Assembly: GCA_938009235.1 (NCBI GenBank)
Contig: CALLIK010000009.1
Coordinates: 124,001-188,000 of the forward strand
Reading direction: 5' to 3'
DNA: 64,000 nucleotides
Source: an uncultured Caulobacterales bacterium
GTDB taxonomy: Bacteria; Pseudomonadota; Alphaproteobacteria; Caulobacterales; Maricaulaceae
Under the pieces are notes generated by a model. It saw only the letters and a program-made list of their open reading frames with translations. It did not search any database and was not told the DNA's origin. This document shows positions 1-64,000 of this stretch, one piece after another. Within the stretch, counting starts at the first letter, position 1. Every line of letters begins with the position of its first letter. Position numbers and translations under genes: made by a program.

Positions 1-2
1 AT

Positions 3-1481
3 CAAACTGAGTCCGTCGTTCTGATGATGGAAGTTTCGGAAGAAGCGCAAACCGTCCCGCATCACAAAACCAAATTGATATTTCTTTTTTCGGCGATGCG
101 CCATTTTGCACAAGAGCTGCGCGCCGAAGGATGGACCGTTGACTATGTAGAGCTGACCAACCCAGAGAATACGGGCAGTTTTACAGGCGAAGTCCGCCGC
201 GCCGCTGCGCGCCATACCTCCGACCTTGTACGTGTGTGCGAGCCGTCAGTTTATCGTGTGTTGGAAGTTGTCAAAGGCTGGGAGAGTGAGTTGGGCTTGC
301 CTGTGTCCATTACTTTTGATGATCGTTTTATCGCCACCAAAGGCGAGTTCGAGGCGTGGGCGTCTGGCCGCAAACAATACCGAATGGAATATTTCTACCG
401 CGATATGCGCCGCAAAACGGGCCTCTTGATGGACGGTGATAAGCCCGAAGGCGGGCAGTGGAATTATGACAAAGACAATCGCAAGCCTCCGAAGTCAGGG
501 CTAGATTTTCCAGAGCCTCTTAAATTCCCACCTGATGCAATCACGCAAGATGTCATAGATATGGTTGAGGCGCGTTTCACCTCTCGGATGGGCCGCGCAG
601 ACAGCTTCTTTTGGGCGGTGACGCGCGAAGGCGCTTTGGAGGCTTTGGACTATTTCCTAGATCACGGCCTGCCGCGATTTGGGGATTATCAAGATGCGAT
701 GGTGGGCGGCGAGTCCTTCCTGTTTCACTCCTTGCTCTCGCCCTATATGAATGTCGGCCTGCTCGGCCCGCTCGAAGTTTGCAGGGCGGTGGAGACACGC
801 TATCTGGCGGGCGACGCGCCGTTGAATGCGACTGAGGGCTATATCCGACAGATCATTGGTTGGCGCGAATATGTACGCGGGATTTATTGGCTAGATATGC
901 CCGAATATGTTGACCGTAATCATTTGAACGCAAAGCGTCCACTGCCTGATTTTTATTGGACGGGCGAGACGGATATGAACTGCTTGTCACAGAGCATTGG
1001 CCAGACGCTGGATCATGCCTATGCGCATCATATCCAACGCTTGATGATTACGGGAAACTTTGCGCTCTTGATTGGCGCAGATCCATTTGCTGTGCACGAG
1101 TGGTATTTGGCCGTCTATCTTGATGCGTTTGAATGGGTCGAATTGCCTAATACGCTGGGGATGAGTCAATTTGGCGATGGCGGCATGCTCGGCTCCAAGC
1201 CCTATGCGTCCTCAGGGGCCTATATTAACCGCATGAGCGATTATTGCGGCTCGTGCCGATACAATGTGAAGGAACGGATTGGCGACGATGCTTGCCCATT
1301 TAACGCGCTTTATTGGGATTTCCTTGATCGCAACGCTGACACATTGCGTGGGAATAATCGTCTCGCAATGCCGTATCGCAATTTGGATAAGATGGACGAG
1401 GGCGTGAGGCAGGGATTGATGGATCAAGCCCAAGGGTTTCTCAGCAGTCTTTCGACATCGAAAGCTGAGGATTACCTCTAA
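3..1481 (+). CDS. Iron-sulfur photolyase/cryptochrome (PhrB/CryPro type), 5' truncated by window edge
   Basis: This is a member of the FAD-dependent cryptochrome/photolyase family that carries a 4Fe-4S cluster (bacterial (6-4) photolyase PhrB type), which repairs UV photoproducts in DNA using blue light. The reading frame is open to the window edge, and the residues before the tracked ATG (QTESVVLMMEV) still match the family, so the true start lies upstream. Four cysteines at about residues 320, 408, 411 and 424, counted from the tracked ATG, have the 88-3-13 spacing I recall for the cluster ligands of Agrobacterium PhrB. The C-terminal half carries the helical FAD-binding region, including YIRQIIGWREYVRGIYW. 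About 30 N-terminal residues appear to be missing. It converges on the RluA gene with almost no gap. The exact lesion specificity cannot be told from sequence. Confidence 0.9.
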   Translation, partial: QTESVVLMMEVSEEAQTVPHHKTKLIFLFSAMRHFAQELRAEGWTVDYVELTNPENTGSFTGEVRRAAARHTSDLVRVCEPSVYRVLEVVKGWESELGLPVSITFDDRFIATKGEFEAWASGRKQYRMEYFYRDMRRKTGLLMDGDKPEGGQWNYDKDNRKPPKSGLDFPEPLKFPPDAITQDVIDMVEARFTSRMGRADSFFWAVTREGALEALDYFLDHGLPRFGDYQDAMVGGESFLFHSLLSPYMNVGLLGPLEVCRAVETRYLAGDAPLNATEGYIRQIIGWREYVRGIYWLDMPEYVDRNHLNAKRPLPDFYWTGETDMNCLSQSIGQTLDHAYAHHIQRLMITGNFALLIGADPFAVHEWYLAVYLDAFEWVELPNTLGMSQFGDGGMLGSKPYASSGAYINRMSDYCGSCRYNVKERIGDDACPFNALYWDFLDRNADTLRGNNRLAMPYRNLDKMDEGVRQGLMDQAQGFLSSLSTSKAEDYL

Positions 1482-2161
1482 AACATACACTCCGCCTCAA
1501 AGTGCACATGGGTGCCGTCTTTGGGGTGGCGTAATCCAAGTTTCCATGCGTGAAGGTGCAAGCGCGGCGCGGCATTGAAAACCTCGTCTACGGCGTAAAT
1601 GCGGTCCCCTAGGATCGGGTGCCCCATCGCCCAGCTATGCACCCGTAGCTGATGACTGCGGCCTGTAATAGGATGTAGGGCGAGGCGTGTGGCGAAGTCT
1701 TCATGCTCAAGCACTTCCCAATCTGTGACGCTGGGTTTGCCGAGCTCCCAACTTACCATCTGGCGTGGACGGTTCGGCCAATCCGCGATGAGAGGCATAT
1801 TTATGCGCCCGCTTTTTCCTGCCACTTGTCCTGCGACACGCGCGATATAAGTTTTGGTGGTGTGGCGGCGCTCAAACTGTAGCCCTAAATGGCGTTGGGC
1901 AGGTTTGTTCCGCGCAAAGGCCATGAGGCCAGATGTTGCCATATCCAACCGATGCACAAGCAAGCTTTCTGGATGCAGATCAAGCAGGCGGGTCTGCGCA
2001 CTGTCAGGATTATCACGTCCGGGCACAGACAGCAGTCCAGACGGCTTGTCGATGATGAGCAAGTCATCATCAGTATAGATTATCTTCAGAGGATCACTGG
2101 GCGGCGTATAAGTGAACGCGCGCCGTTCAGGTAAATTAGTCCAGTCGTTCGGCGACAACAT
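1478..2161 (-). CDS. rluA: RluA-family pseudouridine synthase
   Basis: This enzyme isomerises specific uridines to pseudouridine in 23S rRNA and/or tRNA. The catalytic motif HRLDMATSGL, with its conserved Asp, and the preceding DKPSGLLSVPG motif are intact. The protein lacks an S4 RNA-binding domain and is about 227 residues long, like E. coli RluA rather than RluC or RluD. The tracked ORF starts 111 nt further upstream inside rnd; I prefer the ATG at 2161 (MLSPNDWTNLPE), which still overlaps the rnd stop by about 26 nt and suggests coupled translation. The upstream neighbour on the same strand is RNase D. Target-site assignment (RluA versus another subfamily) is inferred from length and domain content only. 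Confidence 0.88.
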   Translation of the reverse strand: MLSPNDWTNLPERRAFTYTPPSDPLKIIYTDDDLLIIDKPSGLLSVPGRDNPDSAQTRLLDLHPESLLVHRLDMATSGLMAFARNKPAQRHLGLQFERRHTTKTYIARVAGQVAGKSGRINMPLIADWPNRPRQMVSWELGKPSVTDWEVLEHEDFATRLALHPITGRSHQLRVHSWAMGHPILGDRIYAVDEVFNAAPRLHLHAWKLGLRHPKDGTHVHFEAECMF

Positions 2162-3290
2162 TTTCGCCCTCCAGACGTAGGGCGATGTGTCCGCGCAACA
2201 TATCAATCGCGTCTTGGCCAAATACCTCTCGTCGCCAGCCTTTAAGGGCGGCAATATCTGCGGCTTCACCAAAGGCGGCGAGTTGCTCTATGTCGCGTGC
2301 ATTGGCAACAAGGCGCGTCGCAATGCCTCTGACTTCTGTGCGCAGGCGCAGCAGTGTTTTCAGCATTTCGATACGCGGTCCCAGTGATGGCGGCATATGT
2401 TTAGTCTTGGGCGCTGGTGGGGCATATTCTTCTGAATTATCGATGGCTGCGCAGAGGCCTTCCACGAGGGATTGCGCAGAAGATGATCTTTCAAACCCAC
2501 GCGGGATACCGCGCAACTTTGCAAGGGCTTCTATTGTGCGGGGCCGTTGTTGCGCGAGATCATATATCGCATCGTCTTTCAACACGCGGCGGCGCGGGAT
2601 GTCTTTCTTGATCGCTTGTCGTTCGCGCCATGCGGCAGCGGCTTTGAGGGCAGCAAGATAGTGTTTCTTATTGCCGCGTAATTTCAGGCGTTGCCATGCT
2701 TCTTCAGGCTCAAACGTATAAAGGTCTTCCTTCATATGTTGGCCCATTTCTTCCATCACCCACGACAGGCGCTCTTTTTCTTCTAGCTCAATCAGAACAT
2801 CAGGGTAGAGGTCACGCAAATGCGTCACATCGGCGATGGCGTAAGTGAGTTGTTTTTCTGAGAGTGGGCGGCGTGACCAATCCGTGAAACGCGCGCCTTT
2901 ATCCAAGTTGATATTGAGGCGGTCTTTAACCAATGCGCCATATCCCGCACTATCGCCGAGGCCGAGGGCCATACCCGCGATTTGTGTGTCGAAAATTGGG
3001 CCCGGGACCGCGTCGCAGATACGGTAAAAGATTTCCATATCTTGCCGCGCGGCATGGAGCACCTTCGTAATGCTTTGGTCCATCAGCAGCTCTTTGAGCG
3101 GCTCTAAGTCAATGCCCTCTGCTAGGGGGTCGATAATCGCTTCATCTTCTGGTGTCGCCATTTGGACGAGGCAGAGGATCGAGAAAAATGTGCTTTCTCG
3201 CATGAACTCCGTATCGATACAGACGAAGTCTTGGGTGCGGGCCGCGTCGCAAAATGCGCGCAACCCGTCTGTATCACGGATAATATTCAT
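2136..3290 (-). CDS. rnd: Ribonuclease D
   Basis: This is a 3'-to-5' exoribonuclease of the DEDD superfamily that trims tRNA precursors. The acidic residues are visible in order: CIDTEFMRE near residue 24, LHAARQDMEIFY around residue 80, and YAIADVTHLRDLY around residue 150. The region after about residue 200 looks like the HRDC nucleic-acid-binding domain. At 384 residues it has the usual family length. Its ATG overlaps the stop codon of the upstream dienelactone hydrolase gene (TAATG), so the two are translationally coupled, and it overlaps the downstream RluA gene. Confidence 0.93.
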   Translation of the reverse strand: MNIIRDTDGLRAFCDAARTQDFVCIDTEFMRESTFFSILCLVQMATPEDEAIIDPLAEGIDLEPLKELLMDQSITKVLHAARQDMEIFYRICDAVPGPIFDTQIAGMALGLGDSAGYGALVKDRLNINLDKGARFTDWSRRPLSEKQLTYAIADVTHLRDLYPDVLIELEEKERLSWVMEEMGQHMKEDLYTFEPEEAWQRLKLRGNKKHYLAALKAAAAWRERQAIKKDIPRRRVLKDDAIYDLAQQRPRTIEALAKLRGIPRGFERSSSAQSLVEGLCAAIDNSEEYAPPAPKTKHMPPSLGPRIEMLKTLLRLRTEVRGIATRLVANARDIEQLAAFGEAADIAALKGWRREVFGQDAIDMLRGHIALRLEGENVVAERLD

Positions 3291-4030
3291 TAAACGGCAT
3301 CAGTCCCATGTAAGGCGAATTTTTCGCTGAGTAGATCAAGCGTCGCATTGGTGGCCCGTTGCGCCGCTTTTTCATTATAGACTGTCCCGCTCTTTTTATC
3401 ATTGGCGTCTGGGTTGGTGAAGCTATGCACGACATTGCCGTAAGCATGGAGCTGCCAATCGCATTTCTTTTCGGCCATTTCTTCGCCGAAGGCTTTGACC
3501 ACATCAGGCGTCGCCATTGGGTCATCCCAACCGTGACAGACAAGAACGCTGGCTTTGCATTTTTTCTTCGGCAAGCCTTCAGGCGCATCGAGTAGGCCGT
3601 GATAGGAGATCGCAGCGTGGAGGTCTAAACCTGCGCGCGCCATGTCGAGTGTACATAGTCCACCAAAGCAAAAGCCCATGGCAGCCATATTTTTCTCGTC
3701 AACTTCATCCAAAGATGTTGCGGCTTTATATCCAGCCTTCAATCGTTTGAGGAGGGCGACGCGATCTTCTTTCAAAGGATTCATCAACGCAGCACACTCT
3801 TCATTTGTTTCTGGACGTGCGCCATCGCCATAATTGTCGAGGGCAAATCCAACATAGCCCAAAGCGGCCATTTGAACGGCTTTGTCCATCGCAAATTCAT
3901 CTAATCCGCGCCAAGCGTGATTGACGAGTACGCAAGGCAGAGGGTCTGCGCGGTTATCGTCCCAAGCTAAGTAGCCAATGCATTTTGTTTTTCCGTCCAT
4001 ATATTCAACGGGGCGTGTTTTAATATTCAT
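3290..4030 (-). CDS. Dienelactone hydrolase family protein
   Basis: This is a cytoplasmic alpha/beta hydrolase of the dienelactone hydrolase family. The nucleophile elbow GFCFGG uses cysteine, as is typical of the family. The acid lies in HGWDDPMATP and the histidine in NVVHSFTNP, so the Cys-Asp-His triad is complete. It is 246 residues long, the usual size. It is the first gene of a three-gene minus-strand run (hydrolase, rnd, rluA) and its stop overlaps the rnd start by one base. The substrate is unknown; nothing nearby suggests chloroaromatic degradation. Confidence 0.88.
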   Translation of the reverse strand: MNIKTRPVEYMDGKTKCIGYLAWDDNRADPLPCVLVNHAWRGLDEFAMDKAVQMAALGYVGFALDNYGDGARPETNEECAALMNPLKEDRVALLKRLKAGYKAATSLDEVDEKNMAAMGFCFGGLCTLDMARAGLDLHAAISYHGLLDAPEGLPKKKCKASVLVCHGWDDPMATPDVVKAFGEEMAEKKCDWQLHAYGNVVHSFTNPDANDKKSGTVYNEKAAQRATNATLDLLSEKFALHGTDAV

Positions 4031-4240
4031 TGTGTTCTCTCCACGGTCTGATTTGTGTAGGGGGAATTTGAGCTATATGTGCTGTTTCTTGTCTCTATTT
4101 TCAACCCCCATCCTAACGCGGCGCAGTTAAGGATGATTTCGTGGGTTTTGAACGGTTTGCGATGCTGTGAAGGCCTTTTGTTAACGGAAAATTAGCCACG
4201 AAGGGCGAGTGTATAGGTCAGTCTTTAGATAGGGCCTGTT

Positions 4241-4954
4241 ATGCGCTTACTTTTACTTACATCTCTTTCGGCAGCTCTTTTGAGCGGATGCCTAACCACG
4301 CAAGAGAATCCTAATTATGAGTATTCGAGCCGTTACAACGGCGATACGCCGCAAGTGAATCAATATGCAACAGCGCAGCCTGCAGAGACGACAGCGGCGA
4401 CTTACACAACTTCAGCTTCAACAGGTGCTTACACTGCCACTGCGCCTCAGCCAGCGTATGACACGCAGCACAGCGTTCAGCAGACGTCTACACAACAATA
4501 CGCCACTCAACAGGCTACCACTCAGTTTCCACTTATCCATCATTCACTTGCGCCGACAGATTCAAGCTATGGCACACGCGAAGTCACTGGCACGCCCGGT
4601 TACATGGCGATGCAAGCTTCCCAGCAGGCTAATCTAGCGCCTGCGCTCCCAGCGGCTCAAATGGTAGCGTCCGCGCCTATGGCCGCAGCAGGCACGCCAG
4701 TTGCTTATGATTATTCTCGGAATTTGGTTGTAGCAGATGTAGCGACATCAGGACCGCAAATTGCCGATACAGTGCGTGTGTATCCACAGTCCACTTCTGG
4801 TATGTCTTATATCGTTCAGCCGGGCGACACAGTTTACAGCCTATCGCGCCGCACTTGTGTAGGCGTCCAAGTTATCAAATCCCTCAATGGTCTTGATGCA
4901 AATTATGGCATCAACATTGGACAAACTCTAACGTTGCCTACGTCTGTTTGTTAG
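4241..4954 (+). CDS. LysM-domain lipoprotein
   Basis: The protein starts with a lipoprotein signal peptide ending in the lipobox LLSGC at about residue 17. A long low-complexity stretch rich in Thr, Gln, Ala and Ser (about residues 30-180) follows. The C-terminus holds one LysM domain (SYIVQPGDTVYSLSRRT ... INIGQTLTLP), which binds peptidoglycan. The layout resembles NlpD without its M23 peptidase domain, so the likely role is a structural or tethering one at the cell wall. It precedes pyruvate kinase, 92 nt away, and is probably a separate transcription unit. Confidence 0.88.
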   Translation: MRLLLLTSLSAALLSGCLTTQENPNYEYSSRYNGDTPQVNQYATAQPAETTAATYTTSASTGAYTATAPQPAYDTQHSVQQTSTQQYATQQATTQFPLIHHSLAPTDSSYGTREVTGTPGYMAMQASQQANLAPALPAAQMVASAPMAAAGTPVAYDYSRNLVVADVATSGPQIADTVRVYPQSTSGMSYIVQPGDTVYSLSRRTCVGVQVIKSLNGLDANYGINIGQTLTLPTSVC

Positions 4955-4967
4955 AAGTTTGCTAGAA

Positions 4968-4985
4968 TTGTTCGTTTTCGAACAA
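4968..4985. promoter_or_regulatory. Perfect inverted repeat upstream of pyk
   Basis: TTGTTCG-TTTT-CGAACAA is a perfect 7-bp inverted repeat with a 4-nt spacer, 62 nt before the pyk start. On the plus strand it is followed by A's, not T's, so it does not terminate the upstream gene. It could be an operator or a leader hairpin. Confidence 0.35.
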
Positions 4986-5046
4986 AAAAGATGTGATTCC
5001 GAATAGATAAGACGTTAAGGCGACTCAGAATTTAAGGAGTCTCCCC

Positions 5047-6459
5047 ATGCGTAATCGTCACGCCAAAATCCTCGCAACTATTGGGCCCGCTAGTCGGGCA
5101 CCAGACACACTTCGTCTTTTGCACGATGTAGGCGTTGATGCGTTTCGTTTGAATTTCAGTCATGGCTCACACGAAGATCACGGCGCTAGCGTCACAGCTA
5201 TCCGTGCTATCGAAAAAGAAACAGGCAACCCGATCTGTATCGTCGCAGATATGCAAGGGCCAAAACTGCGCTGCGGAACCTTTGAAGACGGCACAATTGA
5301 ATTACGATACGGCCAGACTGTGGAAATTCGCCAGGGGACAGAACCAGGCCGCGACGGACTCATCATCATGCCTCATACTGAGCTGATGGACGCGATGGTT
5401 GAAGGCACTATACTGAAATTTGATGACGGCAAGATGCAAGTCACTGTTGTCTCGAATGACGGAAAATCAGCGCAAGCCCGCATTGATGTACCGGGCCTTC
5501 TTTCGGAACGAAAAGGTATTAACGTTGTAAATACGGTTCTGCCTATGTCCGCTATGACGGATAAAGATCGTGTCGATATGGCCTTCGCTCTTACACAAGA
5601 CATTGATTATATCGCGCTTTCATTCGTGCAAAACGCACAAGATGTACACGATGCTCGCGCAATTATTGGCGACAAGGCTGGCATCATTGTCAAAATTGAA
5701 AAGCCATCCGCCGTTGAAGACCTCGATGATATTTTGGCGGCAGCTGATGCGGCTATGGTTGCGCGCGGAGATTTGGGTGTTGAATTGCCTTTGGAGCAGG
5801 TGCCCGTCGTCCAGCGCCTGATCATTCGGAAATGCCGCGCATTAGGTAAGCCCGTTATCGTCGCAACACATATGCTTGAATCAATGATTGATGCACCTAC
5901 GCCAACACGCGCGGAAGCTTCGGATGTTGCGACCGCTATTTATCAAGGCGCTGATGCTGTGATGTTATCTGCAGAGACAGCCGTTGGCCGTCACCCCGCA
6001 ACGGCGGTTGCGATCATGGACCGTATTATTGGTGCGGCAGAGAAAGACCCTGTTTATTGGGAGTATTTCGAATCTGCCAAGCTTCCCTATGAAGCCACAG
6101 CAGAAGATGCGATTTCAGGTGCTGTTCGAGGTATGGCGACTAAATTGGGCGTAAAAGCTGTTCTTGGTTACACACTTACTGGATCAACAGTGCAGCGTAT
6201 TAGCCGTGAGCGGCCGCCGTGCAAGATTGTTGGGCTCACACCGAATAAGCGTACGGCGTCCCGTCTTGCGCTAAGTTGGGGGGTTCTACCGATTGTTACG
6301 GAAGATCCTGCTGACTTTGACGATATGATGGGCCGTGTTGGCCGCGTCGCAAAAGACTCTTTGGGTCTGAAAAAAGGCGACACAGTCATGATTTCTGCGG
6401 GTGTGCCTTTCGGTGTCCCAGGCTCAACCAACACGTTGAATATTTCCAAAGTCGACTAG
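5047..6459 (+). CDS. pyk: Pyruvate kinase
   Basis: This enzyme transfers phosphate from phosphoenolpyruvate to ADP in the last step of glycolysis. The N-terminal KILATIGPASR and FRLNFSHG motifs, the active-site IVKIEKPSAVEDLDDI (catalytic Lys and metal-binding Glu) and ARGDLGVELP are intact. The B domain lies at about residues 70-165 and the C-terminal allosteric domain from about 340 to the end. A clear ribosome-binding site (AAGGAG) precedes the ATG. The gene converges on the PhyH-type gene with a 4-nt overlap of stop codons. Confidence 0.97.
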   Translation: MRNRHAKILATIGPASRAPDTLRLLHDVGVDAFRLNFSHGSHEDHGASVTAIRAIEKETGNPICIVADMQGPKLRCGTFEDGTIELRYGQTVEIRQGTEPGRDGLIIMPHTELMDAMVEGTILKFDDGKMQVTVVSNDGKSAQARIDVPGLLSERKGINVVNTVLPMSAMTDKDRVDMAFALTQDIDYIALSFVQNAQDVHDARAIIGDKAGIIVKIEKPSAVEDLDDILAAADAAMVARGDLGVELPLEQVPVVQRLIIRKCRALGKPVIVATHMLESMIDAPTPTRAEASDVATAIYQGADAVMLSAETAVGRHPATAVAIMDRIIGAAEKDPVYWEYFESAKLPYEATAEDAISGAVRGMATKLGVKAVLGYTLTGSTVQRISRERPPCKIVGLTPNKRTASRLALSWGVLPIVTEDPADFDDMMGRVGRVAKDSLGLKKGDTVMISAGVPFGVPGSTNTLNISKVD

Positions 6460-7286
6460 GTTTCTAGCGTCCTTAAGGGGTGCTTACCATCAACCATCCC
6501 CATAAAGGGCGGATGTACGGAATATCCGATTAGGCTACGTAATTGCGGTGAGAGCGATCTCACTATCTCCTTTGTTAGCTCGAGACAGTAATTCTCCTGC
6601 TGACGGAGGTAAGGTTCACAATATTGATGGGTCACTGCCAAACGCGGCGCAGACGACAAATTTTGCCCGCCGCCATGCCACGTCGTCCCAAGAAATACGA
6701 CGACTGAGCCTGCGGGCATTATCGCTGGAATGGTTTCGGTTCGCTGCGGGGCGCGGTCATCCCCCCATTCATGGCTCGCGGGTATAATCACCGTTGCGCC
6801 GTTTTCTTCTGTGAAGTCGTCAATCGCCCAAATCGTTGCAGCACCTAGCGGCGGGCGAGGCCGAGGCATGCGGTAAAACCCATCATCATAATGTAAGGCT
6901 TGCGGGTTTTCACTGGGTTGAATGTTGATGATCTGGCTTTGGCTCAATAAGAAATTCGCGTGTAAAACACGGTCAAGCATGCCCAACACTCTCGGGTGTT
7001 CGGCCAAGGCATCCACGCACCGCGTTTTACCGAGAACATTGTAAACGCGTTGGGTCTTCAGGCCTTCGAACGGATTGCGCCCGTGGTGCGACAGTAAGCG
7101 TTCGGATTCGGATCGAATTTTTGCGCAAATTTCTGCGCTTATAAGGTTTTCGATAATCACATATCCATCCCGCATGAGCGTGCGGAAATCGGACTGTATC
7201 TCTTGCGTGTCGCGTTCTGGACCGGGCGTGAGCGCCGTATGTTTGCGTGCGTGATCGGCTGAACGATAGCTATTTATATCTGTCAT
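6456..7286 (-). CDS. Phytanoyl-CoA dioxygenase (PhyH) family protein
   Basis: This is a 2-oxoglutarate/Fe(II)-dependent oxygenase of the PhyH family. The iron facial triad is visible as HYDDG (HxD) near residue 140 and a distal TWHGGGQN histidine near residue 205, followed by an Arg in SSAPRLAVTHQY that fits 2-oxoglutarate binding. It is 276 residues long with no signal peptide, so probably cytoplasmic. It stands alone between pyk (convergent) and the TonB receptor. The substrate is not predictable. Confidence 0.85.
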   Translation of the reverse strand: MTDINSYRSADHARKHTALTPGPERDTQEIQSDFRTLMRDGYVIIENLISAEICAKIRSESERLLSHHGRNPFEGLKTQRVYNVLGKTRCVDALAEHPRVLGMLDRVLHANFLLSQSQIINIQPSENPQALHYDDGFYRMPRPRPPLGAATIWAIDDFTEENGATVIIPASHEWGDDRAPQRTETIPAIMPAGSVVVFLGTTWHGGGQNLSSAPRLAVTHQYCEPYLRQQENYCLELTKEIVRSLSPQLRSLIGYSVHPPFMGMVDGKHPLRTLET

Positions 7287-7327
7287 GCCTCAGACTTAAG
7301 CCGCAGAGGGCTTAAGTCTAGGTAGGA

Positions 7328-9403
7328 TCAAAGCTTGGCGCTAATCGAAAAACGAATGTTGCGCCCAGGCAACGGGACCAAGTCTTTCAGGAAGCTCGTA
7401 TGTTGACGGGCTTCAACGTCAAATATGTTCAGAACCGAGAGACGCAGGGCAACGTCTTGAGAGTCGATAGGTGCTTTCCATGTGACAAATGCGTTGATGA
7501 GATTGTGGGACTCGGTCGGTAACTCAAATGCAGAGAGATCATCTGCGGCCGCTACATATTCCCATTCTGATCTAAATGTCAGTCGGTCGCTTTTAGCTTC
7601 AAGTCCTGACAAAACGGAAAGAGGGGGAATACGCGGCAAATTACCAGACGCGGTTTTGGCTCTGACATATTCAACGAGTGTATCTGCTGAGACGTCAAAG
7701 GCTCCGAGTGTCGTTACCTCAGTGCTGCCGACGGCTTCAAAGCCGTAAAATTCTGCGTCTTCCGCTGTAAACTGAAACACGGGGAGGCCGTCCTCTTCCA
7801 GTCCTGTTTCGGTGTCGAAAATATAGTCCTTATAGTCCGTGTAAAAGACATTGAGCGTGACGTTGTGGCCGTTTTCACGATGCCTAAATGCGCCTTCAAT
7901 GCCGAGGGCTACTTCTTTGCCAAGGCTTGAGTCGCCGCGTTCAAATTGCGTTGTTGCCAGATGGGGACCGTTAGAGAACAGCTCTTCGGTTGTCGGTGCC
8001 CGCTCCGTTCTGAACGCTGTACCGCCAATGCGAATGGCGTCGGTTATATGCACATCGCCGCCTCCGCTAACGCTCAACAGGTCGAAACGGCGATCAACAC
8101 CGTTGAGGCTGTCCTCTTGCTCTGTGCGTTCAAATCGCGCTGCGGCTTCAATATGGCCGTTGCCGATTTCTACCTCATGGAACGTGTAGGCTCCAAATTG
8201 TTGCGTTAGAGTTGGGGGGACAAAAGCTTCTTCGCCAACGGCAGAGAAATCGCGTTCGCGGTATTGGATGCCGTGGGCAGCGCGCCAATTGCCTAATGGT
8301 GTCGCTTTTTCGGCTTGGATGGCTTCGACGCGCACTTCATAGCCTTCATTCTCGAAGACGGTTCCGACTTCGCCATTGCCTTCTATTTCTTTGTGCTCGT
8401 ACTCTGCATATCCACCAAAGCCCTGAACGCGTTCGATGAATCCATCAAACTCCCAGCCTGCGTTGAAATCTATGCGGCGTTGGTCCAACTCAATCGTGAC
8501 GCCGCCTTCTTCTTCGGCTTCGTCCTCATCCCCATGTTCTTCGTGATCATCATCATCATGACCTTCTTCGTCTTCATGACCATGTCCACCTGGAACGCCG
8601 TAGGTCGAGCTGAAGTTATGCGCTGCAAAGCCGATAAAGCCTGCGTCGCCAATGTAGGAGAGGCCGCCTGTGATGCTCTGCGTTTGGGCAAAACTATTGT
8701 CTAGGCGGCGGTTGTCATTGAAATCATCGGGTACGTCTTCGCCTTCTTCGGCGAGCAAGATGCGGCTCTCGCCTTCAACTGGGATGCGGTAATCCTCTGC
8801 GTCTCGGCGTGTAGCGTCCAGATGTAGGACAAAATTGCCAATGCGTTGATCAATGGCGGCTGCGGCTTCTGATCCGGAATCGACAGAGCTTGCGCCTATG
8901 CGAATTGAGGCTTCGGTCCCGTCCTCCGGGAATTGATCGGGGATACGTCCGTCGATAGTGTTGACGACACCGCCTGCGCCAGAACTCCCATAACGGAGAA
9001 GCGCCGCGCCACGTAGAACTTCAATCCGTTCAGCCTGCGCGGGCTCGACGGCAACGGCGTGATCTGGGGAGGCAGAGGAGGCATCAATTGAGCCAATGCC
9101 ATTGGTGAGGATGCGAACGCGGTCTCCGCCTTGTCCGCGTATAATAGGACGGGACGCGCCTGCGCCGAAGCTAGTCGAAGAGACACCAGGCTCAAGCTTG
9201 AGGGTTTCGCCTATCGTCCCTGCCAGACGATTTTGAAGGTCATCACCAGACAAAACAGATTGCCCTGTGATGGCTTCGTCAACGGATCGGTTGAACGGGG
9301 AGGCGGTGACGATGATGACATCTTCGTCTGGACTGTCTTGAGCGACAGCGATGGAGGGAGCGAGGAACACGGAGGCCATAAGGCCAATAGAGAAACGGGA
9401 CAT
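7328..9403 (-). CDS. TonB-dependent receptor, probable zinc/metal uptake (ZnuD-like)
   Basis: This is an outer-membrane TonB-dependent transporter with a signal peptide (MSRFSIGLMASVFLAPSIAVAQ), a TonB-box-like VIIVTASPF, a plug domain (GETLKLEPGVSSTSFGAG ... RPIIRGQGGDRVRILTNG) and a beta-barrel ending in the C-terminal signature FSISAKL. An extracellular-loop stretch around residue 290 (GHGHEDEEGHDDDDHEEHGDEDEAEEE) is extremely His/Asp/Glu rich, like the zinc-binding loop of ZnuD. The tracked ORF starts at a TTG at 9430; I prefer the ATG at 9403, which gives a regular signal peptide. It lies downstream of a small secreted protein with a candidate Zur operator, which supports zinc as the substrate. 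Confidence 0.88.
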   Translation of the reverse strand: MSRFSIGLMASVFLAPSIAVAQDSPDEDVIIVTASPFNRSVDEAITGQSVLSGDDLQNRLAGTIGETLKLEPGVSSTSFGAGASRPIIRGQGGDRVRILTNGIGSIDASSASPDHAVAVEPAQAERIEVLRGAALLRYGSSGAGGVVNTIDGRIPDQFPEDGTEASIRIGASSVDSGSEAAAAIDQRIGNFVLHLDATRRDAEDYRIPVEGESRILLAEEGEDVPDDFNDNRRLDNSFAQTQSITGGLSYIGDAGFIGFAAHNFSSTYGVPGGHGHEDEEGHDDDDHEEHGDEDEAEEEGGVTIELDQRRIDFNAGWEFDGFIERVQGFGGYAEYEHKEIEGNGEVGTVFENEGYEVRVEAIQAEKATPLGNWRAAHGIQYRERDFSAVGEEAFVPPTLTQQFGAYTFHEVEIGNGHIEAAARFERTEQEDSLNGVDRRFDLLSVSGGGDVHITDAIRIGGTAFRTERAPTTEELFSNGPHLATTQFERGDSSLGKEVALGIEGAFRHRENGHNVTLNVFYTDYKDYIFDTETGLEEDGLPVFQFTAEDAEFYGFEAVGSTEVTTLGAFDVSADTLVEYVRAKTASGNLPRIPPLSVLSGLEAKSDRLTFRSEWEYVAAADDLSAFELPTESHNLINAFVTWKAPIDSQDVALRLSVLNIFDVEARQHTSFLKDLVPLPGRNIRFSISAKL

Positions 9404-9428
9404 AGAAAGACTTACATACTGAAAACAC

Positions 9429-9453
9429 AAAGGGGCCAGTCACTGCCCCCTTT
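9429..9453 (-). terminator. Hairpin between the small secreted protein gene and the TonB receptor
   Basis: AAAGGGGCCAG and CTGCCCCCTTT pair over 11 positions with one mismatch around a TCA loop. On the minus strand it is followed only by TTTG, so it may be a weak terminator, an attenuator or a processing/stability hairpin that tunes receptor expression relative to the upstream gene. Confidence 0.45.
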
Positions 9454-9487
9454 ATAGGGAGAGCAACGGACGACGTAGAAGAGGTGT

Positions 9488-9772
9488 TTAAAGTGTAGGG
9501 GGCGCTCGCGGCGGCGGGGCGCGGCCGTCATAAATGCGAGGCAAAGTTCTTATGGCGTGAGGCTGCCAGATCGGCTCAACGGTTAACTCGACGGGAGCCT
9601 TTATCCGTAGTGGCGGCGTCAGCGTAACTTGCTCTGCGGCGATCAAGGCCACGTCACACGCTATACCGTCATGCGTATGATCTAGGCCACCATTTGCCGT
9701 GGCATGGGCTTGCGATACGCCTTGAACCAAAAGGAACAAGGAGACGATTAGGACCCAAACGGTCTTTATCAT
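9488..9772 (-). CDS. Small secreted protein with HxHDGxxC motif, in the zinc module
   Basis: I do not recognise a named family. The protein is about 94 residues if translation starts at the second ATG (MIKTVWVLIVSLFLLVQGVSQAHA), which leaves room for the candidate Zur operator; the tracked ORF starts 15 nt earlier at 9787. It has a clear signal peptide, then a short mature part with LDHTHDGIACDV, a possible metal ligand set, and a proline-rich tail (RAPPPRAPP). It sits directly upstream of the metal-type TonB receptor on the same strand, so the two are probably co-transcribed. A periplasmic metal-related role is inferred from context. Confidence 0.65.
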   Translation of the reverse strand: MIKTVWVLIVSLFLLVQGVSQAHATANGGLDHTHDGIACDVALIAAEQVTLTPPLRIKAPVELTVEPIWQPHAIRTLPRIYDGRAPPPRAPPTL

Positions 9773-9790
9773 AACGCCCGATTTCATTGT

Positions 9791-9805
9791 CGTTACTCTA
9801 TAACG
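9791..9805. promoter_or_regulatory. Candidate Zur operator
   Basis: CGTTA-CTCTA-TAACG is a 5-bp inverted repeat with 5-nt spacing, resembling the GTTA...TAAC palindromes of alphaproteobacterial Zur boxes. It lies immediately upstream of the small secreted protein and TonB receptor pair. Assignment is by similarity and context only. Confidence 0.45.
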
Positions 9806-9853
9806 TTAAATGTGTCTGCGCAATGGCCATTTTCTGTAATGACACATGCATTA

Positions 9854-11182
9854 TTAGTCGACGCAGCGTTCAACGACTTTCTTGATAGTCAGGCCTTGAA
9901 CGATGATTGAGAATACAACGACGGCATAAGTCGCGGTCAGGATCAGAGGTTTATATTCGTTCTCTGGCAGTGACAGCGCCAAGGCAACGGAAATGCCGCC
10001 GCGTACGCCGCCCCATGTTAGAACGGGAACTGCGCCTTTCGTGAAACTTTTGAACGTGCCGATGATTTTCATTGGCACATAGACGGCGCAGAGGCGTGCC
10101 AAAAGAACCAACGGGATCGCGACAGCACCGATGAGGGCGTATTCTGGAACAAGTCCTAGTACGAGGATTTCAAGGCCGATCAGCAAGAACAGAACCGAGT
10201 TCAAAATTTCGTCGATCATTTCCCAGAAGCCAAAGAGATATTGCTGCGTGTGCTCGCTCATCGCGACGCTTGCGCCTTTGTTACCGATCATCAGACCTGC
10301 GACGACAACTGCGATAGGACCAGACAAGTGATGCCCTAGAATTTCAATGCGTTGTGCGAGGGCGTATGTGCCTGCAACACAGGCAAGGCTGATAAGAATT
10401 TCAATGGCATGTTCGTCAATTCGAGCCATCATTTTATAGGTAATCCAACCCGCTATACCGCCAAGGACAGCGCCGCCGACAGCATCGACTACAAATAGCT
10501 CGATCACATCCAAGATGCCGATAGATCCGCCTGCAGGTGCAGCCGCCATAATCGGGCCTGCCAATTGGAACTCTCCAAACAGAGCGTGTCCGCCTGCACC
10601 GCTGCCCATAGCAATCGCGAGGATGAGCGTGAAGACAACCACGCCGACACCGTCGTTAAACAGGCTTTCACCTGCTATTTTCGTTTCAAGTGACTTTGGC
10701 ATTTTGACGGTTTTAAGGATGGATAGAACTGCGATTGGGTCCGTTGGGCTAATCAATGAGCCAAAGACGAGCGCCCAGATAAAGGGAACATCGAGACCGA
10801 AGAGCTTAGTTAGCCCCCAAAACCCTGTGCCGACAATGAATGTCGAGAGTACGACGCCGAATGTCGCCATGGACCCGATAGCCCATTTGGCATCTCGTAA
10901 TTTGCCCAGATCAACATGTAGGGCGCCTGCAAAGAGGAGGAAGCCCAACATGCCCTTCATCAAGGTCTCATTGAAATCAATTTGACCTAAGGCTGATTGC
11001 ACAGCGTCGGTCAGGCCGAGCGTTGGGACAAAGGCCTCTAGCGCCATTAAGATGAAACTGGCGAACAACGCCATCACGAGCAAGCCGATGGTGTGCGGTA
11101 ATTTCAAATAGGCTCGATTGAGCCACGACAACAGCGCGGACAATACGAGAAGAAGAGCGGCGATTTCAAAAAGTGATAACAT
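9854..11182 (-). CDS. Na+/H+ antiporter, CPA1 (NhaP-like) family
   Basis: This is an inner-membrane cation:proton antiporter of 442 residues with about twelve hydrophobic segments spread over its length. The sequence FGSLISPTDPIAVLSILK contains the family TDP(I/V)AV motif, followed by GESLFNDGVGVVVF with the conserved ND pair and, further on, WGGVRGGISVALALSLP, all hallmarks of CPA1 exchangers. It should export Na+ (or K+) in exchange for H+ and help pH and salt homeostasis, fitting a marine lifestyle. It is a stand-alone minus-strand gene upstream of the zinc module and downstream of pth. No long cytosolic C-terminal domain is present. Confidence 0.92.
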   Translation of the reverse strand: MLSLFEIAALLLVLSALLSWLNRAYLKLPHTIGLLVMALFASFILMALEAFVPTLGLTDAVQSALGQIDFNETLMKGMLGFLLFAGALHVDLGKLRDAKWAIGSMATFGVVLSTFIVGTGFWGLTKLFGLDVPFIWALVFGSLISPTDPIAVLSILKTVKMPKSLETKIAGESLFNDGVGVVVFTLILAIAMGSGAGGHALFGEFQLAGPIMAAAPAGGSIGILDVIELFVVDAVGGAVLGGIAGWITYKMMARIDEHAIEILISLACVAGTYALAQRIEILGHHLSGPIAVVVAGLMIGNKGASVAMSEHTQQYLFGFWEMIDEILNSVLFLLIGLEILVLGLVPEYALIGAVAIPLVLLARLCAVYVPMKIIGTFKSFTKGAVPVLTWGGVRGGISVALALSLPENEYKPLILTATYAVVVFSIIVQGLTIKKVVERCVD

Positions 11183-11250
11183 GACTCTGTCCTAACGTGT
11201 GTGCAGGACGGGGCAAGCCCATTTACGTGAGGCAACCCATAGAGAGGCGC

Positions 11251-11823
11251 TTATCTTGCGATATATTCCGAAACGCGGGTTTGAAAGAGGTCGCGTCTGC
11301 CTTCGGCTAGCAAATCAGCATGACGGCTAAAGCCATTGATCATGTCATCGCGGATACCCTGTTCGTCTTTAGCGAAATCGGAAAGCACATAGCCCGCAAC
11401 GCGGTCTTTGTGTCCAGGGTGGCCAATGCCGAGGCGGATGCGGTGGAAGTCCGGTCCGCCGCAGAGCTTATTGATTGAACGCAGGCCATTATGTCCAGCT
11501 AGACCGCCGCCCAATTTAACGCGAAACTTACCAGGGGCGAGATCGAGTTCGTCATGGAGGACGGTGAGATCCGATAAGCCAAGCTTATAGAAAGACAGGG
11601 CGGCTTGAACAGCTTGTCCGCTCTCATTCATGAATGTTGAGGGTTTGAGAAGGAGGACCTTACGTCCCCCAATTAGGCCTGTCGTTGTTAGGCCTTTGAA
11701 TTGTGACTTCCACGCAGGGAAGTTGTTGTCCTCGGCGATGGCGTCGAGGACAAGGAAACCGATGTTATGGCGATTGCCATGATATTTGGCCCCGGGATTC
11801 CCGAGGCCGCACCAGATTTCCAT
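11251..11823 (-). CDS. pth: Peptidyl-tRNA hydrolase
   Basis: This enzyme releases peptides from peptidyl-tRNA that dropped off the ribosome. The N-terminus WCGLGNPGAKYHGNRHNIGF contains the catalytic histidine, and LLKPSTFMNESG, HDELDLAPG and GLAGHNGLRS are all present. The tracked ORF starts 51 nt upstream, but the ATG at 11823 gives the canonical N-terminus and has a GGAGG ribosome-binding site; the protein is then 190 residues. It lies just downstream of rplY on the same strand, the common rplY-pth pairing in proteobacteria. Confidence 0.95.
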   Translation of the reverse strand: MEIWCGLGNPGAKYHGNRHNIGFLVLDAIAEDNNFPAWKSQFKGLTTTGLIGGRKVLLLKPSTFMNESGQAVQAALSFYKLGLSDLTVLHDELDLAPGKFRVKLGGGLAGHNGLRSINKLCGGPDFHRIRLGIGHPGHKDRVAGYVLSDFAKDEQGIRDDMINGFSRHADLLAEGRRDLFQTRVSEYIAR

Positions 11824-11874
11824 GATGTTATCCTCCGTACGGCGAGAGAGTAGCCGGCGTAGGACCGAAAGCAA

Positions 11875-12519
11875 CTAGCCTTCTGCGCCTTCAGCTGCAG
11901 GAGCTTCTGCGCCTTCAGCTGCTGCGGCCTCTTCTTCTTCTTCCTCAGCGGTTTTGGATGTACGAGATGGAACAATCGTAGCGATTGTAACGTCACGACC
12001 AGCAATACCTGGCTTAACGCCTTTTGGAAGCATGACTTCTGAGAGATGGATCGAATCGCCGATGTCCATGCCTGAAATGTCGACTTCAAGGCTGTCTGGA
12101 ATTGAACCCGCTGGGCATTTGATTTCGATGCTGTAACGCACAACGTTCAATGCACCGCCGGCTTTCATGCCAGGTGAGACGTCTTCGCCGACGAATACGG
12201 CAGAAACGTTTACGTCGATGATTGTTTTGTCTGTCACGCGATAGAAGTCTACGTGCATAGGGCGATCAGTAACAGGATGGAACTGAACGTCTTTTGTTAG
12301 CGCTTTTTGTGGTTTGCCATCGTAGTTTAGCTCAACCATGTTGGACAGGAACTGACCAGAGTTGATAGCTTTCAACACATCGTTGAATTTCATGCTTACT
12401 GATACAGGGGCTTTATCACCACCATATACTATGCCTGGAACCACACCATTACGGCGGGCTTCGCGGGCATTTCCGGTTCCGCTTTCTTCGCGGACTACTA
12501 CGTCGAGAACAACACTCAT
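11875..12519 (-). CDS. rplY: 50S ribosomal protein L25 (long CTC/TL5 form)
   Basis: This protein binds 5S rRNA in the large ribosomal subunit. Residues 1-90 form the L25 domain (VREESGTGNAREARRNGVVPGIVYGG) and about 95-185 the TL5/CTC C-terminal domain (GGALNVVRYSIEIKCPAGSIPDSLEVDISGMDIGDSIHLSEV). The last 25 residues are a low-complexity Glu/Ala tail, common in alphaproteobacterial forms. It is followed by pth. An intrinsic-terminator-like hairpin lies only about 30 nt upstream of its start codon. Confidence 0.95.
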   Translation of the reverse strand: MSVVLDVVVREESGTGNAREARRNGVVPGIVYGGDKAPVSVSMKFNDVLKAINSGQFLSNMVELNYDGKPQKALTKDVQFHPVTDRPMHVDFYRVTDKTIIDVNVSAVFVGEDVSPGMKAGGALNVVRYSIEIKCPAGSIPDSLEVDISGMDIGDSIHLSEVMLPKGVKPGIAGRDVTIATIVPSRTSKTAEEEEEEAAAAEGAEAPAAEGAEG

Positions 12520-12548
12520 TGTACTGGCCTTAAGTTTATGTCTGGGCT

Positions 12549-12585
12549 CAAAAAACGAACCGCCTCAAGTGTGTTGAAGCGGCGG
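12549..12585 (-). terminator. Intrinsic terminator between prs and rplY
   Basis: On the minus strand, CCGCC-gct-TCAA pairs with TTGA-GGCGG around a CACAC loop and is followed by TTCGTTTTTTG. It most likely ends prs transcription. It stops only 30 nt before the rplY start, so the rplY promoter must overlap it or it acts as an attenuator. Confidence 0.6.
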
Positions 12586-12678
12586 AGCTAGAGCTGAATC
12601 TATTATTGCCGCGCCCTTTAGCTAATAGGCGCGAGGTGCGCAAGGGTATTTGCGCGTTCGTGTCCATGTATTCTTCGT

Positions 12679-13620
12679 TTAAACGAAGAGTTTTGACACA
12701 CTTTCATCATTTGCAATCCGTCGGATCGCTTCGCCAAGCAAAGTTGCAGTCGAACATTCCCTGATTTTATCGCAATCTTTGACCTTTTGAGGCTGTGCGA
12801 TTGTGTTTGTAATGACCAACTCTGTTAGTTCGGAATTGGTGATCCGTTCGACAGCAGGATCAGATAGAACGCCATGTGTGATATAGGCGGAGACAGAACT
12901 TGCGCCATGATCTTTGAGAGCTTTGGCAGCGTTACACAATGTTCCACCCGAATCGATGATGTCATCATAAAGGATGCAGTTTCGGCCTGCGACGTCGCCG
13001 ATGATGTTCATGACTTCGCTTTCGCCAGCTTTTGGACGGCGTTTATCAACAATGGCAATATCAGCGTTAAATTCTTTTGCGATGGCGCGTGTCCGAACAA
13101 CGCCGCCCGTATCAGGGGAGACGAAGAGCAAGCTCTTACGATCGCTTTTAGAGAATTGCTCTTTGATGTCCGCAATAAAGACAGGCTGCCCGAATAGGTT
13201 ATCCGTCGGGATGTCAAAGAACCCTTGGATTTGTCCAGCATGTAAATCGACAGTTAGAACGCGGTCTGCGCCTGCCTTGCAAATCAGGTTTGCGACGAGT
13301 TTAGCCGAAATAGGTGTACGGCCGCCCGTTTTGCGGTCCTGACGTGCATATCCAAAATAAGGGATAACAGCTGTGATACGCTTGGCTGATGCGCGGCGTA
13401 GCGCGTCAATCAGAATGAGAAGTTCCATCAAGTGATCATTGGCTGGCGCAGATGTAGGCTGGATTAGGAAGATATCTTCGCCGCGTACATTTTCATTGAT
13501 GCGTGCGAAAATTTCTTGGTCGCGGAATCGTTCGATGTCGACACTCGTGAGAGGGATGTCGAGCACATCTGCAATACCTTTCGCCAAAGGGTTATTGGCG
13601 GTGCCGCTGATGAGTTTCAT
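12679..13620 (-). CDS. prs: Ribose-phosphate pyrophosphokinase
   Basis: This enzyme makes PRPP from ribose 5-phosphate and ATP for nucleotide, histidine and tryptophan synthesis. The motifs [22 protein letters not shown] and the PRPP-binding loop [12 protein letters not shown] are intact, and the length of 313 residues is standard. It is transcribed on the minus strand and is followed by a likely intrinsic terminator. A LexA-box-like direct repeat lies 31-45 nt upstream of its start codon, which is unusual for this gene. Confidence 0.97.
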
Positions 13621-13650
13621 GGCCGAGTTCCTGTGGAGGCTTGAATTATC

Positions 13651-13665
13651 GTTCCGTTACCGTTC
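13651..13665. promoter_or_regulatory. LexA-box-like direct repeat upstream of prs
   Basis: GTTC-CGTTACC-GTTC matches the alphaproteobacterial LexA consensus GTTC-N7-GTTC. It lies between pgeF and prs, 31 nt upstream of the prs start. Whether LexA acts on prs is an inference. Confidence 0.45.
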
Positions 13666-13687
13666 CAACTTATCAGAGTCCACTGAC

Positions 13688-14437
13688 TTAGAGCATAACG
13701 ACTGCGGATAAGTTGCGACCATATCCCGTTATGTTCTCATGCGTGTTTCGCCGATAGCTGAAATAGGTGTCTGCTTCGGTATAAGTGCAGTGTTTCGTCC
13801 AAGTGGCAGACACGCCCATGACGTCCAAGCGCGACAGAATGAATGCGGGTAAGTCGAAATGGGCTTTCGCGCCGCTTGGCGTATGGAAAAATTGTTCGTA
13901 ATCCTCATTCATCTCTAAAAACTCCGCACGAAATTCTTCTCCGACTTCGTAATTCTTGGGACCGATGCAGGGGCCAAGTATAGCGGTGATGTCTGCGGGC
14001 GTCGCGCCGACTTCGCACATAGCGGCGACAGTGCTCTCAACAATGCCGCCAAGTGCGCCGCGCCACCCTGCGTGGCAGGCGCCAATCACGCCCGCTTTTG
14101 GGTCTGATAATAAAACAGGACCGCAATCTGCACTGAGGGCGGAGATGGCGAGGCCTTTGACGGTTGTGACGAGGCCGTCTGCTTGAAGCGGCTCAGTTGG
14201 CGGTTCGGTGATGATCTCTACAATATCAGAGTGAATTTGATGAAGGCTCACAAGATGCGTCGGCGCGACGCCCATCGCCTGCGCAATACGGGCGCGGTTT
14301 TCTGCGACGTGGTCGAGGGTGTCGTCCGAACGCTCGCCTGCGTTTAAGCTATCATAGACACCTTTTGACACGCCGCCTTGCCGCCCGAAAAACCCATGCT
14401 TAGCAGAAAGCGTGTCTGAAATATGATGTGGGGTCAT
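13688..14437 (-). CDS. pgeF: Peptidoglycan editing factor PgeF (multicopper polyphenol oxidase-fold)
   Basis: This is a cytoplasmic YfiH/PgeF-family (DUF152) protein. E. coli PgeF prevents misincorporation of wrong amino acids into peptidoglycan stem peptides; some homologues act as purine nucleoside phosphorylases. The motifs LHQIHSD, CHAGWRGALGG and ILGPCIGPKNYEV carry the conserved His/Cys zinc ligands. It is 249 residues long. Its ATG overlaps the midA stop (ATGA), placing it as the third gene of an lgt-midA-pgeF operon. Confidence 0.92.
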   Translation of the reverse strand: MTPHHISDTLSAKHGFFGRQGGVSKGVYDSLNAGERSDDTLDHVAENRARIAQAMGVAPTHLVSLHQIHSDIVEIITEPPTEPLQADGLVTTVKGLAISALSADCGPVLLSDPKAGVIGACHAGWRGALGGIVESTVAAMCEVGATPADITAILGPCIGPKNYEVGEEFRAEFLEMNEDYEQFFHTPSGAKAHFDLPAFILSRLDVMGVSATWTKHCTYTEADTYFSYRRNTHENITGYGRNLSAVVML

Positions 14438-15549
14438 CGGAGTCCTAGCGGCGGTGGTAGATCAGCAGAGGAAAGGCACATAGCTTTGAATAACTCGCCC
14501 ATTTCATCTTCGGCCGTAAGACGGTGTAATTGCCGCGCAATGACAGCTTTCGCCTCTGGCTTTACGCGGGTGAGGGCGACGGCGCGCATCTCTACGCCAA
14601 GTTTGGAGAGAAGCTCGCGCTGCGGAACCGCCGCGCTGGCCGTGAGGCCTGCAGCCAGTGCGACTTCTGACAACGCGGCGAAATCAACGCGCGCGGTTAG
14701 GTCTGTATTCCCAGGGTCAGAAAACACGCCGACTTTTTCGTGGCGTTTCAAGGCTTGCAAGGTGTCGCCAAATTCTGTGTCTTCGGGGCCGTAATCTATA
14801 AAGAGTGCGCGTCCAGGATGCTCTGCGAAACGCTCTACCAAGCCGTCAACAATCTGCGCGACTGCTGGGCAAGTTTCTAGCAAGTTGTCTTTGCGGGCGT
14901 CACTTGCACCGTCGGGCAGGCGTTGAGTCAGGCCCGCAGGGGCAGGGACGTCGATGCGGACGAAACAGAGGCTGTCGTCATCATTCAATCCAACGCGGCG
15001 CTCTACCCACCCGTCTTTACCCGCGAATGGATCATTACAGATCAACTGTTGGATCGGGAGGCAGTCGAGAAATTCATTGCCCACAATCAGGCTAGGGCCT
15101 GCGGGAACATCTTCGAGGCGTGCGGCCCACTGAACAGGGACGCCAGCAGCGGCGAGTGTACGACCTTGGACGGCTTCTAGCGCGGCAGAGGCTTCGATGA
15201 GCCAGACTTGGATGGCGGCTTTGAAACCTGCGTCGAGTGAGGCTGCACGAAGCATATCGCTCATCATGATACCGCGTCCGGGACCGAGCTCGATCAAGTG
15301 AAGCGTGTCTGGCCGCCCGAGGTCGATCCAACTTTGTACGCACCAGAGACCTATGACTTCGCCAAACATCTGCGAAATTTCAGGGGCCGTGATGAAATCA
15401 CCCTCTGCGCCTAGCGGATCACGCGTCGGGTAATAGCCTTGGACGGGGTCCAACAGGCAGACCGTCATATATTCGGCCACGCTCATTGGTCCCGCTTCGC
15501 GAATGCGGTGCTTTATCTTGTCTTTAAGTGACAGGTCTTGTTCAGGCAT
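14434..15549 (-). CDS. Class I SAM-dependent methyltransferase, MidA/NDUFAF7 family
   Basis: This is a DUF185-family methyltransferase related to mitochondrial NDUFAF7/MidA, which methylates an arginine of a complex I subunit during assembly. The SAM-binding region HLIELGPGRGIMMSDMLRA near residue 85 and the upstream TAPEISQMFGEVIGLW are characteristic. It is 371 residues, full length. It lies 2 nt after lgt and overlaps pgeF by 4 nt, an arrangement common in alphaproteobacteria. The bacterial target is inferred from the eukaryotic homologue. Confidence 0.9.
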   Translation of the reverse strand: MPEQDLSLKDKIKHRIREAGPMSVAEYMTVCLLDPVQGYYPTRDPLGAEGDFITAPEISQMFGEVIGLWCVQSWIDLGRPDTLHLIELGPGRGIMMSDMLRAASLDAGFKAAIQVWLIEASAALEAVQGRTLAAAGVPVQWAARLEDVPAGPSLIVGNEFLDCLPIQQLICNDPFAGKDGWVERRVGLNDDDSLCFVRIDVPAPAGLTQRLPDGASDARKDNLLETCPAVAQIVDGLVERFAEHPGRALFIDYGPEDTEFGDTLQALKRHEKVGVFSDPGNTDLTARVDFAALSEVALAAGLTASAAVPQRELLSKLGVEMRAVALTRVKPEAKAVIARQLHRLTAEDEMGELFKAMCLSSADLPPPLGLR

Positions 15550-15551
15550 GA

Positions 15552-16442
15552 TTACTCGCTGTCGCCTTTGACAGGTTCAGCGAGGCGCTTTGGTGAGACT
15601 GGTGCGCGGCGATACGCCCAAACCACGATAATCGCGCCGATGACAACCATTGGCAGGCTGTAGGCCATGCCGCGGGTTAGTAGGCCGAACTGAGCAATAT
15701 TATCAGGCTCTCGTGCAAACTCGATGCAGAAACGGAAAAGACCATAGAAGAAGGTCAGTGACCCAAAGATGACTCCCGGTTTCGTCAAAGCTTTGTAACG
15801 TACCGTTAGAAAACGAAGAATGAGGAACAGGACGAGGCCTTCCAAAAAGGCTTCATACAGTTGGCTCGGATGGCGTGCGAGGAAATCAGGGTCTTTCGGA
15901 AACCGCATAGCCCATGGCAAATCGGTTGGACGGCCCCATAATTCTTGATTTACGAAATTGGCTAAACGGACCAGACCTAAACCAATCGGCGCACCGACTG
16001 CGGCCATATCGCCTATCCGAAATTTTTCGATCTTGTGACGCCAGCTTGCATAGAGGCCTGCGCAGACGACACCGAGGAAACCACCATGAAAACTCATGCC
16101 ACCTTCCCAGACTTTAAACACGTCTAGTGGTGCGGACAGGAATGTGCCCGGTGAGTAGAGAATTATAAATCCCAAACGCCCGCCTGCGATAATTCCGATA
16201 AGGCAATAGAACATGAGGTCCGACAACATCGGCTCGTTAGGTATGGTGACTGGAACCCGAGTGGCTCCACCTGAAATCCAAATGTCGCGGCGTTTCGTAA
16301 GCTTCAAAGCATAAAGATATGCCCCGAACAGGCCGACGACATAACCAACGCCATACCATTTTAACGAAAATTTCCCAATCGTGAAGATATCGTCGCGGAG
16401 CCAGCTTGGGAAATCTATGGCAGTAATGATTGAAAGAATCAT
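15552..16442 (-). CDS. lgt: Prolipoprotein diacylglyceryl transferase
   Basis: This inner-membrane enzyme transfers diacylglycerol from phosphatidylglycerol to the lipobox cysteine of prolipoproteins, the first step of lipoprotein maturation. It is 296 residues with about seven membrane segments. The Lgt signature GGMSFHGGFLG, the LGLVRLANFVNQELWGRPT region and HPSQLYEAFLEG are present. It heads the operon lgt-midA-pgeF and is divergent from ubiK. The many lipoproteins encoded in this window are its expected substrates. Confidence 0.97.
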   Translation of the reverse strand: MILSIITAIDFPSWLRDDIFTIGKFSLKWYGVGYVVGLFGAYLYALKLTKRRDIWISGGATRVPVTIPNEPMLSDLMFYCLIGIIAGGRLGFIILYSPGTFLSAPLDVFKVWEGGMSFHGGFLGVVCAGLYASWRHKIEKFRIGDMAAVGAPIGLGLVRLANFVNQELWGRPTDLPWAMRFPKDPDFLARHPSQLYEAFLEGLVLFLILRFLTVRYKALTKPGVIFGSLTFFYGLFRFCIEFAREPDNIAQFGLLTRGMAYSLPMVVIGAIIVVWAYRRAPVSPKRLAEPVKGDSE

Positions 16443-16553
16443 GGGGCGTTGAACTCGAATGGTGGAAAATCTGTGTTACCATCCCTACATCAGTTAAAAT
16501 AGCAATCAAAGCGAAACAGGCCTACCCTAAGGCCTATTGAACAAGGCCCTGAC

Positions 16554-16817
16554 ATGACTGGTAAAAATAAACCCCTCGATGATCTCTCCAATTTGATGAC
16601 AAATGCTGTCGGCGCGATCAAAGGCGTTGGTGATGAAGTCAAAGCAATGGGTCGCTCTCAAGCTGAAAAATTCGTCCAAGAGATGGATTTGGTTTCGCGT
16701 GAAGAATTCAACGTACTGAAAGCGCGCCTAGATGCTGCATTGGCAGAAATCGAAGTGCTCAAGACACCCGCGCCAAAGAAATCACTTCGTAAAAAAGCGG
16801 TCCCTAAGAAAAAGTAA
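16554..16817 (+). CDS. ubiK: Ubiquinone biosynthesis accessory factor UbiK (BMFP domain)
   Basis: This is an 87-residue protein of the YqiC/BMFP family. UbiK assists the aerobic Ubi enzyme complex and has membrane-fusogenic properties. The pattern LDDLSNLMTNAVGAIKGVGDEVK followed by the coiled-coil segment VSREEFNVLKARLDAALAEIEVLK is typical. The tail is lysine-rich. It is divergent from lgt and followed 37 nt later by a 2OG-Fe(II) oxygenase. Confidence 0.88.
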   Translation: MTGKNKPLDDLSNLMTNAVGAIKGVGDEVKAMGRSQAEKFVQEMDLVSREEFNVLKARLDAALAEIEVLKTPAPKKSLRKKAVPKKK

Positions 16818-16854
16818 GTCTTTATCTTAGCGTCTGAAACGATAGATCACATTT

Positions 16855-17607
16855 ATGCCAAACCTGTTTCTTGAGTTACGAAATGATCATGACGTCGATC
16901 AGTATAAGTCTAATTTTGAACGCGACGGCTTTGTTCGCATAAATCGATTGTTTTCAGACGAGCTGGCTGAACAAATCCATGCTGTTCTGGAAAATAAAAC
17001 GCCGTGGCACTTAGTTCATTCTACGCCCGATCATACGCACCAATATTACCATCCAAATGTCTGGAATGCTAAAGCTGCTGCGGAACGCGCAGAGGTTTTC
17101 AAGCAAGTCTCTACTCAGGCTAGGGATGGGTTTTCTTACCTCTATACCTGCTACCCTATGATCCAGGCCTATTTGAAAGGGCAGGATCCAGAGTGGCCGC
17201 TGCATGCTATGACTGAGTTCTTGAACACCCATGAGGTGCTTGAATTCGTAAAAGACATTACGGGTGAGCCAGAGTGTGATCGTTTGGACTGCCAAGCGAC
17301 GAAATATTCTCAGGGGCATTTTTTAAACACACATTATGATCATGACGCGGGCAGTTTATCAAACCGTAAAGTGGCCTATGTCATGAGCTTCACTAAAGAC
17401 TGGCCTGCAAATTGGGGCGGGCAACTTTTGATGTTGGACGATGAAGACACAGTACTGTCAGGGTTTACCCCGACTTTCAATTCCCTGACATTGTTTAAAG
17501 TACCAAAGCGTCATTTGGTGACGCAAGTTTCAAGCTTTGCGGGCCATTCGCGCTATTCTATCACAGGCTGGCTTCTAAATAATGTGCCGTCTGCTCCTGC
17601 GAGCTAA
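16855..17607 (+). CDS. 2OG-Fe(II) oxygenase (prolyl-4-hydroxylase-like)
   Basis: This 250-residue protein has the fold signature of 2-oxoglutarate/Fe(II) dioxygenases of the prolyl hydroxylase type. The HxD iron ligands are in HYDHDAGS (about residue 160), the distal His in FAGHSRYSITGW, and the Arg two residues later fits 2-oxoglutarate binding. The conserved GWPANWGGQLLML-like segment (KDWPANWGGQLLML) is typical of the Ofd1/P4H group. It ends 30 nt from the convergent dnaB stop. Its substrate may be a protein prolyl residue, but this is only inference. Confidence 0.85.
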   Translation: MPNLFLELRNDHDVDQYKSNFERDGFVRINRLFSDELAEQIHAVLENKTPWHLVHSTPDHTHQYYHPNVWNAKAAAERAEVFKQVSTQARDGFSYLYTCYPMIQAYLKGQDPEWPLHAMTEFLNTHEVLEFVKDITGEPECDRLDCQATKYSQGHFLNTHYDHDAGSLSNRKVAYVMSFTKDWPANWGGQLLMLDDEDTVLSGFTPTFNSLTLFKVPKRHLVTQVSSFAGHSRYSITGWLLNNVPSAPAS

Positions 17608-17636
17608 TGAAAGAGAGCGGATAGATTAGGCGCGTC

Positions 17637-19157
17637 CTAAAACGCGTTGCCGCCACCGCCGCTGCCATTGCCGTAATCTTCTTCGACCCAATTGCCGAAC
17701 TTTGTGAGATGCGGCGTAAAGGACAAGGCGACTGTGCCGATAGGGCCATGACGTTGCTTGCCGATGATAACCTCGGCTTTACCGTGTAGCTTTTCCATCT
17801 TGCCCATCCATTCTTCGTGGGCTGCGACGTCGTCTTCGGACGGCTCTGTCCGCGAGAGGTAATATTCCTCGCGGAATACAAACATCACCACATCGGCATC
17901 TTGCTCGATTGAGCCTGATTCCCGTAGATCAGAGAGTTGCGGGCGTTTGTCATCGCGTTGCTCAACCGCACGCGAGAGCTGCGCAAGGGCGAGAACGGGA
18001 ACGTCGAGTTCTTTCGCCAGCGCCTTGAGACCCTGTGTAATCATCGAGACTTCTTGCACGCGGTTGGAATTTGACCCCATGCCTGCGCCGCCCGTGAGGA
18101 GCTGTAGGTAATCAACCACGATACAATCTAGGCCGCGTTGACGTTTCAGACGCCGTGCACGCGCAGAAAGCGCACCGATGGATAAGCCGCCAGTGTCATC
18201 AATATGCAATGGAATTTGGATGATCGTATCTGCGGCTTCTCGAATTTCTTCATACTGCGCTGCGGTGATGTCGCCGCGGCGGATGTGATGCGAGGAGACG
18301 CGCGCTTCTTCCGCGAGCAATCGTGTCGCGAGCTGTTCAGAGCTCATCTCGAGGCTGAAGAAACCCACGACGCCGCCGTCGGTTGTTTTATCAATGCCAT
18401 TTTCGTCTTTTTCTTTTTTGAAATGTTTCGCTACATGGAAGGCAATGTTGGTTGCCAAAGAGGTCTTACCCATCGATGGACGTCCCGCGAGGATGATCAA
18501 ATCAGATTTGTGTAACCCGCCAAGCTGACGATCCAAATCAACAAGACCAGTTGAAAGACCAGAGAGGTTGCCGTCTCGCGTGAACGCGGCTGACATCATC
18601 TCAATTGAGGCGACGAGCGCCGTTTCAAAATCAATAAAGCCCTGCTGGGTGCCGCCTAATTCGGCGAGATTATAAAGCTGACTTTCGGCTTCAATGATTT
18701 GCGCCTGCGCATTGGCTTCGCTGTCTGGGTCTGTCGCGGTGGCCTTGATCATGTCTGAGAGACGGATCAGCTCGCGGCGCATCGCCATATCGAAAATCAG
18801 TTTCGCATATTCAGGGGCCGTCGACGAGGGCGGGGCATTATCAAGCAGCAAGGCTAGATATTCGACGCCGCCAATATCGACGAGTGTTTCGTCTTGCGAA
18901 AACCGGTTCTTAAGGACAATCGCATCGGCAAGGCGGCCTGTTTCAATTAGGCGCGCAATCGCATCATAAATCCGAACATGTACGGGATTGTAGAAATGCT
19001 TGGCCTGCGTGATTTGTGAAATCTTGTGATAGACTTCGTTGTCATAGAGCAAAACACCCAGAAGCGCGGCTTCGGCCTCTTGGCTTTGCGGCGTGGAGTC
19101 TAGCTCTCCACCTTGGCTCTCACCGTGGAACGAATCGATATCTGTAGGGTAATCCAT
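17637..19157 (-). CDS. dnaB: Replicative DNA helicase DnaB
   Basis: This hexameric 5'-to-3' helicase unwinds DNA at the replication fork. The N-terminal domain (PQSQEAEAALLGVLLYDNEVY) is followed by the RecA-like ATPase with Walker A AGRPSMGKTS, the Walker B-like CIVVDYLQLL, and LAQLSRAVEQRDDKRPQLSDLRESGSIEQDAD near residue 400. No intein interrupts it; at 506 residues it is standard for alphaproteobacteria. The C-terminal tail is Gly/Asn-rich (GNGSGGGGNAF). Confidence 0.97.
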   Translation of the reverse strand: MDYPTDIDSFHGESQGGELDSTPQSQEAEAALLGVLLYDNEVYHKISQITQAKHFYNPVHVRIYDAIARLIETGRLADAIVLKNRFSQDETLVDIGGVEYLALLLDNAPPSSTAPEYAKLIFDMAMRRELIRLSDMIKATATDPDSEANAQAQIIEAESQLYNLAELGGTQQGFIDFETALVASIEMMSAAFTRDGNLSGLSTGLVDLDRQLGGLHKSDLIILAGRPSMGKTSLATNIAFHVAKHFKKEKDENGIDKTTDGGVVGFFSLEMSSEQLATRLLAEEARVSSHHIRRGDITAAQYEEIREAADTIIQIPLHIDDTGGLSIGALSARARRLKRQRGLDCIVVDYLQLLTGGAGMGSNSNRVQEVSMITQGLKALAKELDVPVLALAQLSRAVEQRDDKRPQLSDLRESGSIEQDADVVMFVFREEYYLSRTEPSEDDVAAHEEWMGKMEKLHGKAEVIIGKQRHGPIGTVALSFTPHLTKFGNWVEEDYGNGSGGGGNAF

Positions 19158-19259
19158 ATCTGACCTTATGCGGGATCGCGGCTATGTGTCATAGCTGAAA
19201 TAGAGTTAGGAATATAGTCCTTTGTGTGTAAGTCTAACTCTGGGGATAACCTCAAGCTA

Positions 19260-19365
19260 TAAAACTATAAAACAGGCACGGGGGAGAGAACCCGTACCTG
19301 TTACCCCGCCAACTGGCGCGCTCTGAAGGGGGTAGAGAGCTGAGCCGTAATAGTTGGCGGTATCC
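19260..19365 (-). ncRNA. Structured 3' UTR or small-RNA candidate with terminator
   Basis: Two strong hairpins follow the 211-residue gene on the minus strand. The first pairs CCGCCAACT with AGTTGGCGG (19306-19360), and its interior can also pair. The second pairs AACAGG-n-ACGGG with CCCGT-n-CCTGTT (19271-19302) and is followed on the minus strand by TTTTATAGTTTTATAG, a convincing intrinsic terminator. The first hairpin is not needed for termination, so this may be a 3'-UTR-derived or independent small RNA. Confidence 0.5.
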
Positions 19366-19386
19366 TTGTGGGTCTGTGGATAAGAC

Positions 19387-20022
19387 CTAAGTGAGCGTAT
19401 TTATGACGCGTTCCATGTCATCGGCGAGATACCCGATGTTATAGGTGATATCGTCAGCTTTGGCCGCGCCAAGAACTTCGCCAGTGTGCGTATCGACAAG
19501 AAGGGCTTTAGCTTTGGCCTTATCCCAGCTGTCACAGCCGTCGTGAATGGTTAGGCCTGTCTCGGACAAGGCTTTGCCGCCAAAACTAGACCAGTATGCA
19601 TCTGCGCCCATGCCATAGAGGATGACGTGGGAGTATCCTTCATTGGCGGCGGTGAGGCGGATTTCGTCAATCTTGTTGTCTGTGTCGACACCGTCGAACG
19701 CAATTTCAGGAATGTATTTCAGGTAGTCACCTGCATTCATGACTTCGATATCTAGGCCGACGCGCTTGTCTAGCATCTTCCAGTCAAATTCTTCGCCGTA
19801 GGGTGTTGGGATTAAACGTCCGCCGTCCAGACGCGCTACGCCAATTCTCGCTGAGGCAGGGAGGTACGTTTTTTCCGCATCCATATGAAGCGTTTCGCCT
19901 GTTAGCGTTTCAATCCCCATACCCGCTTGTTCAACTGGATTTGTGATATCCAATGCATAGGCTGTGTTTGCGAAGCCTGTGATCATGGCGGCGATGGCGG
20001 CGGTTTTTAAAAGTGTTTTCAT
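19387..20022 (-). CDS. Secreted protein of unknown function, paralogue of the 264-residue lipoprotein
   Basis: I do not recognise a named family. The protein has a Sec signal peptide (MKTLLKTAAIAAMITGFANTAYA) and a mature part of about 188 residues. The segment PASARIGVARLDGGRLIPTP matches FPARIGLARIDRGSLVGIP in the lipoprotein encoded at 20886-21680. Further shared features are a DEIRLTAANEGYSHVILYG block and KAKAKALLVDTHTGEVLGAAKADD. The two genes therefore encode paralogues, one soluble and one lipid-anchored, on either side of an L,D-transpeptidase-fold gene. A 15-nt sequence 68 nt upstream of the start is shared with its paralogue's promoter region. Confidence 0.75.
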   Translation of the reverse strand: MKTLLKTAAIAAMITGFANTAYALDITNPVEQAGMGIETLTGETLHMDAEKTYLPASARIGVARLDGGRLIPTPYGEEFDWKMLDKRVGLDIEVMNAGDYLKYIPEIAFDGVDTDNKIDEIRLTAANEGYSHVILYGMGADAYWSSFGGKALSETGLTIHDGCDSWDKAKAKALLVDTHTGEVLGAAKADDITYNIGYLADDMERVINTLT

Positions 20023-20089
20023 GTTCTTACCCTCTGTGTTGTTGTTGATCCTTTTATGACGGCAGCAAAGGGCAGAGCTTGGACGGTGA

Positions 20090-20104
20090 TGTGCTGATTT
20101 TTAG
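20090..20104 (-). promoter_or_regulatory. Shared upstream motif, copy 1 (secreted paralogue)
   Basis: TGTGCTGATTTTTAG is repeated exactly at 21743-21757, in each case 62-68 nt upstream of the start codon of one of the two paralogous minus-strand genes. Similarity continues into the flanking bases (GGCA-TG...TGG..ATGTGG). It probably is a promoter element or regulator site, or a relic of the gene duplication. Confidence 0.5.
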
Positions 20105-20229
20105 GCAATGTTTTGGTAATGTGGCGGAGATTGCGGCGAAACAGGCCAAATGTGGCAGAGGTTTGGCCATAGACTGAGCGTTAGATGAACGGCTTTGCTT
20201 TGGCGGACGATTTCTGTCTAAATACGGAT

Positions 20230-20907
20230 ATGCGTCGTTTTCTTTTCTCACTCGGTTTAGTCGCTTGTTTGGCGTGTAAGCCTGCTGCCCAAGTTGTAAC
20301 GGACCCGGATTCGACGACTGAGCTGACATCAGAGCTATTCATTCGCATCATCAAAACGACGGACCTTGAAGATAAGGGCGTTTTGGAGACATGGCGGCGC
20401 GGGCAAGATGGACTGTTTCATTTGGACCGCACATTCCCAATGTGCACGTGGTCAGGCGCACTCGGTCCAAAATTGAAAGAGGGCGATGGGCAGTCGCCAG
20501 AAGGGTTTTACTTTATTAGACCTAGCTCGCTTAATCCGAACTCTAGCTATCACCTCTCGTTTAACCTTGGGTTTCCCAATGCCTATGATCGGTCCCATGG
20601 TCGCACAGGCAGTTTCTTGATGGTGCATGGGGACTGCGTTTCCATCGGATGTTACGCGATGACCAATGCTGGCATTGAAGAGATTTATGCGGATGTTGAA
20701 GCCGCATTCGAGGGCGGCCAGTCATTCATCCGTGTTCATATTTTTCCGTTCGAAATGACGGAACACGACCTGGCAGCGCAAAGTGACAACCCCAACCATG
20801 TGTTTTGGACAAACCTAAAGACAGGCTGGGATTGGTCTGAGCGCGAGCGCGTCCCGCCTAATGTGAATGTCTCACAGAAAACCTATCAGTTTAGTGCGGC
20901 GGATTGA
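20230..20907 (+). CDS. L,D-transpeptidase-fold lipoprotein, YafK/DpaA type
   Basis: This protein has a YkuD-like catalytic domain of the YafK branch; E. coli YafK/DpaA cleaves the bond between Braun lipoprotein and peptidoglycan. The segment TFPMCTWSGALGPKLKEGDGQSPEGFY is the family N-terminal signature, and HGDCVSIGCYAMTN carries the catalytic His and Cys. I start at the ATG at 20230 (MRRFLFSLGLVACLAC), which gives a lipoprotein signal with lipobox LVAC; the tracked ORF begins 45 nt earlier. It lies between two paralogous envelope proteins on the other strand and overlaps the second convergently by 22 nt. A role in peptidoglycan remodelling is well supported; the exact reaction is not. Confidence 0.88.
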   Translation: MRRFLFSLGLVACLACKPAAQVVTDPDSTTELTSELFIRIIKTTDLEDKGVLETWRRGQDGLFHLDRTFPMCTWSGALGPKLKEGDGQSPEGFYFIRPSSLNPNSSYHLSFNLGFPNAYDRSHGRTGSFLMVHGDCVSIGCYAMTNAGIEEIYADVEAAFEGGQSFIRVHIFPFEMTEHDLAAQSDNPNHVFWTNLKTGWDWSERERVPPNVNVSQKTYQFSAAD

Positions 20908-21680
20908 ACAGGGCGGCTCTCGGCTAATGTTATCCCGTCCGCGACAAGCTTCAATTCTTTCAACCTGCTTGCGAACTCATTCGCGATTTGAGAGACAGCG
21001 ACTTGGCGCGCGGCAGAGCGGAGTTTGTCTTTACGATCACCTTTTCCGACGACGGTGCTGATGGCTTTTTTATCCGCGAATGTGCTGCCTGTCAGATAGG
21101 GGTAGCCATTTCGAACATCGAGGAGAATGGCGCTGGCCGAGGCTTCGGCTTTCAAATCGCGGCTAGGTAGAACGAACAGACCTAGCACCGTCAAATCAGC
21201 CAGACGGAGTGCATTGCCATCAGATTTTGCCGTATCCGTGACTTCATAGGTTATGACATAATCCAGATGTTGACGCGCGGCGCCTTTGCGGATGTGATCC
21301 ACAACTGTCGTGCCTTTGGTTCTTTGTGATGAAACCATATTCGCGACGAGTGGCGAGACGGGAATGAGGTCCCCAAAACCTGTCCCGAGCGTTTCAGCGG
21401 CTGCGGCCCAACTTTGGGCTTCATCCGCAGGGATGCCGACGAGGGACCCGCGGTCAATACGGGCTAGCCCGATACGAGCAGGGAAACGGAGGTCAGGTTC
21501 AATGGCTGCAATTTCGCGAACGGCAGCGTCTGTCTTATTGCTCAACCCAACAGTCGGCGTTGCAGATGCGTCAGTGTAGCGTGAGAGGTAATCTTGCCCT
21601 GACGTATATTGGGACGTGGTTGTACAGGCTGCGAGTGAGAACGTTATGGCTGCGAGCCAGACTGTGCGTTTGAGTAACAT
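20886..21680 (-). CDS. Lipoprotein of unknown function, paralogue of the 211-residue secreted protein
   Basis: The 264-residue product begins with a lipoprotein signal peptide (MLLKRTVWLAAITFSLAACTTTS, lipobox SLAAC). Its core (FPARIGLARIDRGSLVGIPADEAQSW ... DHIRKGAARQHLDYVITYEV ... LKAEASASAILLDVRNGYPYLTGSTFAD) aligns with the secreted protein encoded at 19387-20022, so the two are paralogues. No catalytic motif is evident. The 3' end overlaps the convergent L,D-transpeptidase-fold gene. An exact 15-nt sequence shared with its paralogue lies 63 nt upstream of the start. The context suggests a cell-envelope role, possibly tied to peptidoglycan, but this is inference. Confidence 0.78.
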   Translation of the reverse strand: MLLKRTVWLAAITFSLAACTTTSQYTSGQDYLSRYTDASATPTVGLSNKTDAAVREIAAIEPDLRFPARIGLARIDRGSLVGIPADEAQSWAAAAETLGTGFGDLIPVSPLVANMVSSQRTKGTTVVDHIRKGAARQHLDYVITYEVTDTAKSDGNALRLADLTVLGLFVLPSRDLKAEASASAILLDVRNGYPYLTGSTFADKKAISTVVGKGDRKDKLRSAARQVAVSQIANEFASRLKELKLVADGITLAESRPVQSAALN

Positions 21681-21742
21681 GAAGACCTCCAGAATGAATG
21701 AAGGCAGAGATAGGGTGAATGATGGCGCGATTTAGGCGGCAT

Positions 21743-21757
21743 TGTGCTGATTTTTAG
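21743..21757 (-). promoter_or_regulatory. Shared upstream motif, copy 2 (lipoprotein paralogue)
   Basis: This is the second exact copy of TGTGCTGATTTTTAG, 63 nt upstream of the lipoprotein paralogue's start codon; see the copy at 20090-20104. Nearly the same distance to the start in both copies argues for a functional promoter or operator element. Confidence 0.5.
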
Positions 21758-21870
21758 AGGCATGGTCTGGATGTGGGAGCCTAAGTTTATCCATGTGACT
21801 TTGCGTCAAAAATGGTGCCGGGTTCACAGGGTTTACTATTCTCAAAATCAAGGCTTGGCAAACTCATTTT

Positions 21871-21885
21871 GTTCACGTAACGTTC
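21871..21885. promoter_or_regulatory. LexA box upstream of ruvC
   Basis: GTTC-ACGTAAC-GTTC fits the alphaproteobacterial LexA consensus GTTC-N7-GTTC exactly. It ends 4 nt before the ruvC start codon, where bound repressor would block initiation. SOS control of ruvCAB is established in related bacteria. Confidence 0.75.
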
Positions 21886-21889
21886 TGTA

Positions 21890-22396
21890 ATGAATGCAAC
21901 GCGTATAATAGGTATTGATCCATCTCTCGTCGCGTGCGGTTGGGGGTTGATAGATAAGACAGGGTCGAAAATTACTCATGTCGGTCACGGCGTCATTCGT
22001 CCCCCCAAAAAAGAACCTTTGGCCTCGCGGCTGCATTTCATTTTTGATGCCTTAACGCAGATTATTTTGGAATATCGTCCTTCCGAGGCGGGCGTCGAAG
22101 AAGCCTTCATGAAGGATAATGCCATGAGCGCATTAAAGCTGGGCCAGGCGCGAGCGGCATGTATATTATCCGCAACGACAAATGGTTTGAACGTCGGCGA
22201 ATATGCGGCGCGGGTCGTAAAAAAATCTGTGGTCGGAACAGGGGCGGCTGATAAAGCTCAAGTCGCGCATATGGTCAATTTATTACTGTCGGGTGCGAAT
22301 GTGAAAGCCGGCGATGCTGCTGATGCGCTCGCCATCGCGATTACTCACAGTAATAGTTATATCACGCCTGCCCAACGCGCACGTTTGGGCAAGTGA
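21890..22396 (+). CDS. ruvC: Crossover junction endodeoxyribonuclease RuvC
   Basis: This is the Holliday-junction resolvase that acts with RuvAB in recombination. The acidic catalytic residues appear in IGIDPSLVACGWG (Asp near residue 8), AGVEEAFM (Glu) and GDAADALAIAITH (two Asp near the C-terminus). At 168 residues it has the usual length. A perfect LexA-type box overlaps its 5' region. The usual continuation to ruvA is interrupted by a lipoprotein gene on the opposite strand. Confidence 0.96.
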   Translation: MNATRIIGIDPSLVACGWGLIDKTGSKITHVGHGVIRPPKKEPLASRLHFIFDALTQIILEYRPSEAGVEEAFMKDNAMSALKLGQARAACILSATTNGLNVGEYAARVVKKSVVGTGAADKAQVAHMVNLLLSGANVKAGDAADALAIAITHSNSYITPAQRARLGK

Positions 22397-22402
22397 TTGT
22401 GT

Positions 22403-22810
22403 TTACTTACGCGTTGGTAACCACGGCACAACGGGGGCTTCTGGTGTTGGCCAAGCTTGCGGCGGCGGGGTGTAAATGGGTGGTTCTATATAAATTGGAG
22501 GGGTGGGGACGTGCTCTGGTGCAGCCACAACGTGTGGCTGCGGAAGAGGCTGCGGGGCCTCGCAACAGACTGTGGGCGTGATATGGGCCACATGATCAAT
22601 GCGGTAGAGTTGGGTGCCATAACCACAAGGTTGGCTCTGCATGCAGCCTGATCGTAACATTGGGGGCGATGTGTAGCCCATCACTTGTGAGCCATAACGA
22701 GATTTGATTTGAGATTGCCCGTGTTGAACAGGTACGCAGGCGCTGACTATAAAGGCCAAACCAAGCGAACTTAGAAGAGAAATGTGAAGTGATTTGCGAG
22801 ACGTTTTCAT
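22403..22810 (-). CDS. Proline-rich lipoprotein of unknown function
   Basis: I do not recognise the family. The 135-residue product has a lipoprotein signal peptide with lipobox IVSAC near residue 25. The mature part has a Ser/Gly/Tyr-rich segment with several cysteines (RSGCMQSQPCGYG, PTVCCEAP) and a C-terminal proline-rich tail (VPTPPIYIEPPIYTPPPQAWPTPEAP). It lies antisense to the operon between ruvC and ruvA and ends 7 nt from the ruvC stop. The proline-rich tail could span the periplasm or bind the wall. Codon usage looks ordinary and the signal peptide is good, so I take it as a real gene. Confidence 0.7.
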   Translation of the reverse strand: MKTSRKSLHISLLSSLGLAFIVSACVPVQHGQSQIKSRYGSQVMGYTSPPMLRSGCMQSQPCGYGTQLYRIDHVAHITPTVCCEAPQPLPQPHVVAAPEHVPTPPIYIEPPIYTPPPQAWPTPEAPVVPWLPTRK

Positions 22811-22959
22811 GAAATCAGCACTAATAAGAAATGATTAATAACGACTAAAGCGAATTTTAAAGGCTTACGCGCTGCCAATATTTGCCTTTCACGACGGAGA
22901 GCCTAGACAATGTATATGCTGTATTATTTTGATTCCATTACGCGTGCGGGACTGATCCG

Positions 22960-23598
22960 ATGATTGGTATGTTAAGCGGTGTTTGCCTGATGGCTGGTAC
23001 AGGTGAAGCAATACTGGATTGTGGCGGGGTGGGGTATCTTGTTCAATGCGGTTCAAAAACATTGGGACGTCTACAAGAAGGCACGCCTGCGCGTTTGCAC
23101 ATTGAAACCATCGTCCGTGAACAGTCGATCACACTCTTCGGGTTCGCGAGTGAAGAATCCCGCGCTTGGTTTGTGCGGCTGCAATCAGTACAGGGCGTTG
23201 GTCCAAAAGCCGCATTGGCCATTCTGGATATCCTGTCACCGGGCGAAATCATGAGTGCTGCGGCGCTCGAAGACAAAACGGCCTTTTCGCGCGCATCTGG
23301 GGTTGGCCCGAAATTAGCTACACGTATCGCAATTGAACTCTCTGGAAAACCAGCGCCTACGGGACGCGGATTTCAAGCGGCCTTTACGCCGCCAGTGACG
23401 GCCGCTGCGGGTGATGCAGAACGGAATGAAGGCCTGTCTGATATGCTTCGACGTAATGACGCGGTCAGCGCACTTGAAAACCTTGGCATTGGCCAAAGCG
23501 AAGCCTTGCGGGCCGTGGCAAAGGCTTACGCCACATTCTCTGAGGACCCCAATCTTGATGACCTCATCAAAGTGGCTCTGAAAGAGCTTGGAAGTTAA
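22960..23598 (+). CDS. ruvA: Holliday junction branch migration protein RuvA
   Basis: RuvA binds four-way junctions and loads the RuvB motor. The N-terminal OB-fold [28 protein letters not shown], the helix-hairpin-helix [16 protein letters not shown] and the C-terminal domain III ([34 protein letters not shown]) are all present. It is 212 residues long. The next gene, ruvB, starts 10 nt downstream. Confidence 0.96.
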
Positions 23599-23608
23599 GG
23601 CCGGTAGC

Positions 23609-24634
23609 GTGAGTGAAGATCGTATCATATCTGCGGAAACGCAAACGGGCGACGTTCGAGATCGGGCGCTGCGCCCACTCGCGTTTGATGATTTCGTCGG
23701 CCAAGCCACAGCGATTGCAAACCTAAAGGTTTATGTCGCCGCAGCGCGTCGACGTGGTGAACCTTTGGACCACCTTTTGCTGTCGGGTCCGCCAGGTCTA
23801 GGTAAGACTACCTTGTCGCAGATCGTGGCGCGCGAATTAGGCGTGAACTTCCGCTCCACGTCGGGTCCGATTATTTCGAAAGCGGGGGACCTTGCGGCGC
23901 TGCTGACAAATCTTGAGCCGAATGACGTTCTCTTTATTGATGAAATTCATCGCCTCAACCCTGTTGTCGAAGAGGTTCTTTATCCTGCGATGGAGGATTT
24001 TGAGCTGGACCTGATTATTGGCGATGGTCCTGCTGCGCGTTCAATCAAGATTGATATTGCGCCCTTTACGTTGATCGGAGCCACCACACGTGCAGGCCTT
24101 CTCGCGACACCTTTACGGGACCGCTTTGGTATTCCTGTACGATTAGAATTTTACGATGTAGATGATCTGACCCATATCGTCACGCGGGCGGCGGGGAAAC
24201 TCGGCATGAATATGACGCCTGATGGTGCGCGCGAAATTGCGGGCCGCGCAAGGGGGACGCCGCGCGTTGCGGGACGTTTGCTTCGCCGCGTGCGTGATTT
24301 GTCTGAACATGCAGGCCATGCTGTCGTGGATTCAGCCGTCGCGGATGCAGCTCTGAAACGCCTTGGCGTCGATGACATTGGCTTGGACAAGCAAGACATG
24401 CGCTATCTGCATGCGCTCTGCGAGATGTTTGGAGGCGGTCCGACGGGGGCAGATACGTTAGCAGCGGCTCTCTCAGAAGCCCGTGATGCGTTGGAAGATG
24501 TGATTGAGCCTTACCTCATTCAGCAAGGTTTTCTACAACGGACGCCGCGTGGCCGCGTCGCGACTCCGCGCGCATATGCGCATCTGGGTCTGAACCCTCC
24601 TGCCAAGTCCTTACCGCCAGTGTTTGAGGGGTAG
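23609..24634 (+). CDS. ruvB: Holliday junction branch migration helicase RuvB
   Basis: This AAA+ ATPase drives branch migration with RuvA. Walker A is [10 protein letters not shown], Walker [16 protein letters not shown], with sensor 1 in [10 protein letters not shown] and a C-terminal winged helix ending in [23 protein letters not shown]. The tracked ORF begins at a TTG inside ruvA; the GTG at 23609 gives the usual N-terminus [12 protein letters not shown] and lies behind an AAGG sequence. The predicted length is then 341 residues. It is directly followed by ybgC. Confidence 0.96.
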
Positions 24635-24636
24635 TG

Positions 24637-25134
24637 ATGTCTACAGAAACTAAAATAGACTCATTTAAAAAGGACGAGGCGCATATCGCAGCTTGCGACT
24701 TGCCTTCGATGGGGTATTTCGAAGGACGAGAGCACTATTACCCTATCCGCGTTTTTTACGAAGATACGGATTTTTCTGGCGTGGTTTATTATGCGAACTA
24801 CTTGCGGTTTTTGGAACGTGCGCGCTCTAGTTTCTTTCGCCTAGCAGGGATTGGCCATGCTGAATTGCTAGAACGTGATCCACCATTGGCCTTTGTTATT
24901 CGCAAGATCAATTTGGACTATAAAGCTAGTGCCCGGATCGACGATGTGCTGTCTGTGATGACATCATATGATGTGTTCAAAGGCGCGAGGCTTCTTGTGA
25001 CACAGAAAATTTTCAGAGACGGACAGCTTATCCTCACAGCAGACAGCGAAGCCGCCTGCATCGACTTAACGGGACGTCCAAGACGCGCTCCGAAAGAGAT
25101 GATGGAGAAGTTGCGGCCCTATTTGGCGAGTTAG
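24637..25134 (+). CDS. ybgC: Tol-Pal-associated acyl-CoA thioesterase YbgC
   Basis: This hot-dog-fold thioesterase usually heads the tol-pal cluster and acts on acyl-CoA or acyl-ACP, possibly in phospholipid metabolism. The segment VFYEDTDFSGVVYYANYLRFLERARSSFF contains the catalytic Asp. I place the start at the ATG at 24637 (a GTG lies directly before it, overlapping the ruvB stop). It is about 165 residues long with a short N-terminal extension. Unusually, three extra genes separate it from tolQ. Confidence 0.93.
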   Translation: MSTETKIDSFKKDEAHIAACDLPSMGYFEGREHYYPIRVFYEDTDFSGVVYYANYLRFLERARSSFFRLAGIGHAELLERDPPLAFVIRKINLDYKASARIDDVLSVMTSYDVFKGARLLVTQKIFRDGQLILTADSEAACIDLTGRPRRAPKEMMEKLRPYLAS

Positions 25135-25231
25135 TTTTCATAAGGTCGAGGCAAAACGGACGTTTCTAAAACATTGACCATTATTTTCCGTTGAGGCTGT
25201 AATTGTCAATTTATGGTGCTAAGATACCAGA

Positions 25232-25762
25232 ATGACCGAAATTCAATATACAGATTATACTCCTTGGCCTGAACGTAAATGCGCAGACCCGCGCGTTGCT
25301 ACGCAGGCTCAATATAACCACGGCCTCTGCGAGATTATCCAGTTTCAAGGCCCTATGCAGGCGCTTGAACTGTTTCAAGCTTACGGAAAAGCCAGTGGCC
25401 TGTTGAAGATCGCTGCGTCCGTTCGTCGTCGTTTTGAACATGCTTTGTTGAAAGCTGAAAAGGCTGGCGTGATTTTAATCGAACGCGAAACAGACCCTGA
25501 AGCCAAAACTCCTGAAGATAGTATTGGTTGGATTTGCCGTTTGCCAACTCAACCGCCTGTCATCGTCCGTGATTTGGGCACAAGAGGTTTTGCCGAAGTT
25601 CCAATGAGCGAACTTGCTGATTTGGTGCTCGAAATTCGCAATGTAGATCCGAAGATAGAGAAAGAGGGCATCTACCGCGCTGTTCTCGCTCATTATGAGC
25701 TACAGAAATTGACAGCCCTCGTGCGTCGCCGTTTGGACGTCGTTCTTGAGATGTTTTTTTAG
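25232..25762 (+). CDS. Stand-alone DUF3320-like protein (helicase-associated C-terminal domain)
   Basis: The 176-residue product resembles the DUF3320/winged-helix C-terminal part of large superfamily I helicases of the DUF4011 type, but here it is encoded alone. Two similar halves are visible: LCEIIQFQGPMQALELFQAYGKASGLLKIAASVRRRFEHAL at residues 30-70, and VPMSELADLVLEIRNVDPKIEKEGIYRAVLAHYELQKLTALVRRRLDVVL at residues 120-172. In the large helicases the same order occurs (GP...L...R...FE.AL, then VP..ELA...R...). Its stop overlaps the GTG start of the DUF3088 gene by one base, so the two are coupled. Function is unknown; nucleic-acid binding is an inference from the fold. Confidence 0.7.
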   Translation: MTEIQYTDYTPWPERKCADPRVATQAQYNHGLCEIIQFQGPMQALELFQAYGKASGLLKIAASVRRRFEHALLKAEKAGVILIERETDPEAKTPEDSIGWICRLPTQPPVIVRDLGTRGFAEVPMSELADLVLEIRNVDPKIEKEGIYRAVLAHYELQKLTALVRRRLDVVLEMFF

Positions 25763-26118
25763 TGGGTCGTGACGACCTCTACCTGTTGCCAGCTGGGTTT
25801 GCCGACAATGACCGCCGCGAGTATTGTCCTGAATGCGCAGAAATTTGGGGCGTGCTTGCCTATTATCCTGCGATCAAAGAGTCGCTTGAGATAACCTATC
25901 AGCCTATTTCAAAACCACGCCCAAAACTGGTGGCGCGATTGGGTGACAAGACTCAAAACTGCCCGACACTCGTATTGAGTGCGGACAGTCCAATGTTTGA
26001 AAATTGCGGAATTATGATTCTTAACGGAGAGCGCTTTATCAATAATGCTCGCGATATAGGCCGATATTGGGCCCAAAGATTTGGAGCGGCCGTTCCGCGT
26101 GGAACAGGACCGCTCTAG
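25762..26118 (+). CDS. DUF3088 family (thioredoxin-like) protein
   Basis: This 118-residue cytoplasmic protein matches the DUF3088 pattern: GRDDLYLLPAGFADN, then a CPEC pair where family members carry a cysteine motif, a central KPRPKLVARLGDKTQNCPTLVL segment, and a C-terminal FINNARDIGRYWAQRFGAAVPRGTGPL. The fold is thought to be thioredoxin-like and the function is unknown. It starts with GTG, overlapping the stop of the DUF3320-like gene by one base, so both probably act together. The pair is inserted between ybgC and tolQ. Confidence 0.78.
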   Translation: MGRDDLYLLPAGFADNDRREYCPECAEIWGVLAYYPAIKESLEITYQPISKPRPKLVARLGDKTQNCPTLVLSADSPMFENCGIMILNGERFINNARDIGRYWAQRFGAAVPRGTGPL

Positions 26119-26159
26119 GTTCGCAAGACCCACTCTTTATTGAGAGTAGAGGTCGAGCT

Positions 26160-26570
26160 TTAGCCAGTCGTCGGCGCGCCCATCGTTTCGCCTAGACCAG
26201 GGCCAACAGGGCCAATTTCAACTGTGGCGTCGCAGAAGTTGGTGATCTCAGTTTGATTTCCCGTTTGAGGGTCGATGATAACGTAGAAAACTTCGGCTTG
26301 TTTGATAATAATGTCTTGTGATGTGCGCTGCTCTAGCGGCTCATAGGGTTCGTTATCAATATAGCTAATGCCCACCACTGTTTTAGTATCAGCCGGGATT
26401 TCTACACGTTGTAGTGCGCTAACTTCATAACAGAGCGGCGCAGTCGGGACTTGTACCGCCACTGGCGCTTGAACCACTGGCGCTTCAACAGGTTTTGGAA
26501 TCACGTGACACGCGGACAAAGCGGCTGTGGATGCCGTTAATATGGCAATAGTTTTGATAGACAGGCGCAT
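26160..26570 (-). CDS. Lipoprotein of unknown function
   Basis: The product (136 residues from the ATG at 26570, which has a GGAG ribosome-binding site; the tracked ORF starts at an upstream TTG) carries a lipoprotein signal peptide MRLSIKTIAILTASTAALSAC. The mature N-terminus has repeated Pro/Val/Ala motifs (PVEAPVVQAPVAVQVP), followed by a small globular part with SYIDNEPYEPLEQRTSQDIIIKQAEVFYVIIDPQTGNQTEI. It lies antisense between the DUF3088 gene and tolQ. I recognise no named family. Confidence 0.7.
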   Translation of the reverse strand: MRLSIKTIAILTASTAALSACHVIPKPVEAPVVQAPVAVQVPTAPLCYEVSALQRVEIPADTKTVVGISYIDNEPYEPLEQRTSQDIIIKQAEVFYVIIDPQTGNQTEITNFCDATVEIGPVGPGLGETMGAPTTG

Positions 26571-26788
26571 GGCAGTCTCCAATTGGGGGTTTATTCGACC
26601 CTATATGATTGTTTTGCCTAAATTATGACAAAATGAGGCGAAATTTGGTCACTTATAGTAAAAGTGTTTAAGGATAGGCTTAAGGTTTAGTTATTAGAGC
26701 TTACAAACGCTTAACTGGCCCTGAATGGATGATACCGTTAACCCGAGTAAACAGAATCAAACTGCAAAAGATTTAGACAAGGACCTCC

Positions 26789-27520
26789 ATGATCGACTTA
26801 ATCTTCCAGGCTAGCCCGATGGCCGATGTTCATAGCGGTGATTTTTCGTTCCTATCGCTTTTCCTAAGGGCAGATTGGGTCGTGAAATCTGTCATGATCC
26901 TTTTGGCCGTCGCCTCCATTTGGTCTTGGGTGGTTGCTGTTGACAAATTCATCATGTTTACGATGCTGAAACGACGCGCCACAGCCTTTGAGGACACGTT
27001 TTGGTCAGGCCGCACATTGGATGACTTGTCCAAAGCTCTTGGCAGCGATACGCGTGACCCGATGGCGCGCGTTTTTGCGGCGGCTATGCGTGAATATAAT
27101 GAAAGCCGAAATGCTCAGGCAACACCTGGTGTGTTAGGACGCTCGAGCGCGACACATGAGCGTATCGATAGTGTGATGAATTTAGTCATCAATCGTGAAC
27201 TGGCCAAGGCCGAGCGTGGTATGACGGTTTTGGCGACAGTGGCTTCGGCGTCAGTATTTGTAGGACTGTTCGGGACGGTTTGGGGCATTATGAATGCGTT
27301 CCGCGCGATTGCGATCAGCCAGAACACGAACCTCTCCGTTGTTGCTCCTGGTATTGCTGAGGCTCTCTTTGCCACGGCGTTGGGCCTTATAGCCGCGATT
27401 CCTGCGCTGATTTTCTACAATATGTTTACCGCAGACCTTGATAAGTATGGCGGCCGCTTAGAAGGTTATTCAGACGAGCTCTCCGCAATCCTGTCTCGCA
27501 AATTGAGCAAAGGAGCTTAG
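26789..27520 (+). CDS. tolQ: Tol-Pal system proton channel TolQ
   Basis: TolQ forms with TolR the proton-driven motor that energises TolA for outer-membrane constriction at division. The 243-residue protein has three membrane segments (around residues 30-50, 145-170 and 180-205). The conserved ATVASASVFVGLFGTVWGIMNAF and IAEALFATALGLIAAIPALIFYNMF segments are present. It starts a fresh transcription unit after a 206-nt upstream gap and is followed 4 nt later by tolR. Confidence 0.96.
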   Translation: MIDLIFQASPMADVHSGDFSFLSLFLRADWVVKSVMILLAVASIWSWVVAVDKFIMFTMLKRRATAFEDTFWSGRTLDDLSKALGSDTRDPMARVFAAAMREYNESRNAQATPGVLGRSSATHERIDSVMNLVINRELAKAERGMTVLATVASASVFVGLFGTVWGIMNAFRAIAISQNTNLSVVAPGIAEALFATALGLIAAIPALIFYNMFTADLDKYGGRLEGYSDELSAILSRKLSKGA

Positions 27521-27524
27521 GGGC

Positions 27525-27977
27525 GTGGGTGCCAACATACAGCGCGGGGTCGGGAAAAACTCTGGACGCCGCCGTAATCGCCGTAGCGGTTTGAATGCCG
27601 ACATTAATGTGACGCCTTTGGTGGATGTTATGCTCGTGCTTCTGATTGTATTCATGGTCGCAGCACCATTATTAAGTGTTGGCGTTCCGATTGAGCTGCC
27701 GAAAACTGATGCGAAATCACTGCCGTCTCAAACCGAACCGATTACGATTTCTGTGAATTCTGACGGAGCAGTCTTTATTCAAGAGACAGAAATCGCCCTC
27801 GAAGACATCGCGACACGCCTGATTGCGATCAGTAATAATGGCTATGACGAACGCATATATCTGCGCGGCGACGGTCAAGCGAACTATGAGGCCGTGATGA
27901 AAGTCATGGCGCGCGTTAATGCGGCTGGGTTTTCCAACTTAGGCCTAGTCACTGACCCTGTGAGCGCTGGAAATTAA
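27525..27977 (+). CDS. tolR: Tol-Pal system protein TolR (ExbD family)
   Basis: This 150-residue biopolymer-transport protein has one N-terminal membrane helix. The sequence DINVTPLVDVMLVLLIVFMVAAP carries the Asp needed for proton use. The periplasmic domain follows, with GDGQANYEAVMKVMARVNAAGFSNLGLVT. The start codon is GTG. Its stop codon overlaps the proposed tolA start. Confidence 0.95.
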   Translation: MGANIQRGVGKNSGRRRNRRSGLNADINVTPLVDVMLVLLIVFMVAAPLLSVGVPIELPKTDAKSLPSQTEPITISVNSDGAVFIQETEIALEDIATRLIAISNNGYDERIYLRGDGQANYEAVMKVMARVNAAGFSNLGLVTDPVSAGN

Positions 27978-28806
27978 GTTAGGTCTCCCTATATCACTTG
28001 CCCTGCATGTAGGCGTGTTTGGCGGATTCACCCTTTTTGCTGCTGAGGCAAGGCCGCTTGCTGAAGCGAAGGTGATTCCTGTCGAAATCCTGACAGTTGC
28101 GCCAAAGACAAATGTCTCTGCTGCTATCAAACCGCCTAAACCACAGCCAAAACTCCCGCAACCTGACGTCATGACATCGCCCACGCCAATGGAAAACGCT
28201 GAAGAAAAAGCACCAGAGGTGAAAGTGGCCCCGCAGGAAGCCCCTATTGAGAAAGTCGTGGAGATTACGCCTGAGCAAACGGACGTGGAAGAACCTATTC
28301 CTGAGCCTCTCCCCGAACCTAAACCAGACCCGAAACCGCCTGAACCAAGTTTTGATTTGGATGCATTGTCAGGCTTGATAGATAGAACGCGAGAGACTGC
28401 GCCAGAAACCAACCAACAGATAGCGTTAGAAAGCGAAACCGCTCAGGCGCGATATGAAGATGTGGCGCGCCGTGCAGAAGGCGAGGGCAGTGGCCTCAGT
28501 GCCACAGAAGCCGACCTTGTTGCGAATGCCCTATATAGATGCTGGCGTATGCCCGCCGCGGCGAAGGACGCTGAAAACCTACAAGTTCGTCTGAATGTGA
28601 AATTCGTGATTGGCGGTCATGTTGAAAGCGTCAAGCTGATCGACCAAGCGGCGTCACGTCGATTGTCACCCGGCAATGAATATTGGGAGATCGCGGAACG
28701 CAGCGCGATTGCGGCTGTGAACAAGTGCTCGCCTTATGATTTCCTGCCAGATGAACGATATGGAGTATGGAGAGAACTTATCTTGAATTTGCGTCCACAA
28801 TTGTAA
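27973..28806 (+). CDS. tolA: Tol-Pal system protein TolA, with a non-canonical ATT start
   Basis: TolA links the TolQR motor to TolB-Pal across the periplasm. The tracked ORF begins at the first GTG (28015), but the frame is open upstream and encodes the membrane anchor ([25 protein letters not shown]), which the GTG start would cut in half. No ATG, GTG or TTG lies between the in-frame stop at 27961 and 28015; an ATT at 27973 overlapping the tolR stop gives [16 protein letters not shown] Pro/Glu/Lys-rich arm (residues 50-120) and a C-terminal TonB/TolA-like domain ([30 protein letters not shown]) follow. Function is clear from order and architecture; the start codon is inferred. Confidence 0.88.
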
Positions 28807-28817
28807 AGACTGTAGAA

Positions 28818-30140
28818 ATGACACGTATCACGCGAATTTTTCAAATCCTCCTTGGTTGGATTTTCTTCCTCTCATTGTCCCTGCCAGCGCAGGCGCAATT
28901 GGAAATCGATATTACAAAGGGTAATTTGGACCCTGTTCAGATTGCGGTCCCTGATTTCCTCGCCACGACGCAAGCCGAACGAGAGCTTGGCGCAAAAGTG
29001 GCCGAAGTCATTCGGGCTGATTTGGAACGCTCTGGCTTGTTCCGCGCGCTTGCGCCTGAAAGCTTCCTCGAGACACAAACAAATATCGATTACAAACCTA
29101 CCTTTGCAGATTGGCGCGTTATCAAAGCTGATGCTTTGGTGTCGGGACGTATTAAGACTGAAAGCGATAGCCGCGTTTTGGTGGAGTTCCGCTTGTGGGA
29201 CGTTTTTGCAGGCCAACAGTTAAAAGGCGTCCGCTTTGCGACAACACCCGATAACTGGCGCCGTACAGCCCATAAGGCGAGTGATGCCATCTATCAGGCA
29301 CTGACAGGTGAAAGCGGGTATTTCGACTCTCGTATTGTTTTCATCGACGAAAAGGGCCCTAAAACGAACAGAACAAAGCGTCTCGCGATTATGGACCAAG
29401 ACGGCGAAAGCCCTGTCTATCTTCTGGGTGGGTCTGATTTGGTACTAACACCGCGTTTCTCTCCGAATAGCCAAACCATCGTTTATATGAGCTATGAGAA
29501 CAATAACCCGAACGTTTACCTGCTGAATATTGAAACAGGCCGACGAGAATTATTAGGCGACTTTCCGGGCATGACATTTGCCCCAAATTTCTCGCCCAAG
29601 GGTGACAAGCTCATTATGTCTATGTCTCGGCGCGGTAATTCCGATCTCTACCTAATGGATTTACGCTCACGTAGCACGACGCGTTTGACAACAGACCCTG
29701 CCATTGATGTATCGGCTAGCTTTGCCCCCGATGGACGTAAAATTGCTTTCAATTCAGATCGAGGGTCTAGCCCGCAAATCTATACGATGGATGCCAATGG
29801 CAAAAACGTAAAACGTATTAGCTTCGGAAAAGGGCGCTATTCGGCCCCTGTTTGGAGTCCGCGTGGCGACAAAATAGCATTTGTTCGTAGCCAAAGCGGA
29901 AAATTTGGTATCGGCGTGATGGATGTTGACGGCAAAAACGAACGTATGTTGACCGAAAGTTATTTGGACGAGAGCCCAACGTGGAGTCCAAATGGACGCG
30001 TTATTCTATTTTCTCGTGATACGCGCGGGTCACGAAATGGCTCTGAAGTTTGGTCTGTTGATCTGACAGGACAAAACCTTCGGCGTGTTGAAACACCTGG
30101 GCAAGCCTCTGATCCTGCTTGGTCACCTTTGCTGCCTTAA
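28818..30140 (+). CDS. tolB: Tol-Pal system beta-propeller protein TolB
   Basis: TolB is the periplasmic partner of Pal and TolA. The ATG at 28818, 11 nt after tolA, gives a signal peptide ([27 protein letters not shown]). The N-terminal domain spans about residues 30-160. The six-bladed propeller follows, with WD40-like repeats such as [27 protein letters not shown] and [27 protein letters not shown]. The tracked ORF starts 51 nt upstream inside tolA. Length is 440 residues, as usual. Confidence 0.97.
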
Positions 30141-30283
30141 GTCTATATTATGTCTGTTCTTATCAATTTGTTGAACGAATTGACTGTATTGACAAAATTC
30201 AGCCTTGATTGTGACGCAAACCCTGCGTTTAAGAACAGGGTTAGGTTCGTTCACCTGTCTACCTGCACCTAAAGGAGAAACTG

Positions 30284-30865
30284 ATGAAACGTATTATCAT
30301 AGCGAGCGCAGCGCTGATTGTTCTATCCGCATGTGCCACAAAGCCGGACGTCGTTGAGACAGTCGTGGCTCAAAAACCAGTCACTCAAGCCCCCCCGCCT
30401 ATTTTTGAACAGGTACCTGAAGCTTTGCCACCTGTTGTTAAACAGCCAGACGTTGTTCAGGCTGCACCAGATTTGAATTTGCCGGCGGCGGGTTCACTCG
30501 AAGATTTTGCCTACCAAAGTGGCGGCGAACCTCGGATATTCTTTGGTTATGATCAATATGATCTATCCGACGAAGCCCGCGATATTCTACGTCGCCAAGC
30601 CGATTGGCTCAAAACTTATGATACTGCGACGGCCGTCGTTGAAGGTCATGCGGATGAGCGCGGCACACGAGAATATAACCTCGCACTTGGTGCCCGAAGG
30701 GCAGATACTGTTCAAGCATTTTTGATTAGTCAAGGTGTTGCGCCAAATAGATTGCGCTCTATTTCCTATGGTAAAGAACGGCCAATTGATGGTCGACCTT
30801 CGACTGAGGGTTGGGCGCGTAACCGAAATAGCTTTACAGGTCTTCAGCTGAACGGCGTAAGCTGA
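30284..30865 (+). CDS. pal: Peptidoglycan-associated lipoprotein Pal
   Basis: Pal anchors the outer membrane to peptidoglycan and is the end point of the Tol system. The signal peptide ends in lipobox LSAC at about residue 17. The OmpA-type domain is at about residues 80-190, including IFFGYDQYDLSDEA, EGHADERGTREYNLALGARRADTVQAFL and the peptidoglycan-contacting Asp/Arg residues. An AAAGGAG ribosome-binding site precedes the ATG. It has its own 143-nt upstream region with a short hairpin (AACCCTG...CAGGGTT). Confidence 0.97.
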   Translation: MKRIIIASAALIVLSACATKPDVVETVVAQKPVTQAPPPIFEQVPEALPPVVKQPDVVQAAPDLNLPAAGSLEDFAYQSGGEPRIFFGYDQYDLSDEARDILRRQADWLKTYDTATAVVEGHADERGTREYNLALGARRADTVQAFLISQGVAPNRLRSISYGKERPIDGRPSTEGWARNRNSFTGLQLNGVS

Positions 30866-30922
30866 ACCTTGAATTTATAAAGCGTTCACCACTCTGACGA
30901 TGATTTAAGACGCAAAACCTAC

Positions 30923-30945
30923 CGCCGTCAGTTATGCTGACGGCG
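30923..30945 (+). terminator. Hairpin between pal and cpoB
   Basis: CGCCGTCAG-TTATG-CTGACGGCG is a perfect 9-bp stem 58 nt after the pal stop. It is followed by TTCGTGTATTTT, a poor U-tract, so it may only partly terminate and thereby lower cpoB relative to pal. Confidence 0.55.
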
Positions 30946-30980
30946 TTCGTGTATTTTACCCGCTTCGGGAGGCCCCTCTT

Positions 30981-31910
30981 ATGCCAAAGTTTCTTAAATT
31001 ATTTGCTCTTGCTCTTTTGGCGACATCAGTCCTCGTATCGAGTCCTTCGCAGGCGCAATCAAAGAAGGATCTAGCCGCACAGAATGTAGCTTTGACTCAG
31101 CGTTTAGCCCGACTGGAATCACGAATGCTAACGGGCGATCCAGCCGCTGAACGGTTGATGGCGCGCATTGACGCGTTGGAATCCTCTCAACGTGCGTTGC
31201 GCGGCGAGTTAGAGCGCGTGGCCTATGAAAGAGATGGTCTTAAAGGTGAAGTTATGCAGCTTCGGACTGAGTTGCAACTCATTCAGGATATGGCGAGCCG
31301 TATGGCCGTCCACTTGGACGCCGTTGATTTGATCACGCAAGAGCAAACACGTCCTGTTCAGCGCAGAGTTGGCCCCGTTCAGTATGGAGGTACAACGCCT
31401 ATGAATCCCTTAGGTAGTGCGCCTGTTTTCAACGAGCGCCCATTAGTTTTAGGCGAGGGACAACCCCAGTTTTCATCTCAGGCTCAACCTCAACTTCAAC
31501 CACAATCAATACAGCCACCCGTGACGAATGATGTCGCTGAATTAGGTCAAACAGGAAAACGTCTTCTGTCTGAAGGCGATTTCGCAGGGGCGCAAGTTTC
31601 CCTCAAGCAATACTTACAATTCAATCCAGATGCCCCTGATGTGGGCGAAATGAACTATTACCTCGGCGAGAGCTACTATGTTCGAAGTGGCTATGCTGAT
31701 GCGGCGGATGCTTACATTACGAGCATGAAGCGTGACCCGCGTGGCGTGAAAGCCCCAGACGCAATGGTCCGCCTTGCAGGTGCCTTGCGCGAGCTAGGGA
31801 AACCTCAAGATGCTTGTGCGACACTGGCTAGCTTACCTCGCCAATATCCGAATGCGTCAGTGACTGTGAAAGATAAGGCGAAACTGGAAGCGGCTCGCGC
31901 GGGATGCTAG
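30981..31910 (+). CDS. cpoB: Cell division coordinator CpoB (YbgF)
   Basis: CpoB coordinates peptidoglycan synthesis with Tol-driven outer-membrane constriction. The 309-residue protein has a signal peptide (ALLATSVLVSSPSQAQ) and a coiled coil (about residues 35-110, ALTQRLARLESRM ... RIDALESSQRALRGELERV). A Gln/Pro-rich linker and a C-terminal TPR domain follow (GKRLLSEGDFAGAQVSLKQYLQFNPDAPDVGEMNYYLGESYYVRSGYADAADAY). It is the last gene of the tol-pal cluster, and tilS starts 10 nt later. Confidence 0.94.
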   Translation: MPKFLKLFALALLATSVLVSSPSQAQSKKDLAAQNVALTQRLARLESRMLTGDPAAERLMARIDALESSQRALRGELERVAYERDGLKGEVMQLRTELQLIQDMASRMAVHLDAVDLITQEQTRPVQRRVGPVQYGGTTPMNPLGSAPVFNERPLVLGEGQPQFSSQAQPQLQPQSIQPPVTNDVAELGQTGKRLLSEGDFAGAQVSLKQYLQFNPDAPDVGEMNYYLGESYYVRSGYADAADAYITSMKRDPRGVKAPDAMVRLAGALRELGKPQDACATLASLPRQYPNASVTVKDKAKLEAARAGC

Positions 31911-31920
31911 TGCGCGTGGG

Positions 31921-33168
31921 GTGACGCTACCCCGCCCAAATCTGACTCGACCAACCGCCATTGCCTTTTCAGGCGGAGGCGACAGTACCGCGATGGTTTA
32001 CGCGTTCTGTGACCATCCGTGTGTCACCCATGTTTTTATCATTGATCACAAATTGAGAGATGGCAGCGCGGAAGAAGTTGCTCAAGCTGCGAAATTTGCC
32101 GAGGGTTTGGGCTATACCGTTATAACAGATTGCTGGGCGCATGACGGCGTGACGTCTGGCATTCAAGTCAAAGCCCGATCATATCGATATACCGCGTTAG
32201 GCCGTCTCTGCCGCGCAGCGGGCCTTACGAATTTGATGACAGCCCATACAGCTGATGATCAAGCTGAGACTTTGTTGATGCGATTGGACAGACAAACAGG
32301 ATGGCGAGGTCTCGCGGGAATGCCAACTTGTGCCTTTGGCCCTCTTTGGCCGGCTTTGGCTGGGGTTACGCTTCACCGGCCTTGGCTCAATGTCTCTAGA
32401 GCCGAGCTGCGTGCATATAACCACACCAATGAACTGCCATTCGTAGATGACCCTTCAAATGAAAACCGTGACTTCACGCGTGTACGCGCGCGGCAGGCTT
32501 TGGCGGTAGATACGGATTTGCGGGCTGATCTTTTGAAACAACAACAGAGCGCGCGGATGCGGTTGAGTGCAGAACGTAAGGACCACGCAGACTGGCTTGC
32601 TAAACATGCACACGTGAGCCCGCATGGTTTCATTGAAATCGATGCAGTGCCGCCTTGCGAGTTACTTCTTCACTTACTCAACATCGTTGCGGGGCAGGGT
32701 GGTCCGATTGATGCCGCAAAGCGTAAACGCCTTCATGGCGATATGAGTCAGTCTGGGTTTAAGTCGGCGACCTTGGCAGGAGCTTGGGTTGTAAAGACAC
32801 CTCACGGTTTTGTGCTAACGCGCGATATGGTCGCAGTCACTGGAAGAAACGATCTTGCAGGTCTTGGGCGCATAGGCTTGATACAGGGTGAAAAACACCT
32901 TTGGGATGGACGATTTTGGATGGAGTCCAAACAGACGAATATGACGGTTGAGCCTGCTTTTGGAAACTTACATCATATGAAGCAACATGCTGATTTAAAA
33001 TGTATTTTTGATTTACAAAAAGAGGTTCGACCAAGTCTTCCATTGTACCGCCAAGGCGATTCATTGTTGAGTTTTGGAGCGGTTACGTCAAAATATATTG
33101 ACGCAGAAGCCGTGACGGCCTCGCGTTTGCAAGCTTTGTATAAAGGGGCCATATCTGTCCCTATTTAA
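31921..33168 (+). CDS. tilS: tRNA(Ile)-lysidine synthase
   Basis: TilS converts the wobble cytidine of tRNA-Ile(CAU) to lysidine, allowing AUA decoding. The PP-loop SGGGDSTAMVYAF is at residues 18-30, and TAHTADDQAETLLMRLDR follows near residue 105. The C-terminal part is shortened compared with E. coli, common in alphaproteobacteria. Translation starts at a GTG 10 nt after cpoB. It is followed by ftsH, a typical pairing. Confidence 0.93.
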   Translation: MTLPRPNLTRPTAIAFSGGGDSTAMVYAFCDHPCVTHVFIIDHKLRDGSAEEVAQAAKFAEGLGYTVITDCWAHDGVTSGIQVKARSYRYTALGRLCRAAGLTNLMTAHTADDQAETLLMRLDRQTGWRGLAGMPTCAFGPLWPALAGVTLHRPWLNVSRAELRAYNHTNELPFVDDPSNENRDFTRVRARQALAVDTDLRADLLKQQQSARMRLSAERKDHADWLAKHAHVSPHGFIEIDAVPPCELLLHLLNIVAGQGGPIDAAKRKRLHGDMSQSGFKSATLAGAWVVKTPHGFVLTRDMVAVTGRNDLAGLGRIGLIQGEKHLWDGRFWMESKQTNMTVEPAFGNLHHMKQHADLKCIFDLQKEVRPSLPLYRQGDSLLSFGAVTSKYIDAEAVTASRLQALYKGAISVPI

Positions 33169-33266
33169 GCCACATGTAACTTGGTGAAATTTGCCGCTTT
33201 TTTTTGGCGATTTTCGTCCCATGTGTTAGAGACAGTCAATTCGTACCCTTTTAAGGTCCAATCCGC

Positions 33267-35210
33267 ATGAAAAACGCCAATACTCGCAATTTCGTCATCT
33301 GGGGCGTTGTTATCGCGCTTCTCATGGCAATGGTCGTGGCCAGTGGCTCGCCTTTGCAAAACCCTGCCAGCGAAGAAATTAGCTATTCGAAGTTCGTTGA
33401 TCGTGTTCAAGCTGACGAGGTCGCATCGGCTTTGGTTGATACAGGTGACGGCGTCATTACGGGTAAGCTTAAGAACGGAGAAGAGTTCAGCACAAACCTT
33501 GGCGATTTTGCACTCAACTTTGACATCGTTGAATTTTTTGCAGGCACGAACACAGATTACGATAATGCGCCAGTGAAACGTTCGTCGTTGCTGAGCAATG
33601 TGTTGGTGAGCTTTTTGCCGCTTCTGTTGATTGGTGGACTGTTCATTCTGTTCTTCCGCAATATGCAAGGCGGCGGTGGACGTGGTGGCGCGATGAGCTT
33701 CGGTAAATCCAAAGCCAAGCTGCTCACCGAAAATACGAACAAAGTCACATTTGATGATGTTGCAGGCGTGGAAAGCGCGAAAGAAGATCTCAAAGAGGTC
33801 GTCGATTTCCTACAGGACCCAACACGGTTCACACGCCTAGGCGCGAAAATCCCGACAGGTGCCTTGCTTGTTGGCCCTCCTGGTACAGGTAAGACATTGC
33901 TAGCTCGCGCAGTAGCGGGTGAAGCGGGCGTTCCATTCTATACGATTTCTGGTTCTGATTTCGTTGAAATGTTCGTCGGCGTGGGTGCATCCCGTGTCCG
34001 CGAAATGTTTGCGGAAGCGCGTAAGCAAGCGCCATGTATTATCTTTATTGACGAGATTGATGCTGTTGGCCGTCACCGTGGCGTCGGAACATCAGGTGGT
34101 CACGAAGAACGTGAGCAGACTTTGAACCAACTCCTCGTTGAGATGGATGGTTTTGAAGGTGATGAAGGTATTATCATTATCGCGGCGACGAACCGCCCTG
34201 ATGTGTTGGATAAAGCTTTATTGCGTCCGGGTCGTTTCGACCGTCAGATCGAAGTGCCTTATCCTGATATTCAAGGCCGTGAGAAAATTCTCGAAGTGCA
34301 TATGAAGGGCAAGCCAATCGCGGCAGCCGTCGATGTGAAATATATCGCGCGCGGAACGCCAGGCTTCTCTGGCGCCGATTTGATGAACCTCGTTAATGAG
34401 GCCGCACTCCTGTCTGCACGTCGTAACAAGCTGAAGATTACACAACGTGAGTTTGAAGATGCGCGCGATAAAATCTTGATGGGCGCAGAACGTAGAACGT
34501 TGTCTATGACGGACGAAGAACGTGCGAACACAGCCTATCACGAAGCGGGTCATGCGATCGTTGGTTTGAATATGAAGGCAAGTTTGCCAATCCATAAAGC
34601 GACGATTATTCCACGTGGCCGAGCATTGGGTATGGTTCAGTATTTGCCAGAGCGCGATCAAATCAGTCAATCTCGCGAAGAAATGATTGCCCATATGGCT
34701 ATGGCGATGGGTGGCCGTGCAGCGGAAGAGCTTCACTTTGGTTACGACAAGGTCACATCTGGTGCGAGCTCTGATATTGAGCAGGTCACGCGAATTGCAA
34801 CATCAATGGTCACCGAGTGGGGCCTATCGGATGCCATTGGTCCAATTGCCTATAAGCAGCAAGACAATGGGTCTTTCGTACCTGGTATCGGCCGTGGTTC
34901 AGCGATTTCCCCTGAAACGGCTACGTTGATCGAAGCTGAAATCAAGCGCTTCATCACTGAAGCGCATGAGACAGCGCTGAAAATTTTGAAGAAGAAAAAG
35001 AAGGATTGGGTCAAACTCGCAGAAGCCCTTCTCGAATATGAGACGCTCTCAGGTGATGAGATCAAAGCGCTTTTGAGCGACGATACAAAGCCAAAGCGTC
35101 CCGACAGTTCCGGTGGTGGGAAACCTGCTGTTGCGGCTGTGCCGACAACGCGCAAGCCGAAGTCAAAACCAGTTGGCGGCACGTCGACGGCGAAAGACAC
35201 GTCTGAATAG
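33267..35210 (+). CDS. ftsH: ATP-dependent zinc metalloprotease FtsH
   Basis: This membrane-anchored AAA+ protease degrades misassembled membrane proteins and regulatory proteins. Two membrane helices lie near residues 8-25 and 103-123 with a periplasmic domain between. The AAA domain has Walker A GPPGTGKT and Walker [16 protein letters not shown] with the second region of homology after it. The protease domain has HEAGH at about residue 425. The C-terminal tail is Pro/Lys/Thr-rich. It is 647 residues, full length, and ends at a strong terminator. Confidence 0.98.
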
Positions 35211-35235
35211 GCCCTCCAAGGCCAGACTGAAATTG

Positions 35236-35269
35236 ACGGGCATGTGTCGTAAAGACATGTGCCCGTTTT
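35236..35269 (+). terminator. Intrinsic terminator of ftsH
   Basis: ACGGGCATGTGTC pairs with GACATGTGCCCGT over 13 positions (two G-U) around a GTAAA loop and is followed by TTTTC. It also abuts the stop of the convergent TonB/TolA-like gene. Confidence 0.85.
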
Positions 35270-36138
35270 CATTTGTCGTACTGACGTCGAAATTCTGTTG
35301 CAGCAGGCTTAAGTGTTTTGCAGTTTTTCTTCATCAAAGTTTCCCCTGCGTCACTTTTGACAACGCTATAATCACAGGCTTTGTTGACCCCATGCAGTGC
35401 ATCCCAAATGGGGCCGTCGATGCCGATGCCCGGTAAAATCATAAACCCATTTTTACCTGCACTTGGAATGCCAAGACGCTCTCGGATTTGCTCTTCACTC
35501 ATTCCGTAAAAATCAGAGTTGCTCAAACCTGAATGCGCATAGCTGGGCATCCAAACAAGATCGGTCTCTGAGAGTTGTTCCTCGGCGAATACGTTTTCCC
35601 TAAGGTCTGCGCAGTCTACTGAGAACCCTTTGAGGCAGTCGAGATTTTGTTGAAACTGGCTTTTTTCTTGGGTCATTTTATCCAGAGATATGCGTGCGCC
35701 CGACGGCAGTCGCCAACGCTCAGGTATGAGGACCGCACCAGTGTCTGCAGGCGAGGCTTGGAGTGGAATGTTGGATACGTTGACGGGCGGTTGAATGGGA
35801 TTTGGCGACGGTGGGTTTACGTCTAACTCAATTACACTCTCGTCTACAGGCGCGCTTGGTGATTCTGGAACACTGTTTAAAGGATCGTCTCTCTCTGCGG
35901 AAACTGGTGCTGGGGTTGCTTTTGTAGGAGGTGTTGCCTCAGCGGGTTGCGCAATGATGGGTGCGGGAGCTCGGTCTTCAATAATCAGTTTTACGGGAAT
36001 GGGAAGTGGCGCTGATTTTGCGGGTAAGGGGCGATGTTGGGTAATGGTGACCGCAACTCCGATATGCAAAGTGAGCGCAACGAAACAGGCGACTGCATAT
36101 CTCCCTCGCTCTTGTGATGTCAGCCCGCCCTTGGTCAT
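35269..36138 (-). CDS. Inner-membrane anchored, proline-rich TolA/TonB-like protein of unknown function
   Basis: The 289-residue product has one N-terminal membrane helix (YAVACFVALTLHIGVAVTITQ) and a long Pro/Ala-rich periplasmic stretch (residues 35-135), like TonB, TolA and FtsN-type proteins. Its C-terminal 150 residues do not resemble the TonB domain; they contain four cysteines (NLDCLKGFSVDCADLRE, KACDYS, KKNCKTL) that could form disulfides, and a segment SFYGMSEEQIRERLG-like (DFYGMSEEQIRERLGIP). It converges on ftsH and is divergent from folP. I do not recognise the family. Confidence 0.75.
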   Translation of the reverse strand: MTKGGLTSQERGRYAVACFVALTLHIGVAVTITQHRPLPAKSAPLPIPVKLIIEDRAPAPIIAQPAEATPPTKATPAPVSAERDDPLNSVPESPSAPVDESVIELDVNPPSPNPIQPPVNVSNIPLQASPADTGAVLIPERWRLPSGARISLDKMTQEKSQFQQNLDCLKGFSVDCADLRENVFAEEQLSETDLVWMPSYAHSGLSNSDFYGMSEEQIRERLGIPSAGKNGFMILPGIGIDGPIWDALHGVNKACDYSVVKSDAGETLMKKNCKTLKPAATEFRRQYDK

Positions 36139-36244
36139 GAATTTGCTTTGCAGCGCAATTCAGCTTTCACAACTTAACATCAATATAGGTCTTAGACAGG
36201 TTGAGCGGATTGCATCGCCTATCGCCGCGTTCTAAACGGCACAT

Positions 36245-37060
36245 ATGTTCTCCAGACCACAAATAATGGGCATCTTGAATGTCACGCCGGATAGTTTTTC
36301 CGATGGCGGGCAACACGATACGCTCGAACTCGCGACGAAGCAGGCTTTACGGCTCTTGGATGAGGGTGCAGATATTCTGGATATTGGCGGCGAAAGCACA
36401 CGTCCTGGCGCGGCAGAAGTCTCCATAGTTGAAGAAATTAAACGCACGGTTCCTGTGATCATGGCTATACGGGCCGCCACAAAAGACTTTGACGCTGACC
36501 CGCTGATTTCCATCGACACGCGCAAACCCGACGTTGCAGAGGCCGCGATTCTGGCGGGCGCAGATATCTGGAATGATGTGTCGGCACTGGGGTTTGATTC
36601 GCGCTCCCCAGAGGTGGCGGCGGATTTGGCCTGTCCCGTCATTCTGATGCACGCCCAAGGCACGCCAGAGATCATGCAGGACGATCCGACCTATGGTGAT
36701 CCCGTTGAGGATATATTGGACTGGCTTAAGCAGCGTGTGGATATAGTCTGCGCGGCAGGTGTAGAGCGGTCCGCGATAACGCTCGATCCCGGTATAGGGT
36801 TCGGGAAACGGCAGGAGCATAACCTCGCCATTCTTCGTCATTTTGAACGTTTTAAGGAGCTGGGATTCCCACTCCTCATGGGCGCATCCCGCAAGAGTTT
36901 TATTGGACGAATAGATGGCTCCAACCCAGATGACCGCCTTGGAGGTTCCATCGCGGCCTCGCTCTGGGCAGCTCAAGCAGGCGCAGGCATTCTACGCGTA
37001 CATGATGTGCCCGAGACGGTGCAGGCGATACGGGTTTGGGATGCGATAAATGCCTCTTAA
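36245..37060 (+). CDS. folP: Dihydropteroate synthase
   Basis: This enzyme joins p-aminobenzoate to dihydropterin pyrophosphate in folate synthesis and is the sulfonamide target. The motifs MGILNVTPDSFSDGG near the N-terminus and ILDIGGESTRPGA are both intact, and LDPGIGFGKRQEHN and MGASRKSFIG complete the active site. It is 271 residues long. Its end overlaps a small membrane-protein gene by 11 nt. Confidence 0.96.
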   Translation: MFSRPQIMGILNVTPDSFSDGGQHDTLELATKQALRLLDEGADILDIGGESTRPGAAEVSIVEEIKRTVPVIMAIRAATKDFDADPLISIDTRKPDVAEAAILAGADIWNDVSALGFDSRSPEVAADLACPVILMHAQGTPEIMQDDPTYGDPVEDILDWLKQRVDIVCAAGVERSAITLDPGIGFGKRQEHNLAILRHFERFKELGFPLLMGASRKSFIGRIDGSNPDDRLGGSIAASLWAAQAGAGILRVHDVPETVQAIRVWDAINAS

Positions 37061-37289
37061 AAAAGCATATGCTTTAGCGTTGATATTTGCCCCATTTTAT
37101 CCAATCCGCTGGTGGGAAGGTCGTCCAATGTTGGCGCTTCTTATGTTGGTTTTAACATTGTGGTTTTTGGCCGCTGGATATGAAGTAAACAGGCGATGGT
37201 TTATTGGATATGCTTTAATTTTAGGGTATGAGTTATTCACACTGCCAAAAAGAGTGCAGCGCGAAAATGACCGTATCGCAAACTTGTAA
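37050..37289 (+). CDS. Small membrane protein between folP and thiD
   Basis: The 79-residue product has two hydrophobic segments: ALALIFAPFYPIRWWEG with LALLMLVLTLWFLAAGYEV, and WFIGYALILGYELFTLP. The end is basic (KRVQRENDR). It overlaps the folP end by 11 nt and lies 48 nt before thiD. It is more AT-rich than its neighbours. I recognise no family. Gene order and membrane character suggest it is real. Confidence 0.6.
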   Translation: MPLKKAYALALIFAPFYPIRWWEGRPMLALLMLVLTLWFLAAGYEVNRRWFIGYALILGYELFTLPKRVQRENDRIANL

Positions 37290-37337
37290 CTGGCAAGTTC
37301 AACTGATTTGCAAAATAGCAAAATTTAGAGACTGACT

Positions 37338-38204
37338 ATGATTGATCCCAAAGGCCGCGTTCTCATCATTGCTGGGTCTGACTCTGGCGGTGGTGCTGGC
37401 ATTCAGGCTGACATCAAAACCTGCTCCGCATTTGGCGCTTATGCGATGACGGCTGTGACGGCTGTGACAGCGCAGAATACACTCGGCGTCCATGCGGTCG
37501 AAATGATGCCTGCTAAACTCGTGCGCGCGCAAATCGAGGCGTGCTTGTCTGATATTGGCGCGGATGTTGTGAAGATCGGCATGTTGGGCACCAAAGAAAT
37601 TATTGAAACTGTGGCCGAGGCCGTCGCGGAGTTGGATGCCTTTGTGATCCTTGATCCCGTTGCCGTGGCGACTTCTGGGGATGCGCTCTTGGAAGAGGAT
37701 GCGATTGCGGCTTTGCGCGACACGCTGCTGCCCTTGGCCGACTTAATAACGCCGAATGCTCCCGAAGCGGAATTGCTGACGGGTTTGAAAATTGCTGACG
37801 TTGATGACCTGACCAAAGCGGGCTACGCCTTGCTCGAACGCGGCGTCTATGCGGCGTTGATGAAGGGCGGTCATTTGGACGGTAAATCCGTCTTTGACGT
37901 TCTCGTCAGTGAAGAGGGCGCGAACATCATGTCTGGCCCGCGCATTCGCACGCGCCACACACATGGGACAGGCTGCACTTTAGCCAGTGCTGTTGCGGCG
38001 AATATGGCGCTAGGTTTGCCGCTTGATGAGGCCGTCATGCGCGCACGAGAATTTGTTTTCGAAGCTATCCGAACAGCCCCAGGTTTTGGGTCCACAAAAG
38101 GTCACGGTCCATTGAATCATGGTCTGGCGATTGGTGAGGATGCTGAGGACGAGACACCGCCGTCCAATAACCCATTCGCGGCATTGAAGGGTTTAGGTGG
38201 CTAA
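37338..38204 (+). CDS. thiD: Hydroxymethylpyrimidine/phosphomethylpyrimidine kinase
   Basis: ThiD phosphorylates HMP and HMP-phosphate in the pyrimidine branch of thiamine synthesis, downstream of ThiC. The motifs IAGSDSGGGAGIQADIKT, DPVAVATSGDALLEEDA and TRHTHGTGCTLASAVAANMALG are present. It is 288 residues, with a short C-terminal extension. I see no TPP riboswitch in front of it; thiC is 17 kb away in this window and does have one. It overlaps the convergent DMT transporter stop by 4 nt. Confidence 0.95.
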   Translation: MIDPKGRVLIIAGSDSGGGAGIQADIKTCSAFGAYAMTAVTAVTAQNTLGVHAVEMMPAKLVRAQIEACLSDIGADVVKIGMLGTKEIIETVAEAVAELDAFVILDPVAVATSGDALLEEDAIAALRDTLLPLADLITPNAPEAELLTGLKIADVDDLTKAGYALLERGVYAALMKGGHLDGKSVFDVLVSEEGANIMSGPRIRTRHTHGTGCTLASAVAANMALGLPLDEAVMRAREFVFEAIRTAPGFGSTKGHGPLNHGLAIGEDAEDETPPSNNPFAALKGLGG

Positions 38205-39124
38205 GCGGACTTTGATTTAGGTTCGCCAATTTTAGAGATAACGACGCCCAATATAATCACAAAGAGCGAGACATATATTCGCCAATCTAATGGCTCTTTT
38301 AAAAGCCAAACGCCTAGTATGACTGAGCAAACAGGGACGAAATAATTGATCCGCGCAATGACACTGAGCCCTGCAACATCAATCACCCAAAGATAAACCA
38401 CCGTCGCAGCACCCGTCGAGCCAAGGCCTAATGCTAAGAGACAAAGCAACGCCGTCATATTGGGCATCATTGGCGGTCCTGAATTGACCAAGGCCCATCC
38501 GACCGACATCGCAGCCCCCATAAAGAGCATCATCGCAGCGGCAACAGGAGAGGGTGTGTCGGGTGCGCGGCTGGCGATGACTGTGGTGACGGCATAGCTT
38601 GTTGCAGCAATCAAGATCAGAACCTGCGCTTGCCAGTCTTTGACCAATGCCAGAGACAGTTCTTTAGGTAGGAACAACACGACGATGCCGCCAAAACCCA
38701 TAATGAAGCCCACAAGTTTCCATGGGGTGAGTTTTTCGTTCGTGAAAAAATGCGCGAGAACAATGGTGATGAGCGGCATAACTCCAACGATGATCGCGGT
38801 TAAGCCGCTGTCGATTGTCTTCATACCCATCGCTAATAAGACAAAGGGAAAGCTCGCGCCTGTGAACCCAAGCGTGATATACCAAAGCCATCGTTTATCC
38901 CGCAGTGGCGGCAGACGATGCCCTATAAGGAGGGCGTAAGCTAAGACAATTGCCGCGCCAAAGGTCATACGGAAGGCAACTAACCAATCAGGCGAAACCG
39001 TCCTCACTGCGACGTCCACCATCGTGAATGCACTGCCCCATACGAGGATTAAAAATAGAGAGATGCCCAAGAGAGGGAGGCCATGAAGGCCCTTGTGTGG
39101 CAATGTCGGAGGCATGGTGGTCAT
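38201..39124 (-). CDS. DMT superfamily (EamA) transporter
   Basis: The 307-residue inner-membrane protein has ten predicted helices arranged as two EamA repeats. The first contains LILVWGSAFTMVDVAV ... FRMTFGAAIVLAYALL and the second starts near residue 165. The family exports amino acids, metabolites or nucleotide-sugar-like compounds; the substrate is not predictable. It converges on thiD with a 4-nt overlap and has purA 154 nt upstream on the same strand. Confidence 0.9.
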   Translation of the reverse strand: MTTMPPTLPHKGLHGLPLLGISLFLILVWGSAFTMVDVAVRTVSPDWLVAFRMTFGAAIVLAYALLIGHRLPPLRDKRWLWYITLGFTGASFPFVLLAMGMKTIDSGLTAIIVGVMPLITIVLAHFFTNEKLTPWKLVGFIMGFGGIVVLFLPKELSLALVKDWQAQVLILIAATSYAVTTVIASRAPDTPSPVAAAMMLFMGAAMSVGWALVNSGPPMMPNMTALLCLLALGLGSTGAATVVYLWVIDVAGLSVIARINYFVPVCSVILGVWLLKEPLDWRIYVSLFVIILGVVISKIGEPKSKSA

Positions 39125-39278
39125 ATGTCCGCGTGACAGTCAAAGTGACCAAAAACAATGCTCATTTATGCAGGTCTGGTTGACAGTTTAAGTCGCCCAT
39201 AAACCTCAAGCTTAAAATGCCAGAGATGGGAATATGTGTCGGCTCACAAATATGGCCGACACAGACGTAAGTTTTAGC

Positions 39279-40571
39279 TTAGGCCTTAAACGGATCACGC
39301 ATAAGGATAACGTCTTCGCGTTCTGGAGACGTTGAGACCATGCTGACAGGGCATCCAATTAGCTCTTCTAGGCGGCGTACATATTTGACGGCTTCAGCTG
39401 GCAAGTTTGCCCAGCTTCGTGCTCCGCGTGTGCTGCCATCCCAACCCGGCATCGTTTCGTAGATAGGTTCGACAGCGGCTTGGTTTGATGCGCCTGCAGG
39501 TAAGCGTTTGATAATTTTTCCGTTTAGGCGGTAGCCTGTGCAAATTTTCAATTCCGCGAGTCCGTCAAGAACGTCGAGCTTTGTCAGCGAGATACCAGTA
39601 ATGCCACCAGTGATGATGGCTTGGCGCACCATAACGGCGTCAAACCAACCGCAGCGGCGTTGACGACCTGTGACAGTTCCAAATTCATGTCCGCGTTCGC
39701 CTAGGCGTTGGCCAACGGCATCGAAGAGTTCCGTTGGGAAAGGGCCTTCGCCTACGCGTGTTGTATAGGCTTTGGTGATGCCAAGAACATAGTTCAGAGC
39801 GCCAGGGCCCATGCCTGTACCTGCCGCAGCTTGTCCTGCGATTGTGTTAGAGCTGGTGACGAATGGATATGTACCGTGGTCGATGTCCAACATTGTGCCT
39901 TGCGCGCCTTCAAACAAAATACGTTTTTCAGCTTTCGAGGCTTCATTCAGCACGTGCCAAACGGGTGCCATGAATGGCAAGATATGCGGTGCAACATCTA
40001 AGAGTTTTTGTGTCAACTCAGCAGCGTCTGATTCAGGTTGTCCAAGGCCACGGCGCAGGGCGTTATGATGATGCAGCAGGTTCTCAACACGCGCGTGGAG
40101 ATGCTCTGGATCAGCAAGGTCACAGACGCGGATCGCGCGGCGTGCGACTTTGTCTTCATAGGCAGGGCCGATGCCACGTTTTGTTGTGCCGATTTTGACG
40201 CCGTCTACGCGGTTCTCGCGGATACCATCTAGTTCCGAATGAATCGGGAGGATGAGGGACGCGGATTCGGAAATTTTCAAACTCTCAGCATCAATCGTGA
40301 CGCCTTGTGCTTTGATGCGTTTGACTTCGTCTAGGAAGGCCCACGGGTCAAGGACGACGCCGTTACCAATAACGGACAGCTTGCCGCCTCGCACTATCCC
40401 TGATGGCAGGAGGGACAGCTTATAAGTTGTCCCATCCACAACGAGCGTATGGCCCGCATTATGTCCGCCTTGAAAGCGGGCGACCACATCGGCTCGGCTG
40501 GATAGCCAATCAACAATTTTGCCTTTACCTTCGTCTCCCCACTGGGAGCCGACAACGACGACATTTGCCAT
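39279..40571 (-). CDS. purA: Adenylosuccinate synthase
   Basis: PurA makes adenylosuccinate from IMP, aspartate and GTP in AMP synthesis. The N-terminus [19 protein letters not shown] with the catalytic Asp, GNGVVLDPW, the [13 protein letters not shown] segment and the C-terminal GTP-contact region are intact. It is 430 residues long. An intrinsic terminator lies only about 10-20 nt in front of its start codon, so expression is likely attenuated. Confidence 0.97.
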
Positions 40572-40580
40572 GATAACCTC

Positions 40581-40624
40581 GTAAAACGAAAAAACGCGAC
40601 TGAGCTATGAAGCTCGCCGCGTTT
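40581..40624 (-). terminator. Intrinsic terminator in the purA leader (candidate attenuator)
   Basis: On the minus strand AAACGCG-GC-GAGCT pairs with AGCTC-AGT-CGCGTTT around TCAT and is followed by TTTTTTCGTTTT. It ends about 10 nt before the purA start codon and 220 nt after serA. It either terminates serC-serA or acts as a conditional terminator for purA. Confidence 0.7.
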
Positions 40625-40844
40625 GGATGACTTCGTTGAGCGCTTAACCGAGTCGAAAGAGAAGTGAAAGCGTGCTCTGCGCTTATTCGTTAAAAATGTC
40701 GGGACAACATTGCCCTAAATGTGCCTATGCCTTCATTCGGACGATTTTGGAGCAAAAACCTTACCTTGAAAGAAGGGCGTTAGATATAAAGGCCCAGTCG
40801 AAGCGGATGTTTGCATCGACCGGAATGATGTAGAGTAAGTCGTC

Positions 40845-42419
40845 TTAAAGCGAGACGATATCAACGATTTTGACTTGCTCAATATCGGCAATCTGTTTCG
40901 CAACATCTTCTGACACAGTGTCATCGACGCTAACGAGACAGACCGCTTCTGCGCCTTCTGCTATGCGGCCCAAAGAGAAGGTCGCGATGTTGACCTTATT
41001 GCGACCTAGAACGCCGCCGAGTTCGCCAATAAATCCAGGGCGGTCGTCGTTGCGAATATAGAGCATGTTCGAAGAGAATGCTGAGTCCATTGGGACGCCA
41101 AACAAACGCACGATACGCGGTTCACCGCGGTAGATAGTACCAACGATTGCGAACTTACGTTCTTTCGTTTCAACCGTAAGGCGGATCAGGCTATCCGCGC
41201 GTTCTGCTTCGTCAATATAGCTTTCTTTGACTTCAATACCACGTTCTTTTGCCAGAACAGGCGCTGACACCATATTGGCTTCTGGCATTGCTGTCTTGAG
41301 CAAACCAGCCAGAGCAGCCGCTGACATAGGCTTCGTATTGAGCTTTGTGATTTCACCTTTGTAGGTCAATTCAACATTCAGTGCAGGTGAGTGAAGCAAT
41401 TGGCCCATCAAAGTCCCAAGCTTACCAGCTAGATCAACCCAAGGCTTAAGGCGCGGGGCTTCTTCAGCAGAGATAGACGGCGTATTCAGAGCGTTCGAGA
41501 CAGCGCCCGTTAGCAAGAAATCCGCCATTTGCTCTGCGACTTGAACAGCCACATTTTCTTGGGCTTCAAGCGTCGACGCACCAAGATGCGGCGTTGCAAT
41601 AAAGTTAGGTGTTCCAAATAAAGGATGCTCTTTTGCAGGCTCAACAGCGAAGACGTCCAATGCCGCAGCGCGAACATGTCCTGCATCAAGCGCGTCTTTA
41701 AGGGCTTCTTCGTCGACAAGACCGCCGCGGGCGCAATTGACAATGATGATGCCTTTTTTGGTCATGCCAAGACGTTCACGAGACACGATGTTCTTTGTGC
41801 CTTCAACGAGCGGTGTATGCAATGTAATCGCATCAGCACGTTGGAAGAGGGCATCTAGTTCGACTTTTTCAACACCGAGCTTAACCGCGCGTTCCTCAGT
41901 GAGGTACGGGTCAAATGCTATGACTTTCATCTTGATGCCTTGGGCGCGTTCCGCGACGAGGCTGCCGATGTTGCCGCAGCCGATAAGGCCGAGTGTTTTG
42001 TTGAACAGTTCTGTGCCTTTAAAGTCAGACTTTGGCCATTCGCCATTTTGTGTTCGCGCAGAGGCGGACGGAATTTGACGCGCAGCAGAGAAGAGCATCG
42101 CGATAGCATGTTCGGCTGTTGTGATGGCGTTGCCAAAAGGCGTGTTCATAACAACAACGCCGCGATCTGTGGCGGCTTTGATGTCGATATTGTCGACACC
42201 GATACCTGCGCGGCCAATAACTTTTAGGTTTTTTGCGGCTGCGATGATTTCTGCATCGGGACGTGTAGAAGAACGTACAGCCAGTCCATCATACTGAGGG
42301 ATGATCTTGATGATTTCTTCTTTGCTAAGACCAGTTATGACATCAACGTCAACGCCTCGGTTTTTGAAAACTTCCATAGCGGAAGGGGACATTTTATCGG
42401 AAATAAGAACCTTAGGCAT
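40845..42419 (-). CDS. serA: D-3-phosphoglycerate dehydrogenase
   Basis: SerA oxidises 3-phosphoglycerate in the first step of serine synthesis. The substrate domain (residues 1-100) is followed by the NAD-binding domain with GLIGCGNIGSLVAERA, then the intervening domain and a C-terminal ACT domain (DRPGFIGELGGVLGRNKVNIATFSLGR). It is the long type-1 form, 524 residues. It starts 4 nt after serC in a two-gene operon. Confidence 0.97.
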   Translation of the reverse strand: MPKVLISDKMSPSAMEVFKNRGVDVDVITGLSKEEIIKIIPQYDGLAVRSSTRPDAEIIAAAKNLKVIGRAGIGVDNIDIKAATDRGVVVMNTPFGNAITTAEHAIAMLFSAARQIPSASARTQNGEWPKSDFKGTELFNKTLGLIGCGNIGSLVAERAQGIKMKVIAFDPYLTEERAVKLGVEKVELDALFQRADAITLHTPLVEGTKNIVSRERLGMTKKGIIIVNCARGGLVDEEALKDALDAGHVRAAALDVFAVEPAKEHPLFGTPNFIATPHLGASTLEAQENVAVQVAEQMADFLLTGAVSNALNTPSISAEEAPRLKPWVDLAGKLGTLMGQLLHSPALNVELTYKGEITKLNTKPMSAAALAGLLKTAMPEANMVSAPVLAKERGIEVKESYIDEAERADSLIRLTVETKERKFAIVGTIYRGEPRIVRLFGVPMDSAFSSNMLYIRNDDRPGFIGELGGVLGRNKVNIATFSLGRIAEGAEAVCLVSVDDTVSEDVAKQIADIEQVKIVDIVSL

Positions 42420-42423
42420 AATT

Positions 42424-43626
42424 TTAGCCCTTCTTTTCTAAGAGTGCGATTTGAGTTTCGAAGGCCCAATCGAGCCAAGGCGTGAGGGCTTGTAGATCAG
42501 ACTTTTCGATCAGGCCTGAAGCCCAGACGCGGAAACCCGCAGGGGCTGTTTTGTAAGAGCCGAAATCAAGCGCGACGTTTTCTTCGCCAAGACGTTTCAC
42601 AATCGCTTTTGCGAAAGCCGCTTGCTCGTCTTTTGGAAGCGCCAAAACGCGAGGGTCAACGATTTTCATACAGACGCCTGTATTTGAGCGTTCTTCAGTT
42701 TTCTCAGCGAGGTTTTCAATCCAGTCAGCTTGATCAATCCAGTCATAAAGGACCTGCGCATTATCATTGGCGCGGTTCAGCATGAATTGAAGTCCACCAT
42801 TAGACTTGACCCAATTCAGAGCATCCAGATGATCTTCAGCACAAAGAAGTGACGGTGTGTTGATCGTCGCGCCTTGGAATAAGGCTTCGTTGATCTTGCC
42901 TTTGCTCGTCATGCGGAAGATTTTCGGCATAGGCCAAGGCGGCGTATAAGTCTCAAGACGCTCTACGGCGCGCGGGCTGAGGATGAGCATGCCATGACCG
43001 GCTTCGCCGCCCATGTTCTTCTGCCAGCTATATGTCAGAACATCGATTTTATCCCACTCGATCTCTTGAGCGTAAACAGCGGAGGTCGCATCGCAAATGG
43101 TCAGACCTTCGCGATCAGCAGGAATGAAATCAGCATTCGGGACGCGAACGCCCGCTGTTGTGCCGTTCCATGTAAAGACAAGGTCACGGTCGCCTGTGTA
43201 ATCATTCAGCGGCGGAAGCTGCCCGTAAGGCGCTTCGAGAATGCGTAAGTCTTTAAGCGGAAGCTGGCTCTTGGCATCTGTAATCCAAGCGTTACCGAAG
43301 TTTTCCCAAGCTGCAACATCAACGCCGCGCGGTCCAAGCAATGACCACATGGCCATCTCAACTGCGCCTGTATCAGAGGCGGGGACAATCGCGATGCGGT
43401 AATCAGCGGGAACTTCAAGGACTTCACGTGTGAGGTCGATGACTTCTTTTAATTTGGATTTGCCGAGGGCGGAGCGATGGGAGCGTCCCAAAGCCGCGTC
43501 GCTTAGGACGTCTAAAGTCCAACCTGGACGTTTTTTTGTGGGACCCGCACTAAAACGGGGATCGACAGGTTTCACTGTCGGTTTCACTGCTCGCGCAGCG
43601 CTAGAGGTGGCTATCGCCATAGTCAT
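42424..43626 (-). CDS. serC: Phosphoserine aminotransferase
   Basis: SerC makes phosphoserine from phosphohydroxypyruvate and glutamate, using PLP. The sequence VLTYSWQKNMGGEAGHGMLILS contains the PLP lysine. This is the alphaproteobacterial form of about 400 residues (VDPRFSAGPTKKRPGW start region). Several starts are possible at the N-terminus (MTMAIATSS). A structured leader resembling the serC RNA motif lies directly upstream. serA follows 4 nt later. Confidence 0.95.
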   Translation of the reverse strand: MTMAIATSSAARAVKPTVKPVDPRFSAGPTKKRPGWTLDVLSDAALGRSHRSALGKSKLKEVIDLTREVLEVPADYRIAIVPASDTGAVEMAMWSLLGPRGVDVAAWENFGNAWITDAKSQLPLKDLRILEAPYGQLPPLNDYTGDRDLVFTWNGTTAGVRVPNADFIPADREGLTICDATSAVYAQEIEWDKIDVLTYSWQKNMGGEAGHGMLILSPRAVERLETYTPPWPMPKIFRMTSKGKINEALFQGATINTPSLLCAEDHLDALNWVKSNGGLQFMLNRANDNAQVLYDWIDQADWIENLAEKTEERSNTGVCMKIVDPRVLALPKDEQAAFAKAIVKRLGEENVALDFGSYKTAPAGFRVWASGLIEKSDLQALTPWLDWAFETQIALLEKKG

Positions 43627-43629
43627 GTC

Positions 43630-43690
43630 TCCTCAGGCAGCGTTTTTGTACTGACTTCAAAGTGCGCCTCAGTGGGGAGGCGTGGCCCAT
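43630..43690 (-). promoter_or_regulatory. Candidate serC leader RNA motif
   Basis: On the minus strand, CACGCCTC-CCCACT-GAGGCGCACTTTGAAGTCAG lies just upstream of serC. The CGCCTC/GAGGCG hairpin (43665-43682) followed by GCACTTTGAAGTC fits my memory of the serC RNA motif known from alphaproteobacterial serC leaders. Not verified against the alignment. The rest of the 43627-43926 gap is AT-rich promoter DNA for both flanking genes. Confidence 0.55.
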
Positions 43691-43926
43691 ATTTTGGCTA
43701 ATGCGCCGATCGTGAAGAGTCAAGCCCGTCTGACGTGGCTATGCTAAAAGGAGAAAAAGCTAAGTCTGCGTGAGGTGGACATTATTAATCTGGTCTGGAC
43801 TTTTTTTATAGTCGTGTGCCTGAAACTCGGCACCAAAGTTAACCTTAATGTGAATTCAACATTAACGTTAACTTTTATCTCTTAAATTTAATGTAGCTAT
43901 CATCACTAATACTGTAATGAGGGCCT

Positions 43927-46125
43927 GTGACCTATTTATCAAAAACCCATCTTTCCACGCTTTCGTTAGCCTCAATGCTGCTCTTGTCAGCTTGCGGCGG
44001 GGGAGGTGGTAGCAGTACCACCACCACCACACCTACGACCGCTGCTGATACGACTTCGCCAAGTGTTAGCTTCAGTTCGGCAACATTATCAATCGTATCT
44101 GGCACAAGCAGGGTATCTAATTTAACGGCTACGGATAACGTGGGTGTTACAACTGGCCCAACAGTCACCTGTACAAATGGCGGCACTTTCACTGTAGGGT
44201 CAGACCTTTTCACAGCCGCAACGGTTAGTGCCAACACGGTAAGTGTATGTACTGCGACAGCGAGTGATGCTGCGGGAAATACCGGAACAGCAACATTAAC
44301 CGTTACTATGACACCGTCCGTTCCAGATACGACTGCGCCTACTGTTACATTTAGTGCTGCGACATTATCTGTAGCGTCTGGTGGGACGGGTAGTTCTGTA
44401 TTGACTGCGGTTGACGCTTTAGGTGTTACATCAGGCCCAACAGTCACCTGTACGGCGGGTGGCAGCTTTAACGTCAGTACCAATGTGTTCACGGCGGCAA
44501 CTGTCACGCAACAGACGACAAGTGTCTGTACAGCGACAGCAAGCGATAGTGCTGGGAACGAGGGAACTGCGACCTTAACTGTTACTATGACACCTGCCCA
44601 AGCCGCCACAAGCGTCACGCTTTCTGGTAAATTGACCTATGACCGTGTTCCCTTGAACACTTCTACAAATGGTTTGGATTATGACGGAATTACTCAAATG
44701 CCGATCCGTCTAGCGCCCGTTGAACTGCTGAATTCATCAGGTACAGTTTTATTGAGCACAGTCTCCGACGATAATGGCGATTACAGCTTTACGGTTGTTT
44801 CAGGACAAGATGTTCGTGTTCGTGTTAAATCCGAAGTTCAACAAGTCGCACCTGCGGGAATCGATTTCCAAGTGATTGATAATACGTCTGGAGATGCGCT
44901 TTACGCTCTGCAAGGCGCTATTTCAGAGGTTCCAGCCGTTAACCAGACACGTAACCTTAACGCGGCCTCAGGTTGGGGCGGAACGAGTTACACATCCACA
45001 CGAGCGGCGGCTCCTTTTGCTTTGCTAGATACAATTTATGAAGCGTTGGAAGATTTTATTGCTGTCGACCCTGACATAGACTTCCCAGCCTTTAAGGTGA
45101 TGTGGAGCACACTTAACCGCGCCCAGAGCGGCACTGTCTCTGACGGAGATATCGGTACGTCTTCTTTCACAGTCTCTAACGGCGTCCCTGTAATTAGGAT
45201 TTTGGGCGATGCAGATAGTGACACGGACGAATATGATGTTCACGTCGTCGTTCATGAATTTGGTCATTACTTTGAGAACTCATTGAGCCGCTCTGACTCC
45301 ATTGGTGGATCACATAGTTCGAGTGACCAATTAGACCCACGCGTTGCATTTGGTGAGGGTTGGGGAAATGCGCTTTCGGGCATTGTCCTAGAAGATCCAT
45401 TTTATCGCGATAGCTTTGGGACGGCTCAGTCTCAAGGTTTCAGCATTAATGTTGAAAACAATACTTACACCTCTTCGGGATGGTATTCTGAAGGCTCGGT
45501 CCAATCCATTATTTATGATTTGTTTGATGCTACGAATGATGGTGCGGATACAGCCAATTTCGGGTTGGGGCCAATTTATGGCGCTTTCACCGACCCTGCG
45601 TATAAAAACACAGAAGCCTTCACTACGATTTTCTCTTTCCTAGAAGCCCTCGATAATCAGTCTGGTATCACGACAAGCCAAATCACGGCGCTGACGGCGG
45701 CGCAGGGTATTTCTGGGACAACAGGTTTTGGTCTTGGAGAAACGAATGATGGTGGTTTGTCAGATGCTTTGCCAGTCTATCTACCGCTTCTGACTGATGG
45801 CACTGAAGTCGAATTTTGTTCTGTCGATAACTTTGGAACGTATAACAAGCTCGGTAATCGCCGCTATCTTGAATTTACGGCTCCAGCAGCAGGGAGCTAC
45901 GAGTTTAGTATGGACCGGTTATCAGGTGACACATCGAGTGATCCTGACCTCATTGTCTATAAAGATGGGGCCGTCGTCGGAGTTGGAGAGTCAGCCTCAA
46001 CAGGCAGTGAGTCTCTAACGGTTACTTTGGCTGCGGGTCAGCATGTGGTTGATGCCTATAATTATAACAACATCAGCGGAACCTCTGCCGATGTTTGCTA
46101 CACCCTTAGTTTGGAGGCACCGTAA
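43927..46125 (+). CDS. Multidomain lipoprotein metallopeptidase (putative gluzincin)
   Basis: The 732-residue product starts with GTG and has a lipoprotein signal with LLLSACGGGGGSS and a Thr-rich linker. Two tandem ~90-residue repeats follow (residues 41-130 and 135-224), each reading DTT(S/A)P.V.FS.ATLS ... TVTCT.GG.F ... SVCTATASD.AGN.GTATLTVTMTP. A carboxypeptidase-regulatory/CnaB-like fold with DDNGDYSFTVVSGQDV comes next. The peptidase core has HEFGH at residue 443 and FGEGWGNALSG about 32 residues later, which supplies a likely third zinc ligand. A C-terminal PPC-like domain ends it. It is probably a surface or outer-membrane protease, co-expressed with the lipoprotein gene 2 nt downstream. 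Confidence 0.78.
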   Translation: MTYLSKTHLSTLSLASMLLLSACGGGGGSSTTTTTPTTAADTTSPSVSFSSATLSIVSGTSRVSNLTATDNVGVTTGPTVTCTNGGTFTVGSDLFTAATVSANTVSVCTATASDAAGNTGTATLTVTMTPSVPDTTAPTVTFSAATLSVASGGTGSSVLTAVDALGVTSGPTVTCTAGGSFNVSTNVFTAATVTQQTTSVCTATASDSAGNEGTATLTVTMTPAQAATSVTLSGKLTYDRVPLNTSTNGLDYDGITQMPIRLAPVELLNSSGTVLLSTVSDDNGDYSFTVVSGQDVRVRVKSEVQQVAPAGIDFQVIDNTSGDALYALQGAISEVPAVNQTRNLNAASGWGGTSYTSTRAAAPFALLDTIYEALEDFIAVDPDIDFPAFKVMWSTLNRAQSGTVSDGDIGTSSFTVSNGVPVIRILGDADSDTDEYDVHVVVHEFGHYFENSLSRSDSIGGSHSSSDQLDPRVAFGEGWGNALSGIVLEDPFYRDSFGTAQSQGFSINVENNTYTSSGWYSEGSVQSIIYDLFDATNDGADTANFGLGPIYGAFTDPAYKNTEAFTTIFSFLEALDNQSGITTSQITALTAAQGISGTTGFGLGETNDGGLSDALPVYLPLLTDGTEVEFCSVDNFGTYNKLGNRRYLEFTAPAAGSYEFSMDRLSGDTSSDPDLIVYKDGAVVGVGESASTGSESLTVTLAAGQHVVDAYNYNNISGTSADVCYTLSLEAP

Positions 46126-46127
46126 TC

Positions 46128-46688
46128 ATGTCACACTTAAAAACTGTATTAAGTTTGGTTGTTGCTGGAGGCCTATGCGCCTGCACAGCAGCGTCACAAC
46201 AAAGTGCTGACGCCCAAATAGAGCCATCAAAAGTGGTTGAAACCGTAACGTCTAAGGTAACGGCACCTATGGCGACAGTTAAGCCTGGCGCAAATATCAC
46301 TCTGAACTCAGTCTTGCCAAAAACTATGGTGGCGGGTGAATTTCAAACGGTTCAACTTAGCCTGACTGATGCCTATTTAAATGGCTCTCTTGAGGTTAAC
46401 ATTAAGACTAGCTCCGGACTACGTATCTTCGGCGGACAAGACAGCCAAAGCTTCGATATGTCCAAAGAGGGCCCACATAATTTTGATGTGGATGTTGCTG
46501 CCGATACAGATGGCGTTTATTTCTTAAACGTCTTTACGACGGCAAATGGATCAGCACGTAGTTTTTCAGTGCGTGTAAACGTTGGTAACGTCACGCAAAA
46601 AATGTTTGACGATCTGAGGCCTGCGAGCGGAGAGCTTGTCGAATCTGGTACCATTCGTGTCATGGATGCGGACGAGACTATTCGTTAA
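46128..46688 (+). CDS. Lipoprotein of unknown function, partner of the metallopeptidase
   Basis: The 186-residue product has a lipoprotein signal peptide (MSHLKTVLSLVVAGGLCAC). The mature part is an all-beta-looking domain (ITLNSVLPKTMVAGEFQTVQLSLTDAYLNGSLEVNIKTSSGLRIFGGQ ... YFLNVFTTANGSARSFSVRVNVGN), like bacterial Ig or fibronectin folds. The gene begins 2 nt after the metallopeptidase stop, so the two are co-translated. It could be an inhibitor, chaperone or structural partner of the protease; this is inference. I recognise no family. Confidence 0.75.
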   Translation: MSHLKTVLSLVVAGGLCACTAASQQSADAQIEPSKVVETVTSKVTAPMATVKPGANITLNSVLPKTMVAGEFQTVQLSLTDAYLNGSLEVNIKTSSGLRIFGGQDSQSFDMSKEGPHNFDVDVAADTDGVYFLNVFTTANGSARSFSVRVNVGNVTQKMFDDLRPASGELVESGTIRVMDADETIR

Positions 46689-46718
46689 AAACGATACTCA
46701 CAAAGCTGTCACTATTCA

Positions 46719-46750
46719 AAGCCTCTTAGACCGTCTAGTCTGAGAGGCTT
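46719..46750 (+). terminator. Hairpin after the metallopeptidase operon
   Basis: AAGCCTCTTAGAC pairs with GTCTGAGAGGCTT over 13 positions with G-U allowed. The downstream tract AATTGT is weak for termination. Confidence 0.5.
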
Positions 46751-46769
46751 AATTGTATGGAGAGATGAC

Positions 46770-47618
46770 ATGAGCGAACAAGTGCTATCCGATTGGACCC
46801 CACCAAAAATTTGGAAAAATAAAGTTTCAGGCGGAAAGTTTGCAAATATCAATCGTCCAACAGCTGGCTCGACACATGAGAAAGCTCTCTCAGTTGGTAA
46901 ACATGACTTGCAACTTTATTCATTAGGAACACCAAATGGGGTGAAAGTAACCATCATGCTCGAAGAGCTGCTGGAGCTTGGTATCAGCAGCGCTGATTAT
47001 GACGCATGGCTCATCAATATTGGTGAGGGCGACCAATTTGGATCTGGCTTTGTTGAAGTAAACCCAAATTCGAAAATTCCTGCACTCATCGACCATTCAG
47101 ATGGCAAGACACAGCGTGTTTTTGAGTCAGCTTCAATCTTGATGTATTTGGCCGAAAAATTTGGTCACTTCCTTCCAGAGAGTGGTGCAGCGAGAACAGA
47201 ATGCCTGTCTTGGTTGTTTTGGCAGATGGGGAGTGCTCCATATTTGGGCGGTGGATTTGGGCATTTCTACGCCTATGCTCCGATGAAGATCGAATATTGT
47301 ATTGATCGCTTTTCAATGGAAGTAAAACGTCAGCTGGATGTACTGGATCAACGCCTAGCCGAAAACGAGTTCATTGCGGGAGATACTCTAACCATCGCAG
47401 ACTTTGCGATTTATCCTTGGTATGGCGGCATGGCCCGCGGTGTTCTTTATGAGGCTGGTGAGTTCCTTCAGGTCGAGAGCTATGAGAATTTACAGCGTTG
47501 GACAAAGCAACTTGCCGCGCGCCCAGCATTTCGTCGGGGCCAACTCGTGAACAGATATTGGGACGACAAAGGCTTGTCTGAACGCCATGATGCATCCGAC
47601 TTTGACGGCTTGTTGTGA
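46770..47618 (+). CDS. yghU: Glutathione-dependent disulfide-bond oxidoreductase YghU
   Basis: This is a Nu-class glutathione transferase-like protein that reduces disulfides using two bound glutathiones. The N-terminal thioredoxin fold has LQLYSLGTPNGVKVTIMLEELLELG and NPNSKIPALIDHSDGKTQRVFESASILMYLAEKFGHFLP. The C-terminal helical domain has WLFWQMGSAPYLGGGFGHFYAYAPMKIEYCIDRFSMEVKRQLDVLD. The 282-residue length and near-identical motif order match E. coli YghU closely. The upstream hairpin separates it from the metallopeptidase pair. Confidence 0.93.
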   Translation: MSEQVLSDWTPPKIWKNKVSGGKFANINRPTAGSTHEKALSVGKHDLQLYSLGTPNGVKVTIMLEELLELGISSADYDAWLINIGEGDQFGSGFVEVNPNSKIPALIDHSDGKTQRVFESASILMYLAEKFGHFLPESGAARTECLSWLFWQMGSAPYLGGGFGHFYAYAPMKIEYCIDRFSMEVKRQLDVLDQRLAENEFIAGDTLTIADFAIYPWYGGMARGVLYEAGEFLQVESYENLQRWTKQLAARPAFRRGQLVNRYWDDKGLSERHDASDFDGLL

Positions 47619-47740
47619 TCTTGAACGCCGCAACATTGCCTTAAGGCTTTCATTATAGATGTAATCTCATTCAATAGTTGGACTTTTGGGGGCGCAGCAC
47701 GGGGCTGTAACGAAAGTTTTTCTAAAGATTGGAGACACTC

Positions 47741-48427
47741 ATGAAAATTTTAGTTTCAGCGTTATGCTGTGCCGCTTTTTTGGCCGGATGCAGTACGGCT
47801 ACAACAAATTACAAAAGTCAGCCTTCGGACTCTAAATTCGCTGTTGGCTTAGGTGCCGGCACAACAGGTATCACGGCCGAAGCTAAATTTTCACCAAATG
47901 ACAGAATTGCCCTTCGAGGAAATTATAACTTTGGTGAAATTGTTGTCGATCAAGATTATGATGGTATCGATTATGACGGTGACTTGAGCCTAAGTACGTT
48001 CGGCGGATTTGTAGACGTTGCACCGTTCAAAAATGGGTTTGTTTTATCCGGTGGTGCTTATGTTGGTGATAAGACGTTCGACTTGAATGCGACGCCAAGT
48101 AATGCAGTGGAGATCGGCGGACTTAGTTTTGATCCGTCAGATGTTGGTACGCTCACTGGGCGAGCCGAGTTTAATAATTTTGCGCCTTATGCAGGCATAG
48201 GATATGACAGCTTCATAAGTGGGTCTAGCAATTGGTCGTTTAATGCTAGAGCGGGAGTGATGTTTACTGGTTCTGTGGATGTCGATTTGGTCTCCGTAAA
48301 TGGACTGTTGTCCAACGATCAAACTTTACGCGATGAAATTGAGGCTGAAATTCTAGCTATCGAAGAAGATGCGGAGAATTATAAATATTACCCCGTCTTG
48401 ACAATAGGCATAGCGCGCCGCTTCTAA
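47741..48427 (+). CDS. Outer-membrane beta-barrel-like lipoprotein
   Basis: The ATG at 47741, with a GGAGA ribosome-binding site, gives a lipoprotein signal MKILVSALCCAAFLAGC (the tracked ORF starts at an upstream TTG). The mature part reads as alternating beta strands, Gly/Asp/Phe-rich (FAVGLGAGTTGITAEAKFSPNDRIALRGNYNFGEI ... FAPYAGIGYDSFISGSSNWSFNARAGVMFTGSVDVDLVSV), and ends in a C-terminal aromatic strand YPVLTIGIARRF, as in outer-membrane barrel proteins. It resembles OmpW/porin-like families but I cannot name one. An OM barrel with a lipoprotein signal is uncommon. Confidence 0.75.
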   Translation: MKILVSALCCAAFLAGCSTATTNYKSQPSDSKFAVGLGAGTTGITAEAKFSPNDRIALRGNYNFGEIVVDQDYDGIDYDGDLSLSTFGGFVDVAPFKNGFVLSGGAYVGDKTFDLNATPSNAVEIGGLSFDPSDVGTLTGRAEFNNFAPYAGIGYDSFISGSSNWSFNARAGVMFTGSVDVDLVSVNGLLSNDQTLRDEIEAEILAIEEDAENYKYYPVLTIGIARRF

Positions 48428-48502
48428 AGACTCTCGCGTGCGACATAGCTGAGTTTGGATGTGTTTTGAATGTGTGAACTCGGCCTGCGATAGGGTCGAG
48501 TT

Positions 48503-48667
48503 TTAAGCGATCAATGCAGCGACAACTTTCCGTTTCCCAGTATAAGAGTACCGCTCATGCATGATGCGAAAGTTATCGAGCAAGGGCACCAACTGAACGT
48601 CAGGCAGTAGGGCGAGGTTCGCGTCTCATGATGCCGTGTCAATGATAGCGTAAGTGCGGCTCGTCAT
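48503..48667 (-). pseudogene. Decayed fragment of a TauD/TfdA-like dioxygenase
   Basis: One minus-strand frame reads MTSRTYAIIDTAS, a TGA stop, then DANLALLPDVQLVPLLDNFRIMHERYSYTGKRKVVAALIA and a stop. The second part matches the C-terminal end of TauD/gamma-butyrobetaine-type dioxygenases (L.DN.R.MHGR..FTGKR). The first ATG overlaps the stop of the aldo/keto reductase (TAATG), so the gene was once coupled to it and has since been deleted internally and stopped. It is absent from the ORF track. Confidence 0.55.
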
Positions 48668-49548
48668 TATGGCATAGCCTCGCTGCGATAGGTTTCGACA
48701 ACATCATAAAATTCGCGGCCCGTGAGGTTTATTTGTGCCGCATAGCCAGACTCTGTGATCCGCGTTGGAGTTTGTGTGCCAATGATTGGGATGACATTGG
48801 CTGCGTGGGCGCGGGTGAAGGCGAGGGCGGCGACAGACCGTGTCGTGCCATAACGCAAGCCAATCTCGTCTAAGACCGTTTGAACTGGCCCTTTCTCGAG
48901 TGGAATTTGACCGCGAGTTAATGGCGACCACGCCATGACCGTCGCGCCCGTCGCAGATGCATAATCCAATGTGCCGTCAGTAATAGGGTCTTGCATTAGA
49001 GCTGAAAATTCAGGTTGCAGGGTCGCGATCGGGTGATCCAAATATTGTTGTAGAGCGTGGGTTTGCGCGACAGTAAAGTTTGACACGCCAATGAGGCGCG
49101 TTTTCCCGCTTTCCACGAGTTCATTCAGGGCGCGAGCCGTCTCGTCCATCGGAGTCGTCAAATCAGGGCGATGTATCTGATACAGGTCGACATAGTCGGT
49201 CTGTAAGCGCTCCAATGAAGCGTCCATTGCCGCCATTATATAACGGTAGGAACTATCATAAGGGCGGACAGCATCTATGCCGCCTTTGGTCGCGAGCACC
49301 ATCTGTTTTCGAAGGCTAGGCGCAGCAGCTAAGACTTCGCCTAAACGCGCCTCTGCTTGTCCGAATCCATTGTCTTCGCGGTCAGGAAACTCGCCTAAGC
49401 CGTAAATGTCTGCTGTGTCGATTAGGTTCATGCCCGCGTCTAATGCGGTTCTAATAATGCGGTCACCCATGTCGACATTATGTTGAGCGAAGCGCCAACA
49501 GCCGAACGCGACCTTGCCAACTGTAATGTCGCTATGCCCAAGTTTCAT
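48667..49548 (-). CDS. Aldo/keto reductase
   Basis: This NADP-dependent oxidoreductase has the AKR catalytic tetrad: DTADIYG (Asp, Tyr), VLATKGG (Lys) and DLYQIHRPD (His). The cofactor end has VIPIIGTQTPTRI. I place the start at the ATG at 49548 (MKLGHSDITVGKVAFGCWRF), which follows AAGGA and avoids the 35-nt overlap with the GST gene made by the tracked start; the length is then about 293 residues. The stop overlaps the decayed dioxygenase fragment. Its substrate is unknown. Confidence 0.88.
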   Translation of the reverse strand: MKLGHSDITVGKVAFGCWRFAQHNVDMGDRIIRTALDAGMNLIDTADIYGLGEFPDREDNGFGQAEARLGEVLAAAPSLRKQMVLATKGGIDAVRPYDSSYRYIMAAMDASLERLQTDYVDLYQIHRPDLTTPMDETARALNELVESGKTRLIGVSNFTVAQTHALQQYLDHPIATLQPEFSALMQDPITDGTLDYASATGATVMAWSPLTRGQIPLEKGPVQTVLDEIGLRYGTTRSVAALAFTRAHAANVIPIIGTQTPTRITESGYAAQINLTGREFYDVVETYRSEAMP

Positions 49549-49555
49549 GACAGGT

Positions 49556-50212
49556 CTATCCTTCGAAGTCTTTGGCATCTGCAAATGCAAGTTGGAATGC
49601 GGGACGTGTTTTCATGCGCCCCATGTAAGCTTTGAACACAGGGTCATGTCCAAGGCCATAGGCGCGCGCCCAATTCAAGTTCTGCCCAGTTAGACAGTCT
49701 GCTGCGGTGAAAGTATCTCCACAGATAAAGTCGGAGGTTTCCAGTCGCGTCTTAAGCTGGGGAAGGACTTCATTTTCGATTTTATCGCGATTAAATTTCG
49801 CGAAGTCTTGATTGCGTGCGGGCTTAGGTAAAATGGTTTCGTGTAGGCGTATGTTCCAAAGCATCTGATCCATCCATGATCCGCCTAAGGCCATGATCTG
49901 TAGATAGGTCGCGCGTGCGCGGTGATCGTTTGGTAGGGGCGCAAAACGCGGGTCTAGGTCCGCAAGCCATGTCAGAATAGCCAAAGACTCTGTTATCGTT
50001 TGCGTCGACCCATCGCTATATTCGACATCCAAAACAGGCACGCCGTGGCTTGGGTTTTTAGCTAGAAACTCTGGCGTATATTGTTCGCCTTTACGCAAGG
50101 CTACGCGAATAGTTTTGAAACTCTTGCCGCGCATTTCATGTAACAGCCATTTCACGCGGGCTGATCGCGATAGGGGATAATGATAGAGCGTGAGCTGAGA
50201 TATTTGATCCAT
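49556..50212 (-). CDS. Glutathione S-transferase family protein
   Basis: The 218-residue protein has an N-terminal thioredoxin-like domain (LTLYHYPLSRSARVKWLLHEMRGKSF) with a serine near the catalytic position, and NPSHGVPVLDVEYSDGSTQTITESLAILTWLADLDP. The C-terminal all-helical domain has the N-capping box SDFICGDTFTAADCLTGQNL. It fits the Beta/Theta-like bacterial classes. It is followed 7 nt later by the aldo/keto reductase, forming a likely detoxification pair. Confidence 0.88.
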   Translation of the reverse strand: MDQISQLTLYHYPLSRSARVKWLLHEMRGKSFKTIRVALRKGEQYTPEFLAKNPSHGVPVLDVEYSDGSTQTITESLAILTWLADLDPRFAPLPNDHRARATYLQIMALGGSWMDQMLWNIRLHETILPKPARNQDFAKFNRDKIENEVLPQLKTRLETSDFICGDTFTAADCLTGQNLNWARAYGLGHDPVFKAYMGRMKTRPAFQLAFADAKDFEG

Positions 50213-50538
50213 AAGCTTGGTTAGCTTAAATCGCTCATTTGATAAATAGGTTAGAAAAAAGTATCTAAGTAAGTGCGTTGAACGTTGTTGTTCTAAGTTT
50301 TCAAACTTTGCGATTTATAGTCAAACGGATTTAACTCAGATTTTTCTGGTTCAATTTTACAGCACACAATGATCAAACGCATAGATTTGGGCTATCTAAA
50401 AAGTTTACCTCTCGAAGTTGTTATTGTGATTCCCTTCATAATGTGTGCAATCAATGATTAACATTTTAATTGAGGTTATTTGCTGTTGCGCGATGTGACG
50501 CCTATAGCTGTGCAGACTGTGACGGATTGGGAACAACC
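50213..50538. promoter_or_regulatory. AT-rich divergent intergenic region upstream of arsM
   Basis: This 326-nt stretch separates the GST and ArsM genes. No gene or known element is clear. It holds an 11-nt palindrome, AATCA-A-TGATT (50449-50459), 80 nt before the ArsM start, which could be an operator. Confidence 0.35.
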
Positions 50539-51711
50539 ATGGACGATAATTTTCAAGATATAGATTCTACGAATGCGGATGTCAGAGATGGCGTCCAAGA
50601 TCGTTATGGCGCTGGCGCTCAAGCTGTAGAGGCAGCGTTATGCTGTCCTATCGACTATGATCCGCAATATTTGGAAATCATCCCACAAGAAGTCCTAGAC
50701 CGCGATTATGGCTGTGGCGATCCGTCCCGCTATGTCCGAGAAGGCGAAACCGTATTGGACCTTGGGTCAGGTGGCGGCAAAATCTGTTTCATCGCATCGC
50801 AAATCGTTGGCCCCAAAGGCCGCGTCATTGGCGTCGATATGACGGACGAAATGTTGGAGCTTGCGCGCGAAAATGCGCCAATCATTGCTGAGCGTGTTGG
50901 CTATTCGAACGTAGAATTTCGTCGCGGTCACATTGAAGAATTGAAGCTCGATCTAGACCTGCTTGATACGTGGTTGGCGGCCAATCCTGTTGCCTCTGCG
51001 AATGACATGGAACGTATGGATGCCGAGATTTTGCGGTTGCGGTCAGAGATGACAATGATTCCAGATAATTCCGTTGATGTGATTGTGTCCAATTGCGTTT
51101 TGAACTTGGTGTCAGACACAAAGAAAAAACAACTCTTCGCGGAAATGTTCCGTGTCTTGAAAGTTGGCGGCCGTGTTGCGGTCTCTGATATTATTTCAGA
51201 TGAGGACAGCCCAGAAGAGCTAAAACAAGACTCGCGTTTGTGGTCTGGATGTATTTCTGGTGCCTTGACGGAGCTAGGCTTTGTGGCGGCTTTGGAAGAG
51301 GCTGGATTCCACGGCATCATGGTCGACAAATTCGAATCTGATCCTTGGCAAATCGTTCAAGGGATCGAATATCGTTCAGCCACATATTTAGCCTATAAAG
51401 GCAAACAGGGCGAATGCTTAGAGAAGAACCAAGCGGTTATTTACAAAGGCCCATGGCGTCAGGTTCAAGATGATGACGGACATGTTTTTATGCGCGGCGA
51501 ACGTTCTGCTGTCTGCGAGAAAACCTTCAACCTCATGCAGCTTGAACCTTATTCGGATATGTTCTTCACAGTGGAACCAAGTGTTCCCGTGACAGACCGA
51601 ATTGAGTGGCCTACCGCTGATTGCGGTGTACGCCGCCGTGACCCACAAGAGACGAAACGCGGCGCGCCAAAGGTTACGACAGACCCGAGCCAAAGTGGTT
51701 CCTGCTGTTAG
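50539..51711 (+). CDS. arsM: Arsenosugar-type arsenite methyltransferase ArsM
   Basis: This is a SAM-dependent methyltransferase close to the arsenosugar-biosynthesis ArsM family (about 390 residues). The SAM site is GETVLDLGSGGGKICFIASQIVGPKGRVIGVDMTDEMLELARENAP near residues 70-115. Conserved cysteines occur in ALCCPIDYDP, DYGCGDPSRY, SNCVLNLVSD and SGCISGAL, which fit arsenite binding. The C-terminal ADCGVRRRDPQETKRG and terminal GSCC are also typical. I start at the ATG at 50539 preceded by GGGA; the tracked ORF begins 69 nt upstream. The usual partner, the radical SAM enzyme ArsS, is not in this window, and no arsR is adjacent. Confidence 0.88.
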   Translation: MDDNFQDIDSTNADVRDGVQDRYGAGAQAVEAALCCPIDYDPQYLEIIPQEVLDRDYGCGDPSRYVREGETVLDLGSGGGKICFIASQIVGPKGRVIGVDMTDEMLELARENAPIIAERVGYSNVEFRRGHIEELKLDLDLLDTWLAANPVASANDMERMDAEILRLRSEMTMIPDNSVDVIVSNCVLNLVSDTKKKQLFAEMFRVLKVGGRVAVSDIISDEDSPEELKQDSRLWSGCISGALTELGFVAALEEAGFHGIMVDKFESDPWQIVQGIEYRSATYLAYKGKQGECLEKNQAVIYKGPWRQVQDDDGHVFMRGERSAVCEKTFNLMQLEPYSDMFFTVEPSVPVTDRIEWPTADCGVRRRDPQETKRGAPKVTTDPSQSGSCC

Positions 51712-51774
51712 CCTGAAGACCTATCAAACCTCATATTAATGATTGCGACGTGTCCCGATATGCGTTGGAAAGAC

Positions 51775-52641
51775 ATGACTATGCGACGCTTTAAATTCAT
51801 TTCTGTTGGTGCAGCAGCCCTCTCTGTGGCTGCCTGTGCGCCCGTTTCAATTTTGAACGGTATCACGCCGGCTTCTACGTTCGAAAAGACGAAGAATGTT
51901 TCCTATGGTGACAGCTCTTCTGGTGAGGTGTTGGATATATACCGATCCGAAAAGCCTAAAGCAGATGCCCCTGTTCTGATGTTCGTTCATGGCGGGAGTT
52001 GGGATAGTGGAAACAAGGACATGTATAAGTTCTTAGCGGAAGGTTTTACGAAATCTGGCTATGATATCGTGCTCCCAAATTATCGTTTATACCCAGACGC
52101 AAAATTTCCAAATTTCTTAGAGGATAATGCGAAAGCCGTTGCGCATACTTCCAAAGCCTTTCCTGGCCGCTCTATTGTTCTCATGGGGCATTCTGCTGGT
52201 GGATATAATGTTCTGATGTTGGGCTTGCGTGATGAATATTTGAAGGCTGCTGGCGTTGATCTTTGCGCCTCAGTTGCAGGCATTGTTGGTTTGGCAGCGC
52301 CGACAGGTATTGTTCCGTTGAAAAGTGAGCGCTTGATCGAGATATTTCCAGATCGATTTACGGGAGACGACGCTGCGTTAAACAATGTTTCCGCGCCTGC
52401 GCCTGCGTTGTTTTTAGGGCATGGCGAGAGCGATACATCTGTCTATCCTCAAAATTCTGAGGCTTTAGCAGAAAAAGTCATCGCACGCGGCGGCAAGGCG
52501 ACACTGAAAATATACCCGGGGCAAAGCCACACGGATGTAGTTAAACTGCTGTCACGTCACTTTGACGATGATGCGACGCTTAAAGAAGATGTCGTTGAAT
52601 TTATTGATGGGCTTCCAAAAGGCGGAAGTTTTTGCCGTTAA
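51775..52641 (+). CDS. Lipoprotein alpha/beta-hydrolase (carboxylesterase-like)
   Basis: From the ATG at 51775 (preceded by GGAA) the product has a lipoprotein signal (MRRFKFISVGAAALSVAACAP, lipobox SVAAC). The hydrolase domain resembles the BD-FAE/hormone-sensitive lipase group: oxyanion motif MFVHGGSWD, nucleophile GHSAGGYN, Asp in GESDTSVYPQ and His in GQSHTDV. The catalytic triad is complete. It is about 289 residues and should be periplasmic or membrane-attached. Its stop overlaps the convergent BLUF gene stop by 4 nt. Confidence 0.88.
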   Translation: MTMRRFKFISVGAAALSVAACAPVSILNGITPASTFEKTKNVSYGDSSSGEVLDIYRSEKPKADAPVLMFVHGGSWDSGNKDMYKFLAEGFTKSGYDIVLPNYRLYPDAKFPNFLEDNAKAVAHTSKAFPGRSIVLMGHSAGGYNVLMLGLRDEYLKAAGVDLCASVAGIVGLAAPTGIVPLKSERLIEIFPDRFTGDDAALNNVSAPAPALFLGHGESDTSVYPQNSEALAEKVIARGGKATLKIYPGQSHTDVVKLLSRHFDDDATLKEDVVEFIDGLPKGGSFCR

Positions 52642-53150
52642 GCTAAGCCTGTCACGCGACCAAATGTTCGGCTAATTGTTCCAACTTCTTGGCTCGCATT
52701 TTCAGGCAGTACATCAGGAAAAGAACGGGCGCAGAGATTGAAGGCCGCTTCCGTTTCATCCGCATTTCTATAACCCATCGACCAGTTTGGAAATTCCCGT
52801 TCTGCGGATGTGCGTTGTGTCAATATCAAAGGATTGGTTGCGCGCCGATCTTGTGCTATTTTATCGAAGAGGGCCATGACGATGTCTTTGTCGCCTTCGA
52901 GGACCTGTAAAACTGACCCGTCTTTGCAGAGTAATATACCTGTTATGTTTTGAGCTAGGTTCCGCGCACGCGACGTAAGGGCAATCTCTTCAAGGTCTTG
53001 ACTTGAGGTGTTCTGTGCCAAGGCACATGTATATATTAGCTGAAAAATCACGTATGCAGGCCTTAAAATTATTCGGCCCACACCGAGTTCAAAATTCCAA
53101 TAACGTGAAGAGGTAAATTTGACGTTACGGATTTGATCTTGCAGTGACAT
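52638..53150 (-). CDS. BLUF-domain blue-light photoreceptor
   Basis: From the ATG at 53150 (behind GAGAC) the product has 170 residues with a BLUF domain from about residue 35 to 130. The three residues that shape the flavin photocycle are present: Tyr in LIYTC, Asn in TSRARN, and Gln in VLQVLEG; FPNWSMGY with its Trp/Met pair follows. No output domain follows, so it is a short BLUF protein that probably acts by protein contact. The tracked TTG start would overlap the TPP riboswitch on the other strand and is unlikely. Confidence 0.88.
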   Translation of the reverse strand: MSLQDQIRNVKFTSSRYWNFELGVGRIILRPAYVIFQLIYTCALAQNTSSQDLEEIALTSRARNLAQNITGILLCKDGSVLQVLEGDKDIVMALFDKIAQDRRATNPLILTQRTSAEREFPNWSMGYRNADETEAAFNLCARSFPDVLPENASQEVGTISRTFGRVTGLA

Positions 53151-53213
53151 GTCTCGATTTCTGTCAGCCCACCATGCTTGCGTATCGCCTTCAGCTCTGT
53201 CACAAGGCCTATA

Positions 53214-53300
53214 GCCGAGGGGCACTTGAATCACATGGGTGATACAGGTTGAGACGCACCCTTTGAACTTGATCCCGGACTCCAAAGTGTGAGGAAGGGC
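53214..53300 (+). promoter_or_regulatory. TPP (thiamine pyrophosphate) riboswitch
   Basis: The plus strand shows the THI-element signature in order: GAGGGGCAC (P1/P2), a P3 stem GAATCACATGGGTGAT, then GGTTGAGA, ACCC, GAACTTGATC, and GTGTGAGGAAGG. It lies 52 nt upstream of an operon that ends in thiC. It explains how thiC is controlled although its start overlaps an upstream gene. Confidence 0.88.
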
Positions 53301-53304
53301 GGAA

Positions 53305-53338
53305 GGACGGTGGTCACGGCATAACCCGCGACCCGTCC
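53305..53338 (+). promoter_or_regulatory. Riboswitch expression-platform hairpin
   Basis: GGACGG (53305-53310) can pair with CCGTCC (53333-53338) just downstream of the TPP aptamer and 14 nt before the first start codon. There is no U-tract, so control is more likely at translation initiation or through Rho than by intrinsic termination. Confidence 0.5.
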
Positions 53339-53351
53339 GTGTGAATAAAGG

Positions 53352-53884
53352 ATGGGTATGAAAACGTTTCTCTCTTTGATGGTATTAACGGTCTTTGGAC
53401 TGACAGCCTGTAGTGCGCCAGCACCCACACCTCAACCTGATGGGGTTTATTTGGTGCGTCATGCGGAAAAGACGACAGCCAAGACTGACCCTGCGCTGAG
53501 TGATGCTGGAGAGGTTCGCGCGAAAGAGCTCGCGGAGCTTCTGGACGATAAAGCTATAACGCATATCCACAGCACGAACACGCGCCGCACACGCGATACG
53601 GCTGCTCCGCTCGCGAAGCGGCTTGGGCTTATTGTCACGCTTTATGATGGTGGTGATTTGCCTGCGATGGCGGCGAAATTAAAAGTGACACCGGGACGGC
53701 ACTTGGTGGTTGGGCATTCCAACACAACACCTCAGCTAACGGAATTACTTGGCGGCGACGGCAGTACGCCGATTTATGAGCCCACTGAATATGATCGCCT
53801 CTATTGGGTCACGACAGCCTTTGATGAGCCTGTGGTGTCATACCTGACACGCTTTGGCGCGCCTTATGTGGCCGAGACTGAGTA

Positions 53885-53885
<1 letters not shown>
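53352..53885 (+). CDS. Histidine phosphatase lipoprotein in the TPP-riboswitch operon
   Basis: The 177-residue product (start at 53352 or the better spaced ATG at 53358 behind AAGGA) has a lipoprotein signal with lipobox LTAC near residue 20. The histidine-phosphatase core has VYLVRHAEKT (RHG-type catalytic His), STNTRRTRDTAAPLAKRLG and VVGHSNTTP with the second His. It is a short SixA/PGM-like form placed outside the cytoplasm. As the first gene behind a TPP riboswitch and two genes before thiC, it may dephosphorylate thiamine phosphates or pyrimidine phosphates for uptake; this is inference. Its stop overlaps the next start (TAATG). Confidence 0.85.
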
Positions 53886-56412
<2,527 letters not shown>

Positions 56413-56420
56413 GAAATATT

Positions 56421-57128
56421 ATGCGTAAAATTTTAAAACCTATTACGGCGTGCCTCGTTCTGAGCTTTGCTTTGTCTACGCAGGCGATAGCTCAGGATGC
56501 GGGTGATCGTTACTTTAGCGCGGACAGCATTACCTACGCGACTGAAGCCAAGAGCGATCAGGCCGCCAATGAGCACAAAGACGCCATCAAAAAATTGAAG
56601 AAGGCGCTTAAGCTCAAGAACCTGAAAGCCTATGAAACCTCCGCGATGCGGCAAATGCTGGCGGCTTCATATTATGCAACAGGGAAGCCTGAAAAAGCGA
56701 TTGAGGCTTTTGAAGGCGCAATCGCGGCTGGCGGGCTACGCGAGGCTGAGGTCAGGAGCATAAGGGTCAATGTTGCACAGTTAAATATTGCGGCAAAAAA
56801 CTACGCTGTCGGTGCACAACAATTGGAAACCTATTTCCGCGAAGGCGGCCCGCAAAAGGCAAGCCTCGTCAAACTCGTCATGACATCCCATATGCGCGCG
56901 GGAAACAGACAAGCTGCCGTGCCATGGGCCGACGCCATGGTGCGAAATAACTATGCAAAAACACGCGTCGAACATGACACGCTCTTATACCTCTACGACA
57001 CGCCAGAAAAACGCGCGGACCAAATCAGAGTGGTCACGAGAATGATCCAAATGTGGCCCGAAGACGCAGCGTTGCAGGTTAAATCTGAAGGGTTGAAACG
57101 TAAGGCGAAGTCGGAGGCGGCGGGTTAG
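56421..57128 (+). CDS. Secreted TPR-repeat protein downstream of thiC
   Basis: The 235-residue product has a signal peptide (MRKILKPITACLVLSFALSTQAIAQ) and several TPR-like helix pairs (DAIKKLKKALKLKNLKAYETSAMRQMLAASYYATGKPEKAIEAFEGAIAAGG). It is probably periplasmic. It lies 8 nt after thiC and may share the riboswitch transcript. A direct thiamine role is not evident; it may simply be a read-through passenger. TPR proteins usually mediate protein contact. Confidence 0.8.
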   Translation: MRKILKPITACLVLSFALSTQAIAQDAGDRYFSADSITYATEAKSDQAANEHKDAIKKLKKALKLKNLKAYETSAMRQMLAASYYATGKPEKAIEAFEGAIAAGGLREAEVRSIRVNVAQLNIAAKNYAVGAQQLETYFREGGPQKASLVKLVMTSHMRAGNRQAAVPWADAMVRNNYAKTRVEHDTLLYLYDTPEKRADQIRVVTRMIQMWPEDAALQVKSEGLKRKAKSEAAG

Positions 57129-57187
57129 GAGTTGGCAGACTTGGCGGGGAGTTTTATTTGGAGCCTGAAGGGGAGTCAGTCAGATAA

Positions 57188-57730
57188 ATGATTAGATTTA
57201 TAGAGTGGCGCTTCGAAACACTTGAGATTGAAGACAGAGTTTCCGAAGTGCTGCGCGCTCAATTGCAGATGCTTTTTGAAAATAGACTTTTAGATTTTTT
57301 CAATTCTGGAAGTGCTGTATATTATGATCATGTCATTGATTGTCTTTCGCATTTGGAAGAAAAATCTATTTCTTCCACTAAGGCAGCTACAGCGTTTAAG
57401 CGGGATGAAGAGCTCAAGGGCCTTTGGCACAAACATATCTTAGAGGCTGGAAACTTGTCGCTAAATAGGAACTTGATAAAGACTATGCAGGGTACAAAGG
57501 GCGTTAAGAGAATGGTGGCCGGCATTTCAGATTCACCGACTGCGCAACAATTTTCTCATAGAATGATAAGTAGATTGCAAAATTTAAGCTCTGACAAAAA
57601 AATGACGGGTGAGTGGTTGATTTTCGAGAAATTGAGAGATGGCCAAAATTACTACCACACGATTGCCGCGCACTATGAATGCCCAGCAGAGATAGCGAAA
57701 AGAATAGATAGGTTGACAAAAGATGTTTGA
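57188..57730 (+). CDS. AT-rich orphan protein
   Basis: I recognise no family for this 180-residue cytoplasmic protein. It is helical in character and charged. The C-terminal segment DGQNYYHTIAAHYECPAEIAKRIDRL has the outline of a helix-turn-helix, as in sigma-factor region 4, but weakly. Codon use is unlike the neighbours: many AGA, ATA, TTA and AAT codons and lower GC. It begins the low-density accessory stretch and precedes a cluster of REP-like palindromes. Horizontal acquisition is likely. Confidence 0.6.
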   Translation: MIRFIEWRFETLEIEDRVSEVLRAQLQMLFENRLLDFFNSGSAVYYDHVIDCLSHLEEKSISSTKAATAFKRDEELKGLWHKHILEAGNLSLNRNLIKTMQGTKGVKRMVAGISDSPTAQQFSHRMISRLQNLSSDKKMTGEWLIFEKLRDGQNYYHTIAAHYECPAEIAKRIDRLTKDV

Positions 57731-57813
57731 TTACAGGCTTCTGGTTTAGAACTAGAAATTTGAATGAGGCCATCTTGTTCGGCGTAGCGGTGTTTAGACG
57801 CTTGGGTGATGGC

Positions 57814-57831
57814 CCCCGTGTTTCCACGGGG
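57814..57831. repeat. GC-rich hairpin beside the REP cluster
   Basis: CCCCGTG-TTTC-CACGGGG is a perfect 7-bp inverted repeat 84 nt after the orphan gene. It lies about 20 nt from the first REP-like palindrome and may belong to the same cluster. Confidence 0.5.
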
Positions 57832-57849
57832 TGTGTTGGATTTGAGATA

Positions 57850-57877
57850 GGCCCTCGGGTCAGGCCCGAGGGTGACG
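57850..57877 (+). repeat. REP-like palindrome, copy 1
   Basis: CCCTCGGG-TCAGG-CCCGAGGG followed by TGACG. This is the alphaproteobacterial REP type (CCTCGGGTCAGGCCCGAGG plus TGACG tail). It faces copy 2 in the opposite orientation. Confidence 0.8.
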
Positions 57878-57904
57878 GGGTTAATAGAGGTTGCTCCACA
57901 CTCC

Positions 57905-57932
57905 GTCTTCCTCGGGCTTGACCCGAGGATCC
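57905..57932 (-). repeat. REP-like palindrome, copy 2 (inverted)
   Basis: TCCTCGGG-CTTGA-CCCGAGGA preceded by CGTC on the plus strand, so the minus strand reads TCCTCGGGTCAAGCCCGAGGA plus GACG. It is in inverted orientation to copy 1, making a paired (BIME-like) unit. Confidence 0.8.
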
Positions 57933-57952
57933 ATTTTTCGTTGCAGGCATAG

Positions 57953-58000
57953 ACCCTCGGGTTATGTCGTTTGCAAACAAACAACGACCCGAGGGTGACG
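57953..58000 (+). repeat. REP-like palindrome, copy 3 with an extended stem
   Basis: ACCCTCGGGT and ACCCGAGGGT form the outer stem; an inner part pairs GTCGTTTG with CAAACAACGAC. A TGACGG tail follows as in copies 1 and 4. It ends 30 nt before the GIY-YIG nuclease gene. Confidence 0.75.
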
Positions 58001-58029
58001 GATAGGTTTAAGAGTGATACTCTATAGCT

Positions 58030-58338
58030 ATGCAGCCTTGCGTTTATATGATGGCCTCCAAACGCCTTGGGACTATTTATACGGGTGTGACCTCTGATTT
58101 ACCGTCGCGTGAATGGCAGCATTATTCCAAATCGGACCCAAAGAGTTTTACCGCGAAATATAAAGTTTGGCGTCTGGTTTGGTTTGAAGATCATGAGACA
58201 ATGGCAGAGGCTATTCAGCGGGAAAAATCGCTAAAGCGTTGGTATCGTCAGTGGAAGATTGAGCTAATCGAAAAAGCTAATCCGCACTGGCATCCTCTTG
58301 ACCCGAATACGGGTGAGTTTATTTTTGATTATGATTGA
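58030..58338 (+). CDS. GIY-YIG (URI-type) nuclease family protein flanked by REPs
   Basis: The 102-residue protein is a minimal GIY-YIG domain: CVYMMASKRLGTIYTGVTSDLPSREWQH (the VYM and YTG halves of the motif, then the conserved Arg) and later EAIQREKSLKRWYRQWKIELIEKANP. Stand-alone forms are common in alphaproteobacteria and their role is not settled. Three REP-like palindromes lie within 180 nt upstream and a fourth 78 nt downstream. This arrangement hints at a link between the nuclease and REP spread, similar in idea to RAYT transposases. Confidence 0.88.
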   Translation: MQPCVYMMASKRLGTIYTGVTSDLPSREWQHYSKSDPKSFTAKYKVWRLVWFEDHETMAEAIQREKSLKRWYRQWKIELIEKANPHWHPLDPNTGEFIFDYD

Positions 58339-58415
58339 AGCTTTGGGTCTCAATGCGCCGAATTTTGTTACTTTTGGCTTTGAGCCGTGTGTTTTTGTGC
58401 GTCTCTTTGAGGTGG

Positions 58416-58443
58416 GTCCTCGGGTCAGGCCCGAGGATGACGG
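58416..58443 (+). repeat. REP-like palindrome, copy 4
   Basis: TCCTCGGG-TCAGG-CCCGAGGA followed by TGACGG, almost identical to copy 1. It lies 78 nt after the GIY-YIG gene, so the gene is bracketed by REPs. Confidence 0.8.
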
Positions 58444-58979
58444 TAGAAGAGAGATAGTTTTCAACCGCTTATAAAAAACTCAAAAAATTGCATCCTCGTA
58501 ATGTATTTTCACCCGCATATTTAACTCGTTCTTTCAGACATAGGACAGGCAAGTATACGTGACTGGTCGGTCTGAGAGACGGTGTGTCTAGGTAGGTTTT
58601 GGTAACGCGAAATCTATCGGGGCCTAATTTCGTGTGCTAGACGGGGTGGAACCTCCGCAGTCCAGTATGGCCGTTATTAGTAACGCACCGCCGTAAGGTT
58701 AGTCTTGCGTAAAACATTTTTTCTATTTTGGTACTCCATCGTGAGTGCTGACCTTACGGGCAGTCCTTTTTCACAAGGGCGTTCGCCCTTGATTTGCGGG
58801 TTGCCGCCCGCCAACCCAACCCGCGTGTTGGTACTTGCAGAGGTAAAGCAGTTCCCAAGATGGGCTGTGAGGGCTTTCGCTTGGCTTCGATTTATGTCGT
58901 TTAGCCATTTATAGACGGGTTATTATTCATTAACCTTGTTTGCTAATATGTTAGTAACTCTTGCGCAGTATCGCAACCT
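58444..58979. other. Gene-free accessory stretch with a 12-bp inverted repeat
   Basis: I see no convincing gene. CCGTAAGGTTAG (58692) can pair with CTGACCTTACGG about 50 nt later, which would fold the first half of the repeated element described at 58705. The tracked ORF 58705-58914 is a low-quality frame inside it. Confidence 0.5.
58705..58780 (+). repeat. Imperfect repeated element, copy 1
   Basis: The sequence TTGCGTAAAACA...TATTTTGGTACTCCATCGTGAGT...CC.....CGG.C.GTCC recurs at 62371-62446 (TTGCGTAAAACA...GGGTACTCCGTCGCGAGT...GGACTGTCC). A GGTTAGT precedes both. Identity drops to about 60% towards the 3' end. Nature unknown: mobile relic or structured RNA. Confidence 0.5.
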
Positions 58980-59408
58980 ATGGGGTTAGTGCGGTATATT
59001 TACACGTCAATTCTTGCGGTCGAGTTGCCACCGCAGAATGCTTTTGATACAGCGTCATTGAGTGCGAATGTGTGCGAGAAAATTGGTATTACAGGGCGCA
59101 CATTTGCCAATTGCCATAAAGCTCTCGCGATCACTGAAGGTCCAACGGATATTGTTGAGAAATACTTCCAAGCCGTGAACGCGGACCCTCTCGCGCAAAC
59201 CATTCTCATGCATGTTCAACGTCCCATCAAAGCGCGTGAATTTGAGGATTATTCTGTCTGGCTTAATCTGGGGCAGGCGTTCGAATTTAGCGCATCTGTA
59301 CGAGAGTTGACGCCAGATACATTGGCGCAGGCGTGGCCAGGTGACCTGTCGGCCAAAGTTCGCATTATGGCTGATGTCTACTTGGACCCTGAAATGTTAG
59401 CCGCCTAA
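58980..59408 (+). CDS. Degenerate BLUF-like protein lacking the flavin-site glutamine
   Basis: The 142-residue protein aligns with BLUF domains: VRYIYTS at the N-terminus (conserved Tyr), SLSANVCEKIGITG (Asn position and the ITG turn), HKALAITEGPTDIVEKYFQAVNADPLAQTILMHVQRPIKAREFEDYSVWL (the QVLEG region and the following helix and strand). The glutamine that switches in the photocycle is replaced by Ala (ALAITEG in place of LQVLEG). It is therefore probably light-blind or flavin-free. A second, intact BLUF protein is encoded 6 kb upstream. The start has no clear ribosome-binding site. Confidence 0.65.
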   Translation: MGLVRYIYTSILAVELPPQNAFDTASLSANVCEKIGITGRTFANCHKALAITEGPTDIVEKYFQAVNADPLAQTILMHVQRPIKAREFEDYSVWLNLGQAFEFSASVRELTPDTLAQAWPGDLSAKVRIMADVYLDPEMLAA

Positions 59409-59531
59409 GACGCACCCCCTAAATACGTGCCCCTTAGATATGGGGGGCGTAATGAGCGGGCGTAGGTGTAGGAATATTGCGCTGCGTTTAATTCTGCTAC
59501 TCGGGCCAGAGTAACACAGGTGGGATGATTC

Positions 59532-59816
59532 ATGGCGCGTATGGCACCAAAAATTCAAATTGAAAACGAACTAGAGGCTCGAACGTTTAATGAGCTCTAT
59601 GCGCTTTATAAAAGTGTAAGTGCAGAACTTGAAATCTGCGCGAAACATAAGCCGGGTTTGAATGATATTTTAGACGCCGAGATGTCGCAGCAAGAAAGTG
59701 TGCTGCTTCACTTTCAAACCGAGGTCATACGCTGCGCCGCTAGCTCTCCCATCAAGACCTTGCAGGAGGCCGCGTGTTTTGACGGCATTCTGGCGAATAT
59801 TGATCACGCACCCTGA
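59532..59816 (+). CDS. Small orphan protein, similar to the gene at the window end
   Basis: I recognise no family for this 94-residue helical protein. Its central part NELYALYKSVSAELEICAKHKPGLNDILDAE ... LHFQTEVIRCAASSPIKTLQEAACFDGI resembles the partial protein at 63729 (KELYLGTVEELRECAKECSDDD ... EEKLLDQMAKVPLRTPEDMHALIDI), with the shared frame ELY..(5)..EL..CAK and a later A..P..T..E. The two look like members of a local family. Copies in one accessory region suggest recent spread. Confidence 0.6.
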   Translation: MARMAPKIQIENELEARTFNELYALYKSVSAELEICAKHKPGLNDILDAEMSQQESVLLHFQTEVIRCAASSPIKTLQEAACFDGILANIDHAP

Positions 59817-59900
59817 CGAAGAGTGTGAGCACATGACCAATAAAATGGCGAACCATCTTATGACATTTTATTATGACTTCATTGCGCGTAACCGCGAAAC

Positions 59901-60245
59901 TTAGGCTGCGGCGAGACGGGTGGATTTTATTTTGGCTAAGCGGGTTTTAGCAAGGCGTCTCGGCTGTCCAGATTTCCACTTGTTCCCAAGCATGATGGAC
60001 AGGATACATCCCGCGAGCGTGATCGTGATTGTATTCGCGCAGATCAGCGGCCACGCCAACGTCGCCAGACCGTAAGTCAGCCAGAGCGAAATCCCGAGGG
60101 TGAACATCATATACATGGTCAGCGACAAGCCCTCTGTACGGCGCGTGCGGATGACCATTATGGCTTGGGGTAGGAATGAGGCCGATGTGAAAAAGGCGGC
60201 AACGAAGCCAATGATTTCTACATTGAAAAATTCAGGTGAAGACAT
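59901..60245 (-). CDS. SemiSWEET family sugar transporter
   Basis: This is a three-helix transporter of the MtN3/PQ-loop superfamily that works as a homodimer. From the ATG at 60245 (GGATCTTAAA before it) it has 114 residues. Helix 1 is EIIGFVAAFFTSASFLPQAIMVIRTRRTEGLS, with the PQ motif; helix 2 SLTMYMMFTLGISLWLTYGLA; helix 3 LICANTITITLAGCILSIML. The C-terminus is basic. Sugar transport is known for the family; the substrate here is not. The tracked ORF starts 63 nt earlier. Confidence 0.85.
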   Translation of the reverse strand: MSSPEFFNVEIIGFVAAFFTSASFLPQAIMVIRTRRTEGLSLTMYMMFTLGISLWLTYGLATLAWPLICANTITITLAGCILSIMLGNKWKSGQPRRLAKTRLAKIKSTRLAAA

Positions 60246-60479
60246 TTTAAGATCCAAAGCAAAGCGTTGATTTCGATCTCTAAATACGCCGATAGGATAA
60301 TGAAACAATGAGCACTTCGCGTCGTTGGCGCAAATGTCCCTTGCAAAAATGTCTGAACCGAAACGAGGCAGGCGTTGGTTAATTATGCAAACTGCACATC
60401 AATCCAGCGGGGCGCAATATTTAAGGTGCAGGGCAGCGACGAGGCTTGCATTTATATACTGGCGTATTGCTGCGAGGGC

Positions 60480-61223
60480 TTATGCGACGAGATGTAACGT
60501 CCGCGCTCGCATCGCTGCGGTGACACGATCTGATGTCTCTAGCTTGACGAAAATCAGTTTCACGTAACTGCCAACTGTATTCTTGGTGATATTCAGAATG
60601 GTCGCGATTTCGGGATTTGTCTTGCCCAACGTTATGAGCTCCAAAACTTCTTTCTCACGCTTGGTAAGTTTTACCTTCTTCTGAAAGTCGAAACTCATTT
60701 GGCAATGTCGAACATGCAGCATCTGAAGTAGGGCATGAACTTGCCACTCAAAGAGAGGGGCGAATGCGTCTTTGTGTCGTCCAAAACTTACAAAGGCGTG
60801 TGCCTTTTGACCCTTGGGGCCAAATAATGAAAGCAACAGTCCATCACCGTTTAATGCGAGATAGCGTTTAAGCGCCAGAATATGCGGCGACTTTTTTACC
60901 GCGTCATGATCTATCATGTCAGACAGCCAGACAGTGTCCCCGGCCGAGATGCAGTTGAGAAGGCCAAGGACATTTTGAGTAATGTTTGGCTCGTTTAAAT
61001 CGATGTCTGAGTTTAGCGGGAAGTTATAATTGAACGGTTTATTCGCTTGCCCAGAGTCATAAGCCCCGAACTCAGTCACGACATGATACATGAGGGTTTT
61101 TACCTCTGTGCATTCTATAGCTTCGCCCAAGAGGCTTTCGATCGATGTCGCTGTTTTGATGCAATGTATCGCTTCCAAAATCTGTTCAGACTTCAGGCGA
61201 AGGCCTTCGATACGTTCTACCAT
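60480..61223 (-). CDS. LuxR-type transcriptional regulator (solo)
   Basis: From the ATG at 61223 (behind GGGGAAAC) the protein has about 247 residues. The last 65 form a GerE/LuxR helix-turn-helix: KLTKREKEVLELITLGKTNPEIATILNITKNTVGSYVKLIFVKLETSDRVTAAM. The N-terminal 170 residues are about the size of an autoinducer-binding domain but I cannot see the conserved Trp/Tyr/Asp set clearly. No luxI lies nearby, so it would be a solo regulator. The tracked ORF starts at an upstream TTG. Confidence 0.85.
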   Translation of the reverse strand: MVERIEGLRLKSEQILEAIHCIKTATSIESLLGEAIECTEVKTLMYHVVTEFGAYDSGQANKPFNYNFPLNSDIDLNEPNITQNVLGLLNCISAGDTVWLSDMIDHDAVKKSPHILALKRYLALNGDGLLLSLFGPKGQKAHAFVSFGRHKDAFAPLFEWQVHALLQMLHVRHCQMSFDFQKKVKLTKREKEVLELITLGKTNPEIATILNITKNTVGSYVKLIFVKLETSDRVTAAMRARTLHLVA

Positions 61224-61647
61224 GTTTCCCCACACGCAAACATTGATTATACAGGACGAGTGTATCCTAGAGCGCGCATTGCACAACGTGTGATAGCCGA
61301 TTTAACATACCTGTCAATATAAATTGGTATAGATGATGTGTAGACCAATTCAGTAAGACTTGAAGTCTTTCACTCTGTAGCTCTTTAGGTGGCATCTTAA
61401 AAGGCAAGGGCGGGGCGTTAGGCACTCTCTACTGAGAACTGTCTTAGGGGTTGCAATTCCTATTTATCACGACCATATGCCCCTTATCGATCTACGGCCG
61501 AACAATCTGGCTTACTGACCGCAAACCTAACCCCGTCCAAAAGGGCCAATGTTTGTGGTGACTACTGTATATTCTTCCCGACATCGACTAACGCCACAGC
61601 TCCGTGTTGGAGCCTCGGCAAATTTAATGACGTGAAAGGAAATACCC
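61224..61647. promoter_or_regulatory. Intergenic region and long 5' leader of the cold-shock gene
   Basis: This 424-nt gap has no convincing gene. Its right part lies directly upstream of the cold-shock gene and may be a long leader, as cspA genes usually have. I see GGTTTGC-type pairing options but no known element. Confidence 0.4.
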
Positions 61648-61863
61648 ATGTCAGATATGAGAACCGGAACTGTTAAGTTTTTCAACTCTTCAAAAGGCTT
61701 CGGCTTTATCCAGCCTGAATCAGGCGACGATGTATTTGTACACATCACTGCTCTACAGCGTGGCGGCCTTGACGGCTTGCAAGAAGGCGACAAAGTTTCC
61801 TTCGACACTGCTATTGATCAGCGTTCAGGCAAAACATCAGTAGACAACATCACTATGGCATAA
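61648..61863 (+). CDS. Cold-shock domain protein
   Basis: This 71-residue CspA-family protein binds single-stranded RNA and DNA. The motifs GTVKFFNSSKGFGFIQPE (RNP1) and DVFVHITAL (RNP2) are intact. An AAAGGAAAT ribosome-binding region precedes the start. It may start at MSDMRTG or two codons later. A clear intrinsic terminator follows about 50 nt after the stop. Confidence 0.95.
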   Translation: MSDMRTGTVKFFNSSKGFGFIQPESGDDVFVHITALQRGGLDGLQEGDKVSFDTAIDQRSGKTSVDNITMA

Positions 61864-61915
61864 GCCATTTGATGTTTCGAACGCTGACCTAGTTAGCATT
61901 CGTTAGATTAGAGAG

Positions 61916-61949
61916 CGCGTCGTCCCTTTACGGGGGCGGCGCGTTTTTC
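61916..61949 (+). terminator. Intrinsic terminator of the cold-shock gene
   Basis: CGCGTCGTCCC pairs with GGGGCGGCGCG (G-U allowed) around TTTACG and is followed by TTTTTCGTTTTT. Confidence 0.88.
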
Positions 61950-62327
61950 GTTTTTGGGGTATATATAGAAGGCAGAGTAGGGACGAGGGCGATGCGTCAG
62001 CGTTTACGCGCTTCGAAAAACCACGGTATTGCAGGCTAAAACGACATTTCTGCACAATTGTATCCCCGCCTTCAAAACCTATGGCAAGATGGACGGGTTC
62101 TTTCGGACATGGGACAGGTAGGAGCTCACCTTCTGGTACCGAGTGACGGTGGGGTTGAGCGACTGCGTGTGAGAGCGTGGTTTGTGCCGGACCTTTTGAA
62201 GTGAGAGCCGACAGGTGCATTTTTTGTTTCCAAAAATTGCACGAACTAGGTCTAATGGCCAAACTGTAGGGACAGATGGGCCGCTTCATCAACAACCGCT
62301 GCCGCGTGGTCGTGCAATTGGCGTAAG

Positions 62328-62367
62328 CCAAATGCACTGTGCATTGGTTAGTAAACAATGCATTTGG
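62328..62367. repeat. 13-bp stem-loop beside the repeated element
   Basis: CCAAATGCACTGT pairs with ACAATGCATTTGG at 12 of 13 positions around a 14-nt loop. It ends 3 nt before the second copy of the repeated element. It may be part of that element. Confidence 0.6.
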
Positions 62368-62370
62368 TAT

Positions 62371-62446
62371 TTGCGTAAAACAAAACTATTCTAATTCGGG
62401 TACTCCGTCGCGAGTATCAACCACGCGGACTGTCCCATCTTTATTG
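62371..62446 (+). repeat. Imperfect repeated element, copy 2
   Basis: TTGCGTAAAACAAAACTATTCTAATTCGGGTACTCCGTCGCGAGT... aligns with the copy at 58705-58780. A GGTTAGT precedes both, here separated by 18 extra nt. Confidence 0.5.
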
Positions 62447-62638
62447 GGTAACGCATTTCGGCAGACGCCCCAAACAACGGGAGAGCGGCTGCGAGCGCTT
62501 CCGCATGCCTAAAGGCCTTCCAGAAGCCTTAATCGGCCTCTTGCAAAGGCCTCCTGTAATAGAATTTCACATTCACACTAATCGACGCTAGACCCTGCGG
62601 CAGTAAGCCCCCACGGCTTTTCATTGAAGGAGAATATC

Positions 62639-63505
62639 ATGGCACAAGACGTAACGCAGGAGGTCGTAGATGTGGCTGGAACCGCAACAGACTTCCTCTC
62701 AGTGGACAATCTGATGTCACTGGGGGCAACTGTACTTCCATATGTAGTAAAGGGCGTCATTGCCCTTCTGATCCTTTGGATTGGTTTCAAGGTCGCCCGT
62801 TGGGCGGGGGATAAAGTCACTAAAAATGCACAGAAGGCGCCGAATGTAGATGAAACATTAGGAGGGTTTTTCGGTTCTATGGTGCGCTATGCCATCATGG
62901 CGATGGTAGCAATTGCTGCCATTACTCAAGTCGGCGTCGAGGCGACGTCGCTTATTGCGCTTGTCGGTGCGGCTGGTTTGGCCATTGGTCTTGCCTTGCA
63001 GGGGACATTGTCCAACCTCGCAGCTGGCGTGATGCTGATGCTGTTCCGCCCGTATAAATTGGGTGATTTCGTGAAGCTCGTTGGTGAAGAGGGCGTAGTC
63101 ACAGAGATGAGCATCTTTACAACAGAAATTTCGACGGTTGATAACATTCAAGTCATCATCGGTAACGGCGAAGTTTGGGGCTCTACAATCCAAAACTACA
63201 CGGCCAAAGGCACACGCCGCGTCGATAATAATTTCGGCATTGATTATGATGACGATATCAACAAAGCGATGGGTATCATCCTGAAAACGGCTGCCGCGCA
63301 TCCTGACGTTCACGCTGACCCTGCACCTTGGGTCAAGGTCGTCGGGTTGGGTGAAAGCTCTGTTGATCTACAATGTCGTGTTTGGACAAAATCTGCGGAA
63401 TATTGGGACGTGATGTTCGATTTGAACAAATCCGTAAAAGAAGCCTTCGATGCGGGCGGAATTACAATTCCATACCCAATCAGCGTCGAGCTGGATTCAA
63501 AATAA
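62639..63505 (+). CDS. Small-conductance mechanosensitive channel (MscS family)
   Basis: This heptameric inner-membrane channel opens under membrane tension and protects against osmotic downshock. From the ATG at 62639 (AAGGAG before it) it has 288 residues. Membrane helices lie near residues 20-45 and 75-100, and the pore helix TM3 contains GLAIGLALQGTLSNLAAGVMLMLFRPYKLGDFVKL. The beta domain follows with EEGVVTEMSIFTTEISTVDN and a C-terminal alpha/beta domain. The tracked ORF starts at an upstream TTG. It ends before a strong terminator. Confidence 0.94.
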   Translation: MAQDVTQEVVDVAGTATDFLSVDNLMSLGATVLPYVVKGVIALLILWIGFKVARWAGDKVTKNAQKAPNVDETLGGFFGSMVRYAIMAMVAIAAITQVGVEATSLIALVGAAGLAIGLALQGTLSNLAAGVMLMLFRPYKLGDFVKLVGEEGVVTEMSIFTTEISTVDNIQVIIGNGEVWGSTIQNYTAKGTRRVDNNFGIDYDDDINKAMGIILKTAAAHPDVHADPAPWVKVVGLGESSVDLQCRVWTKSAEYWDVMFDLNKSVKEAFDAGGITIPYPISVELDSK

Positions 63506-63533
63506 AGCGAATTTTGCTGTTGTCTCTTATAGA

Positions 63534-63561
63534 AAAGCACGCCTCTCTGTAGGCGTGCTTT
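63534..63561 (+). terminator. Intrinsic terminator of the MscS gene
   Basis: AAAGCACGCC-TCTCTGTA-GGCGTGCTTT is a perfect 10-bp stem 28 nt after the MscS stop, ending in TTTGCATTT. Confidence 0.8.
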
Positions 63562-63678
63562 GCATTTAATGATGCCAATTAATCTTTGGGTTGTATTTTG
63601 TGGAATTACGTCTCATTAGCTCCACCCCCATTATTACCCCCTCCATCCATAGGGGGGCTATCGGGGGCTTTTCTTGCG

Positions 63679-63702
63679 CCAAGAATACCTTATGATTCTT
63701 GG
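63679..63702. promoter_or_regulatory. Inverted repeat upstream of the last gene
   Basis: CCAAGAAT-ACCTTATG-ATTCTTGG is a perfect 8-bp inverted repeat 27 nt before the start of the partial orphan gene. It could be an operator or a leader hairpin. Confidence 0.45.
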
Positions 63703-63728
63703 TAATATGATGTTCGGGGGATGATAAA

Positions 63729-64000
63729 ATGAAACAACAAATGGTGCCGGCTGAAGGCGTAGGAGAGAATTTAACATTAACTGTACGCGACTTGAAAGAA
63801 CTCTATTTGGGAACAGTAGAAGAATTACGTGAGTGTGCAAAAGAGTGCTCTGATGATGACAGGGAGTTCCTATTACTTGATTTTGAAGAAAAATTATTGG
63901 ACCAAATGGCCAAGGTTCCCTTGAGGACACCTGAGGATATGCATGCATTGATTGATATATGGACGGAGATGAAGAGTGGGAATGATCTCGATCAATGCGA
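63729..64000 (+). CDS. Partial small orphan protein, cut by window end
   Basis: The frame starts at the ATG behind GGGGGAT and is open to the window end; it is missing from the ORF track. It reads KQQMVPAEGVGENLTLTVRD, then KELYLGTVEELRECAKECSDDDREFLLLDF and LLDQMAKVPLRTPEDMHALI. The helical middle resembles the 94-residue orphan at 59532-59816. Codon use is AT-rich. The family is unknown to me. Confidence 0.6.
   Translation, partial: MKQQMVPAEGVGENLTLTVRDLKELYLGTVEELRECAKECSDDDREFLLLDFEEKLLDQMAKVPLRTPEDMHALIDIWTEMKSGNDLDQC

Follow-up and report, generated by a model that had tools for sequence, protein, structure and literature searches.

DUF3320 lies in the tail of large anti-phage helicases, of which it is a little-studied part, and a domain survey found that MTES_1575 proteins end in two winged helix-turn-helix (wHTH) domains overlapping DUF3320 (PMC3710099). 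DUF3088 has been placed in the thioredoxin-like clan (PMC3091736). We analyzed a stretch of 64,000 nucleotides from an uncultured Caulobacterales bacterium, referred to as the window, in which a small gene resembling the helicase tail (gene A) immediately precedes a DUF3088 gene (gene B). Based on the profile comparisons, structure predictions, and gene-order data presented herein, the explanation that we favor as a whole, and to which we give a probability of roughly 55%, is that A is a free-standing, DUF3320-type tandem wHTH protein and a putative nucleic-acid binder, and that A and B do not form an obligate system.

The gene order in the window is ruvC, ruvA, ruvB, ybgC, A, B, a lipoprotein-like gene on the opposite strand, and then tolQ-tolR-tolA-tolB-pal-cpoB (Table 1), where the tol, ruv, and cpoB names are those we take to apply from established knowledge of these sequences and from the conserved gene order in relatives. 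A sequence-only reading of this DNA had proposed the two open reading frames with their one-base overlap and had claimed that they break the normal ybgC-tolQ junction, and on both points our analysis agrees. In other members of the family (L104, L105, genus g12) ybgC can be followed directly by tolQ, and the junction is thus interrupted in the window, where a third gene, the lipoprotein-like gene found at the same position in relatives, breaks it as well. This gene has an LSAC lipobox and no match in a Pfam scan, it is conserved at this position across the family with 34-69% identity, and it travels with tolQ when tol-pal relocates (G003 and L102). A second small lipoprotein-like gene (22403-22810, minus strand) lies opposite to and splits ruvC-ruvA; it is poorly conserved (33-42%), with a position common to close relatives. 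A promoter and terminator scan of the region gave terminators at chance level. The genome to which the window belongs (G000) is 2.79 Mb in size and 94.8% complete.

Table 1. Positions of gene A, gene B, and associated features within the window.
Feature	Position	Strand	Description
Gene A	25232-25762	+	176 aa, ATG start, TAG stop; tandem winged-helix (DUF3320-type), stand-alone
Gene B	25762-26118	+	118 aa, GTG start; DUF3088, thioredoxin/GST-N-like fold, CPEC motif
A/B stop/start junction TAGTG	25760-25764	+	one-base overlap; the G of the TAG of A is the first base of the GTG of B
ybgC	24634-25134	+	4HBT thioesterase; upstream neighbor, closes the ruvCAB-ybgC block
Lipoprotein-like gene	26160-26582	-	separates B from tolQ; convergent with B
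tolQ	26789-27520	+	first gene of tolQRAB-pal-cpoB
Gene T	35269-36138	-	TonB/TolA-like, 289 aa; homologues upstream of DUF3088 in relatives

Single-sequence scans with Pfam, PHROGs, and NCBIfam assigned gene A to no confident family. Pfam gave no match, the gathering score of DUF3320 (PF11784) not being reached, and among 24 relatives of A the DUF3320 model matched one (E 0.012). NCBIfam returned a weak match to the last 120-140 positions of the anti-phage protein ProA (NF058533, E 0.022) and PADLOC a match to the last 120-140 positions of the anti-phage protein PDC-S37 (E 1e-4), and the C-terminus of PDC-S37 was matched by all 24 aligned homologues of A (best 2e-8). Since the DUF3320 model does not match A, profile-profile and domain-level comparisons were needed, and for these we collected DUF3320 helicases from the phylum and compared the last 230 residues of each with the A family. 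Using hhalign, the two aligned with a probability of 97% (E 1.4e-10) in a single collinear alignment that covers residues 35-173 of A and spans both of its helix-turn-helix (HTH) units, and the Pfam DUF3320 model corresponds to the first HTH of the aligned tail region. The controls, for which we used a DUF3088 profile, other segments of the helicases, and profiles that were column-shuffled or reversed, all remained below 5% probability. As an independent line, a tblastn search of plasmids retrieved a Deinococcus protein of 1049 aa that contains an AAA_12 helicase and an MTES_1575 nuclease and ends in an A-like domain, which is 33% identical to A over about 155 residues (BLASTP), including the N-terminal Y..W...DPR motif of A, and also a Microbacterium plasmid protein (MTES_1575 with a weak DUF3320 match) whose terminal domain is 29% identical to A and whose plasmid carries a DUF4011 gene. 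The earlier suggestion that A looks like the DUF3320 region of large SF1 helicases is therefore borne out by the profile comparison and by the Deinococcus tail, and these comparisons, which are of sequence, show that A and the DUF3320 module at the C-terminus of defense-type SF1 helicase/MTES_1575-nuclease proteins have a common ancestor.

That A has no helicase attached, as had also been noted, is evident from its length and from the AlphaFold2 model built with the alignment (pLDDT 92, pTM 0.85), which consists of two HTH units and no other domain. The first unit (residues 25-103) is predicted to be a winged HTH, with helices 25-39, 44-54, and 62-78 and strands 82-85 and 100-103, and so combines the three-helix HTH and beta wing of a winged helix, and the second (residues 125-175) is a wingless three-helix HTH with helices 125-138, 144-154, and 162-175. 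When the model was compared with the PDB by Foldseek, the matches were weak and of the winged-helix kind, no E falling below 0.001, and among PDB sequences the A profile likewise found weak matches, with NSE3 at an E of about 0.1. The third helices of the two HTH units carry invariant basic residues, R65 in the first and R166 and R167 in the second, and we propose that the two units would bind nucleic acid through these conserved basic helices. A is probably a small nucleic-acid-binding protein and might serve as a DNA-binding regulator or an architectural protein, although winged helices can also be protein-protein modules.

Homologues of A were found as stand-alone genes in 29 of the 137 genomes of the family of the window, and homologues are also present in records of Hellea, Litorimonas, and Robiginitomaculum; two other alphaproteobacterial families have distant stand-alone homologues, in four genomes in all, and a wider sample of 399 genomes of the phylum added no further homologue. 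Among 24 aligned sequences 46 positions are invariant, and the five sequence pairs with an estimable dS gave dN/dS ratios of 0.017-0.082 (dS was saturated in two further pairs), which demonstrate, at the level of codon substitutions, strong purifying selection on A. We regard A as a real gene because of this selection and its homologues in 29 family genomes, and an origin from phage is not supported since 50,697 phage records contained no homologue of A. One genome bin (G001) has two copies of A (L008 and L051), each at a locus resembling tol-pal; T and DUF3088 accompany one copy and are absent from the other locus, and a duplication or a mixed bin is possible. In genomes of one genus of another alphaproteobacterial family, the distant homologues of A (L094, L095, and L096) adjoin a gene whose product is an IalB-like secreted protein.

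Homology to nothing more than the tail of the helicase-nucleases is what a decaying remnant of a lost defense helicase would display, but purifying selection, with dN/dS at most 0.08 where estimable, and a nearly uniform length of about 172-178 aa with strong conservation across genera and families make this explanation extremely improbable. A different proposal is that A still acts, now in trans, within a DNA repair or defense machine in which another helicase, for example RuvAB, which is encoded just upstream, has replaced the lost one. It would agree with the homologous module belonging to helicase-nucleases, even if it acts there in cis, and with the position of A, which often comes directly after ruvCAB-ybgC and has remained with ruvB-ybgC where tol-pal has relocated, as in G003. 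In other genomes, though, A adjoins sdhA-efp, ccmF, or other genes away from ruv, and in G000 a search for either domain found no DUF3320 or DUF4011 helicase, making a helicase partner unlikely; by the same DUF3320/DUF4011 search, the SF1 helicase and REase combination is absent from the A protein and from the rest of G000. A helicase could still be missing from the assembly, which is 94.8% complete, and on balance we consider a trans-acting role of this type doubtful.

The one-base overlap invites the explanation that A and B are a functional two-gene module, in which the thioredoxin-like B would control how A folds or its redox state, or an envelope or redox response would be regulated by A, with the overlap fixing their stoichiometry. 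Both genes are present in 25 genomes of the family and lie within about 1.1 kb of each other in 15 of them, so the pair does exist outside the genome of the window, in 14 others. Nine of these 15 close pairs have the one-base overlap, one (G010) has a 5-nt gap, and five are split by another gene or by about 400 bases. Across the nine genomes, which represent two genera, the stop codon of A (TAA, TAG, or TGA) and the start codon of B (ATG or GTG) vary and the overlap persists despite these changes, and it therefore appears to be maintained. B is found in 25 of the 29 A-positive genomes compared with 48 of the 108 that lack A (p 5e-5, by a test that ignores phylogeny), and this above-chance co-occurrence leaves room for a functional link. 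Against such a module, no locus with A and B together was found in the other 10 genomes that hold both, and four genomes have A without B, one of which (G115) is 100% complete. Moreover, B has other upstream neighbors in relatives: it is overlapped by T by 4 bases in G055 and by 1 base in G003 (taking the most upstream start), it is overlapped by a gene for a secreted-type protein by 4 bases in G009, and it adjoins ybgC in G040. The three cysteines of A in the window (C17, C33, and C102) are not conserved in relatives, which gives no support to the idea that B operates a conserved thiol switch on A. We consider the two-gene module unlikely, and quite improbable the more far-reaching proposal that a winged-helix module akin to an anti-phage helicase-nuclease tail has become a core envelope or redox regulator in one marine alphaproteobacterial family, working with the DUF3088 protein of the same operon.

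Returning to the free-standing A protein without an obligate partner, the one-base overlap as the mark of an exclusive A-DUF3088 partnership is rejected, given the overlaps of B with other upstream genes, and the A-B overlap in the lineage of the window is a maintained local operon and not an obligate two-protein system. T has a conserved C-terminal motif (FYGMSE..IR..L..P.AG.NG), and its homologues, which have no Pfam family, lie between A and B in some relatives and upstream of B without A in others, the latter in G026 and genus g21. On the simplest reading, B would have long occupied its site after ybgC, with A and T as alternative or successive upstream neighbors. The association with tol-pal is similarly loose. 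In several genera A without B adjoins sdhA (sdhA-efp), ccmF, or other genes, and in G003 about 927 kb separate tolQ from the A-T-B block, which has remained next to ruvB-ybgC. The pair is thus neither obligate nor always beside tol-pal, a constant association with tolQRAB-pal being found for neither A nor B, and the gene neighborhood of A is shuffled, its tol-pal setting local and loose. What stands of the combined claim of the sequence-only reading is the DUF3320-type stand-alone protein; its coupling to DUF3088 inside tol-pal fares less well, and a specific A-DUF3088 coupling that is always next to tol-pal is not supported.

Gene B is a real gene as judged by its match to Pfam DUF3088 (PF11287; E 1.1e-25, 90.2 bits, above the gathering score of 26.4). 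Its model (pLDDT 93) has best Foldseek matches, with weak E-values, to KaiB and to omega glutathione transferases (their N-terminal domains), and of its two CxxC cysteines (CPEC in the window) the first, Cys22, does not vary among 17 sequences and the second, Cys25, hardly does, so that B combines a thioredoxin-type fold with a CxxC motif. We propose that B acts as a separate thioredoxin-fold CxxC protein with the ybgC-tolQ interval as its usual site, and the overlaps suggest that its translation is probably coupled to that of any gene located directly upstream.

The component parts of this locus are of known kinds, and among the papers searched, which hardly touch on DUF3320, DUF3088, and PDC-S37, we found no description of a conserved stand-alone DUF3320 tandem winged helix outside defense loci. 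The short and conserved A protein offers a simple handle on what the tandem winged helix binds, and A adds a case in which a module known from defense proteins persists as a gene of the housekeeping type. Comparing gene orders also warns that a one-base overlap alone is a poor guide to function. Compared with the known tol-pal cluster (ybgC-tolQRAB-pal-cpoB), the order in the window is canonical apart from A, B, and the lipoprotein-like gene between ybgC and tolQ, and neither A nor B belongs to the cluster constantly. B is the same as DUF3088 proteins in its Pfam match, CxxC motif, and thioredoxin/GST-N-like fold and differs solely in its gene neighborhood. With the tails of MTES_1575-type SF1 helicase-nucleases, PDC-S37, and ProA, A is collinear in both HTH units, and A and the helicase-nuclease tails have in common a GP before helix 2, a basic helix 3, an R....IP..EL linker, and a final GL.KLT..R.RL helix. 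Unlike these proteins, A is a single 176-aa gene without helicase, nuclease, or DUF4011 part, and unlike those defense helicase-nucleases it is chromosomal with ordinary neighbors. In A, a domain known from defense helicases exists in a conserved form of its own, present here as an ordinary chromosomal gene.

Follow-up and report, generated by a model that had tools for sequence, protein, structure and literature searches.

A minimal GIY-YIG nuclease gene surrounded by CGTC-tagged palindromes was found in the window (the whole 64-kb stretch of DNA analysed here), and the association of such nucleases with such palindromes is strong and general. A hairpin-specific GIY-YIG nuclease and its CGTC palindrome probably constitute an Ssn-like and REPtron-like mobile unit, whose cleavage and mobilisation we infer.

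The nuclease gene and the surrounding palindromes

The gene (58030–58338, + strand) encodes a minimal single-domain protein of 102 aa that matches the Pfam GIY-YIG family (PF01541, E = 1.8e-16). On its upstream side, REP1 (57850–57877, minus strand) reads CGTCACCCTCGGGCCTGACCCGAGGGCC on the minus strand, with the TGACG tag at its right side, and its predicted hairpin has an energy of −19.5 kcal/mol. REP2 (57904–57933, plus strand; −14.9 kcal/mol) is an inverted copy, CGTCTTCCTCGGGCTTGACCCGAGGATCCA, and constitutes the left half of a head-to-head dimer, the right half of which is REP3 (57952–58000, minus strand; −25.8 kcal/mol); the latter ends 29 nt ahead of the start codon. On the downstream side, REP4 (CGTCATCCTCGGGCCTGACCCGAGGACC on the minus strand, 58415–58442; −17.5 kcal/mol) begins 79 nt past the stop codon, and its tag faces outward. 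These coordinates agree with the initial annotation, in which one palindrome lies downstream and three, including an inverted one, are situated in the 180 nt ahead of the gene. One point needs correcting: REP3 is not a plain copy, since it combines the stem of the other copies with an enlarged loop of ~24 nt holding an inner hairpin, GTCGTTTG..CAAACAACG.

The palindrome consensus at the window gene is CGTC-AY-CCTCGGG-NNNNN-CCCGAGG. An unpaired CGTC tag, as in CGTC REPs, is present at one end of each palindrome (CGTCAC in REP1, CGTCTT in REP2, CGTCAT in REP4 and TGACG in REP3). The 8–9 bp stem and 4–5 nt loop of that class are found in REP1, REP2 and REP4; REP3 has the stem together with its ~24-nt loop. 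When the 64-kb window was searched strictly, with a GTCA tag and ≥8 bp of perfect stem required, only REP1 and REP4 were detected; no Rfam structured RNA was matched within 57000–59500 at E values up to 1. By analogy with units in Ensifer, whose edges of homology fall at the tags, and with the gain and loss at an orthologous site in the genus of genome G191, the outward-tagged REP2, the gene and the outward-tagged REP4 are considered here as a putative mobile unit (57904–58442, no strand assigned).

Several observations were made in and around this region. The small inner hairpin (~GTCGTTTG..CAAACAACG; 57963–57990 in the window) also enlarges the loops of differently stemmed palindromes in other genomes (L287, L279 and L096), as if it had been inserted into palindrome loops. 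A 180-aa ORF (57188–57730) with no Pfam or NCBIfam match lies immediately 5′ of the putative unit, and the ~540 bp separating REP4 from a BLUF-domain gene (58443–58979) contain neither a convincing gene nor an Rfam match. Related nuclease-palindrome units are located ~1–5 kb away from thiC (54472–56412 in the window, with L076, L074 and L073; also L097, L128 and L148). These thiC-adjacent units occur in several genera, with palindromes that differ by genome, and may reflect either a preferred location or chance.

As for the protein, the PF01541 match is accompanied by the catalytic Tyr/Tyr/Arg/Glu set and by the element order expected of the GIY-YIG superfamily in an AlphaFold model (mean pLDDT 86). 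Residues Y6, Y17, R27, H31, E65 and N84 are invariant across 20 relatives, and in the model residues 58–83 form one long helix bearing the catalytic Glu65. The protein of Robiginitomaculum antarcticum, which belongs to the host GTDB family, is 72% identical to that of the window. The genes are under purifying selection (dN/dS ~0.1 where tested), and their number varies by species (1–9). No specific NCBIfam model matches these proteins; the nearest solved structures, in both sequence and fold, are the UPF0213 proteins 1zg2 and 1ywl.

Association and pairing of nuclease and palindrome

Pattern searches of the 2.79-Mb alphaproteobacterial host genome gave ~12 palindromes with the window stem, and 4 of them lie within 600 bp of the window gene (Poisson P ~2e-12 for this clustering). 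The remaining ones are head-to-head pairs of ~75 bp at five loci (C3, C5, C7, C10 and C11), and the predominance of head-to-head dimers known for CGTC REPs is thus also seen here. A high copy number is typical of CGTC REPs, though not a strict requirement; the family sizes listed in PMC3733652 extend from 20 or fewer units to thousands, so that the low number here does not argue against membership. A Y1/RAYT transposase was searched for in the same genome: no PF01797 match was found there, while the search was positive in 5 of 14 control genomes, and a RAYT was therefore rejected as the partner. The gene between the palindromes is a GIY-YIG gene and not the HUH/Y1 transposase gene of a RAYT REPtron. 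The initial annotation had held that its proposal would fall if the palindromes were evenly spread or if a RAYT gene elsewhere carried them. Counting in the genome and in relatives revealed instead an uneven spread concentrated at the GIY-YIG gene, and such a RAYT is absent.

The generality of the association was examined by a tag-free bracketing test, in which one repeat of at least 14 nt has to be present within 300 nt on both sides of the gene. Eighty loci were gathered from the host GTDB family, and the other ORFs at these loci served as controls. Bracketing was found for 74% of the 77 GIY-YIG relatives and 1.1% of the 545 control ORFs, and for 65% and 0%, respectively, when at least 16 nt was required; the difference between relatives and controls in this family is highly significant (Fisher P 3e-56), and some relatives are without a clean tagged palindrome. 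Since only ~1% of the control ORFs are bracketed, a chance crowding of intergenic palindromes was rejected. Among named loci, mostly from Rhizobiales, the corresponding values were 58% of 36 genes and 1.7% of 241 control ORFs. In a Pseudomonadota-wide sample (from 399 genomes), 24 of 28 genes were bracketed, mostly by CGTCATTCCCGCGAAGGCGGGAATCCA, which resembles the CGTC-1/dRS3 type of PMC3733652. True YhbQ-like GIY-YIG orthologues of the same GTDB family, used as a negative control, were not bracketed (0/7): the YhbQ-like gene of the host genome and its six closest orthologues have no flanking palindromes, so that identity with UPF0213/YhbQ, which the present proteins resemble in fold and size, was rejected.

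When the sequences of the two partners are compared, the nuclease and the palindrome look like cognate pairs. Within one genome, the window gene is accompanied by CCTCGGG palindromes and a 59%-identical paralogue by CCTAGGG palindromes; in genome G055, each of three genes has a stem of its own, and differing paralogue palindromes were also found in G059, G014 and others. Over 48 pairs, the distance between proteins correlates with that between palindromes (Mantel r = 0.52, 0/5000 permutations): the palindromes differ by 3 edits for proteins of different genomes that are more than 70% identical, and by 10 edits at 50–60% identity. The protein tree has one clade for each stem type. The CCTCGGG-type palindromes occur in 11 of 137 genomes, chiefly in those having the matching nuclease. 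An exception is G005, in which six CCTCGGG palindromes exist and a related nuclease is near none of them; these copies indicate that palindromes can persist without an adjoining gene. The co-variation is partly due to shared ancestry, and the same-genome paralogues argue against ancestry alone. A count of stem co-variation was also strong, yet it was not regarded as independent evidence, because the palindromes came from a detector that demands a stem. A cognate repeat tied to the gene and a specificity that differs among homologues, which are the marks of the Ssn family, are thus both seen here.

The pairing was also followed along the protein. Extra loci were fetched with short peptides of the window protein, mainly WYRQWKIE, in a manner blind to palindromes. 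The Rhizobium, Ensifer and Rhodobacteraceae proteins obtained in this way show ~55% identity, many of the rhizobial ones share AIQREKSLKRWYRQWKIELIE, and the loci having a detectable tagged palindrome carry the CCTCGGG type of the window. At the corresponding place, the proteins with ATTCCCGCG palindromes mostly have a REKxxKKWNRxWKLRLIE-like segment, and those with CCTAGGG palindromes have REKSLKRYxRQWKINLIEE. A partial Mantel test excluded the peptide-selected loci and was relied upon over a same-stem residue comparison, which includes them. This test located the palindrome signal in residues 46–75 (0/1000 permutations for 46–60 and likewise for 61–75), with no such signal in residues 1–15 and 76–90. 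Separately, at one syntenic locus (L078 against L080, L081 and L086), either a TTACCGG-type or a CCTAGGG-type nuclease-palindrome pair is present depending on the species, which suggests that the pair was replaced there as a cassette.

Copying, inversion and loss of the unit

The repeat-gene-repeat unit behaves, as judged from alignments of its copies, as a discrete element bounded by the tags. Ensifer adhaerens SD006 has two 375-bp copies that are 96.5% identical, and the similarity spans exactly from the left CGTC to the right GACG. In G191, which belongs to another alphaproteobacterial family, copies lie on different contigs and their edges are at or within ~4 nt of the tags. Three dispersed copies are found in R. 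antarcticum (an intact one, a decayed one and a 16-codon remnant): they have the palindrome, the leader and the gene in common and are preceded by unrelated sequence, which places the left edge in the REP. Regarding orientation, the gene in G119 is flipped between its palindromes relative to that in G118, with syntenic flanks. In the genus of G191, one orthologous intergenic site differs among species: two carry the full unit, a third has intact palindromes around an inverted gene with an internal deletion, a single palindrome is present in another and a fragment in yet another, and the site is empty in at least four.

A discrete unit with fixed ends, its presence at unrelated sites and the existence of empty sites were thus found for the relatives and not for the window copy itself. 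For the latter, G053 provides an approximate empty site: the TPR and BLUF orthologues flank a diverged spacer that contains neither the gene nor a palindrome. No target-site duplication was seen at the copied units, and no clean insertion of a REP emerged when near-identical pairs of home-family loci were compared for indels. Host recombination between the repeats could be the source of some of the duplications and inversions.

Two further observations concern units of this kind. In L075 (R. antarcticum), the two flanking palindromes have the same additional segment on the inner side of the tag, GGTGCGCCGGTTC in one and its reverse complement in the other, which gives the impression of concerted evolution of the two ends. 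Furthermore, a second subfamily of small GIY-YIG proteins, which is nearer to YhbQ (L221, L223–L230, L232 and L234; L302–L304), is bracketed by a different repeat of the CCTCATCCTGAGG ... CTTCGAGACG type, and G031 has three dispersed copies of its unit (475–534 bp, 96–97% identical). This subfamily and its repeat look like a second nuclease-repeat mobile unit.

Possible mechanism, alternatives and implications

In the mechanism that we propose, the product of the window gene would be a GIY-YIG endonuclease specific for hairpins, with the flanking CGTC-tagged palindrome as its cognate target, and the unit would have outward-facing tags at both ends with the nuclease gene inside. The enzyme would recognise the palindrome as a single-stranded hairpin (on the lagging strand, in a repair intermediate or in incoming DNA), presumably via the long helix of residues 58–83, and would nick it at or close to the CGTC tag; the enzyme class, the palindromic target and the analogy with Ssn, reportedly specific for single-stranded repeats, point to these two steps. 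Nicking would let the unit be copied to, or lost from, new sites, with the nuclease as the putative driver. The gene-less head-to-head dimers (~75–90 bp) would then be derivatives of the unit, likewise copied or lost. The initial annotation had proposed that a nuclease takes the place of a RAYT: the general association, the co-varying pairs, the copying, inversion and loss as a block and the lack of a Y1 transposase support this placement, and the cutting and moving of hairpins are the part that we infer.

An alternative is an Ssn-like host system without self-mobility, which would cut single-stranded palindromes and thereby modulate recombination or DNA uptake; the nearby palindromes would be docking or regulatory sites, and the spread would be due to ordinary recombination and horizontal transfer. 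The enzyme type and repeat type are the same as those reported for Ssn and NTS in Neisseria, purifying selection is strong, and host recombination could yield both inversion and duplication. Moreover, a Methylotenera relative has the dRS3-like CGTCATTCCCGCGAAGGCGGGAAT, and the Neisseria CGTC-1 repeats are equated with dRS3 in PMC3733652. We nevertheless regard such a system as unlikely: the duplicate units stop exactly at the tags, several unlinked copies exist within one genome, the gene number ranges from 1 to 9 across species, and the full, decayed, solo and empty states at one site look like those of a mobile element and not of a fixed host locus.

It is very improbable that the palindromes function as RNA hairpins (an attenuator, a terminator or an mRNA stability element) in autoregulation or termination instead of serving the protein as DNA targets. 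The predicted hairpins are indeed stable (−15 to −26 kcal/mol), one of them ends 29 nt ahead of the start codon, and REPs are often transcribed (PMC3733652). However, identical palindromes are found as dimers at unrelated loci, the gene is found flipped between its palindromes, and the stems co-vary with protein residues, which would be needless for a plain terminator. The known partnership of RAYTs with GTAG REPs would favour the idea that a RAYT or another transposase moves the palindromes while the GIY-YIG gene rides along. This is hardly credible in view of the host genome without a Y1 transposase, the relatives, none of which was seen with a RAYT flanked by these palindromes, and the gene inside the unit, which is of the GIY-YIG type throughout and fits its palindrome; no CGTC-flanked RAYT was found in PMC3733652 either. 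Finally, alphaproteobacteria frequently have CGTC REPs in their intergenic regions (PMC3733652), and palindromes might accumulate passively in the intergenic space near any small dispensable gene. The probability of such a coincidence is almost negligible, considering the ~1% bracketing of control ORFs at the same loci against 74%, the mere ~12 palindrome copies in the host genome and the cognate pairing.

The mobile unit that we favour can be compared with known systems. RAYTs are the partners of GTAG REPs. As in RAYT/REP REPtrons and REPINs, a single gene is flanked by inverted copies from the palindrome family that belongs to it, head-to-head dimers without a gene are found elsewhere, and several cognate pairs exist per genome; the differences are that the enzyme is a GIY-YIG protein here and an HUH tyrosine transposase there, and that the tag is CGTC here and GTAG there. 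Ssn is reportedly a GIY-YIG family that is site-specific for single-stranded NTS repeats in Neisseria, and relatives of diverse specificities are said to exist. On this description, the two are alike in having a small single-domain GIY-YIG enzyme linked to a short-repeat family; for the present units, the evidence further suggests copying, flipping and loss between the tags. The Ssn family lowers the novelty of the nuclease-repeat pairing, and the idea of a nuclease with a REP is less isolated than the initial annotation had assumed. I-TevI-type GIY-YIG homing endonucleases likewise have a GIY-YIG cleavage module joined to a mobile DNA segment; unlike them, the present proteins are only ~90–100 aa long, have no DNA-binding tail or intron and are bounded by palindromes.

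The repeats themselves share with CGTC REPs the unpaired CGTC tag, the 8–9 bp stem, the 5-nt loop, the CCA-like tail, the predominance of head-to-head dimers and the alphaproteobacterial host (PMC3733652). They are unlike those REPs in that a GIY-YIG nuclease flanks each family, that the loop of REP3 is enlarged and that the copies number ~12. Every alphaproteobacterial order has CGTC REPs, which also occur outside this class, and a dedicated transposase was reported to be absent in the survey that defined them (Di Nocera, De Gregorio and Rocco 2013; PMC3733652). A literature search for GIY-YIG linked with REP or dRS3 found no such paper, the Ssn paper being outside the searched set. A broader reading, which we offer tentatively and with somewhat less than even confidence, is that these units may be minimal autonomous mobile elements of a new class. 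Such an element of ~375–600 bp would consist of one GIY-YIG nuclease of ~90–100 aa between inverted CGTC palindromes, would nick hairpins independently of HUH, DDE or recombinase enzymes, would be the source of CGTC REPs as gene-less derivatives, and would have its hairpin choice set by the helix of residues 61–75.

The GIY-YIG nuclease is a concrete candidate for the partner of CGTC REPs and could explain this widespread partnerless class of repeats. With a candidate enzyme, several enzyme-palindrome pairs per genome and a protein segment that tracks the palindrome, the spread of CGTC REPs is now directly testable. The results also suggest that nature offers a large collection of small nucleases that are specific for hairpins and have readable targets; as tools for single-stranded DNA, such enzymes would be useful.
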